A DNA stretch of 64,000 nt from an uncultured Verrucomicrobiota bacterium (lineage in GTDB: Bacteria; Verrucomicrobiota; Verrucomicrobiia; Chthoniobacterales; JACTMZ01). Position numbers and translations under genes: made by a program. The stretch lies in contig CAJBKE010000055.1 in assembly GCA_903953565.1 (NCBI GenBank), positions 1-64,000 of the forward strand, given 5' to 3'. Below are positions 1-64,000 of the stretch, piece after piece. Below the pieces are notes generated by a model. The model made no database searches, was not told the DNA's origin, and saw only the letters and a list, made by a program, of their open reading frames with translations. Position 1 is the first letter of the stretch; every line of letters starts with the position of its first letter.

Positions 1-258
1 GCCCTGATGCGTCCGCTCAGCGGCAGTGGCAGCCTCGGCATTTTTTCCGAACTCGTCGCTACGCACGGACCCGACAGCATTCTCGCGCGCATGGCCGGCA
101 CGATCATGGGCAGCACGGAAACAACCTTCTACGTCCTCGCCGTCTATTTCGGATCGGTCGCCATCCGCCGCACGCGCCACGCCGTGCCCGCCGGACTGCT
201 TGCCGACGTCGCCGGCATGATCGCCTCGATCATCGTCTGCCGTATCGTCTTCGGGTGA
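1..258 (+). CDS. SpmB-like nucleoside-recognition (Gate) domain membrane protein, C-terminal fragment
   Basis: The reading frame is open from the left edge, so only the last 85 or so residues are present. The fragment carries the conserved C-terminal signature of spore maturation protein B and related Gate-domain proteins: RPLSGSGSLGI near its start, then GSTETTFYVLAVYFGSV and a closing hydrophobic helix after PAGLLADVAGMIAS. In sporulating Firmicutes SpmA/SpmB affect spore core dehydration; in Gram-negatives the homologues are membrane proteins of unproven transport role. The TGA stop overlaps the GTG start of the next gene (GTGA), so the two are probably cotranscribed and translationally coupled. 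The start lies outside the window. Confidence 0.85.
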   Translation, partial: ALMRPLSGSGSLGIFSELVATHGPDSILARMAGTIMGSTETTFYVLAVYFGSVAIRRTRHAVPAGLLADVAGMIASIIVCRIVFG

Positions 259-578
259 GCGATCCCCGCTACCTCTGCCAGCGCTGCGGCAACTGCTGCC
301 GCTGGCCGGGCTTTGTCCGCCTCGATGACCAGGAAGTCAACGCCACCGCCGCCTTTCTCCAACTCACCCCCGCCGAATTCATCGAACAACACACCGAACT
401 CCGCCCCAGCCGCTCGGGCCTCATGCTGAAATCCAACCCGGACGGCTCCTGCATCTTCCTGGAAGGCGTCAACACTTGCACCATCCAGGCGGTCAAACCC
501 CAGCAGTGCCGCGATTTTCCAAACAAGTGGCGCTTCGACGGATGGCGGGAAAAGTGCGAAGCGATCGAAGTCGTTTAG
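255..578 (+). CDS. YkgJ-family zinc/iron-chelating Cys-cluster protein
   Basis: A 107-residue protein starting with GTG inside the stop of the upstream gene. The N-terminus has CQRCGNCCRW, followed by further cysteines at CIFL, CTIQ, QQCRDFP and REKC, eight in all. This is the spacing of the YkgJ/UPF0153 family, which is thought to chelate zinc or an iron-sulfur cluster. The biochemical role in this family is not established. The product has no signal peptide and is probably cytoplasmic. It converges on polB, and the two stop codons overlap by 4 bases. Confidence 0.85.
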   Translation: MSDPRYLCQRCGNCCRWPGFVRLDDQEVNATAAFLQLTPAEFIEQHTELRPSRSGLMLKSNPDGSCIFLEGVNTCTIQAVKPQQCRDFPNKWRFDGWREKCEAIEVV

Positions 579-2764
579 AGCAACCGATCGCCACCCACAC
601 TCGCCGGCACAAACGCCTCGAACTTCCCCGCCAACTCATCGAGTTTGGCCAAGTAGTAAGCCGTGTTCTCGTCGCGGTTCTTTGGATCCCATTCGGCCAC
701 CAGCTTCGCGCTCTCGTAGGCCTTCACCGTCTTTTTTGTCCCCGTGATGTAATAGGACACTCGATCGCCCGCTTGCATCTTGCGCCCACTACGCAGGGCG
801 AGCTCGAAGGCGGCCGAACGGTTGCGCGATGAAGCGGCGATTTTCTTTTGGTACGCCTCGAGCGAATCCTGCAGTGCCTCGTTCTTGGCAAACATCTCCG
901 GCTCCCAAACCCGCTCGCGCAGTGCTTTGGAAAATTCGTTGTGCATAGCCGGGATAGTTTCTGGCTTCCCCTCGAGCAACGCCCGGACCGCGCGCTCGAT
1001 GAAGACGCGCTGGAATTTCTCCAGCCCGCGCGACTTCAAAGCCGCGCCCTTGATCGATAATTTCCCGTCCTCCGAAAGCAGCGCGTAGTTCTTCGCCTTA
1101 TAGCTAAACATCGCGGCATACCGCGCATCGAACTCCACCTCGATCCCCTCCGGCAACGTCACCGCCAGTTCGCGATAAAGGCCATCCCACGTCGCAGCCT
1201 TCGGCGGGGTGAAGTAGATGCCGTCCGTGTCGATTTCGATGACCTCCGCCCCGCGCTGACGCAACCAATCGACCATCCCGCGCAAAAGTTCGCGCCCTTT
1301 GGCCGTGACTGCGGCCGCCGCCTCGAAATCGGCGAAGTTTCCCTGCGCAAATCCGAGATACCCGTAAAAGCTATTGATCAGGATTTTGAAAGTCCCCTGC
1401 AGCGCATCGAGATGCGCTTTTTGTGCACCCGTGGCCGAACGCATGGCGGTCTTGGCCTCGAGACGGAACTTGCGCAACCGCGCGAGCATATCGCCGAAAA
1501 CACCGAGGGTGTCCGACTCCGGAAAAATCCCGAAAGCCAGCATGACCGACGGATAAAGCGACGCGATGTCGCAATGCCACACGTCGCGCGCCACGCCGGT
1601 GAAAAAGATGTCCGTGTAGCCGCCCTCGAAGCGCTGCACTTCGGACAGAGCCGGCACCGATTGACCCTGACGCAAGTATTCGCGCAGGAAGAGGCTGTTG
1701 ATCTTCGTCGCGTTCCCGCGAATGACCACATCCTGATAGTTGTAGGGAAAAATCGTCGTTTGCGTGAACCAGGCCGGACTCAAAGCGGCGGACAGCCCCC
1801 GCGTCTCGCGCACGTCTTGCAATGCGTATTGAACGAAAGTCTTCCGCTTCTTCGCGTGCGCCTCGGTGATCTCCCGCGCTCCGAGTTCCACCCGGTCGTC
1901 TTCAGCCACCCCGAAATGCCGCGCCGCGGCCTTGAGTCCGAAGCTTTCCAGTTCCCGTGCCCCAACGTCGTGGAACTGGACGAGAAAAAGCGTGTCCACA
2001 ATATGACGTCCGTGGATCTCGAACTTACGGTATTGGATGAGCCGCTCGGCGATCTGAAGACGCGAGGGATGCGACCGCAGCGTGCTACCATCGCGGCCGA
2101 GATCGAGTTTGATCTTCAACTTCCTCGCCCGCGCCTCGAGATACGGCAGATCAAATCGGAAAATATTGTGCCCCTCGATCACATCAGGATTACGCTCGCG
2201 CACCAGCGCGACGAATTTTTCCAAGACAGCCCTTTCCTGCGCCTCGTCCTCCGGATCCTCGACAACCAGAACTTCCTCCCATCCCGAGCTGTCGCTCAGC
2301 GCGATGGCGAGCAGCGGGTCTCTGCTCGCATCGGACATGGCGCCGTCCACGCCGATGAACGTTTCAATATCAACCTGCATCCGCCGCAGGTCTTCGAAGG
2401 CCATCCCTTTGAACAGCGTTCGCCCGCTCTGCAGCAAATATTGCTGCGCAAGGTCATTCAGCGCAAAGAGCTCCCTTTTGTAAGTGGCTTTTGCTTTGGA
2501 AAACTCCGCCGCGCCATCGAAAGCAACAGTAAACCGGAACGCGTTTTCGCCCGCCAACTCCCGCGCATCGCCCGGCAATGGCTCGGTGGCCCAAGCGAAA
2601 GGCTTGTGCACCACTTCTTCGGAGACCGTCTTGTTCCCCTCCCGCCGGTAAATCTGGACGCGGTCAGGCGTGACAAACTCGACCGCGACGATGCCCTGGC
2701 TTGCATCCGCACCGAAAAGAACGGGATCGTGTTCGACGGAGGAGAGCGAAGACGTTTTAGCCAC
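575..2764 (-). CDS. polB: Family B DNA polymerase (Pol II-like) with 3'-5' exonuclease
   Basis: A 729-residue family B polymerase, slightly shorter than E. coli Pol II (783). The exonuclease domain shows Exo I DIETF (D132, E134), Exo II GHNIFRFDLPYL (about 198-209) and Exo III YALQDVRET. The polymerase domain shows motif A DIASLYPSVM, motif B KILINSFYGYLGF and motif C IDTDGIYF. All catalytic acids look intact, so a proofreading polymerase used in repair or translesion synthesis is expected. The start is GTG, and its first codons (GTG GCT AAA) coincide with an interspersed repeat that recurs at 2872-2903 and near 58.2 kb; no Shine-Dalgarno is visible. It lies downstream of mutY and trpB on the same strand. 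The gene symbol is by family; orthology to E. coli polB is not certain. Confidence 0.93.
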   Translation of the reverse strand: MAKTSSLSSVEHDPVLFGADASQGIVAVEFVTPDRVQIYRREGNKTVSEEVVHKPFAWATEPLPGDARELAGENAFRFTVAFDGAAEFSKAKATYKRELFALNDLAQQYLLQSGRTLFKGMAFEDLRRMQVDIETFIGVDGAMSDASRDPLLAIALSDSSGWEEVLVVEDPEDEAQERAVLEKFVALVRERNPDVIEGHNIFRFDLPYLEARARKLKIKLDLGRDGSTLRSHPSRLQIAERLIQYRKFEIHGRHIVDTLFLVQFHDVGARELESFGLKAAARHFGVAEDDRVELGAREITEAHAKKRKTFVQYALQDVRETRGLSAALSPAWFTQTTIFPYNYQDVVIRGNATKINSLFLREYLRQGQSVPALSEVQRFEGGYTDIFFTGVARDVWHCDIASLYPSVMLAFGIFPESDTLGVFGDMLARLRKFRLEAKTAMRSATGAQKAHLDALQGTFKILINSFYGYLGFAQGNFADFEAAAAVTAKGRELLRGMVDWLRQRGAEVIEIDTDGIYFTPPKAATWDGLYRELAVTLPEGIEVEFDARYAAMFSYKAKNYALLSEDGKLSIKGAALKSRGLEKFQRVFIERAVRALLEGKPETIPAMHNEFSKALRERVWEPEMFAKNEALQDSLEAYQKKIAASSRNRSAAFELALRSGRKMQAGDRVSYYITGTKKTVKAYESAKLVAEWDPKNRDENTAYYLAKLDELAGKFEAFVPASVGGDRLL

Positions 2765-2898
2765 AGATAAAGGAAGATGTCAGAGGATGTTTTTCGCCGG
2801 CTGACACCGGCGAAAAACAGTATCCGAATACATTTTGACAAGTCCCGTGTCAGCGGGGCTTGTCCGAATCATAGCCGTTTATCTTCCCGTATCCGTGG
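2765..2898. repeat. Two consecutive palindromes plus a GTGGCTAAA-type repeat between trpB and polB
   Basis: The first inverted repeat has perfect 11-base arms at 2790-2800 and 2807-2817 (TTTTTCGCCGG, loop CTGACA). The second has arms 2837-2847 and 2854-2864 (GACAAGTCCCG against CGGGGCTTGTC, one G-T pair). From 2872 to 2903 there is a copy of the repeat ending ATCCGTGGCTAAA, which runs over the trpB stop codon. The first hairpin has no T tract after its 3' arm on either strand, so it looks like a repeat element and not a terminator. Confidence 0.7.
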
Positions 2899-4110
2899 CT
2901 AAATTCCCGTTCCGCCGAAAACAAACTCTGCCGCCTGCTGGACGTCTTTGTCCCCGCGGCCGGAGAGATTCACGAGGATGATCTGATCCTTGGACATTTT
3001 CGGGGCAACTTTGATCGCATGGGCCACGCCGTGGGCGCTTTCCAGCGCGGGAATGATGCCCTCGACTTTGGAGAGCGTCTTGAAAGCCTCAAGCGCTTCG
3101 TCGTCGGTGGCGAAGTCGTATTCCACGCGACCCGCATCGCGCAGGAAGCTGTGCTCGGGTCCGACCGCTGCGTAGTCGAGACCGGCGGAAACGGAATGGG
3201 TCAACTCGATCTGTCCATCGTCATTGGCCAGCAGGAATGTTTTGCATCCCTGCAATACGCCGAGTTTGCCGCCCTGGAAGCGCGCGGCATGGCGTCCGGG
3301 TTTGATCCCCTCGCCACCGGCTTCGACGCCGACCATGCGGACGGTTTTGTCCTCAAGAAACGGATAGAAAAGGCCGATCGCGTTGCTGCCGCCGCCCACG
3401 CAGGCCACGAGCAAATCGGGCAGGCGCTCCTCGCGTTCGAGAATCTGGCGGCGTGACTCCTCGCCGATCACTCGGTGGAAATTGCGCACCATCATGGGAT
3501 AGGGATGCGCGCCGTAAGCCGTGCCGAGGATGTAGTGGGTCGAACGCACATTGGTCACCCAGTCGCGCATCGCTTCGTTGACCGCTTCCTTCAGCGTGGC
3601 TTGTCCGGCCGTAACCGGCACGACTTTCGCCCCGAGGAATTTCATGCGGGTGACATTGAGCGCCTGACGCTTCATGTCCACCTCGCCCATGTAGACCACG
3701 CATTCCATGCCGAAGCGCGCGGCGGCCGTCGCGGTGGCTACGCCATGCTGACCGGCGCCGGTTTCGGCAATGACGCGCTTCTTCCCCATGCGGCGCGCGA
3801 GAATGATCTGACCCATCGCATTGTTGATCTTGTGCGCGCCGGTATGGACCAAGTCCTCGCGCTTGAGATAAATTTTCGCTCCACCGAGTTGCGCGGTGAG
3901 GCGTTCAGCCAGATAAAGCGGCGTCGGACGCCCGACAAATTCAGCCAGAAGCTGATTCAATTCGCGGCGGAATTCGGGATCTTTGCGCGCCGACTCGTAG
4001 GCCTGAGTTAGCTCTTCGAGAGCGGTCATCAACGTCTCGGGCACGAACACGCCACCATACGGACCAAAGTGGCCCTTGGCGTCGGGTTGGGCGGTGATGG
4101 CGGCGCTCAT
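2899..4110 (-). CDS. trpB: Tryptophan synthase beta chain
   Basis: 403 residues, the normal length. TrpB condenses indole with L-serine to make tryptophan, using PLP. The PLP lysine is K94 in [10 protein letters not shown]. The catalytic glutamate is E116 in [11 protein letters not shown]. The phosphate-binding loop GGGSNAIG lies near residue 240. The N-terminal [14 protein letters not shown] is typical of TrpB1, the form that pairs with TrpA. No trpA is adjacent, so the trp genes are dispersed here or lie outside the window. It is 88 bases downstream of mutY on the same strand. The start ATG at 4110 gives the expected N-terminus. Confidence 0.97.
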
Positions 4111-4198
4111 GAAAAAACTTTAACCACGGATTGCACGAATATCACGGATGATTAGAGAAGGCATCTTTCCTTTGTATTCTAAATCGGTGTCATCAGTG
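4111..4198. other. trpB upstream region with a CCACGGAT-type repeat
   Basis: 88 bases between mutY and trpB. They contain AACCACGGATTGCACGAAT and ATCACGGATGATTAG. Read on the minus strand these resemble the ATCCGTGG repeat seen at 2890 and 58180. No clear promoter or hairpin could be assigned. Confidence 0.35.
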
Positions 4199-5194
4199 TC
4201 ATCGGCGGTCAGAAACCTCTTGGATCATCTTGGCAATGGCTCGGCGGTGCGGGGAGGGAACGGCTATCTGCTCCAACTCCCTAAGAGAAAACGCTTTGCG
4301 CGGTTCCGCGGACGCCGACAAGCCACCTTTCCGCATGCGGTGAACGCGCAATCTCACCCTCTCGCGGACGATGCTGTAGGTCAGTTCCACCGCCGGTCCG
4401 CTCGGCGGTTCGTCATCCAGCGGCGGCAAACGCCATAGCCCGCCCCATCGACGCGCGGTCGATTGCTGCAGAAGCACGGCCTTCCCATCCGAGACCCACG
4501 CCGCGTGTTCGGATCGTTCCTTGATCGCCGCCTTAGGCGCTTTGACCGGCAATTTTTCGGGATGTTTCGCCTCACAGAAACTTTTCACCGGGCAGAGCAG
4601 GCAATCCGGACGGCCTGCGCGGCAAACCAGCGCGCCTAGTTCCATGATGGCCGAAACAAATTCGTGCCCGCCTTTGGACGGTAGAAGTTCTTCGAGTTTT
4701 CCGCGGACCTTGGCCGATCCCTTCGCAGTATCAACCGGCGTGCGGATATCGAACAACCGAGCCACCACGCGGATCACATTGGCATCGAGCACCGGCACCG
4801 ACTCGTCGAAAGCAAAGGCCCGCACCGCTTGGGCCGTATAGTCCCCAACCCCGGGCAAATCGCGCAGGCCATCGTAGTCCCGCGGAAACTTCCCGGCCAA
4901 TCCCAAGGAGATTTTTTTCGCCGCAGCATGCAGATTCCGCGCGCGGCGGTAATAGCCGAGCCCCTGCCAGAGGGCCAAAACTTCGGATTCATCCGCCGCG
5001 GCAAGTTCATGCACCGAGGGAAAGCGCTTCATCCATCGCTCGAAATAGGGCACGACCGCTGCAACCGTCGTCTGCTGAAGCATCATTTCGCTGACCAAAA
5101 TCGCGTAAGGATCCCGCGTCTGCCGCCACGGCAGGTCGCGTCCGTGCCGCCGGAACCAGGCGCACAGGCGTTGGCGGAACTCTTTGCCGTTCAC
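4199..5194 (-). CDS. mutY: A/G-specific adenine glycosylase
   Basis: 331 residues. MutY removes adenine mispaired with 8-oxoguanine. Visible features are the N-terminal LPWRQTRDPYAILVSEMMLQQT with catalytic-region E36, the helix-hairpin-helix LPGVGDYTAQAV (113-124), catalytic Asp D137 in VLDANVIRV, and the [4Fe-4S] ligands C191, C198, C201 and C207 (spacing C-x6-C-x2-C-x5-C). A C-terminal NUDIX-like 8-oxoG recognition domain covers about residues 235-331. It is divergent from rnhC and upstream of trpB. It works with MutT-type enzymes, and a NUDIX candidate for that role lies at 28.4 kb. Confidence 0.96.
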   Translation of the reverse strand: MNGKEFRQRLCAWFRRHGRDLPWRQTRDPYAILVSEMMLQQTTVAAVVPYFERWMKRFPSVHELAAADESEVLALWQGLGYYRRARNLHAAAKKISLGLAGKFPRDYDGLRDLPGVGDYTAQAVRAFAFDESVPVLDANVIRVVARLFDIRTPVDTAKGSAKVRGKLEELLPSKGGHEFVSAIMELGALVCRAGRPDCLLCPVKSFCEAKHPEKLPVKAPKAAIKERSEHAAWVSDGKAVLLQQSTARRWGGLWRLPPLDDEPPSGPAVELTYSIVRERVRLRVHRMRKGGLSASAEPRKAFSLRELEQIAVPSPHRRAIAKMIQEVSDRR

Positions 5195-5283
5195 GGGGCC
5201 ATCAGACCAAAGCCGGCCGCACAGACGAAGCCCAACCTTCTCGACGATAGGATATCCAACGATTACACCCTTCGGATCACCCG

Positions 5284-6198
5284 ATGCCGCCGCTTCGCTC
5301 CCACACCGTCGCCTTGACCGCCGAACAGGCAGACAAGCTTCGCGGCATCCTGACGGACCAAGGATTCAAGTTTGAGCAGCGGCCCTACACGCTTTATTTC
5401 GCGCAAAAGCCCGGACTGACCATCGCGGTCTACGAGAAGGGCCCGAAGGCCGTGGTCCAAGGCAAGGACACGGAAAGTTTCATCCAATTCACCCTCGAGC
5501 CCGAAGTCCTCGGCGAAGCGCGGCTCGGCTACGAGGAATTGCACCATCCCGAACGTTTCGCCCCGCATTTCGGCATCGACGAAAGCGGCAAAGGCGACTT
5601 TTTCGGTCCACTCGTCATTGCCGGCGCCTACACGAACGAACCCATCGCCCGCCACTTGCTCGAAGCCGGCATCCGCGACAGCAAATCAATCGGATCCGAC
5701 GCCCAAATCCGCAAATTTGCTGATGTTATTCGCGCCACGCCGGGTCTGGTCAGCGAGGTGATCGTCGTCTCGCCGGAGAAATATAATCCGCTCTACGAAA
5801 AGATCGGCAATCTCAACCGCCTCCTTGCCTGGGGCCACGCGCGGGTCATTGAAAACCTGTGCGAGCGAAAGCCCGATTGTCCATCCGCCTTGAGCGACCA
5901 GTTCGCCAACCCGATCGTGCTGCAACGCGCACTGATGGAAAAGGGCCGCAAAATCGAACTGCGCCAGCAGACCAAAGCGGAGAGCGACTACGCCGTGGCC
6001 GCCGCTTCCATTCTCGCCCGGGAAAAATTCATCGACTGGCTGGCTGACGCCGAAAAAAAATGGGGCGCCAAATTCCCCAAAGGCGCCTCGGGCGCCGTCC
6101 TCGAAGCCGCCCGCGCCCTCGTCCACAAACACGGCCCCGACGCCCTTCGATCCACCGCCAAACTTCACTTCAAAACCACCCAGCAGGCGCTGGCCTAA
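5284..6198 (+). CDS. rnhC: Ribonuclease HIII
   Basis: 304 residues, the length of RNase HIII and longer than HII. The N-terminal roughly 90 residues form a TBP-like substrate-binding domain. The catalytic domain begins with FGIDESGKGDFFGPL (about 97-110; the DEDD residues include D99 and E100), followed by IRDSKSIGSD. The glycine-rich GKGDFFGP signature distinguishes HIII from HII. The enzyme cuts RNA in RNA-DNA hybrids. Transcribed divergently from mutY with 89 bases between the starts. Confidence 0.95.
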   Translation: MPPLRSHTVALTAEQADKLRGILTDQGFKFEQRPYTLYFAQKPGLTIAVYEKGPKAVVQGKDTESFIQFTLEPEVLGEARLGYEELHHPERFAPHFGIDESGKGDFFGPLVIAGAYTNEPIARHLLEAGIRDSKSIGSDAQIRKFADVIRATPGLVSEVIVVSPEKYNPLYEKIGNLNRLLAWGHARVIENLCERKPDCPSALSDQFANPIVLQRALMEKGRKIELRQQTKAESDYAVAAASILAREKFIDWLADAEKKWGAKFPKGASGAVLEAARALVHKHGPDALRSTAKLHFKTTQQALA

Positions 6199-6245
6199 TT
6201 CTTTTTCTTGCTGAAGACTGACGACTGCCAACTGACGACTCCTCT

Positions 6246-6662
6246 ATGAAACTCCTCCTCCCGCTGCTCCTCACCATCACCACTTCTCTCGCCATGGAAA
6301 CCAACCAAGCTCCCGTCAGGCTCCCCGGCAGCGCGTGGCAAGTCACCACCTTCGCCGGACAACCCCCGCTCGCCGATCATCCGATCACCTTCGAATTCGA
6401 CAACGAAGGCAACATCGCAGGCGACGGCTCATGCAACCGCTTCGGCGGATCCTGCAAAATCGAAGGCGACAAAATCGAGGTCGGCCCGCTGCGCAGCACC
6501 CGTCGCGCTTGCGAGCCGGACATCATGCAGCAGGAGCACAAATTCCTCGCCCTGCTCGGCGCCGCCGCCACGTGGGCCATAGACGGCGATGAACTCGTCC
6601 TCACCGCGCCGGAAGGCGAGATTCGGGCCATTCGCCAAGTCCCCGCCAAGCCGCAGGAGTAA
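6246..6662 (+). CDS. META-domain (HslJ-like) secreted protein
   Basis: 138 residues with an N-terminal signal peptide (KLLLPLLLTITTSLA, probable cleavage near residue 17). The rest is one META domain: GSAWQV, then GDGSCNRFGGSC, then TRRACEPDIMQQEHKFLALL. These match the HslJ/META signature of G-x-C-N-x-F and a later E-x-x-F-x-x-L. E. coli HslJ is linked to novobiocin resistance. Location is probably periplasmic. The 47 bases before it hold short CTGACGACTG-type direct repeats. Confidence 0.85.
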   Translation: MKLLLPLLLTITTSLAMETNQAPVRLPGSAWQVTTFAGQPPLADHPITFEFDNEGNIAGDGSCNRFGGSCKIEGDKIEVGPLRSTRRACEPDIMQQEHKFLALLGAAATWAIDGDELVLTAPEGEIRAIRQVPAKPQE

Positions 6663-6779
6663 GCTTCAAAAACGGCATTTCCGGCCGATGTTTGCGCTGG
6701 TCTGGACCCACCAGAGCGGCCAGAATACTAATGCGTCCCGGCCGTGCCCGGAACGCCCCGCCAATCACCCCTTTTCCAC

Positions 6780-9353
6780 GTGTATACACAAAACGAAAAA
6801 GTCGAACCGATCGATGTCGCGGAGGAGATGTCACGCTCCTTCCTCGACTACTCCATGTCCGTCATCATTTCGCGCGCTTTGCCCGACGCGCGCGACGGCC
6901 TCAAGCCCGCCCAGCGCCGCATCCTCTACGCGATGCACGATCTGCGACTCTTTCCCGGACGCCAACAAATCAAGTGCGCGAAAATTTGCGGCGACACCAG
7001 CGGTAACTACCACCCGCACGGCGAAGCGGTCATCTACCCGACCCTCGTCCACATGGCGCAAAGCTGGGCTATGCGCGAAACGCTGGTCGACGGCCAAGGC
7101 AACTTCGGTTCGGTCGAAGGCGATCCGCCGGCCGCCATGCGTTACACCGAGGCGCGCCTCACCCACCTCGGCACGGCCCTTATGGCCGACATGGACAAAT
7201 CGACCGTCGATTTCGTCCCCAACTACGACGAGCGGCTGACTGAACCTGTCGTCTTCCCCGCGGCCTTCCCGAACCTTCTCGTCAACGGCGGCACCGGCAT
7301 CGCCGTCGGCATGGCAACCAACATGCCGCCGCACAATCTCGGCGAGGTCATCGACGCCATCTGCGCGCAGATCGACAAACCCGACATCACGCTCGACGGC
7401 CTGATGAAATACGTCAAAGGCCCGGACTTCCCGACCGGCTGCCAACTTTGCGGCGTCGGTGGCATCCGCCAATACCTCGAAACCGGACGCGGTTCGGTCA
7501 AAGTCCGCGGCAAAGCCGGCGTCGAGGAACTCAAAGGCAACCGCGAGCAGATCGTCATCACCGAGATCCCCTACAACGTCAACCGCGCCACCCTCGTCGA
7601 GCGCATCGCCGATCTGGTCAACCAGAAGACGATCACCGACATCAGCGCCATCCGCGACGAGTCGGACGAAAAAACGCGCGTCGTCGTCGAACTCAAGCGC
7701 GACGCCAACCCGAAGGTTGTCATCAACAACCTCTACAAGCACACCGCGCTGGAAAGCTCGTTCCCCATCACGATGCTGGCCATCGACCACGGGAAGCCGA
7801 AGCTCCTTTCGCTCAAGGAAGCCATCTTCTGCTACATCGAGCACCGCCGCGAAGTCGTCCTGCGCCGCACCTCCCACCTTCTCGGCGAAGCCGAAGTCCG
7901 CGCGGAAAAACTCGAGGCCTTCCTCATCGCCCTGGCCAACCTCGACGAATTCATCCGCATCATCCGCGGATCGAAAAACCGCGAGGAAGCCAAAGTCAAA
8001 CTCCTCGCCTTCGAATTCACCCGTAAGCAGGTCGAAAAATTCGGGGTGAAAATCCGCAGCGAAGCGCGCCTGACCGACGGCGAATACCTCCTCAGCGAAC
8101 AGCAGGTTGACGACATCCTCGAACTCCGCCTCTACCAACTGACCGGCCTGGAAAGCGACAAGGTCCTCGGGGAATACCGGGAACTCCTCTCCACCATCGA
8201 GGACCTCATGGACATCCTCGCCCGCGAGGAACGCGTCCTCGACATCATCAAGACCGAGCTGCGCGAGATCAAAACGAAATACGCCGGTCCGCGCCTCACC
8301 GACATCGTCCCCGACGAAGGCGAGATCAACATCGAAGATCTCATCACCAACGAGGGCTGCATCATCACGGTGACCCACCGCGGCTTCATCAAGCGCACCG
8401 CGGTCAGCAACTACCGCGCCCAGAAACGCGGCGGCAAAGGTGTCATCGGGATGCAAACCCGCGAAGCCAACGCGGAAAACGAGGAAGACGACTTCGTCGA
8501 ACACCTCTTCACCGCCAGCACGCACGACTACCTCGTCTTCTTCACCAAGAAGGGCCGCTGCTACGTCGAGAAGGCCTACAACATCCCGGAAATGGGCCGC
8601 GCAGCCAAAGGTCGCTCCATCGCCAATCTTCTGGAGTTCAAACCCGGCGAAGAAATCGCCGCGGTCATGCGCATCCAGTCCAAAACCGGCGCCGGCAAGG
8701 ATGAGACGTGGGACGAAAACCTGCACATCCTCTTCGCCACCAAGACAGGCGTGATCAAGAAGAGCAACCTCTCCTCCTACCGCAACATCCGCAAGGGCGG
8801 CATCATCGCGATCAATATCGAGGACGGCGATGAGCTCATCGCCGCGCTCATGACCGACGGACACAACGAAATCGTCCTCATTACCAAGGACGGAATGAGC
8901 ATCCGTTTCAGCGAGGAAGACATCCGCGACATGGGCCGCACCGCCACCGGCGTGTGGGGCATCCGTCCGGACAAAAAAGATTTCGTCATCGGCGCCGCCC
9001 TAGTCGTGGCCGACGCCACCCTGCTGGTGGCCGGCGCCAACGGCGTAGGCAAGCGCACCGAGTTCGACGAATACCGGCTGCAGAAACGCGGCGGCAAAGG
9101 CATCATCACCATGAAGGTCACCGACAAGACCGGCGAGGTGGTCAGCGCCCTGAGCGTCCGCGAAAACGACGAAATCATGCTCATCACCAGCGGCGGACAA
9201 AGCGTCCGCACCCGGGTGAGCGAGATCCGCATGACCGGCCGCAACGCCCAAGGCGTGCGCCTTATCGGTCTCGGCGAAGGCGAGCACCTCCAAGCCATGG
9301 CCCCGGTCGTGAGCGAAAGCCAAGAGGAAGCCGCCGAAAACGTCGAAGCCTAA
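6780..9353 (+). CDS. gyrA: DNA gyrase subunit A with non-canonical quinolone pocket
   Basis: The GTG start at 6780 gives the typical N-terminus M-YTQNEKVEPIDVAEEMS and makes the numbering match E. coli: catalytic Tyr is Y122 in AAMRYTEARL. A GTG at 6744 would add 12 atypical residues. The product is 857 residues. The C-terminal domain has GyrA-box sequences QKRGGKG twice, so this is gyrase and not topoisomerase IV. The quinolone-resistance region reads HPHGEAVIYPT, which gives E82, A83 and P87 where E. coli has D82, S83 and D87. Both residues that anchor the water-metal ion bridge to quinolones are therefore replaced. gyrB is not adjacent, and no Shine-Dalgarno is visible before either start. 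Confidence 0.96.
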   Translation: MYTQNEKVEPIDVAEEMSRSFLDYSMSVIISRALPDARDGLKPAQRRILYAMHDLRLFPGRQQIKCAKICGDTSGNYHPHGEAVIYPTLVHMAQSWAMRETLVDGQGNFGSVEGDPPAAMRYTEARLTHLGTALMADMDKSTVDFVPNYDERLTEPVVFPAAFPNLLVNGGTGIAVGMATNMPPHNLGEVIDAICAQIDKPDITLDGLMKYVKGPDFPTGCQLCGVGGIRQYLETGRGSVKVRGKAGVEELKGNREQIVITEIPYNVNRATLVERIADLVNQKTITDISAIRDESDEKTRVVVELKRDANPKVVINNLYKHTALESSFPITMLAIDHGKPKLLSLKEAIFCYIEHRREVVLRRTSHLLGEAEVRAEKLEAFLIALANLDEFIRIIRGSKNREEAKVKLLAFEFTRKQVEKFGVKIRSEARLTDGEYLLSEQQVDDILELRLYQLTGLESDKVLGEYRELLSTIEDLMDILAREERVLDIIKTELREIKTKYAGPRLTDIVPDEGEINIEDLITNEGCIITVTHRGFIKRTAVSNYRAQKRGGKGVIGMQTREANAENEEDDFVEHLFTASTHDYLVFFTKKGRCYVEKAYNIPEMGRAAKGRSIANLLEFKPGEEIAAVMRIQSKTGAGKDETWDENLHILFATKTGVIKKSNLSSYRNIRKGGIIAINIEDGDELIAALMTDGHNEIVLITKDGMSIRFSEEDIRDMGRTATGVWGIRPDKKDFVIGAALVVADATLLVAGANGVGKRTEFDEYRLQKRGGKGIITMKVTDKTGEVVSALSVRENDEIMLITSGGQSVRTRVSEIRMTGRNAQGVRLIGLGEGEHLQAMAPVVSESQEEAAENVEA

Positions 9354-9373
9354 GCGCCCGTTCCTTTCGACGC

Positions 9374-9398
9374 TTGTAGCGGCGGTCTATGACCGTCG
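9374..9398. repeat. Palindromic repeat family B (TTGTAGCGGCGGTC)
   Basis: TTGTAGCGGCGGTCTATGACC followed by GTCG, 20 bases after the gyrA stop. The arms CGGTC and GACCG form a hairpin. Near-identical copies lie at 11618, 19293 (degenerate), 24471 and 45607, always just 3' of a gene. Confidence 0.75.
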
Positions 9399-9453
9399 CA
9401 CCCCTCTCCGTGTCATGGGCCCATCTCTGCACATGACCGACCCGAACCCATCG

Positions 9454-9472
9454 GCAAGATGCCGATGCCACT
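9454..9472. repeat. Small hairpin CATCGGCA/TGCCGATG
   Basis: Eight-base perfect arms with a 3-base loop. The following GATGCCGATGCCAC string recurs at about 16630-16644 after the lipase gene, which suggests another short interspersed family. Confidence 0.5.
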
Positions 9473-9507
9473 TTCTCCCCCCCATTGCCATCCCTCCGCA
9501 ACCATGC

Positions 9508-9534
9508 TACGTAGTTTCCTATGGCAACTACGTA
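9508..9534. promoter_or_regulatory. Inverted repeat overlapping the antitoxin start (likely operator)
   Basis: TACGTAGTT at 9508-9516 and its exact reverse complement AACTACGTA at 9526-9534 flank a 9-base spacer that contains the ATG of the antitoxin gene (9521). Phd/YefM antitoxins usually repress their own operon by binding such palindromes near the promoter, so this is the expected operator. Confidence 0.6.
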
Positions 9535-9781
9535 TTCCATCACCGAAGCCCAAGCCAAATTTCCCGCCGTGATCCGCGAAGCCGCCGAGCAACCGGTCAT
9601 CATCACCCGCCGCGACAAAGTCGTCGGCTACCTCCTCTCGCCGGAACGTTTCGAAGCACTCCTCGAAACCATGGAAATCCTAGCCAACCCCGAGGCCATG
9701 AAAGCCATCCACGACGCCGAAGCCGGAAAAACAAAATACTACCCGCTCTCCATCCTCGACGAACCCGGCGATGAAGATTGA
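9521..9781 (+). CDS. Phd/YefM-family antitoxin
   Basis: 86 residues. The N-terminal TTYSITEAQAKFPAVIREAAEQPVIITRRDKVVGYLLSPE is the standard Phd/YefM DNA-binding fold, followed by a flexible tail (about 50-86) expected to wrap the toxin. Its stop overlaps the start of the downstream RelE-like gene by 11 bases, which is the usual antitoxin-first arrangement. Probably autorepressing through the inverted repeat across its start codon. Confidence 0.9.
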   Translation: MATTYSITEAQAKFPAVIREAAEQPVIITRRDKVVGYLLSPERFEALLETMEILANPEAMKAIHDAEAGKTKYYPLSILDEPGDED

Positions 9782-10058
9782 GCTGAGCGAACAAGTTTCA
9801 ACCTTCGTCGGCAGCCAAGCGCCCGACGGACGAAAAATGCTCCGCCGCGCATTGCGTCAACTGGCCGGCGAGCAAGGCGACATCAAGCAACTCGAAGAAC
9901 GACTCCATGGCTTCTGCCGCCTGCGCGTGGGCCCCTTCCGCGTGATCTTCCGCTATATCCTGGCCAACGGAAAACGCGTCATCCGCTGCGAATACGTGGA
10001 ACGAAGGAAAATCATCTACGAGGCCTACGAGAAAACCATCACGCTCATGCGCGATTAA
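9771..10058 (+). CDS. RelE/ParE-family toxin
   Basis: 95 residues. The body has LEERLHGFCRLRVGPFRVIFRYI and a final IRCEYVERRKIIYEAYEK, the basic strand pattern of RelE-superfamily toxins. Members cut mRNA in the ribosome (RelE) or poison gyrase (ParE); the sequence alone does not decide which. R and K residues suitable for RNA binding are present (RLRVGPFR, ERRK). It overlaps the antitoxin gene and is probably translationally coupled to it. It converges on lpxA with only 9 bases between stops. Confidence 0.87.
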   Translation: MKIELSEQVSTFVGSQAPDGRKMLRRALRQLAGEQGDIKQLEERLHGFCRLRVGPFRVIFRYILANGKRVIRCEYVERRKIIYEAYEKTITLMRD

Positions 10059-10067
10059 GACAGCCCT

Positions 10068-10871
10068 TCACTCGTCCGCCCCAAGTTCTTTCCCCGAGTA
10101 ATCGCAAATCCCCCGCTTCTTCGACGCGCGCACGAATTCGAAAAACTGCGACGCTTCCGGTCCCCAATTCTCTTTCGCTGCAGCCTCCAAGGCCTGCGTC
10201 ACATTCAAGTGCGAAAGGTAGAGCAGCTTGAAGGCCCGCTTGAGCTGCAGACGCGCCTCGGCTGATAGCCCGGCACGCCGCAGTCCGATCGAGTTGAGGC
10301 CGACGACCGTGTTTAGCCTGGAGGCAACGGTGTAAGGAGGGACGTTTTTGCTGCAACCAGAATCCCCCTGCACCATGGCCAAACGACCGACCGTGACAAA
10401 CTGGTGAAACACCGAACCCCCGCCGAGAAAAGCGCTGTCCGCCACATTCACATGGCCAGCAAGGAGGACACCATTGGCCACGATAACACGATTACCAAGG
10501 CGGCAATCGTGTCCCAGATGACACCCGGTCATCAGGAAATTGTCGTCCCCCACCATCGTGTCCCCGTTTTCCCGCGTGGCCCGGTTGATCGTGACGTGTT
10601 CGCGGATCGTGTTGTTTTTCCCGACCCGCACCCCGGTGTCGGTCCGCTTCGCATCGAATCCCAGATCCTGCGGGTTCGCCCCCAGGATCGTCCCGTGCCC
10701 GACTTTCGTTCCCTCACCCAGCACGACGCGGTGTTCCAAAATCACGTGAGCGCCGATGGCACATCCCCGCCCGATCTCCACATCGGCCCCAATGATCGAA
10801 AACGGCCCGATCTCGACATCGGGCGCCAATTTTGCGCCGTCCGCAATGATCGCGGTGGGATGGATCTTCAT
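10068..10871 (-). CDS. lpxA: Acyl-ACP--UDP-N-acetylglucosamine O-acyltransferase
   Basis: 267 residues. LpxA performs the first step of lipid A synthesis. The N-terminal two thirds is a left-handed beta helix of hexapeptide repeats (IHPTAII, VEIGPFSII, CAIGAHVIL). The signature NPQDLGF is present at about 66-72. The catalytic His is H121 in CHLGHDCRLGN, and HQF follows in the conserved GGGSVFHQF. The C-terminal helical part starts near residue 190. The ATG overlaps the radC stop (ATGA), so both are likely cotranscribed. It indicates an outer membrane with lipopolysaccharide. Confidence 0.96.
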   Translation of the reverse strand: MKIHPTAIIADGAKLAPDVEIGPFSIIGADVEIGRGCAIGAHVILEHRVVLGEGTKVGHGTILGANPQDLGFDAKRTDTGVRVGKNNTIREHVTINRATRENGDTMVGDDNFLMTGCHLGHDCRLGNRVIVANGVLLAGHVNVADSAFLGGGSVFHQFVTVGRLAMVQGDSGCSKNVPPYTVASRLNTVVGLNSIGLRRAGLSAEARLQLKRAFKLLYLSHLNVTQALEAAAKENWGPEASQFFEFVRASKKRGICDYSGKELGADE

Positions 10872-11569
10872 ATCAGTCCGTGTTCCTTAAAGCTGAAGTA
10901 AGGCGGCGCACCGGGCCGCTCTCGGCCGATAATGACATGGTCGAGCAGATGAATCTGCATCAAATCGGCCGCCTCTCGAATACGCCTGGTTAGTGACCGA
11001 TCAGCTTCGCTGGGTGTCGGATCACCCGAGGGATGGTTGTGCACGAGCACGAAAGCATAAGCGCCATGGCTGATGGCCGGGCGCAGGATCTCCCGCGGGT
11101 GGGCCAGACTTTCGTTGATCGTTCCCAGAGAAACTTCTTCCGCGTGGAGCAAGCGATGGCGCGTATCGAGCAGCACGACGCGCAACGATTCCCGCGGCAG
11201 GTTCTGCAGCAGCGGCCCCATGAACGCGTAAATTTTTTCCGGTGTCCCCAACGGCTCGCTTTGCGCCGTCTGCCGCGCCAACCGCTTGCCCACTTCGAAC
11301 GCCGCCGCCATTTCGCACGCCTTGGCCAAACCCACACCCTTGGCCAGTTTGCGAAGTTCTTTCACGGTCATCGGCGCCATCCGCGCCAACGAACCGCCCG
11401 CGGCCTTGATCATCTCATCCCCGACATCAATCGCCGTGCGCCCCGGCGTTCCGGTTCTCAAAAAGATCGCCAGCAGTTCCCCATCGCTCAACGCCTCCGC
11501 CCCGCGATGCATCAACTTCTCACGCGGCCGCTCCTCCTCCGGCCAATCCTTGATCTTGGGCGTCGACAC
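10868..11569 (-). CDS. radC: RadC-family JAMM-domain protein
   Basis: 233 residues. A helix-hairpin-helix-like N-terminus (EALSDGELLAIFLRTGT and later LAKGVGLAKACEMAAAFE) is followed by a JAB1/MPN metalloprotease-like domain. The metal motif is H177-N-H179-PSGDPTPSEA-D190. RadC proteins were linked to DNA repair, but their enzymatic activity is unproven. It is the upstream partner of lpxA, overlapping it by 4 bases. Confidence 0.94.
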   Translation of the reverse strand: MSTPKIKDWPEEERPREKLMHRGAEALSDGELLAIFLRTGTPGRTAIDVGDEMIKAAGGSLARMAPMTVKELRKLAKGVGLAKACEMAAAFEVGKRLARQTAQSEPLGTPEKIYAFMGPLLQNLPRESLRVVLLDTRHRLLHAEEVSLGTINESLAHPREILRPAISHGAYAFVLVHNHPSGDPTPSEADRSLTRRIREAADLMQIHLLDHVIIGRERPGAPPYFSFKEHGLI

Positions 11570-11617
11570 GGGTCAGAGCATAAGCATCGCCACAGGGCAC
11601 GCGCCAGCCTGCTCCGG

Positions 11618-11644
11618 TTGTAGCGGCGGTCTGCGACCGCCGGA
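11618..11644. repeat. Palindromic repeat family B copy
   Basis: TTGTAGCGGCGGTCTGCGAC then CGCCGGA. The arms GGCGGTC and GACCGCC are perfect. It sits between the radC start region and the 3' end of the polyprenyl synthase gene. Confidence 0.75.
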
Positions 11645-11649
11645 CCCCC

Positions 11650-12636
11650 TTACCCCGCCACCCGCTTGATCAACGCCTGCAAATACTCCGCCACCCCGCG
11701 CAAACCGGATGTGAACCGGTTGTCATCCAAAGCGTCCAATCCCTCCAGCGCCTCATCGACCAACTGGGCTGCTGCGGCCGCCGTCTGCTGCAGCGCCCCG
11801 CGCTCCGCTAGCATAGTCACAATCTGCTCCGCCTCCACCTCTTCGCCCCCCAGCAACAACGCGCTCACTTTATCGTGATCGCCACTGCGCCGCGCCGACT
11901 GCATCAGGAAGATCAACGGCAGGGTCAACTTCCCCTTGCGCAAATCGCTCCCGAGGGTTTTGCCGATTTCTTCCTCGTCGCCGACCAGATCCAGGCAATC
12001 GTCATAAACTTGGTAAGCCGTCCCGAGCTTCGACCCGAATTGCTTGAGCGCCCCGATCCGCTCCGGCGTCGTCTCGCTCAGAAACGCCCCCAGCTCAGCC
12101 GCCGCCGCGAACAATGCCCCCGTCTTCATCTCGACGATTTTATAATAATCCGCCACCGACAGCTTGAGATCGAAACGCCGCTGCGTCTGGATAATTTCCC
12201 CCGTGCAAACTTCCGCCGCCGCATCGGCAATGCGCCGCACAACTTCGGTTTCGGAAAAATTGGTGGCCAGCCGCATGGCATGGGCCAGCAGCGCATCGCC
12301 GAGCAGGACGCTAATCGCATTGCCCCACTTGGCATTGACCGTCGGCCGCTCCCGGCGCAGGTCGGCGCCATCCATGATGTCGTCATGCACCAGCGTGGCG
12401 ACATGGATCAGCTCGATGATCACGGCCAGATCAACGTGACTGGAGGTGATCTTTCCCGTGGCCCCGCCGGCCAGCAGGGCCAAGGCCGGGCGCAGCCTCT
12501 TGCCGGCGGATCCACAAACATAGTCCACGTAACCTTCCACCGCGGGATCGAAGGCCCTCGCCTGGGCCCGGATGCGTTCTTCCACGCTGTAGAGATGCGT
12601 ATTGATCAGCTCGAACGTCTTCTTGAACCGCGCCAT
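11650..12636 (-). CDS. Polyprenyl diphosphate synthase (all-trans, IspB-like)
   Basis: From the ATG at 12636 the product is 328 residues, the normal length; GTG at 12681 would add 15. The first aspartate-rich motif is HDDIMDGADLRRERPTVN and the second is DDCLDLVGDEEEIGKTLGSD, so both DDxxD magnesium sites are intact. GSAGKRLRPALALLAGGA is the conserved IPP-binding region. The enzyme extends farnesyl diphosphate with IPP units, giving the side chain of a quinone or a similar long polyprenyl. Chain length cannot be read with confidence. Precursors come from the MEP pathway, which starts with dxs at 55.5 kb. It follows the SDR gene on the same strand. Confidence 0.92.
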   Translation of the reverse strand: MARFKKTFELINTHLYSVEERIRAQARAFDPAVEGYVDYVCGSAGKRLRPALALLAGGATGKITSSHVDLAVIIELIHVATLVHDDIMDGADLRRERPTVNAKWGNAISVLLGDALLAHAMRLATNFSETEVVRRIADAAAEVCTGEIIQTQRRFDLKLSVADYYKIVEMKTGALFAAAAELGAFLSETTPERIGALKQFGSKLGTAYQVYDDCLDLVGDEEEIGKTLGSDLRKGKLTLPLIFLMQSARRSGDHDKVSALLLGGEEVEAEQIVTMLAERGALQQTAAAAAQLVDEALEGLDALDDNRFTSGLRGVAEYLQALIKRVAG

Positions 12637-12728
12637 TGCGGCGGGATCGACCGGGATGTTTCGGGGCTTGGCAGGATTCACGACAAGGGATTTACGCGCG
12701 GGCGGCGCTTTCAGATGAGGGGCAGGCC

Positions 12729-13526
12729 TCAGCGGGCCTTCCTTTGCAGAACGGCGCGCAAGATTCCCAGCGGGAGTGCCACGGCAATACCCATGAGCAA
12801 GACCAGCTTCCATCCGGGTATCACGCGGGCTTTGTCGGCCGCAACCGCGGACAATGCCGAGCGCACCACCTCCGCCGCCGGCAAGGTCAAGTCGTCCGGC
12901 GTTTTCCATTCCGGTTCGCCGGTGCCGCGCGAGGCGACCTGACCGAATTCCGTCTCGACCGGACCGGGCAGCACTGCCGTGACTGAAATTCCCGTGTCGC
13001 GCAGTTCCATGCGCAGTCCGTCGCTGAAACTGTTCACGTAAGCTTTCGTTGCGGCATAGACCGACATATGCGGCAGAGGAATCAACCCCGCAATCGAGCT
13101 CACATTCAAAACCGCCCCGCGCCCGCCCTCGAGGAGCATCGGTAGCAGATGATGCGTCAGGCGCGTCAGGGCCACGATATTCAGCTCGAGCATGTCGTGA
13201 ATCTTGGTCCAGTCCCCCGTGGCGAAAGGCCCGCGATCACCCATGCCCGCATTGTTGACCAGAAAATTGATGCGGATTTTTTCGCGCTCCAACCATTCGA
13301 CAAAGTCGCGCGTTTGGTTCTCCCGCGTAAGGTCCATCACGTAAACAAAAACCCGCACGTTCGTATGCCGGTTCTCCAAATCCGCCTTCAGTGCATCAAG
13401 GTGCTCACCGCGCCGCGCCACGAGCACCAGTTTTTCCGCCACCGGCGCCAACTCCCGGGCGAATTCCTCCCCCAGCCCCGATGAGGCGCCGGTGATTAGA
13501 GCGGTGCAACCTTCGAAAAATCGCAT
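12729..13526 (-). CDS. SDR-family oxidoreductase (DltE/YqjQ-like)
   Basis: The ATG at 13526 gives 265 residues; longer reading would run through the divergent cupin gene. The Rossmann motif TGASSGLG lies at about 11-18, followed by NNAGMGD and the catalytic S-x-Y-x-x-x-K region (NVSSIAGLIPLPHMSVYAATKAYV split over about 135-160). After the domain is a C-terminal hydrophobic helix (VLLMGIAVALPLGIL), so it may be membrane attached. Substrate unknown. It is divergent from the cupin gene with only 12 bases between start codons, and lies upstream of the polyprenyl synthase. Confidence 0.92.
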   Translation of the reverse strand: MRFFEGCTALITGASSGLGEEFARELAPVAEKLVLVARRGEHLDALKADLENRHTNVRVFVYVMDLTRENQTRDFVEWLEREKIRINFLVNNAGMGDRGPFATGDWTKIHDMLELNIVALTRLTHHLLPMLLEGGRGAVLNVSSIAGLIPLPHMSVYAATKAYVNSFSDGLRMELRDTGISVTAVLPGPVETEFGQVASRGTGEPEWKTPDDLTLPAAEVVRSALSAVAADKARVIPGWKLVLLMGIAVALPLGILRAVLQRKAR

Positions 13527-13538
13527 ATCTTTACCCCT

Positions 13539-13892
13539 ATGATAGTCCAGCAACTCGAAAATCAAAGCCCCTTCACCACGAAGGACGGCTCGACCATCCG
13601 CAGTATTCTCGACCGCACCAACGCCCCCGTCGAAAAACAGAGCCTGGCCGAAGCCAGCATGACCCCCGGCCAGTCCACCGACCGCCACTACCACAAGCTC
13701 TTCGAAGAATTCTACTTCCTCCTCGAGGGAACCGCGCAAATGGAAATCGACGGCGAAACCCGTGCCGTGGGTCCCGGCGACGCCATCCTCATCCCGGCTG
13801 GCGCCCGCCACCAAATCACCGCACAAACAAAACTCCGCTTCCTCTGCTGCTGCGCACCGCCCTACGACCACGCCGACGTCTATTTCGATTGA
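13539..13892 (+). CDS. Small single-domain cupin protein
   Basis: 117 residues forming one cupin barrel. The metal-binding pattern is visible: RHYHKLFEEFYFLLEG (two His, one Glu) and later GDAILIPAGARHQI (third His). Such proteins bind a divalent metal and may be isomerases, dioxygenases or sensors; nothing here fixes the substrate. The start ATG is 12 bases from the divergent SDR start, so the promoters must lie within each other's coding sequence. Confidence 0.88.
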   Translation: MIVQQLENQSPFTTKDGSTIRSILDRTNAPVEKQSLAEASMTPGQSTDRHYHKLFEEFYFLLEGTAQMEIDGETRAVGPGDAILIPAGARHQITAQTKLRFLCCCAPPYDHADVYFD

Positions 13893-13894
13893 GC

Positions 13895-13984
13895 GGTAGG
13901 GCGCGGCCTCCGGACGCGCCGGGAACATTCCTCCCACCACACAACCAACCATGCACACGGCGGGTCCGGAGGCCCCGCTCTACC
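13895..13984. repeat. Palindromic repeat family C
   Basis: Imperfect inverted repeat following the cupin stop: left arm GGTAGGGCGCGGCCTCCGGA, right arm CGGGTCCGGAGGCCCCGCTC then TACC. The right-hand half, from the GCCGGGAA block through TCCGGAGGCC to TACC, recurs at 42469-42521. Confidence 0.7.
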
Positions 13985-13986
13985 TT

Positions 13987-14439
13987 TCACTCCCGCAACC
14001 GCGAATCCAGCACCAGAGTCACCGGTCCGTCATTGACCAGGGCCACCTCCATCATCGCCCCGAATTCCCCCGTGGCCACCGAACGACCGAGCAGTTTCTC
14101 CATCTTCCGCACAAACGCCTCGTAAAGCGGAACCGCCACCTCCGGCCCCGCCGCGCGATGCCAAGAAGGTTTCGTTCCCTTGCGCGTGCTGGCCAGCAAG
14201 GTGAACTGACTGACAACGAGAACGCCGCCGCCGCTTTCCACGACGGACAGATTCATCCGGCCCGTTTCGTCGGCAAAAAGTTTCTGCTGCACGATCTTCC
14301 CCGCCAGCCACGCGATGTCATCGTCCGCATCATCCGCCGCCACCCCGACCAACACGAGCAACCCACCAGCGATCGATCCGCTGACACGGCCCTCGACTGT
14401 GACCGAGGCCCTCGACACACGCTGCAGCACCGCACGCAT
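13987..14439 (-). CDS. dtd: D-aminoacyl-tRNA deacylase
   Basis: From the ATG at 14439 the product is 150 residues, matching the family (145-150). It starts with the classic MRAVLQRVSRASVTVEG. The conserved SQFTLLA and the cross-dimer Gly-Pro motif in VNDGPVTLVLDS are both present. The dimeric enzyme frees tRNAs mischarged with D-amino acids or glycine. It lies downstream of the 2-hydroxyacid oxidase gene on the same strand. Confidence 0.95.
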   Translation of the reverse strand: MRAVLQRVSRASVTVEGRVSGSIAGGLLVLVGVAADDADDDIAWLAGKIVQQKLFADETGRMNLSVVESGGGVLVVSQFTLLASTRKGTKPSWHRAAGPEVAVPLYEAFVRKMEKLLGRSVATGEFGAMMEVALVNDGPVTLVLDSRLRE

Positions 14440-14448
14440 AAAAAAACT

Positions 14449-14512
14449 GTAGCGTCGCCGTTCCCGGCGATGAAGCGAAACCACGACCGGCGGCGAGAAA
14501 TCCGCCGCTACA
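14449..14512. repeat. TGTAGCG...CGCTACA palindromic element
   Basis: Outer arms TGTAGCG (14449-14455) and CGCTACA (14506-14512) enclose CGCCG/CGGCG and GGCGGCG/CCGCCG internal complements. It begins with the same TGTAGCG as the family B repeats. It covers the stop codon of the 2-hydroxyacid oxidase gene. Confidence 0.6.
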
Positions 14513-15578
14513 TCACCAGCGGGCGATTGATCTCCCCCACCGTCCGCGCCCCGCACAGCGCCATGGCCAGATCGAACTCCGACTTGAGCAACTCCAGCAC
14601 GCGATACGCTCCCTCCTCACCATCCGCTGCCAGACCCCACAAAATTGGACGCCCAATCAGCACCGCCCGCGCTCCCAGCGCCAGCGCTTTGATTACATCC
14701 GTCCCACGTCGCACGCCGCCATCGACCAACACGGGCACCTTGCCTCCCACCGCCTCCGCCACGACGGGCAACGCATCGATCGTCGCCGGCGATGAATCGA
14801 GCTGACGTCCACCGTGGTTGGACACAATCACAGCCGCCGCCCCGTGTTCCACTGCGGCCCGCGCATCGTCGGGATGCACCACGCCTTTGAGCACGACCGG
14901 CAACTTCGTCTGTCCGTGCAACCACTCGAGATCCTTCCACGTCAACGACGGATCAAGCATCGCCGCCGCATACGCCGCCAAGCCGGAACCAGCCAAGCCC
15001 GCGGGAAAATTCTGCTTCGCGTGCGCCGCCAAGTTCGCCACGGTCAAACCATCCGGCAGCGTGAAATTATTGCGCACATCCGCCTCCCGCCGTCCCCACA
15101 ACGCCGTGTCCACCGTGAGCACCAGCGCCCGGCAACCCGATTCCTCGGCCCGCCGCACCAGATCCAGCGTCGCCCCGCGATCCTTGTAAATGTAGAGCTG
15201 AAACCACTTCGGGCCGTCCGCCACGGCGGCCACTTCTTCGATCACGGTATTCGACAGCGTGCTCATTACCATGATCGTCCCCGCCCGCGCCGCCGCCCGC
15301 GCCGTGGCGCATTCGCCATGCGCACAGGCCAGACGATGAAAAGCCGTCGGTGCCACCATCACCGGAAAAGAAATCCGCTCCCCGAGCACCTCGACCGAAG
15401 TGTCTCTCGCCGCCACATCGCGCAGCACGCGATGATAAAGCGGCAACTTCCCGTAAGCCTCGACGTTGGCGCGCAAGGTGATGCCGTCATTCGCCCCACC
15501 CGCGTAGTAATCGTATGCCTCGCGCGCTAATTTCCCCCGCGCCACGTCCTCGTATTCCGCCAAATTCACCGGATCCAT
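14508..15578 (-). CDS. FMN-dependent alpha-hydroxy-acid oxidase/dehydrogenase
   Basis: About 356 residues from the ATG at 15578; a GTG at 15626 would add a short hydrophobic stretch and has a possible GGGAG upstream, so the start is uncertain. The fold is the glycolate oxidase/lactate dehydrogenase TIM barrel. AYDYYAGGAND carries the substrate-binding Tyr, APTAFHRLACAHGE and VVLKGVVHPDDA line FMN, and SNHGGRQLDSSPATID holds the catalytic His and Arg. It oxidises an L-2-hydroxyacid such as lactate or glycolate; which one cannot be decided. Divergent from the lipase-like gene. Confidence 0.9.
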   Translation of the reverse strand: MDPVNLAEYEDVARGKLAREAYDYYAGGANDGITLRANVEAYGKLPLYHRVLRDVAARDTSVEVLGERISFPVMVAPTAFHRLACAHGECATARAAARAGTIMVMSTLSNTVIEEVAAVADGPKWFQLYIYKDRGATLDLVRRAEESGCRALVLTVDTALWGRREADVRNNFTLPDGLTVANLAAHAKQNFPAGLAGSGLAAYAAAMLDPSLTWKDLEWLHGQTKLPVVLKGVVHPDDARAAVEHGAAAVIVSNHGGRQLDSSPATIDALPVVAEAVGGKVPVLVDGGVRRGTDVIKALALGARAVLIGRPILWGLAADGEEGAYRVLELLKSEFDLAMALCGARTVGEINRPLVM

Positions 15579-15664
15579 CCAGCGAAGTTGCGCGGACAGC
15601 ACGACACCGGCAAGCGCGATCGCCACTTGCTCCCGACTCCGCCGCGGGGGAAAATCGCCGCTTC

Positions 15665-16549
15665 ATGGCTTCCGCCCATACCTATGAGCACGTCACCCGC
15701 GGGGCGCGGTCCTTCCAGTGGAACGGACACGATGGCGCCGGTTTCCCCGGCCTGGTCTGGGAGCCGCTGGGGGAACCCAAGGCGCAGGTGCTCTGCATCC
15801 ACGGCTTGAGCGGCGCCGCGGCGGATTTCGGTCCGCTCGGGCGGCAACTCGCCGCGCAAGGCTTCACCGTGTGGGCCATCAATTTGCGCGGGCAAGGCAA
15901 TGACCCCGACCATCGCCGGCGCGGACATTTCCTCGATCCGCACGAATGGCGGGCCGACCTCGCGGCTTTCGCCGATGCGCACCTCGACGGTCGTCCCTTG
16001 CATCTCGTGGGCGAAAGCATGGGGTCGCTCGTTTCGGTCGATGCCGTGGCCCACGGCGCGCTGCGGCCGCAGCGCCTCGTTCTAAGCGCGCCCGTGACCG
16101 AAATCCGCGCACCCCTCCCTGGTTGGATGGTCGGACTTTTGCGCCAAGCTTCCAAAGTCGCCCCGCGGGCCAAACTCTCCCCGCTGCGCTTCGTCCACGG
16201 CAAGACCTGCCTCCCCCGGCTCACGTCCGACGATGCTTACATGCACTATCTCAAAAATATCCCGCACCGCGTCGGCGGCTTCACTTTGGAATTCCTGACC
16301 AACTTCCACGACCTCATGCGCGAAACGCAGCAGTGCGCCGCGCGCATCGATGTGCCCACCCTCATGCTCTCGGCCGGACGCGATATCTTCATCCGCCCCG
16401 AGCAAAGCCGCGCCTTCTTCGACTGCATCGCCGCACCCGAGAAAGAATACGTCCTCTATCCGCAAAGCCACCACCTCCTGTGGCACGATGTCGATACCGA
16501 CGACGTGCTCGAACGCATCACGCGCTGGATCACGGAGGGTCGGGCATGA
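15665..16549 (+). CDS. Alpha/beta hydrolase, monoacylglycerol lipase-like
   Basis: 294 residues from the ATG at 15665 (MASAHTYEH). Upstream sequence is GC-rich shadow of the divergent gene. The oxyanion region is LCIHGLSGAAADFG, the nucleophile elbow is VGESMGS, the acid lies in AGRDIFIRPEQ and the His in SHHLLWHD. The sequence resembles serine aminopeptidase-type (Hydrolase_4) monoacylglycerol lipases. No signal peptide, so cytoplasmic. Confidence 0.9.
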   Translation: MASAHTYEHVTRGARSFQWNGHDGAGFPGLVWEPLGEPKAQVLCIHGLSGAAADFGPLGRQLAAQGFTVWAINLRGQGNDPDHRRRGHFLDPHEWRADLAAFADAHLDGRPLHLVGESMGSLVSVDAVAHGALRPQRLVLSAPVTEIRAPLPGWMVGLLRQASKVAPRAKLSPLRFVHGKTCLPRLTSDDAYMHYLKNIPHRVGGFTLEFLTNFHDLMRETQQCAARIDVPTLMLSAGRDIFIRPEQSRAFFDCIAAPEKEYVLYPQSHHLLWHDVDTDDVLERITRWITEGRA

Positions 16550-16553
16550 AAAG

Positions 16554-16644
16554 TGGCGCGGGCATCTTGGCCGTGACGCCCGGTCATCATCGGCAGGACC
16601 TCCGGCTCGTAGAGCCTACGGCTCGGAGAGATGCCGATGCCACC
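16554..16644. repeat. Inverted repeat GTGGCGCGGGCATCT / AGATGCCGATGCCAC
   Basis: Fifteen-base arms (two mismatches) at 16554-16568 and 16630-16644, starting just after the lipase stop. The inner part holds a second palindrome CCGGCTCGTAGAGCCTACGG. The right arm string GATGCCGATGCCAC also occurs after gyrA near 9464. Confidence 0.6.
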
Positions 16645-16688
16645 CTTCCACTCAAGTTTCCCACTCAAGTCTCATCCCTCTTCCTCCC

Positions 16689-19277
16689 ATGAACCCCGAA
16701 GCGCAACGTCTCGCTGAAAATCCCGCACCACAAGACCCGTGGCGCGTCTGGGGTCCCTACGTCTCCTCGCGCCAATGGGGCACCGTGCGGGAGGACTACA
16801 GCAAGGACGGTGAGGCGTGGACCTATTTCCCCCACGAACACGCCCGCAGCCGGGCCTACAGGTGGGGAGAGGACGGTATCTTCGGGCTTTGCGACCGGGA
16901 ACAACGCCTGTGCTTCGCTCCGACCTTTTGGAACGGCGCCGACCCCATCCTCAAAGAACGCTTCTTCGGTCTCACCGGTCCGCAAGGCAACCACGGCGAG
17001 GACGTGAAGGAGGAATACTGGTATCTCGAAGCCGCGCCCACCGCCTCGTGGTTGCGCGCCCTCTACCGCTATCCGCAACGCCCCTTCCCCTACGACCGCT
17101 TGGTCGCAGAAAACGCCCGGCGCGGTCCGCTCGATCCGGAATACGAACTCCGCGATACCGGCGTCTTCGCGGAGGATCGCTTCTTCGAGATCGAGGTCGC
17201 TTACGCGAAGGTTTCGCCGGACGACATCCTCATCCGTATCACCGCGAAAAATTGCGGACCCGACCAGGCCCCGCTCTGGATTCTGCCGACGCTCTGGTTC
17301 CGCAATCGCTGGACATGGGATCCCGCGCGACCGAAAGCATCGGGTCTCGGCACTTCATCCACCGCACTCCTCACGGCTCAGGACGAATCGCTCGGCGCAT
17401 GGTTGCTGGAAGGCCCCACTCCCGGGGAAATCCTCTTCACCGAAAACGAAACCAACAACACGCTCCTCTTCGGCACGCCGGACGCCTCGCCGTTCACCAA
17501 GGATGCCTTTCATCGCCACCTCGTCGGCGGCGAAAAAGGGGCAGTCAATCCGGCGAAAGTCGGAACCAAAGCCGCCGCCGTTTACCATTTCAACCTCGCC
17601 CCGGGCACCTCGGCCACTTTGGAAATGCGACTCCGCTCGGCGCGGGCCACGAGCCGGGTGGCTTTCCGCCAGGTGATGACCACCCGGAGCCGCGAGTGCG
17701 CCGAATATTATGACACCATCGCCGCGCCCTCCCTCGATCCCGCCAAGCGGCAAATCCAGCAGCAAGCCCTCGCCGGTCTGAACTGGAACAAAATGTTCTA
17801 CCACTACGACGTCGGCAAATGGCTCGACGGCGACCCCGCCTTCCCGCCGCCCGACCGCACCAACCCGCGCAACCTCCAATGGCGCAACTTCATCGCCCAC
17901 GACGTCATCTCCATGCCCGACGACTGGGAATATCCGTGGTTCGCCTGCTGGGACCTCGCCTTTCACACCATCCCGTTCTCCCTCTCCGATCCCGCCCTGG
18001 CCAAGCACCAACTCAAGCTCCTGCTCAAGGAATGGTATATGCACCCCAACGGACGCCTCCCCGCTTACGAGTGGAACTTTGGCGACCCCAACCCTCCCGT
18101 TTATGCCTGGGCGGCACTCCGCACCTACTTCGCCGATGCCCGCCGCACCGGACGCCCCGACCGGCTCTTCCTCGAGCACGTCTTTCACGCACTACTCATC
18201 AACTTCACTTGGTGGTCCAACGACGCCTCCACCGACGACCAACTCGAAGTCTTCGGCGGCGGCTTCCTCGGCCTCGACAATGCCAGCCCCTTCAACCGCA
18301 GCGAACCGCCCCCCGATGGCGGCTACCTCGTGCAAAGCGACGGCACCAGCTGGATGGCCATGTTTGCCCTCAACATGCTCCTCATCGCCCTCGAACTGAC
18401 CCGTGAGCACATCGCCTACCAACCCCTCTGCGGGAAGTTCCTCATGCACTTCCTCTACATCTCCTCCTCGCTGGACCTGGCCGGACAAAAAGGCGCCGAC
18501 CTCTGGGACGAAGACGAAGGTTTCTACTACGACCAGCTCCACCTCCCCGACGGCCGCCGCATTCCCATCAAACTCCGCTCCGTCGCCGGCCTCATCCCCC
18601 TCTTCGCCGTCGAGACCATCCCATCCGAACTGGCCGATGTCGGCCGCCCCCTCACCAACCGCTGGACCTGGTTCATCGACCGCCGCCCCGACCTCCGCGA
18701 GATCTCCTCACGCTGGCGCACCGCCAACGCCCAAAGTATTCACCTCTTCTCCCTGCTCGAACGCCCCCGCCTCGAACGCCTTCTCGCCACCGTCCTCGAC
18801 GAAAACGAATTCCTCGGCCCCTTCGGCCTCCGCTCCCTCTCCCTCCGCCACCTCGACCAACCCTTCCAGGTCGAAATCAACGGCCACACCTACCGCGTCG
18901 ACTACGCCCCGGGCGAGTCCGACTCCGGCCTCTTCGGCGGCAACTCCAACTGGCGCGGCCCGGTCTGGATGCCCGTCAACTTCCTCCTCATCGAATCCCT
19001 CCGCAAATACCACACCTATTACGGCGACGATCTCACCGCCGAATTCCCCACCGGCTCCGGCCGTCGACTCAACCTCGCGCAAATCGCCGACGAACTGACC
19101 AAACGCCTCACCTCCCTCTTCCTCCCCGGCCCCGACGGCACCCGCCCCTGCGACGGCGGACGCGACGGTGACCCGCTCCTCTTTCACGAATACTTCCACG
19201 CCGAAACCGGCCGCGGCCTCGGCGCCTCCCACCAAACCGGCTGGACCGCCTGCATCGCGGACCTGTTGCAGCGCTGA
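16689..19277 (+). CDS. GH63/MGH1-like glucosidase family protein
   Basis: 862 residues from the ATG at 16689. The N-terminus (WRVWGPYVSSRQWGTVREDY, FPHEHARSRAYRWGEDGI, GLTGPQGNHGEDVKEEYWYL) is the signature of a bacterial glucosidase family placed with GH63 and mannosylglycerate-hydrolase-like (alpha/alpha)6-barrel enzymes. The barrel follows in the C-terminal half (WEYPWFACWDLAFHTIP, WNFGDPNPPVYAWA, NWRGPVWMPVNFLLI). No signal peptide is present, so it acts in the cytoplasm. The likely substrate is an alpha-glucoside such as glucosylglycerate, but this is inference. The gene stands alone and is followed by a degenerate family B repeat. Confidence 0.9.
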   Translation: MNPEAQRLAENPAPQDPWRVWGPYVSSRQWGTVREDYSKDGEAWTYFPHEHARSRAYRWGEDGIFGLCDREQRLCFAPTFWNGADPILKERFFGLTGPQGNHGEDVKEEYWYLEAAPTASWLRALYRYPQRPFPYDRLVAENARRGPLDPEYELRDTGVFAEDRFFEIEVAYAKVSPDDILIRITAKNCGPDQAPLWILPTLWFRNRWTWDPARPKASGLGTSSTALLTAQDESLGAWLLEGPTPGEILFTENETNNTLLFGTPDASPFTKDAFHRHLVGGEKGAVNPAKVGTKAAAVYHFNLAPGTSATLEMRLRSARATSRVAFRQVMTTRSRECAEYYDTIAAPSLDPAKRQIQQQALAGLNWNKMFYHYDVGKWLDGDPAFPPPDRTNPRNLQWRNFIAHDVISMPDDWEYPWFACWDLAFHTIPFSLSDPALAKHQLKLLLKEWYMHPNGRLPAYEWNFGDPNPPVYAWAALRTYFADARRTGRPDRLFLEHVFHALLINFTWWSNDASTDDQLEVFGGGFLGLDNASPFNRSEPPPDGGYLVQSDGTSWMAMFALNMLLIALELTREHIAYQPLCGKFLMHFLYISSSLDLAGQKGADLWDEDEGFYYDQLHLPDGRRIPIKLRSVAGLIPLFAVETIPSELADVGRPLTNRWTWFIDRRPDLREISSRWRTANAQSIHLFSLLERPRLERLLATVLDENEFLGPFGLRSLSLRHLDQPFQVEINGHTYRVDYAPGESDSGLFGGNSNWRGPVWMPVNFLLIESLRKYHTYYGDDLTAEFPTGSGRRLNLAQIADELTKRLTSLFLPGPDGTRPCDGGRDGDPLLFHEYFHAETGRGLGASHQTGWTACIADLLQR

Positions 19278-19292
19278 TCATTGACCAGCACT

Positions 19293-19320
19293 TGTGGCGG
19301 CGGTCTGTGTGCGCCGGACC
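19293..19320. repeat. Degenerate palindromic repeat family B
   Basis: TTGTGGCGGCGGTCTGTGTG then CGCCGGAC, 15 bases after the glucosidase stop. The hairpin arms are partly decayed compared with the copies at 9374 and 11618. Confidence 0.55.
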
Positions 19321-19424
19321 ACATCACTCGAACTCCCATCCGCCTCCGGACCTTCTTGTCTTCCCCTCTCCCTCCATTCAATCTGATGGACTTGTCCCGC
19401 GCGTAACCCCGGGGCTCCCATTTC

Positions 19425-20294
19425 ATGAAAATCTACTTCAACGGCAAACTCGTCCCGAAAGAACAGGCCGCTGTCTCGGTCTTCGACCACGGCCTCCTTT
19501 ACGGCGACGGCGTCTTCGAGGGCATCCGGTTCTACGCCGGCCGCGTCTTCCGCCTCGACGACCACATCGACCGCCTCTACCGCTCGGCACGGGCCATCGC
19601 GCTAACCATCCCCATGACGCCGGACGAGATGTCGCTCGCCGTTTTGGAAACGATCCGCGCCAACGGCCTGACCGATGGCTACGTGCGCCTCGTCGTCACC
19701 CGCGGCGAAGGCTCCCTGGGGCTTTCGCCCAAAAGTTGCCCGCGCCCGACCGTGTTCATCATCGCGTCCACCATCACCCTCTACCCCGACGAGATGTATA
19801 AAAATGGCCTCAAGCTCGTCACCTGCGCCACGCGCCGCATCGCCCACGGCGCACTCAGCCCGATGGTCAAATCGCTCAACTACCTCAACAACATCATGGC
19901 CAAAATCGAGGCCGAGCAGGCCGGCGCAGGCGAAGGCCTCATGCTCAACGAGCAGGGCTACGTGGCCGAATGCACCGGCGACAATGTCTTCGTCATCAGT
20001 GACGGACGCATCACCACCCCGCCGATCGCCGCCGGGGCGCTGGCCGGAGTGACCCGCGCCGTGGTTTTCGAACTGGCCCGCGATCTCGGCGTCGAGATCC
20101 GCGAGGAGAACATCACGCGCTACGATATCTACACGGCCGACGAATGTTTCCTCACCGGCACCGCCGCGGAAATCATCCCCGCCGTCGAGCTTGACGCGCG
20201 CCTCATCCACGATGGCAAGCCCGGCCCCGTCACCCTGCGCCTCACCGGTCTCTTCCGCGAGTTGACGCGGACCACCGGCACGCCGATCGGTTAA
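19425..20294 (+). CDS. ilvE: Branched-chain amino acid aminotransferase (class IV)
   Basis: 289 residues. Canonical N-terminus KIYFNGKLVPKEQAAVSVFDHGLLYGDGVFEGIR; the PLP lysine lies in VKSLNYLNNIMAK; the class IV signature EQGYVAECTGDNVFVI is followed by GVTRAVVFELA. It transfers the amino group between glutamate and valine, leucine or isoleucine. D-alanine or 4-amino-4-deoxychorismate members share the fold, but the overall sequence fits IlvE. It is followed after 9 bases by mcsA, so it may share a transcript with the stress operon. Confidence 0.93.
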   Translation: MKIYFNGKLVPKEQAAVSVFDHGLLYGDGVFEGIRFYAGRVFRLDDHIDRLYRSARAIALTIPMTPDEMSLAVLETIRANGLTDGYVRLVVTRGEGSLGLSPKSCPRPTVFIIASTITLYPDEMYKNGLKLVTCATRRIAHGALSPMVKSLNYLNNIMAKIEAEQAGAGEGLMLNEQGYVAECTGDNVFVISDGRITTPPIAAGALAGVTRAVVFELARDLGVEIREENITRYDIYTADECFLTGTAAEIIPAVELDARLIHDGKPGPVTLRLTGLFRELTRTTGTPIG

Positions 20295-20300
20295 AGGAGA
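20295..20300 (+). promoter_or_regulatory. Strong Shine-Dalgarno before mcsA
   Basis: AAGGAG with the ATG of mcsA at 20304. It is one of the few clear ribosome binding sites in the window and fixes the mcsA start. Confidence 0.7.
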
Positions 20301-20303
20301 ATC

Positions 20304-20798
20304 ATGCTCTGCGACGTCTGCCAAAAAAACGATGCCACGGTTTACCTTACGCAAATCGTCGAGGGGAAAATGCAGAAGGTGAATCTCTGCGAGGACTGCG
20401 CCAAAGAGAAAGGCGTGAGCGACCCGACCGGTTTCGCCATGGCCGACCTCCTGCTCGGGCTGGGCGCCACGCAGCAGATCGAGCACGGCGGACAACCCGC
20501 GCAAAAATGCCCCGTCTGCGGGTTCACCCAGATCGATTTCAAAAAGACCGGACGCCTCGGCTGCAGCGCGTGCTATGACACCTTTGCCGACGGCCTGGCC
20601 AACCTGCTCAAGGGCATGCACAAGGGCCTCAAGCACACGGGCAAAATGCCGGCCAAACTCTCCCGGCGATTCGCCATGGCCGACCGGGTCAAATCCCTCG
20701 AAACCGACCTGAAAAAAGCGGTCAAAAACGAGAAATACGAGGACGCCGCGCGCCTTCGGGACGAAATCCAGAAACTCGAACACGAATTGCAGGCATGA
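20304..20798 (+). CDS. mcsA: McsA-like zinc-finger/UVR-domain activator of protein arginine kinase
   Basis: 164 residues. Four CxxC pairs (MLCDVCQ, LCEDCA, KCPVCG, GCSACY) form the two zinc sites known from McsA. A C-terminal UVR motif follows (LKKAVKNEKYEDAARLRDEI, about 135-155). McsA activates the kinase McsB and helps it contact ClpC. The next gene, mcsB, starts inside its stop codon (ATGA), so translation is coupled. Confidence 0.93.
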   Translation: MLCDVCQKNDATVYLTQIVEGKMQKVNLCEDCAKEKGVSDPTGFAMADLLLGLGATQQIEHGGQPAQKCPVCGFTQIDFKKTGRLGCSACYDTFADGLANLLKGMHKGLKHTGKMPAKLSRRFAMADRVKSLETDLKKAVKNEKYEDAARLRDEIQKLEHELQA

Positions 20799-21913
20799 CC
20801 TTCGACGACCTCGTGACCCACGCGGGCCAGTGGCTCCGCGGCGACGGCCCGCACGACAAAATCGTGGTGAGCAGCCGCATCCGTTTCGCCCGCAATCTCA
20901 AAGACCGCCCGTTCCCCGGATGGGCCAAAAAAGCGGAGCGGCTGAAAATCCTCGGCGAAATCCAAGACCAAGTAGCGGCCATCCCCGCGATGGATGACGG
21001 CTACAACGCCCCGCTGCAGGACCTCAGCGCCCTGCAAAAGCAAATCCTCGTCGAGCGCCATCTGGTCAGCCGCGAGCACGCCTCGAAGAGCGCCGGCAGC
21101 GCGGTGGTCATCAGCCACGATCAGCAACTCAGCATCATGATCAACGAGGAGGACCATCTGCGCATGCAGTCCCTCCTCCCCGGCCTCCAACTGCGCGAGG
21201 CCTACAAGATCAACAACGAAGCCGACCTCTTCCTCGAAGACCGCCTGCCCTACGCCTTCCATCCGGAACTCGGCTATCTCACCGCCTGCCCGACCAATGT
21301 CGGCACAGGCCTGCGCGCCTCGGCCATGGTCCACCTGCCCGGCCTTGTCCTCGCCGAGCAGATCAACCAGATCGTCAATTCGGTCGGCAAAATCGGTCTG
21401 GCCGTCCGCGGCCTCTATGGCGAGGGCACCGAAGCCCTCGGCAACCTCTTCCAAGTCTCGAACCAAACCACGCTGGGCGAAGCCGAAGAGGAAATCATCG
21501 ACCGGCTGGTCAAGGTCATCGAACAAATCATCGAGCACGAGCAGAACGCCCGTCAGATGCTCCTCGAACGCCGGGCCAACATGCTCCTCGACCAGATCGG
21601 GCGCGCCTACGGCATTCTGGGCAATGCCCGGGCCATCGCCTCGAAGGAAACCCTCAACCTCCTCTCGGTCATGAAGCTGGGGGCCGACCTCGGACTTTTC
21701 CCCGAATCCGCCCAGCTGGCGGTGGACGAACTCTTCATGACCACCCAGCCGGCGCACCTTCAGCTGGCGGAGAAAAAAGAGAAGCTCAGCCCGGAGGAAC
21801 GCGACACCTTGCGCGCCGATCTGGTCCGTGCAAAAGTAAAGAAGATTCCCGAACCCGATATCGCCAAGGTCACCCCGACTAGCAACGGTAACGGCAAGAA
21901 GAAGGACAAATGA
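20795..21913 (+). CDS. mcsB: Protein arginine kinase
   Basis: 372 residues with the phosphagen-kinase catalytic fold. SSRIRFARNL is the nucleotide-binding arginine segment, and CPTNVGTGLRASAMVHLP contains the catalytic cysteine region shared with arginine and creatine kinases. There is no N-terminal substrate-specificity domain as in metazoan arginine kinases, so it is the McsB type, which phosphorylates arginine in proteins and marks them for ClpCP. The C-terminal lysine-rich tail is variable. It overlaps mcsA and clpC by 4 bases each. Confidence 0.95.
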   Translation: MTFDDLVTHAGQWLRGDGPHDKIVVSSRIRFARNLKDRPFPGWAKKAERLKILGEIQDQVAAIPAMDDGYNAPLQDLSALQKQILVERHLVSREHASKSAGSAVVISHDQQLSIMINEEDHLRMQSLLPGLQLREAYKINNEADLFLEDRLPYAFHPELGYLTACPTNVGTGLRASAMVHLPGLVLAEQINQIVNSVGKIGLAVRGLYGEGTEALGNLFQVSNQTTLGEAEEEIIDRLVKVIEQIIEHEQNARQMLLERRANMLLDQIGRAYGILGNARAIASKETLNLLSVMKLGADLGLFPESAQLAVDELFMTTQPAHLQLAEKKEKLSPEERDTLRADLVRAKVKKIPEPDIAKVTPTSNGNGKKKDK

Positions 21914-24405
21914 ACAATTTCACGCCCCGCGCCCAACAAGTCCTCGCGCTCGCCCGCAAGGAGGCCGACCGGTTCAACCACAACTATGTGGGCACCGAGC
22001 ACCTTCTCCTCGGCCTGATCAAACTCGGCCAAGGCGTAGCCATCAACGTCCTCGCCAAGATGGGCCTCGACCTCGAAACGGTCCGCATGGAAGTCGAAAA
22101 GCAAGTCGGCTCCGGACCCGAGACCAAGATGGTCGGCAACATTCCCTACACCCCGCGCGTGAAGAAGGTCCTCGCCCTCGCCGGCAAGGAAGCCAAAGCG
22201 CTCGGCCATTCCTACGTCGGCACGGAACACGTCTTGCTCGGACTCCTCCGCGAAGGCGATGGCGTGGCGGCCAAGGTGCTCAAAAATCTCGATGTCGATA
22301 TCGAGCGCACGCGCAACGAAATCCTCCGCGAGCTGAATCCGAATTTCACCCCGGAAGACGACGACATGGAAACCGCCGATGTCGGCGGCGGGAGCGGTGC
22401 CGCCGGCGGCAAGCAAGTGAAGACCCCCGCCCTGCGCGCCTTCGGGCGCGACCTCAACGAGATCGCCAAAAAAGGGAACATGGATCCCATCATCGGCCGC
22501 AGCAGCGAGATCGAGCGCGTCATCCAGATCCTCTGCCGGCGCACGAAAAACAATCCCGTCCTCATCGGCGAAGCCGGCGTGGGCAAAACCGCCATCGCCG
22601 AAGGCCTCGCCCAGGAAATCGTGGCCGGCAATGTGCCCGAACTCCTGCGCGACAAACGTGTCATCACCCTCGACCTCGCCCTCATGGTCGCCGGCACCAA
22701 ATACCGTGGTCAATTCGAGGAACGCATCAAGGCGGTGATGGACGAAATCCGCAAGAGCAAGAATATCATCCTTTTCATCGACGAGTTGCACACCATCGTC
22801 GGCGCCGGTTCGGCCGAGGGCGCGATGGACGCCTCGAACATCATCAAGCCCGCCCTCTCCCGCGGCGAATTGCAGTGTGTCGGCGCCACCACGCTCAACG
22901 AATACCGCAAATACATCGAGAAGGACGCCGCCCTCGAGCGCCGTTTCCAGACGGTGAAAGTCGAAGCTCCGAGCGTGGAGGACACCATCCTTATCCTCAA
23001 AGGCATCCGCTCGAAATACGAGGCGCACCACAAAGCCAAGCTGACCGACGAAGCCCTCGAGTCTGCGGCCAAACTTTCCGACCGCTACCTGACCGGACGC
23101 TTCCTGCCGGACAAAGCCATCGACGTGATGGACGAAGCCGGTGCCCGCGCGCGCATCCAGAACATGACGCGCCCGCCCGATGTGAAAACCCTCGAGGTCG
23201 AAATCGAGGAAATCCGCGGACAAAAAGAAGCCGCGATCAAAGCGCAGGATTTCGAGAAGGCCGCCGGCCTCCGCGACAGCGAGAAACAGGCCCGCGAGAA
23301 GCTGGAAAAAATCATGTCCGAGTGGCGCACCCAGCGCGACGAGAAGGAAGTGGTGGTCGGCGAGGACGAAATCCTGCACGTCATTTCCAAATGGACCGGC
23401 ATCCCGCTGGCCCGCATGGACCAGAACGAGACGCGCAAACTCCTCGCCATGGAAGGCGAACTGAAGAAGTCGGTCATCGGCCAGGACGAAGCCGTCATCG
23501 CCATCAGCAAGGCCCTCCGCCGCTCGCGCGCCGACTTGAAAGACCCGCGCCGCCCGATCGGATCGTTCATTTTCCTCGGTCCGACCGGCGTCGGAAAAAC
23601 TTTCCTCGCCCGCACGCTGGCTGAATTCATGTTCGGCGATGCCGACTCGCTCATCCAGATCGACATGTCGGAATACATGGAGAAATTCACCGCCTCGCGT
23701 CTCATCGGATCGCCTCCGGGCTATGTCGGTCACGAGGAAGGCGGACAACTCAGCGAGGCCGTGCGCCGTCGCCCCTATTCCGTGGTGCTTTTCGACGAAG
23801 TGGAGAAAGCCCACCCCGACGTCATGCATCTGCTTCTGCAGATCCTCGAGGAAGGCAAGCTGACCGATTCGCTCGGCCGCAAGATCGATTTCCGCAACAC
23901 CATCATCATCATGACGTCCAACGTCGGAGCCGAACTGCTCAAGAAGCAGACCTCACTCGGCTTCGGCGCGGCCAAACTCGACGAGAGCCATGAAGGCATG
24001 CGCGACAAGGTGATGGAAGAGACCAAGCGCGTCTTCAAACCCGAATTCCTCAACCGCCTCGACGACATCATCGTCTTCCACAGCCTGCAGAAGAGCGACC
24101 TCGAGCACATCGTCGACCTGGAAGTGAAAAAAGTCATCCAACGTCTCAAGGCCAAGGACATCAGTGTCGTCCTCGAACCGGACGCCAAAGAATTCCTCAT
24201 CGCCAAGGGCTACGACCCGCAATACGGCGCGCGTCCGATGCGCCGAGCGGTGGAACGTTATCTCGAAGACCCGGTGGCGGAAGAAATCCTCCGCGGCAGC
24301 TACCAGCCCGGCCAAGAACTCCACGTGGTGAAAGACGGCGACAAACTCGCCTTCAAAACCAAAGGTGGCACCGAGCCCCCGGCTTTGGCCGCGGCGGAGA
24401 AGTAG
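21910..24405 (+). CDS. clpC: ATP-dependent Clp protease ATPase subunit ClpC
   Basis: 831 residues. Two N-terminal Clp_N repeats (about 1-145), AAA1 with Walker A GEAGVGKT and Walker B ILFIDELH, a middle domain with a UVR motif ([16 protein letters not shown]), and AAA2 with GPTGVGKT and [11 protein letters not shown]. The middle-domain UVR identifies ClpC and not ClpA or ClpB. A short SLGFG follows the second AAA core, where the ClpP-docking loop is expected. It unfolds proteins, including arginine-phosphorylated ones, for ClpP. Translationally coupled to mcsB. No ctsR repressor gene is in the operon. Confidence 0.96.
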
Positions 24406-24468
24406 GTAGATCGCGCCGTCCCGGCGCGATAATCCACCAGAAATCGCGATGGGCCATCGCTCTCCACC
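24405..24468. repeat. Palindromic repeat family A (66-bp double hairpin), degenerate copy
   Basis: Starts at the last base of the clpC stop. GATCGCGCCGTCCCGGCGCGAT is the left hairpin (arms ATCGCGCC and GGCGCGAT); ATCGCGATGGGCCATCGC is the right one. The outer GGTGGATC/GATCCACC arms are partly decayed compared with other copies. Confidence 0.75.
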
Positions 24469-24470
24469 CC

Positions 24471-24497
24471 TTGTAGCGGCGGTCTCTGACCGTCGGA
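24471..24497. repeat. Palindromic repeat family B copy
   Basis: TTGTAGCGGCGGTCTCTGAC then CGTCGGA, directly after a family A copy, so here the two families are stacked. Confidence 0.75.
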
Positions 24498-24503
24498 AAC
24501 TCC

Positions 24504-27500
24504 CTACCGCCAACCCCACTCGTACCCCGCCGCCTCGCGACCGAGGCTCCATTCGGCCGTTTCCCCTTCGCTTGGTGTCTGCGTGCCCCAACCGAGGAGG
24601 CCGCGCACTTTGTCCAGGTCCAACCATGACGGTTCCGTATTCATCTTCTGCTCTGCGGTCGGCGGAATCATGTCCGGTGACGCGGCGGGCGCAGGCGAGG
24701 CTCCAGCGGTGAGCAGCAGAACCATTTGCCCGGTGGTCAGCGGGGGAGCGGACGAGAGGAGAAGTTTTTTCTCGTCGAGCGGACCGAAAACACCCGCACG
24801 GATATCGTAAGCACCGGCTTCGCCTGCGCCGGCAAGATCCAACACCGGAATCCACGGCTTTGCCGCCGTGAAGTGCACGCGGCCGGCGGCTGCCAATTTT
24901 GCGCCGGATGGCCAGGTGACCTCCAACTTGTCCGCGTGAATTGTTCCCATCAGCAAGGGCTCCTGCACGGTGCCTTGGAGATAAAGATCCGGCACCAGCG
25001 ATCCCGAAGCACCGTCCGCTCCGACCGGAATCGGCGCGGCGGAAGTCAGCTTGAGATCCAAAGTCCAAGCAGCCGGCCGGGTTGCCGCCGGCGGGACCGT
25101 GTCCGGCGTTGTCTCCGGAGCGGCAGGGAGCAACTGCGGTGTGACGGCCAACGCGCGCCGCACGGCACTTCCCTCAAGACCGAGTGTGCCCTTGATTTCT
25201 CCGGACTCCTCGGTGCCGTTGGCTGCGAGATCGGGCGCGGCCTTGAGGAGCAGGTTTTCGTCCGCGTAGAGCGAAAGATTTGCGCCCCGAAATTGGCCTT
25301 CCCATCGGGGATTGCGCCAATCGGAAAAAATAATTTTACCGGCGAGTCCGAATGTCCCCTCGCCCATACGTCCGCGGGTTTCTTCGAAGACGGCCTGATC
25401 CGCGGAAAAACCGATCCTGGTCTCGACGTCTTCCATCGGCAGCCATGGATCGGGGAAGGAGATGCGTCCGTTTTTCCATTCGATCGCACCCTCGGCCTGC
25501 GGCGCGGCTGACGTTCCGGTCCATTGCACCTTGCCGCTCACCATGCCGCGATCGAAAACGGCCCCGGCAAACACGGGCGCGAACCGCGCAAGGTCGGTCG
25601 GCGGAACCTCCAAGAGGGCGCTCCATGGTTTGACCTGATCGATGAGGGTCCACCCACCTTCCGCATTCGTGCCAAGGAGCGGAAGATCGGCCTGCCATTT
25701 GATTTCCTCCCCGCCATCGGGTCGCAAGCGACCATCGACTGCGCCCCGACGATCTTTGACCTGCAAGCCGAGAGAGGCCTGCGCATCGGGGATCTTAAGC
25801 GAGGGAAAAGCCGCCCGCAGACCGTTGATGGATAGCTTTCCATCGATCAAGGCATTGTCCCAAGGCCCGCTGGCATCGAGTTTCAAATCGGCCTTGCCGC
25901 GAAGCGTTGTCTCTTGTCCGAACAATTCAACGAGCGATTCCAGGTCAAGATTGTCCGAGCGCACGGAGGCGTAGACTTGCCCCTCTTTGAGCAGCGTCTG
26001 CTCCCAAGGTTGCCGCGCGAGCACGGCCGGGAGCGAGAGCGGGAGAAACAACTCGCCGCGCAACAAACGCGAGCGGCCGCTGAACATTTGCATGTCCGGC
26101 ACGGTGAGTCCTTTCTCCCCGAAGTAGACGGTGGACGACAAGGAAAGCGGACCGCGGTCGAGCAGGAAGCGGCTCACGTAAATGTTGCCCGGGGAATAAC
26201 TCGCGGAGAGCTTGCCGTTGACCGGAACAGGATTGAGATCCCCGGTGAAACGCACGAGTTCGACTGTGGTCACGCCGGAATGCGCCGTGGCCGAACCATC
26301 GCCGTCCCAAAAAAGAAGCACGCCGCCCTCGCGCGCCCAATCCGGAGCAAAGCGTCCGATCCGCGCCAGGTAGCGTGACACTTCGCGGACCCGCAGTTCG
26401 AGACGTCCTTGGTAGGAAACCGGATCGCCGAGCGTGAGTTGTCCGCCGCCGCGGGCGAAATCGGGACCACTTTGGGCCTCGAGGCCGGTCAACTTGAGGT
26501 CGCGTCCCTCGAGCTTCATGTCGGCCTGCATGCTGCCGGCCGGGATGCCCCGCGCGCTCAAGTCCCAGCCGCGGACTTTAAGCCATCCCTCGCCATCGGA
26601 CGCTTTGCCCGAGCCCCGGCCTTCGACCCGCAGTCCGCCGGAAAGTTCGTTCCACGGCGCGCCGAACAGTCCGGTCAATGCACGCAGGTTGCCGACATCC
26701 GCATCGACATCGAACTCGAAAGGAGCCTCGCGCCAGTCGGCCGACGCGGGCGGCAGAGTGAGCGTGCCGCGCAGTTTGACGTCATTCGCTTTTTGCCGCA
26801 GGTGGCATTCGTTGAGCCTGATGCGACGGCCGGCAATACTCAGGCCGGCAGCGAGGTCCTCGACCGCGTTTTTGCGCCAGGCAAAATCCTTCGCTTCGAG
26901 CCGCAGGGACGTTTGGCTGGAGAGTGGCTCGCCGGGATCTCCGTTGAAAGTCAGCTTGGCCAGACCTAGAGTGCCCTCCATGTCGCCCTCGACACCCGCG
27001 AACTCGGCGATGCCGGCAAGGGAAAGATTGAGCGCATTGACGGCCGCCTTGGTTGCCGCCCCGCTGCCGCTGATGTCCGCGTAAACGTAGCCGCCGCCGG
27101 CCCGTGCCTCGAGGGTGACCGCCGATGGACCGGCCAAGACGACGGTCAGCGCATCAATGACCACATTCCGATCGAGCGAGAGGTCGGCGAAATAGGCCAC
27201 GCCATCGCGCCACGCCGTGACGCCGGAGAGATCGGTAAACTTTTTCTCCAGCTGTCCCGCGCGGGCCTGCGCTTCGCGAATGCGCAGAGCACCCGTGCCA
27301 CCCGCATCGAGGCGCAGATCAAGACCGAGCAAATCAATCTTCCAGCCATGGCCGGCGAAGGAAAGGTTACCGTCCTTGACCTCGACAATGCGCGTAAAGC
27401 CGGGAACGGGAACCGATCCGGTGGCGGCTGTGCTTTCCTTTGCCTCGGGAGCCGCGACGGCAGGTGCCACTTGGCCGGAAAGTCCGCGCACTTCCACGCG

Positions 27501-27815
27501 ACGTATCCAAGTTGACGGCGACCACCCCCACTCTCCCCAGCGGGCCCAGTCCAAATCCACCTCGGACGCCTGCAACTGCGTCCCGCCCGGACGCGTCAAG
27601 GCCACGCCGGTCAGGCGGATGGGTTCAAAAAACCGGGCCCGGACCCCACCCAAAGTTGCGGTGTAGCCGGAGCGCTCGGCCGCCCAGGGCAGGGCGCGAC
27701 CGGCGAGCGCGGAGAGAACGGGCCCATGAGTCAACCAGCCAAGGCCAAGGGCAATGACGAGTCCTCCGAACAGAAGGACGCGGGGATTTGAAGCAGGTTT
27801 AGACTCCCGATTCAT
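24504..27815 (-). CDS. TamB/AsmA-like translocation and assembly module protein
   Basis: 1103 residues. An N-terminal signal anchor (VLLFGGLVIALGLGWLTHG, about 13-31) is followed by a long beta-rich body of repeated short strands, as in AsmA/TamB (DUF490) proteins that span the periplasm as lipid-carrying beta grooves. The end has the TamB-like SSAPPLTTGQMVLLL segment. In E. coli TamB works with TamA in outer-membrane assembly and phospholipid transport. No BamA/TamA homologue is adjacent. Position in the family is by architecture; exact orthology is unproven. Confidence 0.75.
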   Translation of the reverse strand: MNRESKPASNPRVLLFGGLVIALGLGWLTHGPVLSALAGRALPWAAERSGYTATLGGVRARFFEPIRLTGVALTRPGGTQLQASEVDLDWARWGEWGWSPSTWIRRVEVRGLSGQVAPAVAAPEAKESTAATGSVPVPGFTRIVEVKDGNLSFAGHGWKIDLLGLDLRLDAGGTGALRIREAQARAGQLEKKFTDLSGVTAWRDGVAYFADLSLDRNVVIDALTVVLAGPSAVTLEARAGGGYVYADISGSGAATKAAVNALNLSLAGIAEFAGVEGDMEGTLGLAKLTFNGDPGEPLSSQTSLRLEAKDFAWRKNAVEDLAAGLSIAGRRIRLNECHLRQKANDVKLRGTLTLPPASADWREAPFEFDVDADVGNLRALTGLFGAPWNELSGGLRVEGRGSGKASDGEGWLKVRGWDLSARGIPAGSMQADMKLEGRDLKLTGLEAQSGPDFARGGGQLTLGDPVSYQGRLELRVREVSRYLARIGRFAPDWAREGGVLLFWDGDGSATAHSGVTTVELVRFTGDLNPVPVNGKLSASYSPGNIYVSRFLLDRGPLSLSSTVYFGEKGLTVPDMQMFSGRSRLLRGELFLPLSLPAVLARQPWEQTLLKEGQVYASVRSDNLDLESLVELFGQETTLRGKADLKLDASGPWDNALIDGKLSINGLRAAFPSLKIPDAQASLGLQVKDRRGAVDGRLRPDGGEEIKWQADLPLLGTNAEGGWTLIDQVKPWSALLEVPPTDLARFAPVFAGAVFDRGMVSGKVQWTGTSAAPQAEGAIEWKNGRISFPDPWLPMEDVETRIGFSADQAVFEETRGRMGEGTFGLAGKIIFSDWRNPRWEGQFRGANLSLYADENLLLKAAPDLAANGTEESGEIKGTLGLEGSAVRRALAVTPQLLPAAPETTPDTVPPAATRPAAWTLDLKLTSAAPIPVGADGASGSLVPDLYLQGTVQEPLLMGTIHADKLEVTWPSGAKLAAAGRVHFTAAKPWIPVLDLAGAGEAGAYDIRAGVFGPLDEKKLLLSSAPPLTTGQMVLLLTAGASPAPAASPDMIPPTAEQKMNTEPSWLDLDKVRGLLGWGTQTPSEGETAEWSLGREAAGYEWGWR

Positions 27816-28070
27816 GGCAGTTAGGGGAAAGACGCGCCCCGAACATTTACCCCTGAAAAGTTGCAGCCCTCCTCACCGAGTGGCGAGAAGGGCTGCTGTT
27901 CCCCCCAGAACAATCTTTACTAAAGATATGAGTAAAGTAACACGCCCCCCGTGATGTGCAAGGGAAAAAATGAAGAATATTGCGGAGGCTGGAGACTGTT
28001 TGTTGAAGGCTATGCATTGCAATGACTTACGAAGTGTTACAATTCCGTGACGTGACCGAAAATCTCCGAA
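27816..28070. other. 255-base intergenic region between tamB-like and tauE-like genes
   Basis: A noncoding stretch, clearly more A/T-rich than its neighbours. It has a hairpin with AGCCCT and AGGGCT arms near 27865-27893, an imperfect repeat TTTACT...AGTAAA near 27911-27932, and a 10-base palindrome CATTGCAATG near 28015-28024. Promoters for the tamB-like gene are expected here, but I could not assign them. No small gene is evident. Confidence 0.4.
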
Positions 28071-28436
28071 TTATTTCACGAGCAGCATTCGAATCCCTAC
28101 TACAATCATCAAGATTGCGAAAATGCGGCTGAGAAAGTCGTTGGAAAGATGCTTGAGCCAATCCGTGGCCAGCCAAGTGGTGACCACGGCGCCGAGCATG
28201 ACAGGCCACACGATCTGCCATTTGATCAGCGAGGCGGATTGGTATTTGTACGTGGCGACGAGCGAGACGGAAATGATGACCGCGAGCGAGGTGGCCACCG
28301 CGGATTTCTGATCCAGGGCCATGAGGAAGACAAAGGCGGGGACCATGATGAGTCCGCCACCCACCCCGCAGAGCGCGGCAAGGACACCGGTCAGCGCGCC
28401 GATGCCGATGCCGAGCAAGATTTGAGCGGTTGTCAT
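28071..28436 (-). CDS. Short TauE/SafE-family membrane protein
   Basis: 121 residues from the ATG at 28436. It begins GALTGVLAALCGVGGGLIMVPAF, the glycine-rich signature of the TauE/SafE family of sulfite/sulfonate exporters, and has about four membrane segments. Full family members have two such halves (about 250 residues), so this is a half-size form, which is also known in bacteria and may dimerise. Its ATG overlaps the NUDIX stop. Confidence 0.85.
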   Translation of the reverse strand: MTTAQILLGIGIGALTGVLAALCGVGGGLIMVPAFVFLMALDQKSAVATSLAVIISVSLVATYKYQSASLIKWQIVWPVMLGAVVTTWLATDWLKHLSNDFLSRIFAILMIVVGIRMLLVK

Positions 28437-28930
28437 GATGCCGGCAACTCCTCCTCGAGCCATTCCATGCGGTGCGCGAGCATGGTGTCGCTGTCGAACT
28501 CGAAGAACCCGCGAAAACTCCGGCCCGCGAGCACACCCGGCAACCAGTGCTGATCGTCGGCCCACATGCGATCGAACGGAATTTCATCCTGCCGCACCCA
28601 GAGCGGCACGGCCTCCTCGGTTTCGACCGGCTCGCCCTCGCAGCCGTCGGCCACGAAGACCGTGCAGTGCAGCGAGTAGCCGTCGGCGAATTGGAAATGC
28701 AGCTCGCCGCGCTTTTGCGGATCGAGCGGTGTGACACAAAGTTCTTCCTGCACCTCGCGCACCGCGGCCTGGACGGCGGTTTCACCCGGTTCGAGACGTC
28801 CGCCCGGACCATTGATCTTGCCCGCGCCGAGTCCGCGCTTTTTATGGATGAGAAGGACTTCGGGGCCACGGACGACGAAGCAAAGATTGGCGCGTTCGCG
28901 CGGCTGCCATGTGGACCAATCGGTGGTCAT
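28433..28930 (-). CDS. NUDIX hydrolase, probable 8-oxo-dGTP diphosphatase
   Basis: 165 residues from the ATG at 28930. The Nudix box is G-RLEPG-E-TAVQAAV-REVQEEL (about 43-65). The preceding GAGKINGPGG resembles MTH1-type enzymes, which suggests cleaning of oxidised purine nucleotides; this would complement mutY at 4.2 kb. DRMWADDQHWLP and FRGFFEFDSD are also typical of that group. The function is inferred. Middle gene of a three-gene minus-strand operon. Confidence 0.88.
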   Translation of the reverse strand: MTTDWSTWQPRERANLCFVVRGPEVLLIHKKRGLGAGKINGPGGRLEPGETAVQAAVREVQEELCVTPLDPQKRGELHFQFADGYSLHCTVFVADGCEGEPVETEEAVPLWVRQDEIPFDRMWADDQHWLPGVLAGRSFRGFFEFDSDTMLAHRMEWLEEELPAS

Positions 28931-28947
28931 GGGAGAAGAACGCAGGG

Positions 28948-29406
28948 CTATTTGGTTTTGTCCCGCAACGGGACAACGAGGACTGGACAGGGCGTGCGCT
29001 TGAGCACTCCCGTCACGACACTGCCGGTGAACAAATGGTAGAGCGCACCGTGACCGTGCGAGCCCATGACGAGGAGATTGGCGCCGTGTTCGGCCGCCGC
29101 GGAGAGAATTTCGTCGGCGGGCAAACCGAAGCGCACGGCAGACTCGCATTTCGCGCCGCGTGACTCGACTTGTTTGGCCAGTTCCTTGAGACGTTCGCCC
29201 TCGATGCGCTGCTCGGCTTCGAGATCCTGACCGATACGCAAGCGCATCATTTCCGGGTCGGTCTCGAAGCCGGCCACCTCGGCCGCCGGTTCAATGACAT
29301 GAAGGAGCACCAGAGATGCTCCCCGTATTTTCGCCTCCTCCTCGGCGGCGGTGATCAACCGCCCCTGAGCATCGCTGAAATCCACCGGCACCAGCACCTT
29401 TTTCAT
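28948..29406 (-). CDS. Universal stress protein (UspA family)
   Basis: 152 residues from the ATG at 29406. It starts MKKVLVPVDFSDAQ and has the nucleotide-binding end motif MGSHGHGALYHLFTGSVV followed by PCPVLVVP, so an ATP-binding type is likely. It is first in the operon with NUDIX and TauE-like genes (17 bases to the next start), which suggests a shared role under stress. Confidence 0.93.
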   Translation of the reverse strand: MKKVLVPVDFSDAQGRLITAAEEEAKIRGASLVLLHVIEPAAEVAGFETDPEMMRLRIGQDLEAEQRIEGERLKELAKQVESRGAKCESAVRFGLPADEILSAAAEHGANLLVMGSHGHGALYHLFTGSVVTGVLKRTPCPVLVVPLRDKTK

Positions 29407-29504
29407 GGAGACATCATCCGCCTGCCGCCGCCCGCGGGCCAGCGCGAAATGGGGTCGGCCTCCCATGGACACCGGCGGCGGTTTGTGGCAGGGTGGGACA
29501 TCTT

Positions 29505-30335
29505 ATGCGGGTTGCCTTTTACAGTGCCCTGATGGTCCTCTCGGCCATCCCGCTTCGAGCGGAGACGCCGGCCGAAATCTTGCAGGACGAATTTGCCCGC
29601 GAGGAGCTGGGGGTGAACGAGTTGACCGCGCCGTCCATCCAGCGCCTCTTCACCGAACTCGAGGTTTTCAAACCGGTGCCGATTGATCTGTTGGCTGCGA
29701 CCGATTTCGACCGCACCTACAACAACCGCTTCCAGACCTCGCTCAATTTCGGCTCGCTCATCTGCGATGGTTTCTTCGCCGTGGTCGCGGAACAAAAAGG
29801 CATCATCCAAAACGTCGGACGCGCCCTCCTCCGCCAGGCCAAAAGCCTCGCCGTGGGACAGCGCCTCTCCACCCGCGCGAACAGCCTCCTCGAACTCGGC
29901 ATGCGCGGCGACTGGCCCGGACTCAAACTCGAACTGATCAAAACACAGACCGACGTGGAAGAAGCCATGGTCGAATTGCGCGACGAAGAAATGGCGCACA
30001 TGATCAGTCTTGGCGGATGGCTGCGCGGCTTCGAGATCGGGTGCGTTGTCACGGCGGAGGACTACAGTCCGCAACGCGCCGCCGGATTGATGAAACCCGA
30101 CGTGATGGACTACTTCCTCGACCGCCTCTCGACGCTCAATCCTCGGCTGAAAAACACCGAACTGGTCACCGCCATCACCTCGCGCCTCGAAACCATCCGC
30201 AAAATCGCCGGCGATGCGGCGGACCGCGCGCCGTCCAAATCCGAGGTCGACCAAATGCGCGATCTCGCCGTCGAGATCAACACGATCATGTCCGCCCGCG
30301 TCGACTTGGACGGGCGGATCGTGAAGAAAGATTGA
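29505..30335 (+). CDS. Exported protein of unknown function
   Basis: 276 residues from the ATG at 29505, preceded by GGTGGGA as a likely ribosome binding site; GTG 29493 would add four residues. A signal peptide is visible (VAFYSALMVLSAIPLRA, cleavage near residue 19). The mature part is acidic and mostly helical (LLRQAKSLAVGQRLSTRANSLLELGMRG). I recognise no domain. It diverges from the usp operon and precedes the DUF885 gene after 38 bases. Confidence 0.7.
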   Translation: MRVAFYSALMVLSAIPLRAETPAEILQDEFAREELGVNELTAPSIQRLFTELEVFKPVPIDLLAATDFDRTYNNRFQTSLNFGSLICDGFFAVVAEQKGIIQNVGRALLRQAKSLAVGQRLSTRANSLLELGMRGDWPGLKLELIKTQTDVEEAMVELRDEEMAHMISLGGWLRGFEIGCVVTAEDYSPQRAAGLMKPDVMDYFLDRLSTLNPRLKNTELVTAITSRLETIRKIAGDAADRAPSKSEVDQMRDLAVEINTIMSARVDLDGRIVKKD

Positions 30336-30373
30336 TTCACCGCGGCACCTCACGCCGCGCTTCTGGCCGAACC

Positions 30374-31990
30374 GTGACCATCTTCCGTCCTCCACCGAAC
30401 AGCAGTGCTCAGCAACTGCACGCTGCGGCGGAGAAGTTTTTCCGCGCCGCATGGGAGATCGCTCCGCAGGATGCCGCGGGACTCGGACTGCGCGAATACC
30501 GCGGAAGACTCGGGCAGAATGCCCCCGACACCCACCGACGCCGCATCCGCCTGCTCGAGGAGACGCTGCCACTGATCGAAGCCCTTCCGTCCGGCCAGGG
30601 TGACGATTGGACCGATCGCCGCGCTTTTCTCGCCTACCTGCGCACCACGCTGTTTTTCGAGCGCGACCATCCGCGCTGGCAGATTGACCCGCAGACGCAC
30701 AGCGGCACAGCGGTCAACGCCGTGTTTCATCTCCTCGTGCGCCACGCGGACGACCTGCGCGCGGTCACTCCCGACATTCTCTCGCTGCTGGCCGGTATCC
30801 CACGTTTTCTCGAGGAAGGGCGCGCGTGCCTGCGTTGCCCGGTTCCCCTTTGGACCAAGCTCGCGGTGCGTTCGAGCACGCATGCGGCCACTTTTCTCGA
30901 GCAGACCTCGGCGCAAATCGTGCCGCTGGCCAAGTCCCCTGCCCGCGCCCGGCGGCTTTTCGCCGAGGCCGCCGCGGCCTTTCGCACCTACGCCCGACAC
31001 CTCGGGAAAATCACCGTTGGTGCGGCCAACGGATTTGCCGTCGGCCGCGCGAACTTTGAATTCCTCCTGCGTGAGCGCATGGGCACCGATGCCAGTGCGG
31101 CGGAATTGCTGGCCGAAGGCCATCGGCTGGTCGCCTCGGTCTCGGCCGAACTGAAATCCGAAGCGGCCAAATTCGGACGGCGCCCCGCGCACGAAATTCT
31201 CGAGCGCCTGCGCAATGAATGGCAACCATCGGCCGGAGAGTTGCTCCCCGAATACCGCGAAGTCACCGGCAGCATCAAAAAGCAGCTCGCGAAGGCCGGT
31301 CTGGTCAGCTTGCCCCGCGGGGAGAAATTGAAGGTTGTTCCTGTCCCCGAATTCCTGCGCGAACAATTCCCGACCGCTGCCTACAGCGCACCCGGACCCT
31401 TCGACGCGGACCAAACCGGCATTTTTTGGGTCAATGATCTCTCTCAGCAGGCGAAGAACGACGCGGATCGATGTGCCGAGATCGCGCAGCACTTCGGCTT
31501 GGAACTGACCTGCGCACACGAGGCTTATCCGGGGCACCACCTGCAATTCATCGTGCAGAACCGCCATCCGAGCCGGCTGCGCCGCATGTTCTCGCACGCC
31601 ATTTTCTACGAAGGCTGGACGCTGTGGTGCGAAAAACTCTGCATCGAGAAAAAGATCTACCGCGCGCCGCACGCGCGGCTCATCCAATTGCACGATGCCC
31701 TTTGGCGGGCCCACCGCATTCTCGTCGATATCGGACTCCATACCGGCGGCATGTCCCACGCCGCGGCAACCAAACACATGATGGAACACGTCGGCTTCAC
31801 CCGGGCCCGCGCCGCGGCCGACGTGAATTGGTATACCGCCGCGCCGACCGTGCCGATGAGCTACCTGCTCGGACGCGAGAAAGTGGCCGCGCTCTTCGCC
31901 GCGCACCGAGGCTCGCTGCGACAATTCAACGACCGGCTGCTCTCGCACGGCGCCGTGCCGTTCGCGTGGTTTTCCCCACCACGCTTGTAG
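30374..31990 (+). CDS. DUF885 family protein, probable zinc peptidase-like
   Basis: 538 residues from the GTG at 30374 (TIFRPPPNSSAQQLH). The central signature is CAHEAYPGHHLQ, an HExxH-like zinc motif of the DUF885 family, followed by the downstream glutamate region FYEGWTLWCEKL. A few members of this family behave as metallopeptidases, but most are uncharacterised. No signal peptide is seen. Start is uncertain because upstream sequence in this frame is open but lacks protein-like composition. Confidence 0.82.
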   Translation: MTIFRPPPNSSAQQLHAAAEKFFRAAWEIAPQDAAGLGLREYRGRLGQNAPDTHRRRIRLLEETLPLIEALPSGQGDDWTDRRAFLAYLRTTLFFERDHPRWQIDPQTHSGTAVNAVFHLLVRHADDLRAVTPDILSLLAGIPRFLEEGRACLRCPVPLWTKLAVRSSTHAATFLEQTSAQIVPLAKSPARARRLFAEAAAAFRTYARHLGKITVGAANGFAVGRANFEFLLRERMGTDASAAELLAEGHRLVASVSAELKSEAAKFGRRPAHEILERLRNEWQPSAGELLPEYREVTGSIKKQLAKAGLVSLPRGEKLKVVPVPEFLREQFPTAAYSAPGPFDADQTGIFWVNDLSQQAKNDADRCAEIAQHFGLELTCAHEAYPGHHLQFIVQNRHPSRLRRMFSHAIFYEGWTLWCEKLCIEKKIYRAPHARLIQLHDALWRAHRILVDIGLHTGGMSHAAATKHMMEHVGFTRARAAADVNWYTAAPTVPMSYLLGREKVAALFAAHRGSLRQFNDRLLSHGAVPFAWFSPPRL

Positions 31991-32007
31991 CGACGCTACA
32001 GTTTTTG
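31985..32007 (+). terminator. Intrinsic terminator after the DUF885 gene
   Basis: TGTAGCG and CGCTACA separated by one base form a stem, followed by GTTTTTG. The stop codon TAG of the DUF885 gene lies in its left arm. It begins with the same TGTAGCG as the repeat elements elsewhere. Confidence 0.55.
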
Positions 32008-33930
32008 TTCCGCCGGCGAAGGGCCGAAACAATTCAGGTAAGTATACCCCTCGAGAGCCTTTTCATAGGAGTCGAGGAGGCGCATACCTTCGGTCGGCTT
32101 GAGGCGGTCCTTTTTGATCGCGGAGTCAACCTGCACTTTCATGCGGCGGGTCAGTTCGCTTTTTTCCCATTGGGTCAGCGCGAGGACATTGCCGATGGTG
32201 TTTCCGCCGATGATTTCTTCGATGTAGTAACCGCTCTCTTCGTCCTCATCCAAAAAGATGTGCATCTCGTTGACGCGGCCGAAAAGGTTGTGCATGTCGC
32301 CCATGATGTCCTGATAGGCACCGGCGAGGAAAAATCCGAGGTAGTAGGGCTTGCCTTCTTCCGGACGGTGCACGGGCAAGGTCGGCTTTACGTCCTGCAG
32401 ATCGATGAATCGTGCCACCTTGCCGTCGGAATCACACGTGATGTCGACCAGCGTGGCCTGGCGATCCGGCGCCTCCGCGAGACGGTGGAGCGGCATGACC
32501 GGGAAAAGCTGTCCGAGCGCCCAGTGATCGAGAAGCGACTGGAAGACGGAAAAATTGCACATGACCTGATCGCCGAGGGAAATTTCCAGATCTTTGACTT
32601 CCTCGGGCACATAGCGGACGCCGCGGAAAAGCTCGACCACCTTGGCGGCGATGCGCCAGTAGACGGTTTCGATTTTGGCCTTGGCCGGCAGGTCGAGGAG
32701 ACCGAGGGAAAACATCGAATCGGCTTTTTCGCGGATCTCCTGCGCATCATGCAGGCTCTCGAGGCGGTGCTTGCTGCCGAGGGACTGGTAGATCGCGATG
32801 ATGTCGCGCACCACGGCGGGATCGGACTCGGCGGCGGTCACTTCGGGTCCGCGCGAAACTTTCTCGATCGCGCCGAAGGCTTCGACCACGAGCACGGAAT
32901 GGTGCGCGGCGATGGCGCGTCCGCTTTCGCTGACCAGCACCGGATGCGCCACCTTTTCTTCATCACAGACTTCCTGCACGGCGCCAACGACGTCGCGGGT
33001 GTATTCGTGGAGCGAATAGTTGACCGAGCTGTCGAAAGTGGTGCGCGACCCGTCGTAGTCGATGCCGAGTCCGCCTCCGACATCGAGGTAGCCGAGTTCG
33101 TGACCGAGTTTCTGCAGCTTGGCATAGAACCGCGCGGCCTCGCGCACGGCGCGTTTGATCGTGCCGATGTCGGGAATCTGCGATCCGACGTGGAAATGGA
33201 CAAGCTTGAGGCAATGGGCCATGCCCTCGCGGCGGAGCAATTCGCTCGCCCCGACCAGTTCCGCGGTGGACAGGCCGAACTTGGCGTCCTCGCCGCCGCT
33301 CGTCGCCCACTTGCCGGCGCCTTTGGTGGCGAGGCGCACGCGCACGCCGATCCAAGGTTCGACATCCATCTGCTTGGCCACGGTGAGGACCTGCGTGAGT
33401 TCCTCGATTTTTTCCACGACCATGACCAGGCGCTTGCCGAGCTTGCGACCGAGCATGGCATTGCGCACGTAATCGGCGTCCTTGTAGCCATTGCAAATGA
33501 TGAGACTTTCCAGGTCATCGTGAATGGAGAGCGCGGCGAGCAACTCGGGCTTGCTGCCGGCTTCGAGGCCGAAATGGAATTCCGCCCCGGCATCGACCAC
33601 TTCCTCCACGACTTCGCGAAGCTGGTTCACTTTGATCGGGAAGACGCCGCGGTAGACGTTTTTGTATCCGGCTTCGGCGATAGCCTCGGCGAAAGCGCGG
33701 TTGACCGTCTGGACGCGGTGACGGAGCAAATCCTGGAAACGAAGGGTGAGCGGAAAAGCCAAGCCGCGCTCGCGTGCTTCGCGCACGAGTTCCATCATGT
33801 CGATCTCGCGCGCCGCATCGCCATCCGGCCGCACCGCGACGTGCCCTTGACCGTTGACGGTGAAATACGGGGAGCCCCAACGCTCCACATTGTAGAGCGC
33901 GACAGCCGAGGAAACGTCCCAATCTTTCAT
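31996..33930 (-). CDS. speA: Biosynthetic arginine decarboxylase
   Basis: 644 residues, the length of the SpeA type. The ATG at 33930 gives MKDWDVSSAVALYNVERWGSPYF, the usual start. The PLP lysine is K100 in VFPIKVNQ. GGGLGIDYDG binds phosphate, and the second active-site motif DITCDSDGK carries the catalytic cysteine. The enzyme turns arginine to agmatine, the start of the alternative putrescine route. No agmatine deiminase or ureohydrolase is adjacent. Confidence 0.96.
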   Translation of the reverse strand: MKDWDVSSAVALYNVERWGSPYFTVNGQGHVAVRPDGDAAREIDMMELVREARERGLAFPLTLRFQDLLRHRVQTVNRAFAEAIAEAGYKNVYRGVFPIKVNQLREVVEEVVDAGAEFHFGLEAGSKPELLAALSIHDDLESLIICNGYKDADYVRNAMLGRKLGKRLVMVVEKIEELTQVLTVAKQMDVEPWIGVRVRLATKGAGKWATSGGEDAKFGLSTAELVGASELLRREGMAHCLKLVHFHVGSQIPDIGTIKRAVREAARFYAKLQKLGHELGYLDVGGGLGIDYDGSRTTFDSSVNYSLHEYTRDVVGAVQEVCDEEKVAHPVLVSESGRAIAAHHSVLVVEAFGAIEKVSRGPEVTAAESDPAVVRDIIAIYQSLGSKHRLESLHDAQEIREKADSMFSLGLLDLPAKAKIETVYWRIAAKVVELFRGVRYVPEEVKDLEISLGDQVMCNFSVFQSLLDHWALGQLFPVMPLHRLAEAPDRQATLVDITCDSDGKVARFIDLQDVKPTLPVHRPEEGKPYYLGFFLAGAYQDIMGDMHNLFGRVNEMHIFLDEDEESGYYIEEIIGGNTIGNVLALTQWEKSELTRRMKVQVDSAIKKDRLKPTEGMRLLDSYEKALEGYTYLNCFGPSPAEQKL

Positions 33931-34033
33931 ATTTCGCGAGCGCGCTAATAGGGCCGCGCGGCGCGGAGTGCAACCGGAAATCTGCAGGAATTTTGCTTTG
34001 GCCCGGATCGGCCTCCCCGGGCAGACTGGTTTC

Positions 34034-34438
34034 ATGGACCAAAACCCCTTGCCGCGCATCGAGCACGAGGTGCCGGTCATGTTCTTCGACACGGACTGCG
34101 GCGGGGTCATCCACAACCTCGCTTACCTGCGCTTTGTCGAGACAGCGCGCACGATCATGGCCGCGCAAATGGGCATGCGCCTGCCCGAGATGGCAGAGGA
34201 AGGACTCTATCCGGTCGTCCTGCGCACCGAGATCGACTACCTTTCACCCGGCAAGTTCGGCGATCGCATTATCGTTCGCGGCGGGGTCAGCGAGGTCGGC
34301 CGCGTGCGCTTCTGGGTGGAGTTCGAGGTGGTTCGGGTCGACGACGGAACCATCCTGACCAAAAGCCGCCAATCTCTCGCTCTCATCCGCATGCCCAGCG
34401 CCAAGGCGGAGCGTTTACCGCGGGAATGGTTCGAGTAA
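34034..34438 (+). CDS. YbgC/4HBT-family acyl-CoA thioesterase
   Basis: 134 residues from the ATG at 34034. The hot-dog fold signature is PVMFFDTDCGGVIHNLAYLRFVE, with the catalytic Asp in DTDCGG. Members hydrolyse short or medium acyl-CoA or hydroxybenzoyl-CoA thioesters; a tol-pal context, typical of YbgC, is absent. Divergent from speA (103 bases between starts). Confidence 0.88.
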   Translation: MDQNPLPRIEHEVPVMFFDTDCGGVIHNLAYLRFVETARTIMAAQMGMRLPEMAEEGLYPVVLRTEIDYLSPGKFGDRIIVRGGVSEVGRVRFWVEFEVVRVDDGTILTKSRQSLALIRMPSAKAERLPREWFE

Positions 34439-34481
34439 TCCCCTCGCCGGGAAACGGTGAGGCGAAAGTCCGGGGCGCGGA

Positions 34482-35063
34482 CTACGCCCCAGCCCGCAGC
34501 GAGCGCGCCACGGCGCCCAGCGCCAAGGTCAATTTTTCCCGCACACCGGGGGCAAAGCCGCGTTTTTCGTGAAGCACGAGGAGTTGCAGGGCGTCGCAAC
34601 GCAGCAAACTGGCATTTCCGACTTCCAGATGCAGCGTGATCCCGCGCGGCTCGCCCCAACCCGCCTCCCGCGCGTCGATCGCCCGGTCCATCGCGCCGGA
34701 TGCCGCGTCGAGCAACTCGGTTTGCTTGAGATCAAGGGGAATACTCCAAGCGGCAAGCACTTCGCGCCGTCGGGAAACCAGACAGCCCTCGATCCCTGGC
34801 AAACTGCAGCACAAGCGCGGCACGTCGGCCGCCGTGATCTGCTCCTCGGTATGGAAAATCTCCTGCAAAACCTTGTCCGACCGCAAACCGACCGTGCTCC
34901 AAGCCGTCCCGGCGCGCTCCATGCGGGGCAATCCGGAAAGTATCTTCTCGCGCAGGCCGGCGGGCGCACCGACCTCTTCCGCGCCGCCGGGCCAGACCTC
35001 ATGCTCCCACAGCACGTGCAGCGGATGCTTGCCTTTGGGGCGCAGAGCCAGAGCTTTCGTCAT
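34482..35063 (-). CDS. Uncharacterised protein, possible roadblock/LC7-like fold
   Basis: 193 residues. LCCSLPGIEGCLVSRRREVLAAW resembles the strand-turn-strand of roadblock/LC7 domains that serve small GTPases, and LLRCDALQLLVLHEK could be the last strand. This is a weak resemblance and should be read as a guess. No signal peptide or membrane segment. Coding on this strand is preferred over the 186-codon antisense frame because its residues fit a folded protein. Confidence 0.55.
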   Translation of the reverse strand: MTKALALRPKGKHPLHVLWEHEVWPGGAEEVGAPAGLREKILSGLPRMERAGTAWSTVGLRSDKVLQEIFHTEEQITAADVPRLCCSLPGIEGCLVSRRREVLAAWSIPLDLKQTELLDAASGAMDRAIDAREAGWGEPRGITLHLEVGNASLLRCDALQLLVLHEKRGFAPGVREKLTLALGAVARSLRAGA

Positions 35064-35125
35064 GCCGGCAGCAAAACCGCTTCGCTTTACCTTTGCAATC
35101 CGTCGCTGCTCGCTAAATTGAAATC

Positions 35126-35299
35126 ATGACCCGTTTTTTGCTTCCGATTCTCATCGGCGCGACGGTCGGCGCTGCCCTGGGTTACTTCGGTCAATGCACC
35201 TCCGGCACCTGCCCTCTCACCGCCACATGGTGGCGCGGGGCGATCTTCGGCGCGCTCTTCGGTCTCGTTGTTGCCTGGCCCCCATCCTCTGTCTCGTGA
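35126..35299 (+). CDS. DUF6132-like small membrane protein
   Basis: A 57-residue gene from ATG 35126 to TGA 35299. Two hydrophobic stretches (LLPILIGATVGAALGYF and GAIFGALFGLVVAW) flank QCTSGTCPLTA, the C-x4-C motif typical of DUF6132/YtxH-like proteins of Bacteroidota and Verrucomicrobiota. These are often near rhodanese or thioredoxin-like genes; the function is unknown. Its stop overlaps the GTG of the following gene. Confidence 0.75.
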   Translation: MTRFLLPILIGATVGAALGYFGQCTSGTCPLTATWWRGAIFGALFGLVVAWPPSSVS

Positions 35300-35568
35300 A
35301 GACCATCACCATCACCGAGGCGAAAAAGCACCTCGGCGCCTGCCTGAAGGACGCCGTGGACGGAGCCAATATCGGCATCATTTGCGGATCACGCATCGTG
35401 GCCCTGCGTCCCGTGGAGGTGACATCGATGGACTTAGACGAGGTGGGCGATGCCGACACCGACAAGCTGACCGCCGAGCAAAAAGACCGCCTCTACGCCC
35501 GACTGAAAAAGGAGCGCAAGGACGCCAAGCGACGGCGGAAGGAACTGCTCGGCAGCGTCGAACCGTAA
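35296..35568 (+). CDS. Orphan Phd/YefM-like antitoxin homologue
   Basis: 90 residues from the GTG at 35296, overlapping the upstream stop by four bases. KTITITEAKKHLGACLKDAVDGANIGIICGSRIVALRPVEV matches the Phd/YefM N-terminal domain. The rest is a highly charged tail (YARLKKERKDAKRRRKELL). No toxin follows; a repeat element begins 7 bases after the stop. It may regulate another locus or be a remnant. Confidence 0.7.
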   Translation: MKTITITEAKKHLGACLKDAVDGANIGIICGSRIVALRPVEVTSMDLDEVGDADTDKLTAEQKDRLYARLKKERKDAKRRRKELLGSVEP

Positions 35569-35575
35569 CGCATTC

Positions 35576-35641
35576 GGTGGATCGCGCCGTCCCGGCGCGA
35601 GCATTCTGTTCTCCTATCGCGATGGGACATCGCGATCCACC
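35576..35641. repeat. Palindromic repeat family A copy
   Basis: GGTGGATCGCGCCGTCCCGG followed by CGCGA, then a variable segment, then TATCGCGATGGGACATCGCG and ATCCACC. Outer arms GGTGGATCGCG and CGCGATCCACC are perfect complements, enclosing two inner hairpins. Confidence 0.85.
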
Positions 35642-35695
35642 GGATCCTCTGTGCCGCCGCTCCATTTCTTGACCGCTTGCGAAGCCTCGAGAATA

Positions 35696-35711
35696 CTGGA
35701 CATATGTCCAG
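35696..35711. promoter_or_regulatory. Perfect palindrome over the lexA start codon (candidate LexA box)
   Basis: CTGGACATATGTCCAG is a perfect 16-base palindrome whose centre contains the ATG of lexA (35704). The core TGGAC-N4-GTCCA has the same spacing as the TGTTC-N4-GAACA motif that I recall being reported for Verrucomicrobia LexA. Autorepression through this site is inferred. No Shine-Dalgarno is obvious upstream. Confidence 0.6.
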
Positions 35712-36339
35712 CAATCCTACAGCGCGGCAAAAACAGATCCTCGACTACATCCGGCGCCATCGCACGCGACACGGCCTACCGCCGACCGTGCGCGAGATCC
35801 AAAACCATTTCGGCTTTGCCAGCCCCAACGCGGCAGCCTCCCACCTGCGTGCGCTGGAAAAGAAAAAACTCCTGCAGCGCGAACCCGGCTCAGCCCGCGC
35901 CTTGCGCGTCATGGGAGACGATCGCAAGGAGGTCACGGCCATCCCCATCTACGGCGACATCCCGGCGGGTTTCCCCGACACCCGCGAACAGCGTCCGGAT
36001 GGCTGCGTCTACGCAGATCTGGACTCGCTCGACATCCGGCGCACGGCGCGGACCTTTGCCGTGCGCGTGCGCGGTGATTCCATGACCGGCGCACACATTG
36101 TCGACGGTGATCTCGTCGTGCTCGAGTTGCGCGAACCGAACCACGGCAACATCGTGGCCGCGTTGATCGACGGCGAGACGACTTTGAAACGCTATCTCGT
36201 GCGCAACCGGCGTCCGTTTCTCCGCGCGGAAAACCCGAAATATCCGGACCTCATCCCCGCGCACGAGCTGGTCATCCAGGGCGTGATGATCGCCCTCTTC
36301 CGCAAGCCGAAGGACGCGGGACGCCCGATCGAGCCATAG
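35704..36339 (+). CDS. lexA: LexA repressor
   Basis: 211 residues from the ATG at 35704. The winged-helix domain (1-70) has PPTVREIQNHFGFASPNAAA. The cleavage site is A88-G89 in GDIPAGFP. The catalytic dyad is S126 in RGDSMTGAHI and K162 in ETTLKRYLV. It represses the SOS regulon until RecA-ssDNA triggers self-cleavage. The start codon lies inside a perfect palindrome, and a family A repeat begins at the last base of the stop. Confidence 0.96.
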   Translation: MSSNPTARQKQILDYIRRHRTRHGLPPTVREIQNHFGFASPNAAASHLRALEKKKLLQREPGSARALRVMGDDRKEVTAIPIYGDIPAGFPDTREQRPDGCVYADLDSLDIRRTARTFAVRVRGDSMTGAHIVDGDLVVLELREPNHGNIVAALIDGETTLKRYLVRNRRPFLRAENPKYPDLIPAHELVIQGVMIALFRKPKDAGRPIEP

Positions 36340-36404
36340 GTGGATCGCGCCGTCCTCGGCGCGATAATTCAAACGGAAATCGCGATGGGACATCGCGATC
36401 CACC
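36339..36404. repeat. Palindromic repeat family A copy
   Basis: Starts at the last base of the lexA TAG stop: GGTGGATCGCGCCGTCCTCG then GCGCGATA, a variable part, and ATCGCGATGGGACATCGCGA then TCCACC. One mismatch (CTC for CCC) in the left loop. Confidence 0.85.
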
Positions 36405-36412
36405 AAAAACAA

Positions 36413-36441
36413 CGCCGCCGGGTATCATCGACCCGGCGGCG
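36413..36441. terminator. Bidirectional terminator between lexA and glnN
   Basis: Perfect 11-base arms CGCCGCCGGGT (36413-36423) and ACCCGGCGGCG (36431-36441) with a 7-base loop. T-rich DNA follows on both strands (TTGTTTATTTT on plus, TTGTTTTTGG on minus), so it can end both convergent transcripts. Confidence 0.75.
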
Positions 36442-36470
36442 CGCTTGTTTATTTTGCCTAAGTTTTCTTC

Positions 36471-38624
36471 TTACTTGATGAAGAGCATCTCTTGGTAGGT
36501 CGGCAGCGGCCAGACGTCGTCGGGCAGCAGGCTTTCCAATTCGTCCACCGTGCCGCGGACTTTGAGCATGGCAGGCAAGACCTTGAAGGTCCAATCGCCG
36601 ACTTCATGCGCGGCGGCGTGCACCGAATGCAGCATGGTCAGATCGCTCTCTAGCTGGGAGACGAGGGCGGCAACCTTCTCGAGCGTGGACGTGCTGACGG
36701 ATACGCCGGCGGCCTTCATCTTGGACACACCCTCGGCGAGGCTCGCCGCGTAGGCGGCGGCCACCGGGAAGATTTTGGTCTGCGCGATTTCCGCGACCAG
36801 CTTCGCCTCGACGTTGACCACCTTTTCGTATTGCTCGCAAAGGATGGCGTGACGGCTCTTCAGCTCGGTTTCGGAAAGGACACCGTATTTCTCGAAGACC
36901 TCGATGACGTCCGGCGTGACGAGCGCGGGGAAGGCATCGGCCGAAGTCTTGAGGTTGGGCAATCCGCGTTCGGCGGCCTCGGCGTGCCACTCTTCGGAGT
37001 AGCCGTTGCCGTTGAAGATAACGCGGCCGTGTTTGTCCATGACCTCTTTCAGCGCGTCTTGGATACCTTTGTTGAGATCCGAGGCACCCTCGAGTTTCGA
37101 GGCCATCCACTCGAGCGAATCGGCCAGGATGGTGTTCATCGCGATGAGCGGACCGGAGATCGACTGGTTGGAGCCGACCGCGCGGAACTCGAAGCGGTTG
37201 CCGGTGAAGGCGAACGGCGAGGTGCGGTTGCGGTCGCCCGCGTCCTTGGGCAGCTCGGGCAAAACATCGACGCCGATTTTCAGCGTGCCGCGCTGCTTGG
37301 ACGTGGTCGCTCCGCCGGCTTTGATTTGCTCGAAGACATCGGCGAGCTGGTCGCCGAGGTAAATCGAGATGATGGCCGGAGGCGCCTCGTTGGCGCCGAG
37401 ACGGTGGTCATTGCCGGCCGAGGCAATGCTCGAGCGGAGGAGCGGGGCGAATTTGTCGACCGCACGGATGACCGCGCCGGCGAAGACAAGGAACTGCGCG
37501 TTCTCGTGCGGCGTGTCGCCCGGATCGAGCAGGTTGCCCTGCGTGGCGTTGCCCAGCGACCAGTTGACGTGCTTGCCCGAGCCGTTGATGCCGGCGAAGG
37601 GCTTCTCGTGCAGCAGGCAGGCCAGACCGTGCTTGTCGGCGGTCTTTTTCAGCACCGTCATGATCAACTGCTGGTGATCGGCGGCGAGGTTGGCCGACTC
37701 GAAAAGCGGCGCGATCTCGAACTGCCCGGGCGCGACTTCGTTGTGGCGGGTCTTGGCCGGGATGCCGAGTTTGAAGAGTTCGCGGTCGACTTCATACATG
37801 AAAGCCATGACGCGATCCGGAATGAGGCCGAAGTAGTGGTCCTCGAATTCCTGACCCTTCGGCGCGGCTGCGCCGAAGAGCGAGCGGCCGGCCGAAAGCA
37901 GGTCGGGGCGCGCGAAGAAGAACATTTTGTCGACGAGGAAATATTCCTGCTCGGGTCCGGCCGTGGCCGCGACGCGGGCAATGGATTTGTGGCCGAAAAG
38001 GTTGAGGATGCGGCGGGCCTGTTTGTCCAGGACCTGCATCGACTTGAGCAACGGCGTTTTGGTGTCGAGCGCCTCGCCGGTCCATGACACGAACGAGGTG
38101 GGAATGCAGAGCGTCGTGCCATTGGCGTTTTCCATGAGGAACGCCGGGCTGGTCACGTCCCACGCGGTGTAACCTCGCGCGCTGTGCGTGGCGCGGATGC
38201 CGCCGGACGGGAAGGACGACGCATCGGGCTCGCCCTGGATGAGGGTCTTGCCTTTGAATTTCGAAATCGTCGTGCGGCCGTCGGTGCCGGGATCATAGAA
38301 CGAATCGTGCTTCTCGGCCGAAGTTCCGGTCAGCGGATAAAAAACGTGCGCGAAGTGCGTTGCCCCGCGGCTGACCGCCCAATTCTTCATCGCTTCAGCC
38401 ACCTCATCGGCCACGCCTTCGGGAAGCTTGGTGCCGTTTTCCACCGTTTCGATCACCGCTTTGTAGGTGGCGGGCTTGAGGGTTTCCTTCATGACGCCGA
38501 GGCTGAAGGTGTTGGAACCGAAGACAGTTTCCGGCGTCTCCTCGATGAAGTTGACGGAGGCGTCCTGCGATTTGCGGGCGGCGATGGCCGCTACAGCGGC
38601 GGCGCGTGCTGACATGTTGCTCAT
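36471..38624 (-). CDS. glnN: Type III glutamine synthetase
   Basis: 717 residues, the size of GlnN-type (GSIII) enzymes and far longer than GSI (about 470). Visible GS motifs include [10 protein letters not shown] (metal-binding), [26 protein letters not shown] and [20 protein letters not shown]. The ATG at 38624 gives [19 protein letters not shown]. It makes glutamine from glutamate, ammonia and ATP. The GSIII type is typical of Bacteroidota, cyanobacteria and some Verrucomicrobiota. No GlnB or GlnE gene adjoins. Confidence 0.96.
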
Positions 38625-38918
38625 AGTGGTGATTGGTTGATGTTTAGGGACTGAAAAGACTTCCAGCTTCGCTCGAAGGCGCAGCAGAAAGTCGTTAACT
38701 CTTAAAGAAAAGCACGAAGCGTGCCAAGGCGCCAAGATCAGAAGCAGGGGCCGGCTCAACTGTCTAATCCGAGACACCTCCCGGCGCGGTGGTGAAATTT
38801 AGCCACCTTTCCCCGCGCGGGGATGAAAACCACAGAGGACGCAGAGCGCACAGATAGATCCGCTCGAACCCCTTTTTGCTTCTGTGATTTCTGCGTTCTC
38901 TGCGGTTATCCAATGAAA
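38625..38918. repeat. glnN upstream region with an ACCACAGAGGACGCAGAG inverted repeat
   Basis: 294 noncoding bases. Arms 38828-38854 and 38881-38907 form an imperfect 27-base inverted repeat (22 matches) beginning AACCACAGAGGACGCAGAG. This resembles a widespread AACC(A/G)CAGAG-type interspersed repeat. Also present are GGTGG...CCACC and a perfect 12-base palindrome CCCCGCGCGGGG ending at about 38821. The glnN promoter should lie here, but I could not place it. Confidence 0.65.
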
Positions 38919-39866
38919 TCACCCTCGCCCGGACCAAGCCGGGGGATAATCAGGGCGCCGCCAAGCAGCGACCAGAAATCCCACTCCGACCAACAGCGTG
39001 AAGACGGAAAGAAACTGCCCCTTGGTCAGGAGCCAAACATAGCCCGCATCGGGCGACCGGAAAATCTCCGCGAGGCTCCGGGTCAATGCGTAGCCGACAA
39101 AGAAGAGGCCGGTAATCACCCCGTTCGGCACGCGCACCTTGGTCCGCACCAGCCAAAGAATGACCAACAACAATGCTCCCTCCAGCATCGCCTCGTAGAT
39201 CTGCGACGGGTGCCTCGGGGTCAGATACTCGCCGACCATACCGGCCAGTTCGGGCGATCCGGGGACTGAAGCGACCACATCGTCCAATCCGGCCGGACCG
39301 GAGAAATATTCCTGCGCGCGCCCGAGCACCTCGCGCTGTGTCTCCACCGGCGCCTCGTAAAGCTCCTTGGGAAATTTCACCGCCCAAGCCACTTCGACGG
39401 GCCGGCCGTAGAGCTCGCCGTTGACGAAATTGGCCAGACGCCCCAAGAAAATCCCGGCCGCCGCACCAATGACAACATTGTCGCCCAACCCGGGCCAGCT
39501 GACTTGGTGACGCCACGCATACCAGAGTGTGTAGAGAGCCACACCGAGCATGCCGCCGTGCGCGGACATGCCTCCCTCCCAGACACGAAAAAACATGAGC
39601 GGATCGCGCAGGAAACCATCGAGGTCGTAGAACAACATCTCGCCGAGGCGCCCGCCGATGAGCACGCCGAAGACGGCGCAACCCGTGATAAAATCACCAA
39701 TTTTCTCCGGCGGGATGACCGAAAGCCCGCGCTTGGCCAAATAGAGGTAGATGAAATACGAGGCCGCAAAAGCCGCAAGATAGGCGAGTCCATACCAACG
39801 CACCCCGAACCCGTCGCCGACCTGCACGGCGAATGGATCCAAATTGTGGACCCAGTAGGCGATCAT
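38919..39866 (-). CDS. lgt: Phosphatidylglycerol--prolipoprotein diacylglyceryl transferase
   Basis: 315 residues, inner-membrane protein with about seven helices. Key motifs: GGMSAHGGMLG with the essential His, GRLANFVNGELYGRP with the essential Arg/Asn, and HPSQIYEAMLEG. The C-terminal region has FRSPDAGY. It attaches diacylglycerol to the cysteine of lipoproteins such as the lipocalin encoded next to it. An insert at about 165-205 is longer than in E. coli. Confidence 0.96.
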   Translation of the reverse strand: MIAYWVHNLDPFAVQVGDGFGVRWYGLAYLAAFAASYFIYLYLAKRGLSVIPPEKIGDFITGCAVFGVLIGGRLGEMLFYDLDGFLRDPLMFFRVWEGGMSAHGGMLGVALYTLWYAWRHQVSWPGLGDNVVIGAAAGIFLGRLANFVNGELYGRPVEVAWAVKFPKELYEAPVETQREVLGRAQEYFSGPAGLDDVVASVPGSPELAGMVGEYLTPRHPSQIYEAMLEGALLLVILWLVRTKVRVPNGVITGLFFVGYALTRSLAEIFRSPDAGYVWLLTKGQFLSVFTLLVGVGFLVAAWRRPDYPPAWSGRG

Positions 39867-39882
39867 TGCGCGGGGCGCAGCT

Positions 39883-39970
39883 GAGAGGTGAGAGATGAGG
39901 GTTGAGGGAACGGAAAAACTAGCCCTGCTATCCTGCCTTTTCTCTCAACTTTCATCTCTCAACCCTCAAC
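39883..39970. repeat. Inverted repeat of GAGAGATGAGGGTTGAG type
   Basis: Copies of GAGAGATGAGGGTTGAG (left, near 39889-39905) and its complement CTCTCAACCCTCAAC or CTCTCAACTTTCATCTCTC (right, 39943-39970) between lgt and the lipocalin gene. The right arm reaches the lipocalin stop. The pattern is low-complexity. Confidence 0.5.
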
Positions 39971-40491
39971 TACCTTTGCGGCACTTTGCGGAACCGCGAC
40001 GGATCGTACCCTTGCTCCGCCAGCGATTTCATGACCGCCGCGTAGTCCGCATCACTCATCCTTTTGTCCCGCGCCATGACCCAGCCGTAATCGCGCGAAG
40101 GATGGCCCACGGCCATGAATCGGTAGGCCGGATCGAGATAGAGAACGTAATAGGGCAGCGCAATCGGCCAGAGGAATTGCACGCGCCACTCGGCGTTGGA
40201 TTTCTTGTCCACCACCCATGCGATCCCGTTCATCACTTTCTCCGGACCGTCAAAGCCGCCCTTCCGGTAACTGAAAATGTTGTCCATCTTCCCATCCGGC
40301 CGCATGCGGTAGGTGTCCTTCGAATCGTAGGTGTCCCGCTCCAGCCAATAGGGGATGTGCCCGATGACCCACCAATCCCCCATGAATCGCGGCAGATCCA
40401 CGTAGTCCACCGCTTTGAGCGGCGGCTTCGACGCGCAGCCGGCAAAAAGCGCCAAGCCCAGCACGGGCAGCAACCAAAGCATCTTTTCCAT
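39970..40491 (-). CDS. Lipocalin-family outer-membrane lipoprotein (Blc-like)
   Basis: 173 residues from ATG 40491 (ATG 40482 is also possible). Lipoprotein signal LLPVLGLALFAGC with the lipobox cysteine at about residue 19. The lipocalin motif DLPRFMGDWWVIGHIPYWLE is followed by RPDGKMDNIFSYRKGG, and the barrel ends at DYGWVMARDKRMSDADY. Blc binds lysophospholipids in the outer membrane. It would be processed by the adjacent lgt product. Divergent from the nuoG-like gene. Confidence 0.9.
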   Translation of the reverse strand: MEKMLWLLPVLGLALFAGCASKPPLKAVDYVDLPRFMGDWWVIGHIPYWLERDTYDSKDTYRMRPDGKMDNIFSYRKGGFDGPEKVMNGIAWVVDKKSNAEWRVQFLWPIALPYYVLYLDPAYRFMAVGHPSRDYGWVMARDKRMSDADYAAVMKSLAEQGYDPSRFRKVPQR

Positions 40492-40636
40492 CCCCGCAGC
40501 AAACCAGCGGGCCACCTCCGAGTCAAACTCGCCACGCGACACGCGTCACTCGCAGCCCCTCTTCACTTCCTTCTTTTCCCGCGCACCCGACCAAGTCATG
40601 CTGGCCATTAATTTTCCCGGCAGTTTTCACCAACCC

Positions 40637-42295
40637 ATGAGCGCGAACGGCAGCAACGGCACCACGATGATCAACGTCCAGATCGACGGCCAATGGCGCC
40701 AGTTCCCCAAAGGAACCAAGCTCATCGAGGCGTGCATGCAGAGCGGCAGCTTCGTCCCGCATTACTGCTACCATCCGGCCCTCAGCACCCCGGGCAATTG
40801 CCGCATGTGCTTGCTCGAAATCGGCGGGCCGAAAATGGACGCCAACCGCCAGCCGATCCTCGGCACCGACGGACGCCCCGAAATCGCCTGGTCGCCCAAA
40901 CCGCAAATTTCCTGCGCGCTGGAAATCACCGAAGGCATGGCCGCCCGCACCAATTCCCCGCTGGTCGAGGATTGCCGCAAGGGCGTGATGGAATTCCTCC
41001 TCATCAACCATCCGCTCGACTGCCCCATCTGCGACAAAGCCGGGGAATGCCGCCTGCAGGAATTCGCCGTCGAGTTCGGCAACGGCGGATCGAACTTCAT
41101 CGAGGACAAAGTCAAAAAACCCAAACGCCAAGACATCGGCAAACACATCGTCCTCGACGACGAACGCTGCATCCTCTGCTCCCGCTGCGTCCGCTTCATG
41201 CAGGAAGTGGCCCACGACGACGTCCTCGGCTTCGTCGACCGCGGCAGCCACACCACGCTGACCGTTCACGAAGGACAGCGCCTCGACAGCAATTACTCGC
41301 TCAATACGGTCGACATCTGCCCGGTCGGCGCGCTGACCAGCAAAGATTTCCGCTTCAAGATGCGCGTCTGGTTCCTGCGCGAAACGAAAAGCCTCTGCAC
41401 CTCCTGCGGCACCGGCTGCAACACCATCATCGGCGCCCGCGAAAACGAAATCATCCGCCAGACCCCGCGGCAGAACGATGCGGTCAATTCCTACTGGATG
41501 TGCGACCACGGACGCCTCAACTACGCCTACCTCTACCGCGAAGACCGGCTTGTGCAGCCGCAACTCCGCGAGAACGGCCAGCTGCAGAAATCCACCTGGC
41601 CCCGCGTGACTCAGGAAGTCGCGCAAAAATTGTCCGCCGTCCCGCGCGGCGAAACCGCGATGATTGCTTCCGCCCGCATGACCAACGAAGAACTCTGGCT
41701 GGCCGGCAAAGTCGCCCGCCACCTCGGCATCAGCCTGCACGACGTGGTGGCGCGCCCGCAAAAAGCCGACGGCATTTTGGTCGGCGATGACGGCAATCCG
41801 AACACCACCGGCGCGCAATTGCTCGGCATCACGCACAATGAACCCGGGGCCAAGGCGAACGAAATCGCCGCGGCCGTGCGCAACGGCAAGGTCAAAGCCC
41901 TGCTCTGCCTCGGCGAGGATCCCCGTCATTACGGCCTCACCGAGGCCGACCTCGCCCACCTCGATCTTATCGTCTGCCTCGACATCCTCCCCAACACCGC
42001 GACCAAACTCGCCACCGCCATCCTCCCCGGCGCCGGCTTCGCCGAAAAACGCGGCTCGATGGTCAACGTCAAAGGCCGCATCCAGCGCCTCAACCGCGCG
42101 ACACAGCCCCCGGGCCAAGCCCGCGATGACTGGGAAATTCTCTCCGACCTCCTCCGCGCCCTCGGCGCCGATGCCCCGCAAACACTCGAAGGCATCTTCA
42201 AAGAAATGTCCGCCGCCGTTCCGGCGTTCGAAGGTCTCACCTTGGCCAAACTCGGCGAGGAGGGCATCCCGCTCCAAACCACGGCCTCCCTGTAG
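40637..42295 (+). CDS. NuoG-like NADH-quinone oxidoreductase subunit, isolated from other nuo genes
   Basis: 552 residues from ATG 40637; ATG 40667 is an alternative. The N-terminal [2Fe-2S] domain has HYCYHPALSTPGNCRMC (C44, C55, C58) and a later SCALE cysteine. Then NHPLDCPICDKAGECRLQE (His/Cys cluster), CILCSRC and DICPVGAL ([4Fe-4S]), and CTSCGTGCN for the molybdopterin-domain cluster. The C-terminal half is shortened compared with E. coli NuoG (about 900). This fits complex I subunit G of shorter type. No nuo genes flank it, so it is either an isolated nuoG or part of another electron-transfer enzyme. Confidence 0.85.
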   Translation: MSANGSNGTTMINVQIDGQWRQFPKGTKLIEACMQSGSFVPHYCYHPALSTPGNCRMCLLEIGGPKMDANRQPILGTDGRPEIAWSPKPQISCALEITEGMAARTNSPLVEDCRKGVMEFLLINHPLDCPICDKAGECRLQEFAVEFGNGGSNFIEDKVKKPKRQDIGKHIVLDDERCILCSRCVRFMQEVAHDDVLGFVDRGSHTTLTVHEGQRLDSNYSLNTVDICPVGALTSKDFRFKMRVWFLRETKSLCTSCGTGCNTIIGARENEIIRQTPRQNDAVNSYWMCDHGRLNYAYLYREDRLVQPQLRENGQLQKSTWPRVTQEVAQKLSAVPRGETAMIASARMTNEELWLAGKVARHLGISLHDVVARPQKADGILVGDDGNPNTTGAQLLGITHNEPGAKANEIAAAVRNGKVKALLCLGEDPRHYGLTEADLAHLDLIVCLDILPNTATKLATAILPGAGFAEKRGSMVNVKGRIQRLNRATQPPGQARDDWEILSDLLRALGADAPQTLEGIFKEMSAAVPAFEGLTLAKLGEEGIPLQTTASL

Positions 42296-42307
42296 CGTCG
42301 TTGTCCC

Positions 42308-42374
42308 GGTGGATCGCGATGTCCCTATCGCGATTGACTGATTGGAATATCGCGCCGGGACGGCGCGATCCACC
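42308..42374. repeat. Palindromic repeat family A copy, opposite orientation
   Basis: GGTGGATCGCGATGTCCCTA then TCGCGAT..., ending ATCGCGCCGGGACGGCGCGA then TCCACC. The order of the two inner hairpins is swapped relative to the copies at 35576 and 57461, as expected for an inverted insertion. Confidence 0.82.
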
Positions 42375-42538
42375 CCCACCAGACGTCGCGAACCGTTTGA
42401 GGCTTCCGGCTGGTGGGCATACAGATCCGAGAGACGCCGTTGCTACATCCCAATTTGCCCCTGTCCCGACGTGCCGGGAATATTTGCTCCAGCGCTCGGC
42501 GGGTCCGGAGGCCGCCCTACCTGACTGGTCTGACTTGC
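42375..42538. repeat. Hairpin CCCACCAG/CTGGTGGG and family C half-copy
   Basis: After the family A repeat there is an inverted repeat with arms 42375-42382 and 42410-42417. At 42469-42521 lies a block homologous to 13914-13984, sharing GCCGGGAA and CGGCGGGTCCGGAGGCC. No gene is evident in this stretch. Confidence 0.6.
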
Positions 42539-43219
42539 TTAAAACTCCTTCGAAGCCCCGATATCGAGCAAATTCAGATGCAATTGCCGGTCGGCGAATT
42601 CGCGGATGGCTTCGTTCCGATCGATTTCAATCGGCGGGAAGGTGTCATAATGCACGCCAACCACTTCCTTGACCTCGAGAAAACCGGCGGCACGTGCCGC
42701 GTCTTCCGGACCCATGGTGAAGTTGTCGCCGATGCAGAGCACGGCGAATTTCAACGAGGCACTGTCGCCGATGAGCTTCATGTTCCGGGTCAGCGCGGTG
42801 TCGCCCGAGTAATAGAAATGTCCCTGCGGCGTCTCGACGAGGAAGCCGCCCGGATTTCCGCCATAGCTGCCGTCGGGCATGCTGCTGGAATGGGTGGCCG
42901 CCGTCATTTTGACGCGGCCGAAGGGAAATTGTTTGGCTCCGCCCAGATTCATGGGGTGCGCTTTTTCGACGCCCTGTTTGGCGAACCAATCGACAATTTC
43001 CCAGTTGGCCACGAGCGTCGCGCCGGTGCGCTTGGCGATGGCAGCCACGTCGGCCACGTGATCGAAATGCCCGTGGGAAACGAGGATGTAGTCGGCCGGG
43101 ATTTTGCCGATATCAATGGCGGATGCCTTGGGGTTGGGGGTGACAAACGGGTCGAAGAGCAGGTGAACCCCTTCCACCTCGACGCCGAAACACGAGTGCC
43201 CGTAGTAGGTCAATTTCAT
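42539..43219 (-). CDS. UPF0173-type metal-dependent hydrolase (metallo-beta-lactamase fold)
   Basis: 226 residues. Starts MKLTYYGHSCFGVEVEG. The metal motif HGHFDH lies in LVSHGHFDHVADV; the third His is in AATHSSS and the Asp in YYSGDTALT. The family (YtkL-like) is broadly distributed and has no firm substrate. Start ATG 43219; the promoter region is shared with the divergent symporter gene. Confidence 0.93.
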   Translation of the reverse strand: MKLTYYGHSCFGVEVEGVHLLFDPFVTPNPKASAIDIGKIPADYILVSHGHFDHVADVAAIAKRTGATLVANWEIVDWFAKQGVEKAHPMNLGGAKQFPFGRVKMTAATHSSSMPDGSYGGNPGGFLVETPQGHFYYSGDTALTRNMKLIGDSASLKFAVLCIGDNFTMGPEDAARAAGFLEVKEVVGVHYDTFPPIEIDRNEAIREFADRQLHLNLLDIGASKEF

Positions 43220-43294
43220 GGACGTAGTCTTCCGGAGTAATCCGCTCCTTTTTCATTGTCAAACACCCTCGGAAGCCTTCGAAGTGACGGACCC

Positions 43295-44218
43295 ATGCGC
43301 CGCCTGCTCCTCGACGCCGCCAATTGGTTCCCCGCGTGGGTGCTCGGCGCCGCCCTGCTCGCGCTCTGGCACCCGCCGCTTTTTGCCTGGTTCTCGGGCC
43401 CTTGGATCGTTTGGGGACTGGCCGTGGTCATGCTCGGGATGGGACTGACCTTGAGCGTGGAGGATTTTGCCGCGGTGGTGCGCATGCCGCGCGCGGTGGC
43501 CCTCGGCTTCGCCGCCCAATACACCATCATGCCCCTGCTCGGCTGGAGCGTGGCCAAACTCCTCTCCTTGCCTCCGGCCTTCGCCGTGGGACTCATCCTC
43601 GTGGCCTGCTGTCCGGGCGGCACAGCCTCAAATGTGGTGACTTACCTCGCGCGGGCCAATGTCGCGCTGTCGGTGGTCATGACCATGTGCTCGACCCTCG
43701 CCGCGGTGATCATGACCCCGCTGCTCACGCAATGGTTGGCTGGCGCTTACGTGCCGGTAGATGCCGCGGGAATTTTCCTTACCACGGCACAAGTCGTCCT
43801 CGCACCGGTGCTCATCGGTTTGCTCTTGCACCACAAGGCGCCGCGCTTCACGGAGTTCGTCCTGCCGGCCGGTCCGCTTCTTTCCGTGATGGTGATCAGC
43901 CTCATCGTCGGTGCAATCATCGCGCAGAACGCGGCGGCCATTTTCACCTACGGTGCGGTCCTTCTTCTCGCCGTCTTTATGCTCCACGGCGGCGGCTTCG
44001 TGCTCGGATACGCCGCGGCGAAGGTTTTCCGCTACGACGACTCGGTGGCGCGCACCGTTTCCATCGAGGTCGGCATGCAAAATTCCGCACTCGGCGCCGT
44101 GCTGGCCAAAACACGCTTCGCGGCCGAGCCGCTGACCGCCGTGCCCTCCGCCTTATCCAGCGTTTGTCACTCGCTCATCGGCAGCCTCTTGGCCGGTTGG
44201 TGGCGGTGGCGCGGGTGA
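43295..44218 (+). CDS. Bile acid:sodium symporter family protein
   Basis: 307 residues from ATG 43295, with about nine or ten membrane helices. Typical features: GLTLSVEDFAAVVRMPRAVALGF, ACCPGGTASNVVTYLARAN (the discontinuous helix with sodium-binding Asn/Thr) and the C-terminal SIEVGMQNSALGAVLA. It is a BASS-type transporter; substrates in bacteria include pantoate and other organic acids, and bile acids need not be the substrate. Confidence 0.93.
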   Translation: MRRLLLDAANWFPAWVLGAALLALWHPPLFAWFSGPWIVWGLAVVMLGMGLTLSVEDFAAVVRMPRAVALGFAAQYTIMPLLGWSVAKLLSLPPAFAVGLILVACCPGGTASNVVTYLARANVALSVVMTMCSTLAAVIMTPLLTQWLAGAYVPVDAAGIFLTTAQVVLAPVLIGLLLHHKAPRFTEFVLPAGPLLSVMVISLIVGAIIAQNAAAIFTYGAVLLLAVFMLHGGGFVLGYAAAKVFRYDDSVARTVSIEVGMQNSALGAVLAKTRFAAEPLTAVPSALSSVCHSLIGSLLAGWWRWRG

Positions 44219-44271
44219 CACTTGCCGGGGACCGGCTTTTTGTTTAACCCTCCCGCTTCCCATACTCCCCC

Positions 44272-45612
44272 ATGCAAAAACCGCACCTCTCCTTCTGGCA
44301 GATCTGGAACATGTCCTTCGGGTTCCTCGGAATCCAATTCGGCTGGGGACTGCAGATGGCCAACATGTCGGCCATCTACACCTTCCTCGGAGCCAAATCC
44401 GAGCAACTCTCCCTCCTCTGGATCGCCGCACCGCTGACCGGTCTCATCGTGCAGCCCATCATCGGCTACCTCAGCGACCGCACGTGGAATCGTCTGGGAC
44501 GACGCCGCCCGTATTTCCTGATCGGCGCGCTCATCGCCTCGGCCGCCCTGATCGCCATGCCGAACTCATCCGTCCTTTGGATGGCCGTCGGCCTGCTCTG
44601 GATCCTCGATGCCTCGATCAATATCACCATGGAGCCGTTCCGCGCCTTCGTGGCCGACAAACTTCCCGAGGAGCAGCGCAAACAGGGCTTCGCCATGCAA
44701 AGTCTGTTCATCGGACTCGGCGCCGTCATCGCCTCGGCCCTGCCGTGGATCCTCAGCAACAACTTCGGCATGTCGATGGAAGCCGCCGAAGGACACATCC
44801 CCACCGCGATCAAACTCGCCTTTTATATCGGCGCCGGCGCGTTCCTCTTCGCCGTTCTCGTCACCATCCTGACCACCCCGGAATACCCGCCGGAGGACAT
44901 CGACACGTTCCTCCGTGAGAAAGAGGAAACCAAGGGCTTCTGGCGCGGTGTGCGCGAAATTTTCGCCGGAATCGGCTCAATGCCGACCGTGATGAAACAA
45001 CTGGCCGCCGTCCAATTCTTCACCTGGCTCGGACTCTTCGCCATGTGGATTTATTTCTCGGTCAGCGTCGGTGTGCATTTCTACGGCGGAGTGGCCGACG
45101 GCACTGACGAGCAACGCAAACTCTTCAGCGAGGGTGTGGCCTGGGCCGGTCTTTGTTTCGCCGCCTACAACGGCGTCTGCTTCGTCTTTTCCTTCGTCAT
45201 AATGGCTCTGGCTCGCCGCTACAGCGCCAAAGCCATCCACATCCTCTGCCTGCTCTGCGGCGCGGCCGGTCTCGGCTCTGTCATGCTCTTCACCGATCCG
45301 AAACTCCTGCTTCTTTCCATGACCGGCGTGGGCATCGCGTGGGCGTCCATTCTTTCCATGCCCTATGCCATGCTTTCCGGCGCGGTCGATCCGAAGAAAA
45401 TGGGACTCTTCATGGGCATCTTCAATTTCTTCATCGTCATCCCGCAGGTTGTCGCCTCGCTCGGTCTCGGACTTTTCGTCAAACAATTCCTCGGCAATGA
45501 CCCCGTCGGCGCCGTCGCATTCGGCGGAGTTTGCTTCCTCATCGCCGCCCTGCTCACGTTCCGCGTGCAAGCCACCGAAGACACCGCGCCGCTGAAATCG
45601 GCCTCCTTGTAG
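44272..45612 (+). CDS. MFS sugar transporter (SLC45/GPH-like)
   Basis: 446 residues with about 12 helices. FGFLGIQFGWGLQMANMSAIYTFLG is the first helix, and IGYLSDRTWNRLGRRRPYFL is the cytoplasmic loop with the SLC45-like R-x-G-R-R-R-P motif. Similar bacterial proteins carry maltose or sucrose with protons. No sugar-degrading gene adjoins, but the GH63-like glucosidase at 16.7 kb is a possible partner. Confidence 0.9.
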   Translation: MQKPHLSFWQIWNMSFGFLGIQFGWGLQMANMSAIYTFLGAKSEQLSLLWIAAPLTGLIVQPIIGYLSDRTWNRLGRRRPYFLIGALIASAALIAMPNSSVLWMAVGLLWILDASINITMEPFRAFVADKLPEEQRKQGFAMQSLFIGLGAVIASALPWILSNNFGMSMEAAEGHIPTAIKLAFYIGAGAFLFAVLVTILTTPEYPPEDIDTFLREKEETKGFWRGVREIFAGIGSMPTVMKQLAAVQFFTWLGLFAMWIYFSVSVGVHFYGGVADGTDEQRKLFSEGVAWAGLCFAAYNGVCFVFSFVIMALARRYSAKAIHILCLLCGAAGLGSVMLFTDPKLLLLSMTGVGIAWASILSMPYAMLSGAVDPKKMGLFMGIFNFFIVIPQVVASLGLGLFVKQFLGNDPVGAVAFGGVCFLIAALLTFRVQATEDTAPLKSASL

Positions 45613-45632
45613 CGGCGCTCTATGAGCGCCGG
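45607..45632. repeat. Palindromic repeat family B copy with compensating stem
   Basis: TTGTAGCGGCGCTCTATGAG then CGCCGG. The stem is GGCGCTC/GAGCGCC instead of GGCGGTC/GACCGCC, so both arms changed together relative to other copies. It covers the stop of the MFS gene. Confidence 0.75.
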
Positions 45633-46354
45633 TGCATCGCCCGCACCCGCCAAAGATCCCAAGCGCTTCGCCATCCATCGCGCACCGGCCGGAACTTCGT
45701 TTCCTCGTCGTTGATCCACTCGACCGGCAATTCGTCGACGCGCAGGCCCGACTTTTGTGCGAGCAAAAGAATTTCCGTGTCGAAGGCAAACCCATCGATT
45801 TGCGACCGCGAAAAAATTTCCTGCGCAGCAGTCCGACGGAACGCCTTGAATCCGCACTGCGTGTCCTTGCTCGGACTCAACCCCAGAGCACGCACGAGAT
45901 GGTTGAAAGCCCGCCCGGCACGCTCGCGCAGGAAATGCTGGCGCTTGGAAACCACGCTTTCCGGATGACGCCGGCTTCCGATCACCGCCGCCGTCCGGGG
46001 GTGGGCCTCGAGATGCGCGACAAAGGGGGCAACGTAACGCAAGGGAACGCTGAGATCGGCGTCCATGAAGAAAATGATTTCCCCGCTGGCGGCGAGCATC
46101 CCGGTGCGGACGGCCGATCCTTTGCCGCGGTGCACCGGATTTTCCCGCACTTGCACCACAGGATCGCCCTCCGCGGCCAACCGGGCCACCTCGGCAGTCC
46201 GGTCGCCGGAAGGTTCGACCACCACGATCACCTCACGCAACCGGGGAAATTCCGCGGCCAACTGCCTCAATCCCGTCACGCAGCGCCCGATACGCCGCTC
46301 CTCGGCATAAGCCGGCACCACAATTGACACGTCAGCGGCGGAATTTTCTGTCAT
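45620..46354 (-). CDS. Glycosyltransferase family 2 (polyprenyl-phosphate sugar transferase-like)
   Basis: 244 residues from ATG 46354. The GT2 pattern is VSIVVPAYAEERRIG, VVVEPSGDRT, and the metal-binding DAD in FFMDADLSVPL. NPVHRGKGSAVRTGML and SKDTQCGFKAFRR are typical of dolichyl-phosphate glucose or mannose synthase relatives. It should load a sugar onto undecaprenyl phosphate, which fits the neighbouring GT-C-like membrane proteins that use such donors. Divergent from the next gene with 14 bases between starts. Confidence 0.92.
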   Translation of the reverse strand: MTENSAADVSIVVPAYAEERRIGRCVTGLRQLAAEFPRLREVIVVVEPSGDRTAEVARLAAEGDPVVQVRENPVHRGKGSAVRTGMLAASGEIIFFMDADLSVPLRYVAPFVAHLEAHPRTAAVIGSRRHPESVVSKRQHFLRERAGRAFNHLVRALGLSPSKDTQCGFKAFRRTAAQEIFSRSQIDGFAFDTEILLLAQKSGLRVDELPVEWINDEETKFRPVRDGWRSAWDLWRVRAMHRRS

Positions 46355-46368
46355 GGTCGCAATTCTCC

Positions 46369-47904
46369 ATGACCCTGCCCGCGACATTGCGCCGCCTTCC
46401 GTGGGATCTCATCGCCATCATGGCTTTGGCCGCGGTCTTCCGCTTCGTTCTGCTGGACCTCAAAGCGCCGCATTTCGACGAAGGCGTCAACGGTTGGTTC
46501 GCCGACAGCATGCGCGAAAAGGGGCACTTCGCCTATGATCCGACCAATTTCCACGGGCCTTGGCATTTTTACACCATCTTTGTCTCGCAAGAACTGCTCG
46601 GACGCAACCTCTGGGCACTGCGCCTGCCCGCGGTGCTGGCCAGCTTGCTCGCCATTCCGGTTTTCTTTCTTTTCGCGCGCTGGTTCGGACGACCCGCTGT
46701 GCGCTGGGCGGCTCTGGCTTTTGCCCTTTCCCCCGCTGAAGTCTTCTACGGACGTTATTCGATCCACGAATCGTGGTTCGCCCTCTTCACCATGCTTTTC
46801 ACCTGGGGCGCGATCGCATTGTGGCTGGAACGCGACCGCGCCGGTCTCTGGGCCGCCGTGCTCGGCCTCGCCGGGATGATTCTCAACAAGGAAACCTACA
46901 TCATCCACGCCGGTTCGCTCGGACTGGCAGCTCTTGTTTTCAGCGCCTGGCAGCGCGTCTCGCCGCTCCGCCCGCCGTTGGAGCGTGCCGCGACGCGGCG
47001 GTGGACCAAACGTGATGCCTGGACGGCCGGCGCTGTCGCTGCCTTTCTCCTCGTCTTCTTTTATTCGGGGAATTTTTTCCATTGGAAGGGACTCTACGGG
47101 CCGTTCGAGTCGCTCGCGGTTTGGACCAAAACCGGGGCGGAGGGTCAGGGGCATGGCAAGGAAGCTTATGACATTATTCCTTTCCTGAATTATTACTGGC
47201 TCGCACTGCTCGCCCGCTACGAGTGGCCGGCGCTGGCCGGTTTGGTCTGGTCGGTGCGCTATGCCTGGCCGTCACCCGCCGCACCGCGCCTGCTCGCCAT
47301 CCTCGGCGGCGGAGTGCTGCTGGCCTATTCGCTGGTCCCCTACAAAACGCCTTGGTGCATCATCGCCATCCTCTGGCCTTGGTTTCTCTTTTTCGGCGCG
47401 GCCATCGAGGCTGCCGGACGAAAATCCGTTCGCTGGATCGCCATTGCCCTGCTCATCGCTTCTGCGGCGCTCTCCATCCGGTTGAATTTTTTCCGCTACG
47501 AGGACGACAGCGAGCCCTACGTCTACGTGCAGACTTACAACACGGTGCATGAATTCACCGGACCTCTCCTGGCGCTCGCCGCGGCCGATCCGCGCGCCGC
47601 GCTCACTCCGGGTGCCATTTACCTCGAGAGCTACTACCCGCTGCCGTGGATGCTCGGGGATTTTCCGAACATCGGATACCACGGTGGCAAAATTCCCACA
47701 GAACTGCCAGCCACGGAAAAATTCCATGTCATCGAAGCGGAAAAGGCCGCGGAACTCCGCCCGCGGATCGGTCCGGGCTTCACCGAAATCACCTTCAAAC
47801 TGCGCTCTGGAAAAGACGAATGCGTGGTCTTTTTTGCGCAGGATCTGCTCGATGCCGTGGCGGAGTTGCCGCAGCAAAAACGGGCCCGGAGGGGTGAACT
47901 ATGA
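46369..47904 (+). CDS. GT-C/Agl23-like (TIGR03663-type) membrane glycosyltransferase
   Basis: 511 residues from ATG 46369 with about 10-12 helices. The first luminal loop has APHFDEGVNGWFADSMREKG and FHGPWHFY, close to the DE-type catalytic loop of GT39/ArnT-like enzymes and to the TIGR03663/Agl23 family. PYKTPWCIIAILWPW lies in a later helix. It probably transfers a sugar from a polyprenyl-phosphate donor made by the divergent GT2 enzyme; this is inferred from context. Overlaps the next gene by 4 bases. Confidence 0.82.
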   Translation: MTLPATLRRLPWDLIAIMALAAVFRFVLLDLKAPHFDEGVNGWFADSMREKGHFAYDPTNFHGPWHFYTIFVSQELLGRNLWALRLPAVLASLLAIPVFFLFARWFGRPAVRWAALAFALSPAEVFYGRYSIHESWFALFTMLFTWGAIALWLERDRAGLWAAVLGLAGMILNKETYIIHAGSLGLAALVFSAWQRVSPLRPPLERAATRRWTKRDAWTAGAVAAFLLVFFYSGNFFHWKGLYGPFESLAVWTKTGAEGQGHGKEAYDIIPFLNYYWLALLARYEWPALAGLVWSVRYAWPSPAAPRLLAILGGGVLLAYSLVPYKTPWCIIAILWPWFLFFGAAIEAAGRKSVRWIAIALLIASAALSIRLNFFRYEDDSEPYVYVQTYNTVHEFTGPLLALAAADPRAALTPGAIYLESYYPLPWMLGDFPNIGYHGGKIPTELPATEKFHVIEAEKAAELRPRIGPGFTEITFKLRSGKDECVVFFAQDLLDAVAELPQQKRARRGEL

Positions 47905-49610
47905 CCGGGTGGCGCATCCTTTGCAGCGGACTCGTCTTTGTCGCCGTAGCCACTATCGCGGCCTCCGGTCTCGCCGTGCTTGGCGGGAAGTTCACGCCGC
48001 AAAGCACATGGATCGCATTCGCCGCGGGCTTGATCGCGGCTTGGGCCACGGCACGAACGGCCTCCGCCCCGCGGCAAAGGATCACCTTGGCCGACGCCAT
48101 TCTCTTTGTCGTCTTCGCCCTCGCTGCCGCCCGGGCATTTCTTTGGGTCATTTATCCCGACGGCGGGAATTTGGAAGTTCTCTCCCCGCACAATCTTGGC
48201 GACATGGCACTGCACCTCAATCTGATCCACCGCTTCGCCAATGGCGGCAACTTCTGGCCGGAAAATCCGTTCCTCGCTGGCGCCATCTTCCCCTACCACC
48301 CGGGCATGGACATTTGGAACGCGCTGCTGCGCATCGCCGGTGTGCCGGTCTATGAGGGCTTACGCTGGACCGCACTGCTCGGAGCAGCCGCGGCCGCCGC
48401 TGCACTCTGGCGTTGGGGACGCGGGTTCACCATGGCAGCCTTCCTCTTCGCCGGCGGGTTCGGCGCGCTCACCGTCCTGCAAAGCGGCGCCCTCGATGGA
48501 ATGCTCGACCAGGTGGAATGGAAAAACACATTCCTCACCATGTTTGTCACGCAACGAGGACTTCTCTACTCGCTGCCGGCCGGCTTGGTGCTTATGACAG
48601 TTTGGCGTGCGCAATTGCGCGGAGACGCGCAGGGGCCGTCCTTGCCCGTGCCGGCCCAAGTCGCCCTCTATGCCCCGACGCCCCTCTTCAACGCGCCAGC
48701 CTTTCTTTTTCTCAGCATTCTTCTTGCCGCCTGCGCGGTAGCCTCTTGGCGCGGCGGCCGCCTCCGCCCGTTTCTCGCCACGGGACTCATCAGCATCATT
48801 CCCGCATCGTGGCTCGTCCATCTGGTCACCGCCGGTTTCACCGCGCCGGGTGCACTGCGCTTCGAACCGGGGTGGATGCAAGGTGAAGGTGGGCTTTGGT
48901 TCTGGCTTTGGAATTTCGGCATCTTTCTGCCGCTGGTTGCCGCCTGCGCCGTGACCGTCTTTCGTCCGCGCGGCGCGGATACCACGACACGCGTCTTCTG
49001 CGGCGTGGCCATCGCCACCTTGGTATTCTGCTTTCTCTTCGCGATCGCTCCTTGGGCATGGGACAACACCAAACTTCTGCTCTGGGCCTACCTCGCGTTG
49101 GCACCTTTCCTTTGGAGCACACTCATCGCCCGGTGGCCGGTCTGGGTCCGCGCTGGCACTTGCCTCCTGCTCTTTGCTTCCGGCGCCCTCGCCCTGATCG
49201 GCGGACTCGATTCGCGCCACGGCTACCAATTGGCCGACCGCTCGGAGTTGGCCGCGGTGCAATTCATGCTGCGCACCATTCCGGTCAATGCGCGCCTCGC
49301 CACCGCACCATCCTACGAACATCCCGCACTCATCCTCGGACAGCCCGTGGTCATGGGCCACGATGGACACCTGTTCAGCCAAGGACTCGATTACGGCCCG
49401 ACCCAGGGGGAACTGGGCGCATTGATGGCCGGTGGACCGGATTGGCGGAATGCAGCTCGCCGTCTGGGTGTGCACTATTTGTTCTGGGGCAAACGCGAGA
49501 CAGAACGCTGGCCGGCTTCGCCCCAGCCATGGAGGGAGTGCGCCCCGGTCCTGGCGGACACTCCGCACGGCGCACTCTACCTACTCACGCCCTGTCTACT
49601 CGGGGAGTGA
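47901..49610 (+). CDS. Polytopic membrane protein, GT-C-like, unknown function
   Basis: 569 residues with about 12 hydrophobic helices. The first large loop (NLGDMALHLNLIHRFANGGNFWPENPFL) and a soluble C-terminal segment of about 110 residues after ALALIGGLDSRHG resemble the layout of GT-C enzymes, but no family motif is certain. It overlaps the upstream gene (ATGA) and is surely cotranscribed with it. Converges on the L,D-transpeptidase gene. Confidence 0.7.
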   Translation: MTGWRILCSGLVFVAVATIAASGLAVLGGKFTPQSTWIAFAAGLIAAWATARTASAPRQRITLADAILFVVFALAAARAFLWVIYPDGGNLEVLSPHNLGDMALHLNLIHRFANGGNFWPENPFLAGAIFPYHPGMDIWNALLRIAGVPVYEGLRWTALLGAAAAAAALWRWGRGFTMAAFLFAGGFGALTVLQSGALDGMLDQVEWKNTFLTMFVTQRGLLYSLPAGLVLMTVWRAQLRGDAQGPSLPVPAQVALYAPTPLFNAPAFLFLSILLAACAVASWRGGRLRPFLATGLISIIPASWLVHLVTAGFTAPGALRFEPGWMQGEGGLWFWLWNFGIFLPLVAACAVTVFRPRGADTTTRVFCGVAIATLVFCFLFAIAPWAWDNTKLLLWAYLALAPFLWSTLIARWPVWVRAGTCLLLFASGALALIGGLDSRHGYQLADRSELAAVQFMLRTIPVNARLATAPSYEHPALILGQPVVMGHDGHLFSQGLDYGPTQGELGALMAGGPDWRNAARRLGVHYLFWGKRETERWPASPQPWRECAPVLADTPHGALYLLTPCLLGE

Positions 49611-49693
49611 GTAGAGAGGTCGCCGAAGCAAGCTTTCAGCCTGAAAACTGAACCACTGAAAACTGCCGACTCCGCGCCGTGCGCGCGGCGCGG

Positions 49694-50302
49694 TCAGAAC
49701 CGCCACATTCTGCCCTGCCGTGCGTCGGCAAAGACCTGCGGGCTGAGCAGGTAGGACATCGGCGGATCCGGCAGATGCGAGTCGTCGACGCGAGGCAGGG
49801 ATTTGCCGATGGTTGCATCCCACGGTTGGCTGCGCGAGATGTTGATCGGCGTGCCGGTGCGCACGAGATTGAAGGTTTTCTGTGCCGCCTTCAGCGGCAT
49901 ACGCACGCAGCCATGCGTTGCGGGGTGCGGCTTCACAAAGCCCCAGTGCATGCCGTAGGCAGGTTTGAATTCCATCCAGTAAGTCATGGGATATCCGGCG
50001 CCCGGATTGCTGACGCGGCGGCGGTTAGCTGTCTTGGAATAGATGGTGTAGTTGCCGTGGGGCGTGGGCGTGGAGGCCGTGCCCACGCAAACCGGTGTGG
50101 CCAGCAAAACATCGTTTCCTTCCACCACGTAAAGTCGCTGGGCGCCGGTGCTGAGTTTCACCGACACATTGGAAGGATTGCGGGGCTGTTTGGCCGGCGG
50201 ATCGAAAGTGAAGGAACTGCCTCCACCCGTCGTGGTTTGGCATCCGGTCAGGGCGCCCGCGGCAAGCACGGACATGAGAGTCAGGAAAGCGGTTTTGATC
50301 AT
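49694..50302 (-). CDS. L,D-transpeptidase (YkuD) lipoprotein
   Basis: 202 residues from ATG 50302. Lipoprotein signal LMSVLAAGALTGC. The YkuD domain begins at VSVKLSTGAQRLYVVEGN; the catalytic motif is H-x-x-x...HGC in MHWGFVKPHPATHGCVRM (His, Ser/Thr-replaced TH, Cys). It makes 3-3 crosslinks in peptidoglycan or anchors proteins to it. An ErfK/YbiS-type proline-rich tail is seen (DPPMSYLL). Divergent from the response regulator gene with 96 bases between starts. Confidence 0.93.
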   Translation of the reverse strand: MIKTAFLTLMSVLAAGALTGCQTTTGGGSSFTFDPPAKQPRNPSNVSVKLSTGAQRLYVVEGNDVLLATPVCVGTASTPTPHGNYTIYSKTANRRRVSNPGAGYPMTYWMEFKPAYGMHWGFVKPHPATHGCVRMPLKAAQKTFNLVRTGTPINISRSQPWDATIGKSLPRVDDSHLPDPPMSYLLSPQVFADARQGRMWRF

Positions 50303-50398
50303 GGGTGGACAGATAGTGTCCGCAGCCGCGATGGCAAGCAGAAACCGGACGCCGGACAACTTGCGTGTTGCCAATACCGCCCGACCAATAGAGAAAAA

Positions 50399-51772
50399 AT
50401 GTCACACCTACGACCCGGCCCCGTGAAGAAAACCATCCTCATCGTCGACGACGAGAAAAACACCCGCGAGGGACTGCGCACCTCGCTGGAAGACGGCTAC
50501 GAGGTCTATGTGGCCGCCGATGCGGGCGGCGCGAAGGCCATCATGGAAGCCGACCGCGTCGACCTGCTCATGACCGACCTCCGACTCGGAACGGACAATG
50601 GTATGGACTTGGTCAGTTGGGCTCTCCGCCAAAACCACCCGCCTGTCTGCATCATCATGACGGCCTACGGCGGTATCGAGGAAGCGGTCGAAGCGATGAA
50701 ACGTGGCGCTTATGACTTTGTCACCAAACCGGTCAACATCGATCGGCTTGAACTCCTGATCAAACGCGCCTTGCACGGATCGGAAATCGAGCGCGAGAAC
50801 GTCCGCCTGCGCGAGCAGATCGACAAGCGATACGGGTTGGAAACTTTCGTCGGCGATTCACCGGCCATGGCGCATGTGCTCGACACGATCAAACAGGTCG
50901 CACCATCCCGGGCCACCGTCCTCATCTCGGGCGAAAGCGGCACCGGCAAAGAACTCGTCGCGCACGCCATCCACCGCCTCAGCCCGCGCCATGGCGGACC
51001 GTTCGTCGCCGTGCATTGTGCGGCCCTTTCACCGCAACTCCTCGAAAGCGAACTCTTCGGCCACGAGAAAGGTGCGTTCACCGGAGCGGGCGAGCGGCGC
51101 ATCGGACGCTTCGAGCAGGCCTCGGGCGGCACGCTGTTTCTCGACGAGATCGGCGAGATCGATGCCGCCACGCAGGTAAAAATCCTCCGTGTGCTCGGCG
51201 AACGCGTCTTCGAGCGCGTCGGCGGCAACAAACCCCTCGCCGCCGACGTCCGCCTCCTCGCCGCGACGAACCGCGACCTGACCAAAATGGTCGCCGAGGG
51301 AAACTTCCGCGAAGACCTCTTCTTCCGTCTCAATGTCGTCCAACTGCACTTGCCTCCGTTGCACGACCGGCGGGAGGACATTCCCCTGCTCGCCGTGCAT
51401 TTCCTGCGCGAGGCGGCAAAGGAGAATGACAAACCTTTCCGCGAACTGACTTCCGATGCCATGAAGTGCCTGGCGAACTACGATTGGCCGGGCAACGTCC
51501 GCGAATTGCGCGCAGCCGTCGAGCACGGGGTTGTCATGGCCGGCGGACCGAAGATCACCCTGCGAGATCTCCCTTCGGGCGTCCGTCGTGCGGCCGAAAC
51601 CGCGCCATCCGGGCCGCTCCCGCTTAACCTCGGCGAGACGGAACTTTCGCTCATCCGTCGCGCCCTCGGTGAATGCCGCGGCAACCGCACGCTCGCCGCG
51701 GATAAACTCGGCATCAGCCGCCGCACGCTCCACCGCAAGCTCCGCGAACATCCGGGACTCGGCGATTCCTGA
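50399..51772 (+). CDS. Sigma-54-dependent response regulator (NtrC/AtoC type)
   Basis: 457 residues from ATG 50399, preceded by AGAGAAAAA. The receiver domain (12-130) has the phosphorylation Asp D60 in LLMTDLRLG and the KPVN loop Lys. The AAA+ domain has Walker A GESGTGKE (178-185), the sigma-54 loop GAFTGA (225-230) and Walker B TLFLDEIGE. The C-terminal Fis-type HTH is GNRTLAADKLGISRRTLHRKL. No histidine kinase adjoins, so the partner and target genes are unknown. Confidence 0.95.
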   Translation: MSHLRPGPVKKTILIVDDEKNTREGLRTSLEDGYEVYVAADAGGAKAIMEADRVDLLMTDLRLGTDNGMDLVSWALRQNHPPVCIIMTAYGGIEEAVEAMKRGAYDFVTKPVNIDRLELLIKRALHGSEIERENVRLREQIDKRYGLETFVGDSPAMAHVLDTIKQVAPSRATVLISGESGTGKELVAHAIHRLSPRHGGPFVAVHCAALSPQLLESELFGHEKGAFTGAGERRIGRFEQASGGTLFLDEIGEIDAATQVKILRVLGERVFERVGGNKPLAADVRLLAATNRDLTKMVAEGNFREDLFFRLNVVQLHLPPLHDRREDIPLLAVHFLREAAKENDKPFRELTSDAMKCLANYDWPGNVRELRAAVEHGVVMAGGPKITLRDLPSGVRRAAETAPSGPLPLNLGETELSLIRRALGECRGNRTLAADKLGISRRTLHRKLREHPGLGDS

Positions 51773-51776
51773 CCGC

Positions 51777-53495
51777 ATGTCCCTCGAGACCAACATCCAG
51801 AACTTCCTGCACGCGTTCGATCAGGGTCGCGTGGCCGTCTGGATCCAGCGACTCATCGTCGTGTTCCTGATGTCCCTCATCGCGGTGATGTGGTTCGGGT
51901 TCAAATTCAACGGATTTTCCGTGCCCGAGGCGATGGATCAGGCGCAGATCGGGAGGCAACTGGCCAGCGGGCAAGGTTTCAGCACGCTCTACGCGCGACC
52001 GCTGGCCATGCATCTCGGATTTGCCCGCGCCGGCCGCGTCGACCTGCCGCTGCGCGAAACCAGCCAGGCACCCCTCGGCCCGCTGATCAATGCAGCGGTC
52101 TTCCGCGTCACCGGCATGAACTTTGCCTTCGCTCCCGGCGCGACCGTCTCGCCAGCCGAGCGCGCCATCACCGCGGCGAGTTTTCTTTTTTTTGCCGGCG
52201 CGCTCTTGCTGTCCTACTTGCTCGGACGCCGCCTTCTCGACCCACCTCTCGCCCTCATCGGCGTCGGACTTGTCCTCCTCACCGATCTCATGTGGCGCTT
52301 CACTTTTTCTGGCCTGCCGCAAATGGCCATGCTCTTCTTTTTCAGCGCCGCCCTCCTCGCGCTGGCCATCGCGATGGAAGCAAATGCTGCGGGCCGCACA
52401 CTCAAGGCTTTCCTCCTCGTGCTGCTGGCCACTGCGCTGCTCAGTTTGCTCACTCTGGGCAACGGCCTCGGGATGTGGATTTTTGCCGGGTTCTGGATCT
52501 TCGTGGTGATGGTCATCCGCCCTCGCTGGCTCGTCGCGCTGGCCGCGCCGGCGCTTTATGTCATTCCCCTCCTGCCGTGGGCTTGGCACAACTGGCGTAC
52601 GCTGCGGAATCCGTTCGGATTGACGTTCTACGAACTCTACCGAAAACACGGCACCGATCCCCTCGCATGGCTGGCCGACTTCGAGCCGATCCTGCGTTTC
52701 CAGTGGCGCGATTTTCTGGCCAACACCGGCGAACAAACCCTCTCGCAGGCTTCGTCCCTCTTCGCCTTCTTTGGCGGCAGCGTCGTGGCCGCGTCCTTCT
52801 TTCTCGCCGTTTTCCTCCAAGTCTTCCGCCGCTGGCTCCCCTCGCAATTCCGCTGGGCCATCCTTCTTATGTGGCTCGGAGCCGCGGCCGGGATGTGCGT
52901 GTTCGGTGTCGATCGCGCGGTCTCGGTCAACCAGCTCCATATTCTTTTTCTCCCCGTCATGATGTTCTACGGGCTCGCCTTTCTCCTCGTCCTGTGGACC
53001 CGGCTCGGTTTCGAACTGCCCTTGGTCCGCGGTATTTTCATTTTTCTGCTCTTCGCCGGTTCCGCCGTGCCCCTGATCGCCACCGCCCTCTCCGCGCCAC
53101 CGCGGGTCAATTGGCCTCCCTACCTTCCCCCGCTCGTCACGCGATTCAGCCAATGGGTCGAGCCCAATGAAGCCCTCGCCGCGGATATCCCTTGGGCCAC
53201 CGCTTGGTATGCGCAGCGCCTGTCATTGCTCCTGCCAGACAACATCGGACAGTTCGAACTCATCCACAGCGAGGACCTGCTGCGAGCCCCGCTCGTGGGC
53301 CTCTACCTAACGCCCTTCAGCGGCGACCGCGCCACCTATGAAAGCATCATCAACGGCCGCTACCGCGAATGGGCCCGGTTCGTCCTGCGCGAGGTCAAAC
53401 CGGAGGACCTCAACAACTGGATGCTGCGATCGGCCATCAATCTTCCGATCGACGGACAATCCATCTTTTACGCCGACCGCCCGCGCTGGCGCTGA
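51777..53495 (+). CDS. Polytopic membrane protein, GT-C/ArnT-like, paralogue 1
   Basis: 572 residues from ATG 51777, five bases after the response regulator stop. About 12 helices; the N-terminal helix is followed by SVPEAMDQAQIGRQLASGQGFSTLYARPL, where the acidic residues fit a GT-C catalytic loop. The C-terminal 120 residues form a soluble part (WATAWYAQRLSLLLPDN). It shares AMDQAQIGRQ, VNQLHILFLP and WPPYLPPL with the next gene, so the two are tandem paralogues. The substrate is unknown. Confidence 0.8.
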   Translation: MSLETNIQNFLHAFDQGRVAVWIQRLIVVFLMSLIAVMWFGFKFNGFSVPEAMDQAQIGRQLASGQGFSTLYARPLAMHLGFARAGRVDLPLRETSQAPLGPLINAAVFRVTGMNFAFAPGATVSPAERAITAASFLFFAGALLLSYLLGRRLLDPPLALIGVGLVLLTDLMWRFTFSGLPQMAMLFFFSAALLALAIAMEANAAGRTLKAFLLVLLATALLSLLTLGNGLGMWIFAGFWIFVVMVIRPRWLVALAAPALYVIPLLPWAWHNWRTLRNPFGLTFYELYRKHGTDPLAWLADFEPILRFQWRDFLANTGEQTLSQASSLFAFFGGSVVAASFFLAVFLQVFRRWLPSQFRWAILLMWLGAAAGMCVFGVDRAVSVNQLHILFLPVMMFYGLAFLLVLWTRLGFELPLVRGIFIFLLFAGSAVPLIATALSAPPRVNWPPYLPPLVTRFSQWVEPNEALAADIPWATAWYAQRLSLLLPDNIGQFELIHSEDLLRAPLVGLYLTPFSGDRATYESIINGRYREWARFVLREVKPEDLNNWMLRSAINLPIDGQSIFYADRPRWR

Positions 53496-53567
53496 CATCC
53501 CGCTTCTCCATCGACGCCCCGCCCGCCCGCCGCTAAAAATGTCCCTCCAGTCTCCGCTCCGTCGCGC

Positions 53568-55292
53568 ATGATCCCAGAAGAAGACAGAAAGGTTCAGGAA
53601 TTCGTCCACCAGATCGAGGTGGGCGGACTCAAGCATGTCATCCTGCGCACCCTCTTCATTGCCACCGTGGCGGGTTTGGCCGCCCTCTACCTTTTCGTTA
53701 ATTTCCGCGGACTTGATTCCGAAACAGCCATGGATCAGGCCCAGATCGGCCGTCAAATCGCGGCCCGGGCCGGCTTCACCACGTTCTACCTCCGACCACT
53801 CGCCGTTTGGCAATTTCTCAACCACCGCGAAACGTTGCCCCAGGGGTTGATGCCGGACATTTACAACTTCCCGCTCAACCCGCTGCTCAACGCCGTCGTG
53901 CTGCGCCCCATCAAGCGCTGGTGGCCGATGCAACCGACCGACACCGTCTACATCGGCGACATGGCCATTGCCGCGGCGGGCATCGCCCTCTTCATCGCCT
54001 CGGTCTTCATTCTCTTTTTCCTCGTGCGCGCCCTCTTTGATGCGCGCATTGCATGGATGAGTTGCGGACTCGTTTTTCTCACCGACCTGCTGTGGCGCTT
54101 TTCGACTTCGGGACTGCCGCAAATGCTCGTGCTGTTCCTCTTCACCGCCGCTCTCTGGATCCTGCACCGGGCCATGGAGGCGAGGGAGGAAGACCGCACC
54201 GGGCGCATGCTCCTCCTGCTCGCCGCGGCCGCCGTGCTTTTCGGGCTCATGACCCTGGCCCAGCCACTCTGCTCGTGGATTTTTCTCGGCTTCCTCGTCT
54301 TCGTCTTTTCGTGGTTCCAGCCGCGCGCCGTGAGCGGGTTGCTTGTTTTCTTCGTCTTTGCCGCCGTGGTGTCTCCGTGGCTCGTGCGCAATTACCTTGT
54401 CTGCGGCAATCCGCTCGGACTTGCCATCTTCAGTATTCTCGACGGCACGGCCGGCTCGGAGCACGCCGTGATGAGCACGATGCAACCCGACATGGCGGCC
54501 TTCGGCTCGGTGCGCGGCAAATTGCGCGGCGGACTGCTCGACCAGTTCCAGAACCTCTTTTCTTTTCTCGGCTACAACCTGGCCGGCGCCGCGTTTTTCT
54601 TTTCGTTGCTGCATATTTTCCGCCGGCACCTGACCAATCTCCTGCGCTGGGGCGTCGTCCTCATGTGGGTCTTCGCCGCACTCGGCATGGCTGCTTTCAC
54701 GCCGCAGAAGGATGTCTCGCACAACCAACTCCACATCATCTTCCTGCCGATCTTCATCGCCTACGGCTTGGCCTTCCTCATTGTGCTCTGGAACCGCATG
54801 GACCTGCGCTTCGCCCCGGCACGAAACGCCTTCCTCGCTGTCATCTTTTTCGTCTCCGCCCTTCCCATGGCAGTCAACCTCCTCACCGCGGCGCCCGGCC
54901 GCGTCGCTTGGCCTCCCTATGTGGCACCCTTCATCCACGAGGTCTCGACCTGGATGGAGCCCGGCGAACTCCTTTGCTCCGACATGCCCTGGGCCATCGC
55001 TTGGTATGGCGGCCGCCCCTCGCTGCTCCTGCCCGCCACGATCGAGCAATTCATCGACATCCATGATTACAAAATCCTCGGCGGACCGGTGAACGGACTT
55101 TACCTTACCCCTGTGTCCGGCAACCGCCCGTTTCTCAGCCAGATCGCCAAGGGTGACTACGCCGCCTGGGCCACCTTCATCATGCGCACCGCCGACCTGA
55201 ACCGCTTTCCGTTGCAATATTTCACGCCCTTGCCGATCGACAACGAGTGCGTCTTCTACTCGAACCGCGACCGCTGGACCCCTCGCGATTAG
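53568..55292 (+). CDS. Polytopic membrane protein, GT-C/ArnT-like, paralogue 2
   Basis: 574 residues, 72 bases after its paralogue. The layout is the same: DSETAMDQAQIGRQIAARAGFTTFYLRPL, FTDLLWRFSTSGLPQM-like helix, HNQLHIIFLPIFIAYGLAFL, WPPYVAPFIHEVSTWMEPGE and PWAIAWYGGRPSLLLP. Start ATG 53568. Precedes xseB by 4 bases. The pair likely arose by tandem duplication and has diverged considerably outside these blocks. Confidence 0.8.
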   Translation: MIPEEDRKVQEFVHQIEVGGLKHVILRTLFIATVAGLAALYLFVNFRGLDSETAMDQAQIGRQIAARAGFTTFYLRPLAVWQFLNHRETLPQGLMPDIYNFPLNPLLNAVVLRPIKRWWPMQPTDTVYIGDMAIAAAGIALFIASVFILFFLVRALFDARIAWMSCGLVFLTDLLWRFSTSGLPQMLVLFLFTAALWILHRAMEAREEDRTGRMLLLLAAAAVLFGLMTLAQPLCSWIFLGFLVFVFSWFQPRAVSGLLVFFVFAAVVSPWLVRNYLVCGNPLGLAIFSILDGTAGSEHAVMSTMQPDMAAFGSVRGKLRGGLLDQFQNLFSFLGYNLAGAAFFFSLLHIFRRHLTNLLRWGVVLMWVFAALGMAAFTPQKDVSHNQLHIIFLPIFIAYGLAFLIVLWNRMDLRFAPARNAFLAVIFFVSALPMAVNLLTAAPGRVAWPPYVAPFIHEVSTWMEPGELLCSDMPWAIAWYGGRPSLLLPATIEQFIDIHDYKILGGPVNGLYLTPVSGNRPFLSQIAKGDYAAWATFIMRTADLNRFPLQYFTPLPIDNECVFYSNRDRWTPRD

Positions 55293-55296
55293 CCCC

Positions 55297-55551
55297 ATGC
55301 CCGCCCGTAAAAAAGAAGACGAACCGAAGAGCTTCGAGGACGCCATGACGCGACTCGACGCCATCGTGGCCAAACTCGAGGAAGACAAACTTCCCCTCGA
55401 CGAAATGCTCGCCCGCTACGAAGAGGGCATCGCCCTCGCCCGCTATTGCGGCGACAAGCTCGAAGCGGCCGAGCAGAAGGTCCGTCTCATCGCTCAAAAG
55501 GCCGACGGCAGTGTGACTCTGGAAAATTTCGATGATGGCGAAGAAACATAA
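55297..55551 (+). CDS. xseB: Exodeoxyribonuclease VII small subunit
   Basis: 84 residues. The domain core is SFEDAMTRLDAIVAKLEEDKLPLDEMLARYEEGIALARYC, the standard XseB helix pair. XseB binds XseA to make an exonuclease for single-stranded DNA. The xseA gene is not here. The 3' end overlaps dxs by 20 bases, so translation is coupled, an arrangement (xseB next to ispA or dxs) also seen in other bacteria. Confidence 0.95.
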   Translation: MPARKKEDEPKSFEDAMTRLDAIVAKLEEDKLPLDEMLARYEEGIALARYCGDKLEAAEQKVRLIAQKADGSVTLENFDDGEET

Positions 55552-57448
55552 ACAGACCGTCCTCGAAGGGATCGACAGCCCGGCCGATCTCCGCGCCGTG
55601 CCGGAGGAGGATCTACCGCTGCTCGCGCAGGAAATCCGCGACGAACTCATCCGGGCCGTCTCGAAAACCGGCGGACACCTCGGACCGAACCTCGGCGTGG
55701 TCGAACTGACTGTCGCCCTGCACCGCGCCTTCGATTCGCCCAAGGACAAAATCCTCTTCGATGTCAGCCATCAGGGCTACGTGCATAAAATGCTCACCGG
55801 TCGCCGCAAGGAGATTGATACCATCCGTCAGCACGGCGGATTGAACGGCTTCCTCCTCCGCACCGAGAACGAACACGACTGCTACGGAGCGGGACACGCC
55901 GGCACCGCCCTCTCCGCCGGGCTCGGCATGGCCGCGGCCCGCGACCTGCGCGGATCCGACGAACATGTTGTCGTCGTGGCCGGCGACGCGGCCTTCACCT
56001 GTGGCGTCAGTTTCGAAGCGCTTAATAATGTCGCCGAGACAACCAAACGCTTCATCGTCGTGCTCAACGACAACGAATGGTCGATCTCGCGAAACGTCGG
56101 CGCCGTGGCCAGCTACCTCAGCAAGATCACGACCAATCCCGCCTACGCCCACCTCCACGAGCAGGCCTCCAAATTCATCAAGGCGGTCGGCGGGCAAGGC
56201 GCCCTCAATCTCGCCCACAAGGTCGAGACCGGCATGAAGCATATGCTGCTACCCAGCGTGATCTTCGAAGACCTGGGGTTCCGTTACTACGGGCCGATCG
56301 ACGGACACGATACCGACCTCCTCCAGCGCACTTTCGAATTCCTCAAGACGCAGAACGAGCCCGTCCTTCTCCACATCCTCACCACGAAAGGCAAAGGATA
56401 TCCGCCGGCCATGCAGCAGCCGGACAAATTCCACGGTCTGGGCAAATTCAAACCCGACACCGGCGAAACCGAGCCGGCCACCACGCCCACCTACTCGCAG
56501 CTTCTCGGCACGAAACTCTCCGACTTCGCCGACCACAACAACCGCATCGTCGCCATCACCGCGGCCATGGCCGGCGGCACCGGTCTGAGCATTTTCGAAA
56601 AGAGACACCCCGACCGCTACCACGACGTGGGCATTGCCGAGGAACATGCCGCCCTCTTCGCCTGCGGACTCGCCACTCAGGGCTACAAACCGTTTCTCAC
56701 CATCTACAGCACGTTCATGCAGCGGGCTTATGACATGATCATCCATGACATTGCCCTGCAGAATTTGAACGTCGCCCTCTGCATGGACCGCGCCGGACTG
56801 AGCGGCGACGACGGGCCGACACATCACGGACTCTTCGACATCGGCTACCTCCGCCACATCCCGAACTTCGTCTTCATGCAGCCCAAGGACGAAGAGGAAT
56901 TCGCCGACATGCTTTGGACCATGGCCAATTATCACCGGGGCCCCATCGCCATCCGTTACCCGCGAGGCGCCGGCACCGGAGCCAAGCCGAAGGAGCATCC
57001 GCAAATCCTCGAAATCGGGCAAAGTGAAGTCCTCCGCCACGGGCGCCGCGTTGTTCTCCTCGGACTCGGCAACATGGTCGAAATGGCCGAGCAAACCGCA
57101 GACCTCCTTGCCGCCCAACGGATCGACGCCGCCGTGATCAATGCCCGCTGGATCAAACCCCTCGACACCCAAACCCTCGAATTCTTCGCCCGCGCCGCCG
57201 AAGTAGTCTGCACCTTCGAGGACCACGTCCTGCACAACGGCTACGGCGCCGCCGTCGTGGAGGCCTTGGCCGAAGCCCGCATCACCACCCCGGTCGTCCG
57301 CATCGGCTGGCCGGACAAATTCATCGACCACGGCAAAGTCGATATCCTGCGCGAACAGAACGGAGTCACCGCCGCCGCCGCCGTCAAAAAGATCCTCGCC
57401 GAGTTGGCGCACGAACCCGCTGCCGCAAAGGCCACGCCCGCCGCGTAA
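55532..57448 (+). CDS. dxs: 1-deoxy-D-xylulose-5-phosphate synthase, divergent form
   Basis: 638 residues. The TPP fold is clear: GDAAFTCGVSFEALNN...LNDNEWSIS (TPP motif), IAEEHAALFACGLATQGYKPFL with the catalytic Glu, and DRAGLSGDDGPTHHGLFD. DXS makes the first MEP-pathway intermediate from pyruvate and glyceraldehyde 3-phosphate. Several hallmark strings differ from the common form: DVSHQGYVHKMLTGR for D-x-GHQ-x-YPHKILTGR, GAGHAGTALSAG for GHSSTSISAG, GDAAFTCG for GDGA-type. It could be a distinct DXS clade; ATG 55532 or 55535 is the start. Confidence 0.9.
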   Translation: MMAKKHKQTVLEGIDSPADLRAVPEEDLPLLAQEIRDELIRAVSKTGGHLGPNLGVVELTVALHRAFDSPKDKILFDVSHQGYVHKMLTGRRKEIDTIRQHGGLNGFLLRTENEHDCYGAGHAGTALSAGLGMAAARDLRGSDEHVVVVAGDAAFTCGVSFEALNNVAETTKRFIVVLNDNEWSISRNVGAVASYLSKITTNPAYAHLHEQASKFIKAVGGQGALNLAHKVETGMKHMLLPSVIFEDLGFRYYGPIDGHDTDLLQRTFEFLKTQNEPVLLHILTTKGKGYPPAMQQPDKFHGLGKFKPDTGETEPATTPTYSQLLGTKLSDFADHNNRIVAITAAMAGGTGLSIFEKRHPDRYHDVGIAEEHAALFACGLATQGYKPFLTIYSTFMQRAYDMIIHDIALQNLNVALCMDRAGLSGDDGPTHHGLFDIGYLRHIPNFVFMQPKDEEEFADMLWTMANYHRGPIAIRYPRGAGTGAKPKEHPQILEIGQSEVLRHGRRVVLLGLGNMVEMAEQTADLLAAQRIDAAVINARWIKPLDTQTLEFFARAAEVVCTFEDHVLHNGYGAAVVEALAEARITTPVVRIGWPDKFIDHGKVDILREQNGVTAAAAVKKILAELAHEPAAAKATPAA

Positions 57449-57460
57449 CGCTGTAGCGTC

Positions 57461-57526
57461 GGTGGATCGCGCCGTCCCGGCGCGATATTCCATTCAGAAA
57501 ATCGCGATGGGACATCGCGATCCACC
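57461..57526. repeat. Palindromic repeat family A copy
   Basis: GGTGGATCGCGCCGTCCCGG then CGCGATATTC, ATCGCGATGGGACATCGCGA and TCCACC, 12 bases after the dxs stop and directly preceded by CTGTAGCGTC, the family B head. Confidence 0.85.
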
Positions 57527-57670
57527 TGCCGATCAAAGTCTGACATCTCTTGCAGCTTAGTCCCCACCAGTCTGCAGCTCCCCGCTTTTCTCCTTCCCCC
57601 TTTGCTGCGCCAGCCCTAAACCAAATCTCGTCGTTCCAACCCCAACCCAAAACAAGAAAGGCATCCACTT

Positions 57671-58048
57671 ATGAACTGGTATCTCGACGCTTGGAAAAAT
57701 TACGCGAACTTCAAAGGCCGTGCGCGGCGCAAGGCCTACTGGATGTTCATCCTCTTCAATCTCATCGCCCTTGCCGTCCTGGGCCTCATCGAAAGCACGA
57801 TCGGACTCAGCGGCCAGAACGGCTACGGGATCCTCACTGGCCTCTACTCGCTGGCCATGATTCTTCCCTTGATTGCCCTCGCCGTCCGCCGTCTCCATGA
57901 CACCGGTCGCAGCGGATGGTGGATTCTCATCGGACTTGTTCCGCTGGTCGGTCCGATCGTCCTCATCGTCTTCTACGTCACCGACAGCCAACCCGGCAGC
58001 AACCAATACGGCCCGAATCCGAAAGAGTCCGCACCGCCGGCAATCTGA
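57671..58048 (+). CDS. DUF805 inner-membrane protein
   Basis: 125 residues with three or four membrane helices. MNWYLDAWKNYANFKGRARRKAYWMFILFN is the canonical DUF805 start, and RRLHDTGRSGWWILIGLVPLVG is the second signature. E. coli YhaH is the best-known member; the function is unknown. The proline-rich tail is cytoplasmic. Confidence 0.92.
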   Translation: MNWYLDAWKNYANFKGRARRKAYWMFILFNLIALAVLGLIESTIGLSGQNGYGILTGLYSLAMILPLIALAVRRLHDTGRSGWWILIGLVPLVGPIVLIVFYVTDSQPGSNQYGPNPKESAPPAI

Positions 58049-58160
58049 CCGCCGGCAGCGGAGTGCTCAGTGTTCCTTTGACGGTCTTCAGCCGTCCTTA
58101 CACTTTTTTTCAGATGCGCATTTGCCCGGTCGCGGGGTCACCCGCGCCAGGGCTTTATCC

Positions 58161-58231
58161 TAGCCGTTTATCCGCGTTAATCCGTGGCTAAAAATTTCTC
58201 CGTTCTGGTTCCCCTATCCGTGGCTAAAAAA
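58161..58231. repeat. Two tandem ATCCGTGGCTAAAA repeats supplying start codons
   Basis: TAGCCGTTTATC...AATCCGTGGCTAAAAA at 58161-58194 and TATCCGTGGCTAAAAAA at 58214-58231. The GTG inside each is in frame with the following lipoprotein gene (58184 and 58220). Related copies lie at 2872-2903 and, in inverse orientation, at the polB start (2753-2770). Confidence 0.65.
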
Positions 58232-58801
58232 TTCCTTCTCGCAGCCCTCGCCCTTGCCCTCCCCGGCTGCGCATGGACCATCCGCGCCCCATCCGCCGTC
58301 GCCGATCCGGTGCCGGTATGGATCACCCAATACGGCAAACACTGCCGCGTCGCGCTGCCCGCCGGCCCATCGAAGTTCACCGAATACGGCTTCGGCGAGT
58401 GGCACTTCTACGCCCTCGAGGAACGCGGCATCTTTTCCATCCTGCGGGCCGGAACCGGCTTCGGGTCCGGCGCCTTCTCCCGCCGCCAATTGACCGCCGC
58501 GCCGGACGGCACGATAGGTCCGCAGCAAACCGGCGGAACGCGTTCCGAGCGTATCGAGGTCGAGCGCAGCCAGGCCGACTCCCTTCGTCGAGAACTCGAC
58601 GCCCGGTGGCAACGCAACCAAGGCGAAGTCCGTGTGCGTCAACTCGACAGCGTCCCGGTCAGCCGCGACCCCGCTCCCTACCACCTCTTCGACAATTCCA
58701 ACCGCGCCACGGCCAACTGGCTCCGCCGCCTCGGCTGCGAAATCCGAGGCTTCCCCCTCATGGCCAACTTCCGGGTCAAAGACGAGGCAGGCCACCGATA
58801 A
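58220..58801 (+). CDS. Putative lipoprotein of unknown function
   Basis: 193 residues from GTG 58220 (GTG 58184 would add 12). KKFLLAALALALPGC is a lipoprotein signal with the lipobox Cys near residue 17. The rest has no family I recognise; it includes a basic, hydrophilic middle and ends WLRRLGCEIRGFPLMANFRVKDEAGHR. The start codon and first residues (V/M-A-K-K) come from an interspersed repeat, so this 5' end is probably of recent origin. Confidence 0.6.
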   Translation: MAKKFLLAALALALPGCAWTIRAPSAVADPVPVWITQYGKHCRVALPAGPSKFTEYGFGEWHFYALEERGIFSILRAGTGFGSGAFSRRQLTAAPDGTIGPQQTGGTRSERIEVERSQADSLRRELDARWQRNQGEVRVRQLDSVPVSRDPAPYHLFDNSNRATANWLRRLGCEIRGFPLMANFRVKDEAGHR

Positions 58802-59060
58802 AAGAAGATTCCGGAAGACGAGAACTTGTGTCGCCGTGTGACCCCGGCCACGAACAAGTCTTCTTCGGCGGAATAAACTGTCTCCAGCGGGGCTCGCACC
58901 CCTGGAGGCCGTCGTTTTCTAGCACCTTACCAGAAGTCGAAAACCTTTTCGTTATGGGAATTAGTCCTATCCATGCAGCCGAAATCAGGCAGCGAACCGA
59001 CTAATCAGGAGGCTTCCGAGAAGCAGAGGGCTCGGTTTCGGTGAAGCCTTCGCTGCCGGG
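58802..59060. ncRNA. Structured intergenic region, candidate small RNA (unassigned)
   Basis: No ORF is credible here. Complementary segments are frequent: GAAGA...ACTTGT with ACAAGT...TCTTC around CGTG/CACG (about 58818-58867), CCA..GGGG with CCCC.TGG (about 58893-58912), CGAAAA/TTTTCG (about 58938-58951) and AGGCTTC-CGAG with CTCG...GAAGCCT (59010-59049). A 17-base perfect hairpin follows at 59061-59098. I could not match it to 6S, SRP, tmRNA or a known riboswitch. Which strand is transcribed is unknown. Confidence 0.3.
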
Positions 59061-59098
59061 CAGCAAACCCCGCGGCGTTGCCGCCGCGGGGTTTGCTG
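59061..59098. terminator. Perfect 17-bp hairpin between convergent genes
   Basis: CAGCAAACCCCGCGGCG and CGCCGCGGGGTTTGCTG with loop TTGC. It is 17 bases before the stop codon side of the secreted protein gene (59116). No clear U tract on either strand, so efficiency is uncertain, but the position fits a shared terminator. Confidence 0.6.
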
Positions 59099-59115
59099 AT
59101 TGCTGTCGGATCCGA

Positions 59116-61914
59116 CTACTGGTTGCTCAGCGTGGTCTGCAAGCGGAGGAACTTCCTGCCGTCAGCTCCGCGCGGGGTGCTGAAGATTTGCCGCTGGTTC
59201 CCGGCGGGAACGCCCGTCTGGTCGACACCTTCGGTGGTGCGGGTGACACCATTCGTACCCCAAGTTCCAGTGGCCAGATTGACGATGCTCTGACCGAATA
59301 CGCTCAGGGTGGTATCATTGGTCCTGACGATTGCGGTGATCAAGAGATCGGTTGCGGTAACCGCATTACTCATGGCGATGCCGTTTGTTGCCAAGGCATT
59401 GCTTGCTCCACCAATGGCGTATTTGAGCTGGTTCGCGGAATTCTGGGGCTGCCCGTTGAGCCAACCTTGGTATGCCGAGGCAACGCTGATCGTGACAGTA
59501 GCCGTTGTGCTGCCGCCGGCATTGCTAGCCGTGACGATGTAGCTGGCCGAAGCAGTTGCGATGGTCGGCGTTCCACTAATCACGCCCGTGGAGGCATCGA
59601 TGGAAAGACCGCCCGGCAACGGCGGATTGACGGAGTAACTGGTCACCGTCCCGGTGACCGAAGGCTCAAGGCTGGTAATTGCAGTGCCGACAAAACCGCT
59701 GGCAGAGGCAGGCGTGTAGAACAGGTCGCTTGGCGGGATCGGACCCGCGCCGGCGGCAAGGGCCAAGGTCAGATCGTCGATGCGCCAGTTGGCTGTTCCA
59801 GACGTGCCCGCACCATTGAATCCATAAATGCGCACCGTGTTCGTGCCGTTGGAAAGAGCGATCGCCACGGGCGCCACATTCATTGTCCATGTCGAGTTGG
59901 TAGTTAGCGCATTGGTGGCGACATCCGCGGCAAACCCGTCGGCACTTGTGCGAACCGAATAAGCGGCTGGACCTGTGGATGTGGAGCGCGATCCGAACGA
60001 AACATTCGTGACCGTCGTCGTCGTATTGCTCGGCACTACGATTTGAACTTCGAAGAACGCATTGGAGGCCGCGTTGAATGCACCGGGGCGAGCCGAGGCC
60101 CCGGCATTCGTGCCGGCCGAAGCAGGGACGTTGAAGGGATTTGTGTAGCCCGACGAGGCTGAGGTGCTGCTGAACAAGGTGGTTGTTCCATTGTTGTTGC
60201 CTTGGGTCAGCGGGCCGAAGATCCATGCGGCGTAGTCGCCATTGGTTCCCGAGGTCGGGGTGGCACTGTTAAAATTCCAATAAACTTGTCCCGGGACACT
60301 TGGAGATTCGACTAAACCGCTCACTGCCACTGCGCGCGGCGTGGCGCCGGTGCTGGCCACATTCACATCTCCGGAGAGGGGGCCGGGAACGCTCGAGGCT
60401 GTCAGGCGCACGGAGACCGTGTTGCTTACGCTGCCGGAGATCGGTGTGAGCGAGGTGTTCGTGCCCCACGTGACATCATCATTGGCTACTTGGAATCCAT
60501 TCGGTGCTCCGACCGTCACGTTGCTGGTCAGATTGGATCCCGTCACGGTAAAGGACTGAGCGATCGACGGCACGTTGGTCGTCGTCGTGAATCCACTCAG
60601 CGTGTTGGTGCTGACCGCGAGAACCAGCGGAAGGTTGGTGATCGCGCCGCTGAGCGCGAGCGAATTGCTGGCCGAACCGCTGATGTGGCTGATGGAAGCC
60701 GAGTAATTGGTCACCACATTGGTAGCCGCGACGCGCAGGAAGATGCTGTTGGAAACAACACCGCCAACCGGAGCCAAGCTCAGGTTGTCGGTGAAATCCG
60801 TGCCGTTGGTTCCGATCTGCAGCAGGGCGGAATCCGGCGTGACGGTGATGGGCGTGGCTCCGAGGTTGGTTCCGGTGACGGAATAGTTGGTTGCTGCCGA
60901 GGCGACTCCAGTGGAGGTGCTCAGGCCAGCGATGGTGTTTGTCGAAAGCGTGATAATCGGCGTGTCGGGAGCGAGAACCGTGAAATCCGTCGCGCTCGTT
61001 GCCGTGGGCTCGCCCGCCACTTCCACTGCGATCGACCCGGTGGTTGCACCCGAGGGGACGGTTGCGGTGATGACTGTTCCTACACCATTGACCGAGCTGG
61101 ACGCCGCGATGCCGTTGAATTTGACCCCCGGCGTCGCGCCGAAGTTGCTGCCGTTGATTGTCACCGTGCTACCAACAAGGCCGGAGGACGGAGAGAACGA
61201 GGTTATGGATGGCGCAGTGCTCGCGGGGGTTGAGGTCACTAGCACATTATCGATGCTGATCTTTGGACGACTGCCCGTTGTTCCTCCGGTGCCATTGTTG
61301 TAGTAAAAGCGTAGCTGGACAGTGGACGCGTTATTGATTACGGCAGGCAGTGCAACGCTCACGGCATTGCTGCTGGCGACGTTATTGGTCGCGGCAAAGG
61401 GCAAGCCGCCTCCGGTGATTTCGGACCACGTAGTGCCGTCGGTAGTGTAGTAGGCGCGTAGCGTGCCTACGCGATTGCCGGTGCTATTGGCAACTTGCGC
61501 GGCGTCAAAGCCAAGGTTGCCAGCGTTGCGCCCAGAAAAATTGAGCAGAAGGTCGAGTGCGGTGGAAGATGAGTTATCCGTGCTGCCAGCTGCCAAGAGT
61601 TGCAGAGTGCCGTTTGTGCCACGTTGAGCGCCGCCAGTTACTCCCGTCACAAAGTTTGTTGTCGCCGCAGTGATGCGCGTGGCGCTTGGAATGCTGCCCG
61701 TAGCATTTGTTTGCAGTCCCTGCCATGAACCGGTTGAAGGCGTGACCCAAGTGTTGGTGTTGGTGATGCTGGAAAAGTTTTCGGTATAATCACCGGACGA
61801 CATGTTGAAATAAGTCTGCGCATTCGCCGACGTCGCCAAAAGCGCGGGGAGAATTGCCGCGCAGAGCAGCGCGAGAAGCTTGCGGAGGAGGTTGGCGGCA
61901 GTGCTTGTTTTCAT
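59116..61914 (-). CDS. Large secreted protein with TIG-like and Ig-like domains
   Basis: 932 residues from ATG 61914. Signal peptide LLALLCAAILPALLATSANA (cleavage near residue 30). The mature protein is rich in T, S, N and G. Segments: a beta-rich N-terminal region (about 31-220), an IPT/TIG-like domain APSITSFSPSSGLVGSTVTI, several repeats of about 100 residues around VSGTNLGATP and VTGSNLTSNV, and a putative Ig domain near PPLPGGLSIDASTGVISGTP. No PEP-CTERM or autotransporter end is visible, so it is likely secreted or surface bound by other means. Typical of Verrucomicrobial surface proteins. Confidence 0.8.
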   Translation of the reverse strand: MKTSTAANLLRKLLALLCAAILPALLATSANAQTYFNMSSGDYTENFSSITNTNTWVTPSTGSWQGLQTNATGSIPSATRITAATTNFVTGVTGGAQRGTNGTLQLLAAGSTDNSSSTALDLLLNFSGRNAGNLGFDAAQVANSTGNRVGTLRAYYTTDGTTWSEITGGGLPFAATNNVASSNAVSVALPAVINNASTVQLRFYYNNGTGGTTGSRPKISIDNVLVTSTPASTAPSITSFSPSSGLVGSTVTINGSNFGATPGVKFNGIAASSSVNGVGTVITATVPSGATTGSIAVEVAGEPTATSATDFTVLAPDTPIITLSTNTIAGLSTSTGVASAATNYSVTGTNLGATPITVTPDSALLQIGTNGTDFTDNLSLAPVGGVVSNSIFLRVAATNVVTNYSASISHISGSASNSLALSGAITNLPLVLAVSTNTLSGFTTTTNVPSIAQSFTVTGSNLTSNVTVGAPNGFQVANDDVTWGTNTSLTPISGSVSNTVSVRLTASSVPGPLSGDVNVASTGATPRAVAVSGLVESPSVPGQVYWNFNSATPTSGTNGDYAAWIFGPLTQGNNNGTTTLFSSTSASSGYTNPFNVPASAGTNAGASARPGAFNAASNAFFEVQIVVPSNTTTTVTNVSFGSRSTSTGPAAYSVRTSADGFAADVATNALTTNSTWTMNVAPVAIALSNGTNTVRIYGFNGAGTSGTANWRIDDLTLALAAGAGPIPPSDLFYTPASASGFVGTAITSLEPSVTGTVTSYSVNPPLPGGLSIDASTGVISGTPTIATASASYIVTASNAGGSTTATVTISVASAYQGWLNGQPQNSANQLKYAIGGASNALATNGIAMSNAVTATDLLITAIVRTNDTTLSVFGQSIVNLATGTWGTNGVTRTTEGVDQTGVPAGNQRQIFSTPRGADGRKFLRLQTTLSNQ

Positions 61915-62120
61915 GGCGTTTTCGATGTTGAAGGCGAGACCGTTAAAGTCCATGGTCCCGGCCGGAAATACCAACCAGATTTTGTCACGATTCCGTGACG
62001 GCTTGTCCCGTCTTCCGTCAACGCTTTGTGCGTGAATAGAGGCAGACTCTCCGGACCCCCGATCCGGGTACACAACTCTCCACTGGCGGGGGCCAAGGGA
62101 CACCGCTATTTTTCGGCACG
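61915..62120. promoter_or_regulatory. Divergent upstream region between secreted-protein and Sel1 genes
   Basis: 206 bases containing the perfect hairpin GTCACG-ATTC-CGTGAC at about 61984-61999 and CCCG/CGGG near 62058-62068. A segment next to the Sel1 start (62074-62123) is repeated before the next Sel1 gene (62581-62628). Promoters are expected here but not resolvable. Confidence 0.4.
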
Positions 62121-62615
62121 ATGAGGAGGATACTCGCCCGTTGCGCGTTGCCCGCAGCCTTGGCTGCCGCTTTGGCCACATCCCCCGCCCGCGCGCAGCA
62201 AAACCCCGGCCTCGCCACGCGCCCGAGCGGATTCATCCTCGACGGAACCAACGCCCCCACCGAACAGCCCATCGACCTCACCCGTCCCAATCCGCAGAGC
62301 GCGGTCCGCTCCACCTCCAGCGAGGAGCTTTATTTCGACGCGGCCATGCGCGGCGAGGCGTGGGCGCAGACCAAGTTGGGCAAGGTTTATCTGGGATCTT
62401 CCAACGATGAAGAGCAACAGCGGAAGGGTATCGAACTTCTGCAAATGGCCGCAGCGCAGAAGGATGCCGAGGCGCTTTATCTCCTGGCCAACGCGGCAAC
62501 AGCAGACTGGGCAGGCCAGATGTCAAATATGCCAGCTTTGAGCAAACTCAAGGAAGCCGCCGACTGTCTCGGATGCGCCAATTCTCCGCTGGCGGGGGCC
62601 ACGTGCCGCCGTTAA
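62121..62615 (+). CDS. Sel1-repeat-like exported protein, shortened paralogue
   Basis: 164 residues. Signal peptide ILARCALPAALAAALATSPARA. After QQNPGLATRPSG and a linker there are two Sel1-like helical repeats (GEAWAQTKLGKVYLGSSNDEEQ..KGIELLQMAA, KDAEALYLLANAATADW). The end ADCLGCANSPLAGATCRR is coded by DNA homologous to the promoter region of the next gene. The gene is thus probably a duplicated copy cut short at its 3' end. Confidence 0.8.
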   Translation: MRRILARCALPAALAAALATSPARAQQNPGLATRPSGFILDGTNAPTEQPIDLTRPNPQSAVRSTSSEELYFDAAMRGEAWAQTKLGKVYLGSSNDEEQQRKGIELLQMAAAQKDAEALYLLANAATADWAGQMSNMPALSKLKEAADCLGCANSPLAGATCRR

Positions 62616-62625
62616 TTTTCGGCCG

Positions 62626-63645
62626 ATGAAAGCGCCCAGTCGGATCCTTCTGCGCACCGCCGTGATCGGAGCCCTCGCATCATCACCATCCTGGGCCCAA
62701 CAAAGCCCCGGCCTGAGCGCCAAACCCAGCGGCCGCACCCTCGCCGGAGCCACCGCCCCACCCGCCAAGCAACCCGTGGATCTTTCGCGCGGCGACCCGC
62801 AATCGGAATTCCTCCAACCAACGGGTGAGGAGCAACAATATCTGCTCGAAGCTTCGCAAGGGAAAACCTGGGCTCAAACACGTTTGGGAGTTCTCTACGC
62901 GCGCGCAGAAAACGATCTCTCGCGCTGGGAACAAGCGATGAAACTTTTGCAGGCTGCCTCCGATGCCGGCGACCATGAAGCGCAATACCAATTGGCCGTA
63001 ATGCATGCGAGCGGCAAAGGCACCGCGAAATCCGTCATCGACGCACTGCGTTACTGCCGCATGGCTGCCGAGCAGGGATACCTTCCTGCTGTTTACAGCT
63101 TGGGAAGTCTGCTTGCGACGGGCGACGCCGGTTTTTCCGACGATGCTGAAGCGGCGAGTTGGTTTCAGAAAGGCGCTGCCGAAGACGACAGCAACTCGAT
63201 ATTTGCCCTCGCCAACTTGAAGATTAGCGGCAAAGGCACACCCAAGGATGAAGCCGGTGCCATCAAGCTTTTGCAAAAAAGCTCGGACGCCGGCGATCGC
63301 CGATCAACAAGATTGCTTTCCGCCCTGACAGCCACCGGGCGTGGCACGAGCGCCGATCCAGCCCGCGCCGTTTCGCTGCTCTTACCTCTGGCGAATGCGG
63401 GTGACGCGGAGGCATCTTATCTTCTGGCCAATTTGTATGCCGGAAAACCCGAGCTCGCAGCCCAACGCGGGGAAGCCATGAAATACGCACTAGCAGCTGC
63501 GGACTCGGGCAAAGCGGAGGCGATGCTCACGGTCGCAAACCTCTATGCTCAGGGAATCGGCGTGAATGTCGATGAATCCAAAGCCCAAGAATGGCTACGC
63601 AAAGCCGAAGCAACCGGAAGAATACGGATCGAGGTCCAACGCTGA
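62626..63645 (+). CDS. Sel1-repeat exported protein
   Basis: 339 residues. Signal peptide RILLRTAVIGALASSPSWA, then QQSPGLSAKPSGRTLAGA, nearly the same start as the preceding gene. About seven Sel1-like repeats follow (GDHEAQYQLAVMHASGKG, GYLPAVYSLGSLLATGD, NSIFALANLKISGKGT, GDAEASYLLANLYAGK, GKAEAMLTVANLYAQGIG). These solenoids mediate protein contacts; the partner is unknown. Location is periplasmic. Confidence 0.88.
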   Translation: MKAPSRILLRTAVIGALASSPSWAQQSPGLSAKPSGRTLAGATAPPAKQPVDLSRGDPQSEFLQPTGEEQQYLLEASQGKTWAQTRLGVLYARAENDLSRWEQAMKLLQAASDAGDHEAQYQLAVMHASGKGTAKSVIDALRYCRMAAEQGYLPAVYSLGSLLATGDAGFSDDAEAASWFQKGAAEDDSNSIFALANLKISGKGTPKDEAGAIKLLQKSSDAGDRRSTRLLSALTATGRGTSADPARAVSLLLPLANAGDAEASYLLANLYAGKPELAAQRGEAMKYALAAADSGKAEAMLTVANLYAQGIGVNVDESKAQEWLRKAEATGRIRIEVQR

Positions 63646-63678
63646 CAAAAAATCGGCCACGCTTGCGCGTGGCCGATT
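63645..63678 (-). terminator. Intrinsic terminator of the PEP-CTERM gene
   Basis: Arms AATCGGCCACGC (63651-63662) and GCGTGGCCGATT (63667-63678) with loop TTGC. On the minus strand the stem is followed by a T run (ATTTTTTGT), a proper intrinsic terminator for the gene at the right edge. It also faces the end of the Sel1 gene. Confidence 0.8.
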
Positions 63679-63705
63679 AAACTATAAACCTCTCTTGCTG
63701 GTGCC

Positions 63706-64000
63706 TTAGCGGCGGCGGCGGCGAAGGACGTGAGCGCCCAGCCCAGTAGCAGCGAGTCCGAGCAGGGCGTAGGTCGAAGGCTCAGGAATGGTCTGGAAAG
63801 TGAATTCGCTGGAAGCAATTGTGTTTGGATAGCTGCCAATGCCGCCCGCACCCGGATTGCCGCCCGCTATGTTGAAGCCTAGCGCTTCGTTTGCGCGGAA
63901 AGAATTACCGGAGTTGAGGTAAGTTCCCACGAATTTGAACGATTCCCCAGAATTGGCAGTGAGGCCGATGCTCGATGCGTTGAAGCTCCACGAGTAAGTT
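63706..64000 (-). CDS. PEP-CTERM sorting-domain protein, C-terminal fragment
   Basis: The frame is open to the right edge, so the protein starts outside. The visible about 98 residues include TYSWSFNASSIGLTANSG, an asparagine/glycine-rich part, and the sorting signal PEPSTYALLGLAATGLG followed by HVLRRRRR. The PEP motif, hydrophobic helix and basic tail define PEP-CTERM proteins, which are cleaved by exosortase and linked to exopolysaccharide export. It indicates that the genome encodes an exosortase (EpsH) system elsewhere. Confidence 0.9.
   Translation of the reverse strand, partial: TYSWSFNASSIGLTANSGESFKFVGTYLNSGNSFRANEALGFNIAGGNPGAGGIGSYPNTIASSEFTFQTIPEPSTYALLGLAATGLGAHVLRRRRR

Follow-up and report, generated by a model that had tools for sequence, protein, structure and literature searches.

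Organization of the lexA locus

The window – the whole 64-kb stretch of DNA that was analysed – contains a lexA gene whose start codon lies inside a short palindrome and directly downstream of a recognizable promoter (Table 1). The 211-aa product carries both domains expected of a LexA repressor (Pfam LexA_DNA_bind, PF01726, 73.8 bits; Peptidase_S24, PF00717, 74.2 bits; both above cut-off), and its top matches in the PDB are LexA repressors. In an alignment with E. coli LexA (7b5g), the motifs IPAGFP, VRGDSM and TTLKRY show that the Ala-Gly cleavage site and the Ser/Lys dyad are present. A TTG in frame further upstream (35677) was considered as the start of lexA and rejected: it sits between the -35 and -10 elements, and the residues that follow it are unconserved.

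Table 1. Features at the start of lexA. Positions are those of the window; a dot denotes a feature without strand.
Feature	Position	Strand	Basis
lexA, 211 aa, LexA helix-turn-helix and S24 peptidase domains	35704..36339	+	Pfam and PDB matches
-35 element TTGACC	35669..35674	+	CTTGAC invariant in 9/9 genus lexA loci; flanks and spacer vary
-10 element AATACT	35692..35697	+	NATACT in 8/9 genus loci, AAGACT in 1
Predicted transcription start (A of ATG)	35704..35704	+	-35/-10 spacing
Candidate LexA operator, extended 22-bp form ATACTGGACATATGTCCAGCAA	35693..35714	.	kept in position in 9 genomes; binding predicted
Perfect 16-bp palindrome CTGGACATATGTCCAG, inside the extended operator	35696..35711	.	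sequence inspection

The palindrome spans the ATG (35704-35706), as the first-pass annotation had stated, and it is perfect over all 16 bp. Its half-sites, TGGAC on both sides, are arranged as 5-N4-5, which is indeed the spacing of the TGTTC-N4-GAACA motif to which they had been likened. Three perfect 16-bp palindromes were seen in the window, compared to 1.5 expected, and the chance of finding one in any given 40-bp stretch is approximately 1 in 1000. Because palindromes are this common by chance, the sequence of CTGGACATATGTCCAG alone proves little: the argument is carried by conservation. Elsewhere in the window there is no match to CTGGACATATGTCCAG, even when up to three mismatches are allowed, and a matrix built from the operators of the genus gives the lexA box the top score (36.0; runner-up 16.2).

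A predicted leaderless promoter

The -35 and -10 elements of lexA are separated by 17 bp, and the palindrome begins with the last two bases of the -10 element. If the A of the ATG is taken as +1, the -35 element occupies -35 to -30 and the -10 element -12 to -7. Since these are exactly the textbook distances, the lexA mRNA is predicted to be leaderless and to start at the A of the ATG. The gap between the -10 element and the ATG is 6 nt in 9/9 genus genomes. Leaderless transcription, previously raised as a possibility, thus appears likely from promoter spacing shared by all nine genomes; the accompanying remark that lexA lacks a clear ribosome binding site also held, no Shine-Dalgarno-like motif being found before its ATG. 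Lacking one is usual across the window: with rough gene calling, such motifs precede the first ATG in just 6/40 genes, compared to 9.7% per random position. A search of the genome for TTGAC-N17..19-TANNNT-N5..7-RTG returned 19 matches, 18 of them ending in ATG (reversed control: 11), from which it follows that leaderless promoters are probably in use at other genes of this organism.

Conservation of the palindrome within the genus

Footprints were aligned, anchored on the lexA start, for nine genomes of the same genus (all those with a full-length lexA). The DNA upstream of lexA is random in these genomes except for CTTGAC, the 17-bp spacer (constant in length, variable in sequence), the -10 element and the box. 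Counted from zero at the A of the ATG, CTTGAC falls at -36 to -31 and NATACT at -12 to -7, and the box extends to +7.

Further candidate operators in the genome

The first-pass annotation had expected copies of TGGAC-N4-GTCCA near other SOS genes. For the strict motif this was not borne out: there are no copies near recA, dnaE2 or imuB. The four exact sites in the genome comprise the one at lexA and three within unrelated open frames; with one mismatch the motif is no commoner than when reversed as a control, and none of the sites inspected was a second conserved SOS site. In the genus genomes read, recA lies directly behind gyrB, apparently in an operon (G000:C19:763-4303, L228), and neither upstream of nor within gyrB-recA is there a box (best matrix score 3.9, compared to a training minimum of 24).

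A relaxed motif, however, did reveal one strong and conserved site. This site, ATACTGAACATTTGAACAGTAT, is located ~25 bp upstream of the GTG of a single 1387-aa open frame (G000:C37:62513-66676; L167:4514-8677) in which a DinB-type Y polymerase is joined to DnaE2 (domains IMS, IMS_C, PHP, DNA_pol3_alpha, finger and HHH; the SIDE motif is present). No description of a single-chain dinB-dnaE2 fusion was found in the literature searched. A plain matrix, trained on lexA boxes only and scored on selected stretches (for example the window and six 12-kb fusion loci), gives ATACTGAACATTTGAACAGTAT a score of 25.6, for which 0.005 occurrences per genome are expected by chance; it ranks the fusion box first in 6/6 of the 12-kb loci, including two divergent versions that score 15.6 and 12.1. 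The fusion box shares the 5-N4-5 inverted repeat of the lexA box, from which three bases set it apart, two of them in the same half. Its own halves are CTGAAC and CTGTTC, so that TGTTC is found on one side only. In the other genus genomes read the box is retained, while the upstream neighborhood differs.

In the fusion promoter, TTGAAC lies inside the box and is followed, after a spacer of 17 bp, by a weak -10 element (GTAAAT, TTAGAT or CTAAGT). These elements place the predicted start within ~1 base of the GTG/ATG: despite the weak -10, the fusion gene may therefore be leaderless as well. Approximately 30 other Verrucomicrobia carry a dinB-dnaE2 open frame after lexA, on the same strand. That the fusion is next to lexA in relatives and elsewhere, with a box of its own, in the genus of the window suggests that an ancestral lexA and dinB-dnaE2 operon was split in this genus.

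A covariance model trained on lexA boxes only, with 150 candidates scored per genome, recovered the lexA sites and a single near-match (G035:C6:115734), and left the fusion box unreported. The near-match (E 0.6-0.7, nearest start 255 bp away) was judged a product of chance. The first-look filter of the model appears to lose divergent sites, such that the absence of weaker sites is unproven. A combined model (lexA plus fusion boxes) yields, in the genomes with lexA, the lexA site plus the fusion site where the fusion was found, with one borderline extra site in G035; it finds no operator in G043 or G080, the genomes without a full-length lexA match. In these two genomes (both incomplete drafts) no dinB-dnaE2 fusion was found, and a short S24 (UmuD-like) protein adjoins a Y polymerase gene.

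Predicted operators and recognition helices across the phylum

A 6-N4-6 palindrome with at least 5/6 pairs is present at the lexA start in 64 of the 81 Verrucomicrobiota loci, compared to 8.9% in upstream zones; in 38 of the 81 it is perfect (background 0.5%). Most often the operator starts 17-19 bp ahead of the ATG; in clades where the two overlap, this distance is 8 or 14 bp. The proposal that an operator lies over the lexA start codon thus stands in one respect – the candidate is conserved in nine genomes – but not in the exceptional character given to it: overlap or direct contact with the start codon is common across the phylum.

Half-sites vary by clade: CTGGAC (here), NTGTTC, CTGTAT (as in E. 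coli), CTATCC, CTACTC, CTGTCC, CTGCTC and GTGAAC. Across the phylum, operator sequence varies together with the recognition helix of LexA: the correlation with helix 3 holds when the rest of the DNA-binding domain is controlled for (partial Mantel r 0.458, p 0.0005). Two residues, numbered as in E. coli LexA by transfer through the alignment, stand out. Lys/Arg45 is paired with G as operator base 1 in 12/12 cases (0/51 without Lys/Arg45), and Arg41 with A as operator base 3 in 11/11 (0/52 without Arg41). The tree holds few independent changes (three supported pairs for residue 45, two for residue 41), and all are in the expected direction.

These data bear on what the palindrome is. Very probably, CTGGACATATGTCCAG is the operator at which LexA of this genus represses its own gene, acting by block and release and accompanied by a second operator at the fusion gene; binding, repression, leaderless transcription and induction are the parts of this explanation that we infer. 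Given that the identity of the bound protein is likewise something we infer, the site could belong to another repressor that controls lexA. This is very unlikely: across the phylum the operator bases co-vary with residues 41 and 45 of LexA itself, the site is absent from G043 and G080, and the second site accompanies the gene of a translesion polymerase.

A hairpin in the RNA, controlling translation of lexA from its start codon, would also produce a palindrome here, since with a transcription start further upstream CUGGAC and GUCCAG could pair over the AUG as a stem closed by a loop of 4 nt. However, a 5' end at the ATG keeps only half of the palindrome in the mRNA, and the RNA so shortened folds no better than shuffled versions (z 1.69). 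Pairing is broken without compensation in three loci (L008, L010 and L011), the halves of the fusion box (CTGAAC and CTGTTC) are unable to pair at two positions, and the operator bases track the helix of a protein: a hairpin is highly improbable. That coding and promoter constraints produced the palindrome by chance has next to no probability, for although ~1.5 perfect 16-bp palindromes are expected per 64 kb, this one holds the same position in nine genomes despite variable flanks, and start-site palindromes are enriched over background phylum-wide from 9x (imperfect) to ~90x (perfect).

A model for lexA regulation

According to the autoregulatory model, a LexA dimer bound to ~35693-35714 would extend over the -10 element, +1 and the ATG, such that RNA polymerase would be blocked at the lexA promoter. 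Upon DNA damage, RecA-stimulated self-cleavage of LexA would free the promoter, and transcription from the A of the ATG would then give a leaderless lexA mRNA. The promoter of the dinB-dnaE2 fusion gene would be under the control of the same LexA via ATACTGAACATTTGAACAGTAT. Both the steric block and its release by cleavage are taken from established LexA biology.

Systems of this kind are known, and the present one amounts to ordinary autoregulation by LexA in a dialect particular to its lineage. Less ordinary, as far as can be judged from the DNA, are the predicted superposition of operator, +1 and ATG, the apparent two-operator regulon and the divergent half-site. A broader reading, to which we give even credence, is that the SOS regulon of the genus was reduced to two operators on predicted leaderless or near-leaderless promoters (only lexA and the single-chain DinB-DnaE2 mutasome) with recA outside LexA control, and that LexA in this phylum repeatedly switched operator sequence via residues 41 and 45, its site at the lexA start remaining in place: in effect, a readable code from amino acid to base.

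Comparison with known systems

Erill et al. are said to have described, in 2016, the Verrucomicrobia LexA motif TGTTC-N4-GAACA, with helix 3 setting specificity and a mutagenesis cassette among the targets. The present system is alike in phylum, in its symmetric 14/16-bp geometry, in helix 3 as apparent determinant and in having a predicted mutagenesis target; it differs in its half-sites (TGGAC at lexA, TGAAC/TGTTC at the fusion gene), in having no recA box and in a candidate lexA operator that contains the start codon. The E. coli LexA box is CTGTATATATATACAG. Common to both are the 16-bp CTG-N10-CAG frame and a corresponding LexA helix (SPNAAASHL here, SPNAAEEHL in E. coli), whereas the inner bases are GAC here and TAT there, and here a single candidate operator straddles the ATG.

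In Mycobacterium tuberculosis, a member of an unrelated phylum, lexA is leaderless, with translation and transcription starting at the same position (PMC2897130). That coincidence is alike in the two (predicted here), while the passage concerned describes no operator at the start codon. The imuA-imuB-dnaE2 mutagenesis cassette is under LexA control (PMC3919608). A Y-family protein and DnaE2 take part in both systems – LexA control being predicted in the present case – but here a DinB-type Y polymerase with a SIDE motif and DnaE2 form one 1387-aa chain.

If the model is true, a single stretch of 22 bp would combine four roles, those of -10 region, +1, initiation codon and repressor site, tying the first codons of lexA to the sequence of the operator, and the operator to the helix of LexA. 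An SOS response confined to mutagenesis, with two genes and no recA, would, if true, be to our knowledge among the smallest. The paired helices and operators across the phylum amount to a natural experiment on changing the DNA specificity of a global repressor, and they yield two testable single-residue predictions: residue 45 for base 1 and residue 41 for base 3.

Other features around lexA

An interspersed palindromic repeat resembling REPs (core CGATGGGACATCGCGATCCACC) lies on both sides of lexA (35577-35643 and 36340-36405) and again near 57505. Exact copies of the core number 26 in this genome, four in G068, one in G056 and zero in eight other genomes of the genus. Upstream of lexA, a short open frame (35194-35568) looks by eye like a putative Phd/YefM-type antitoxin.
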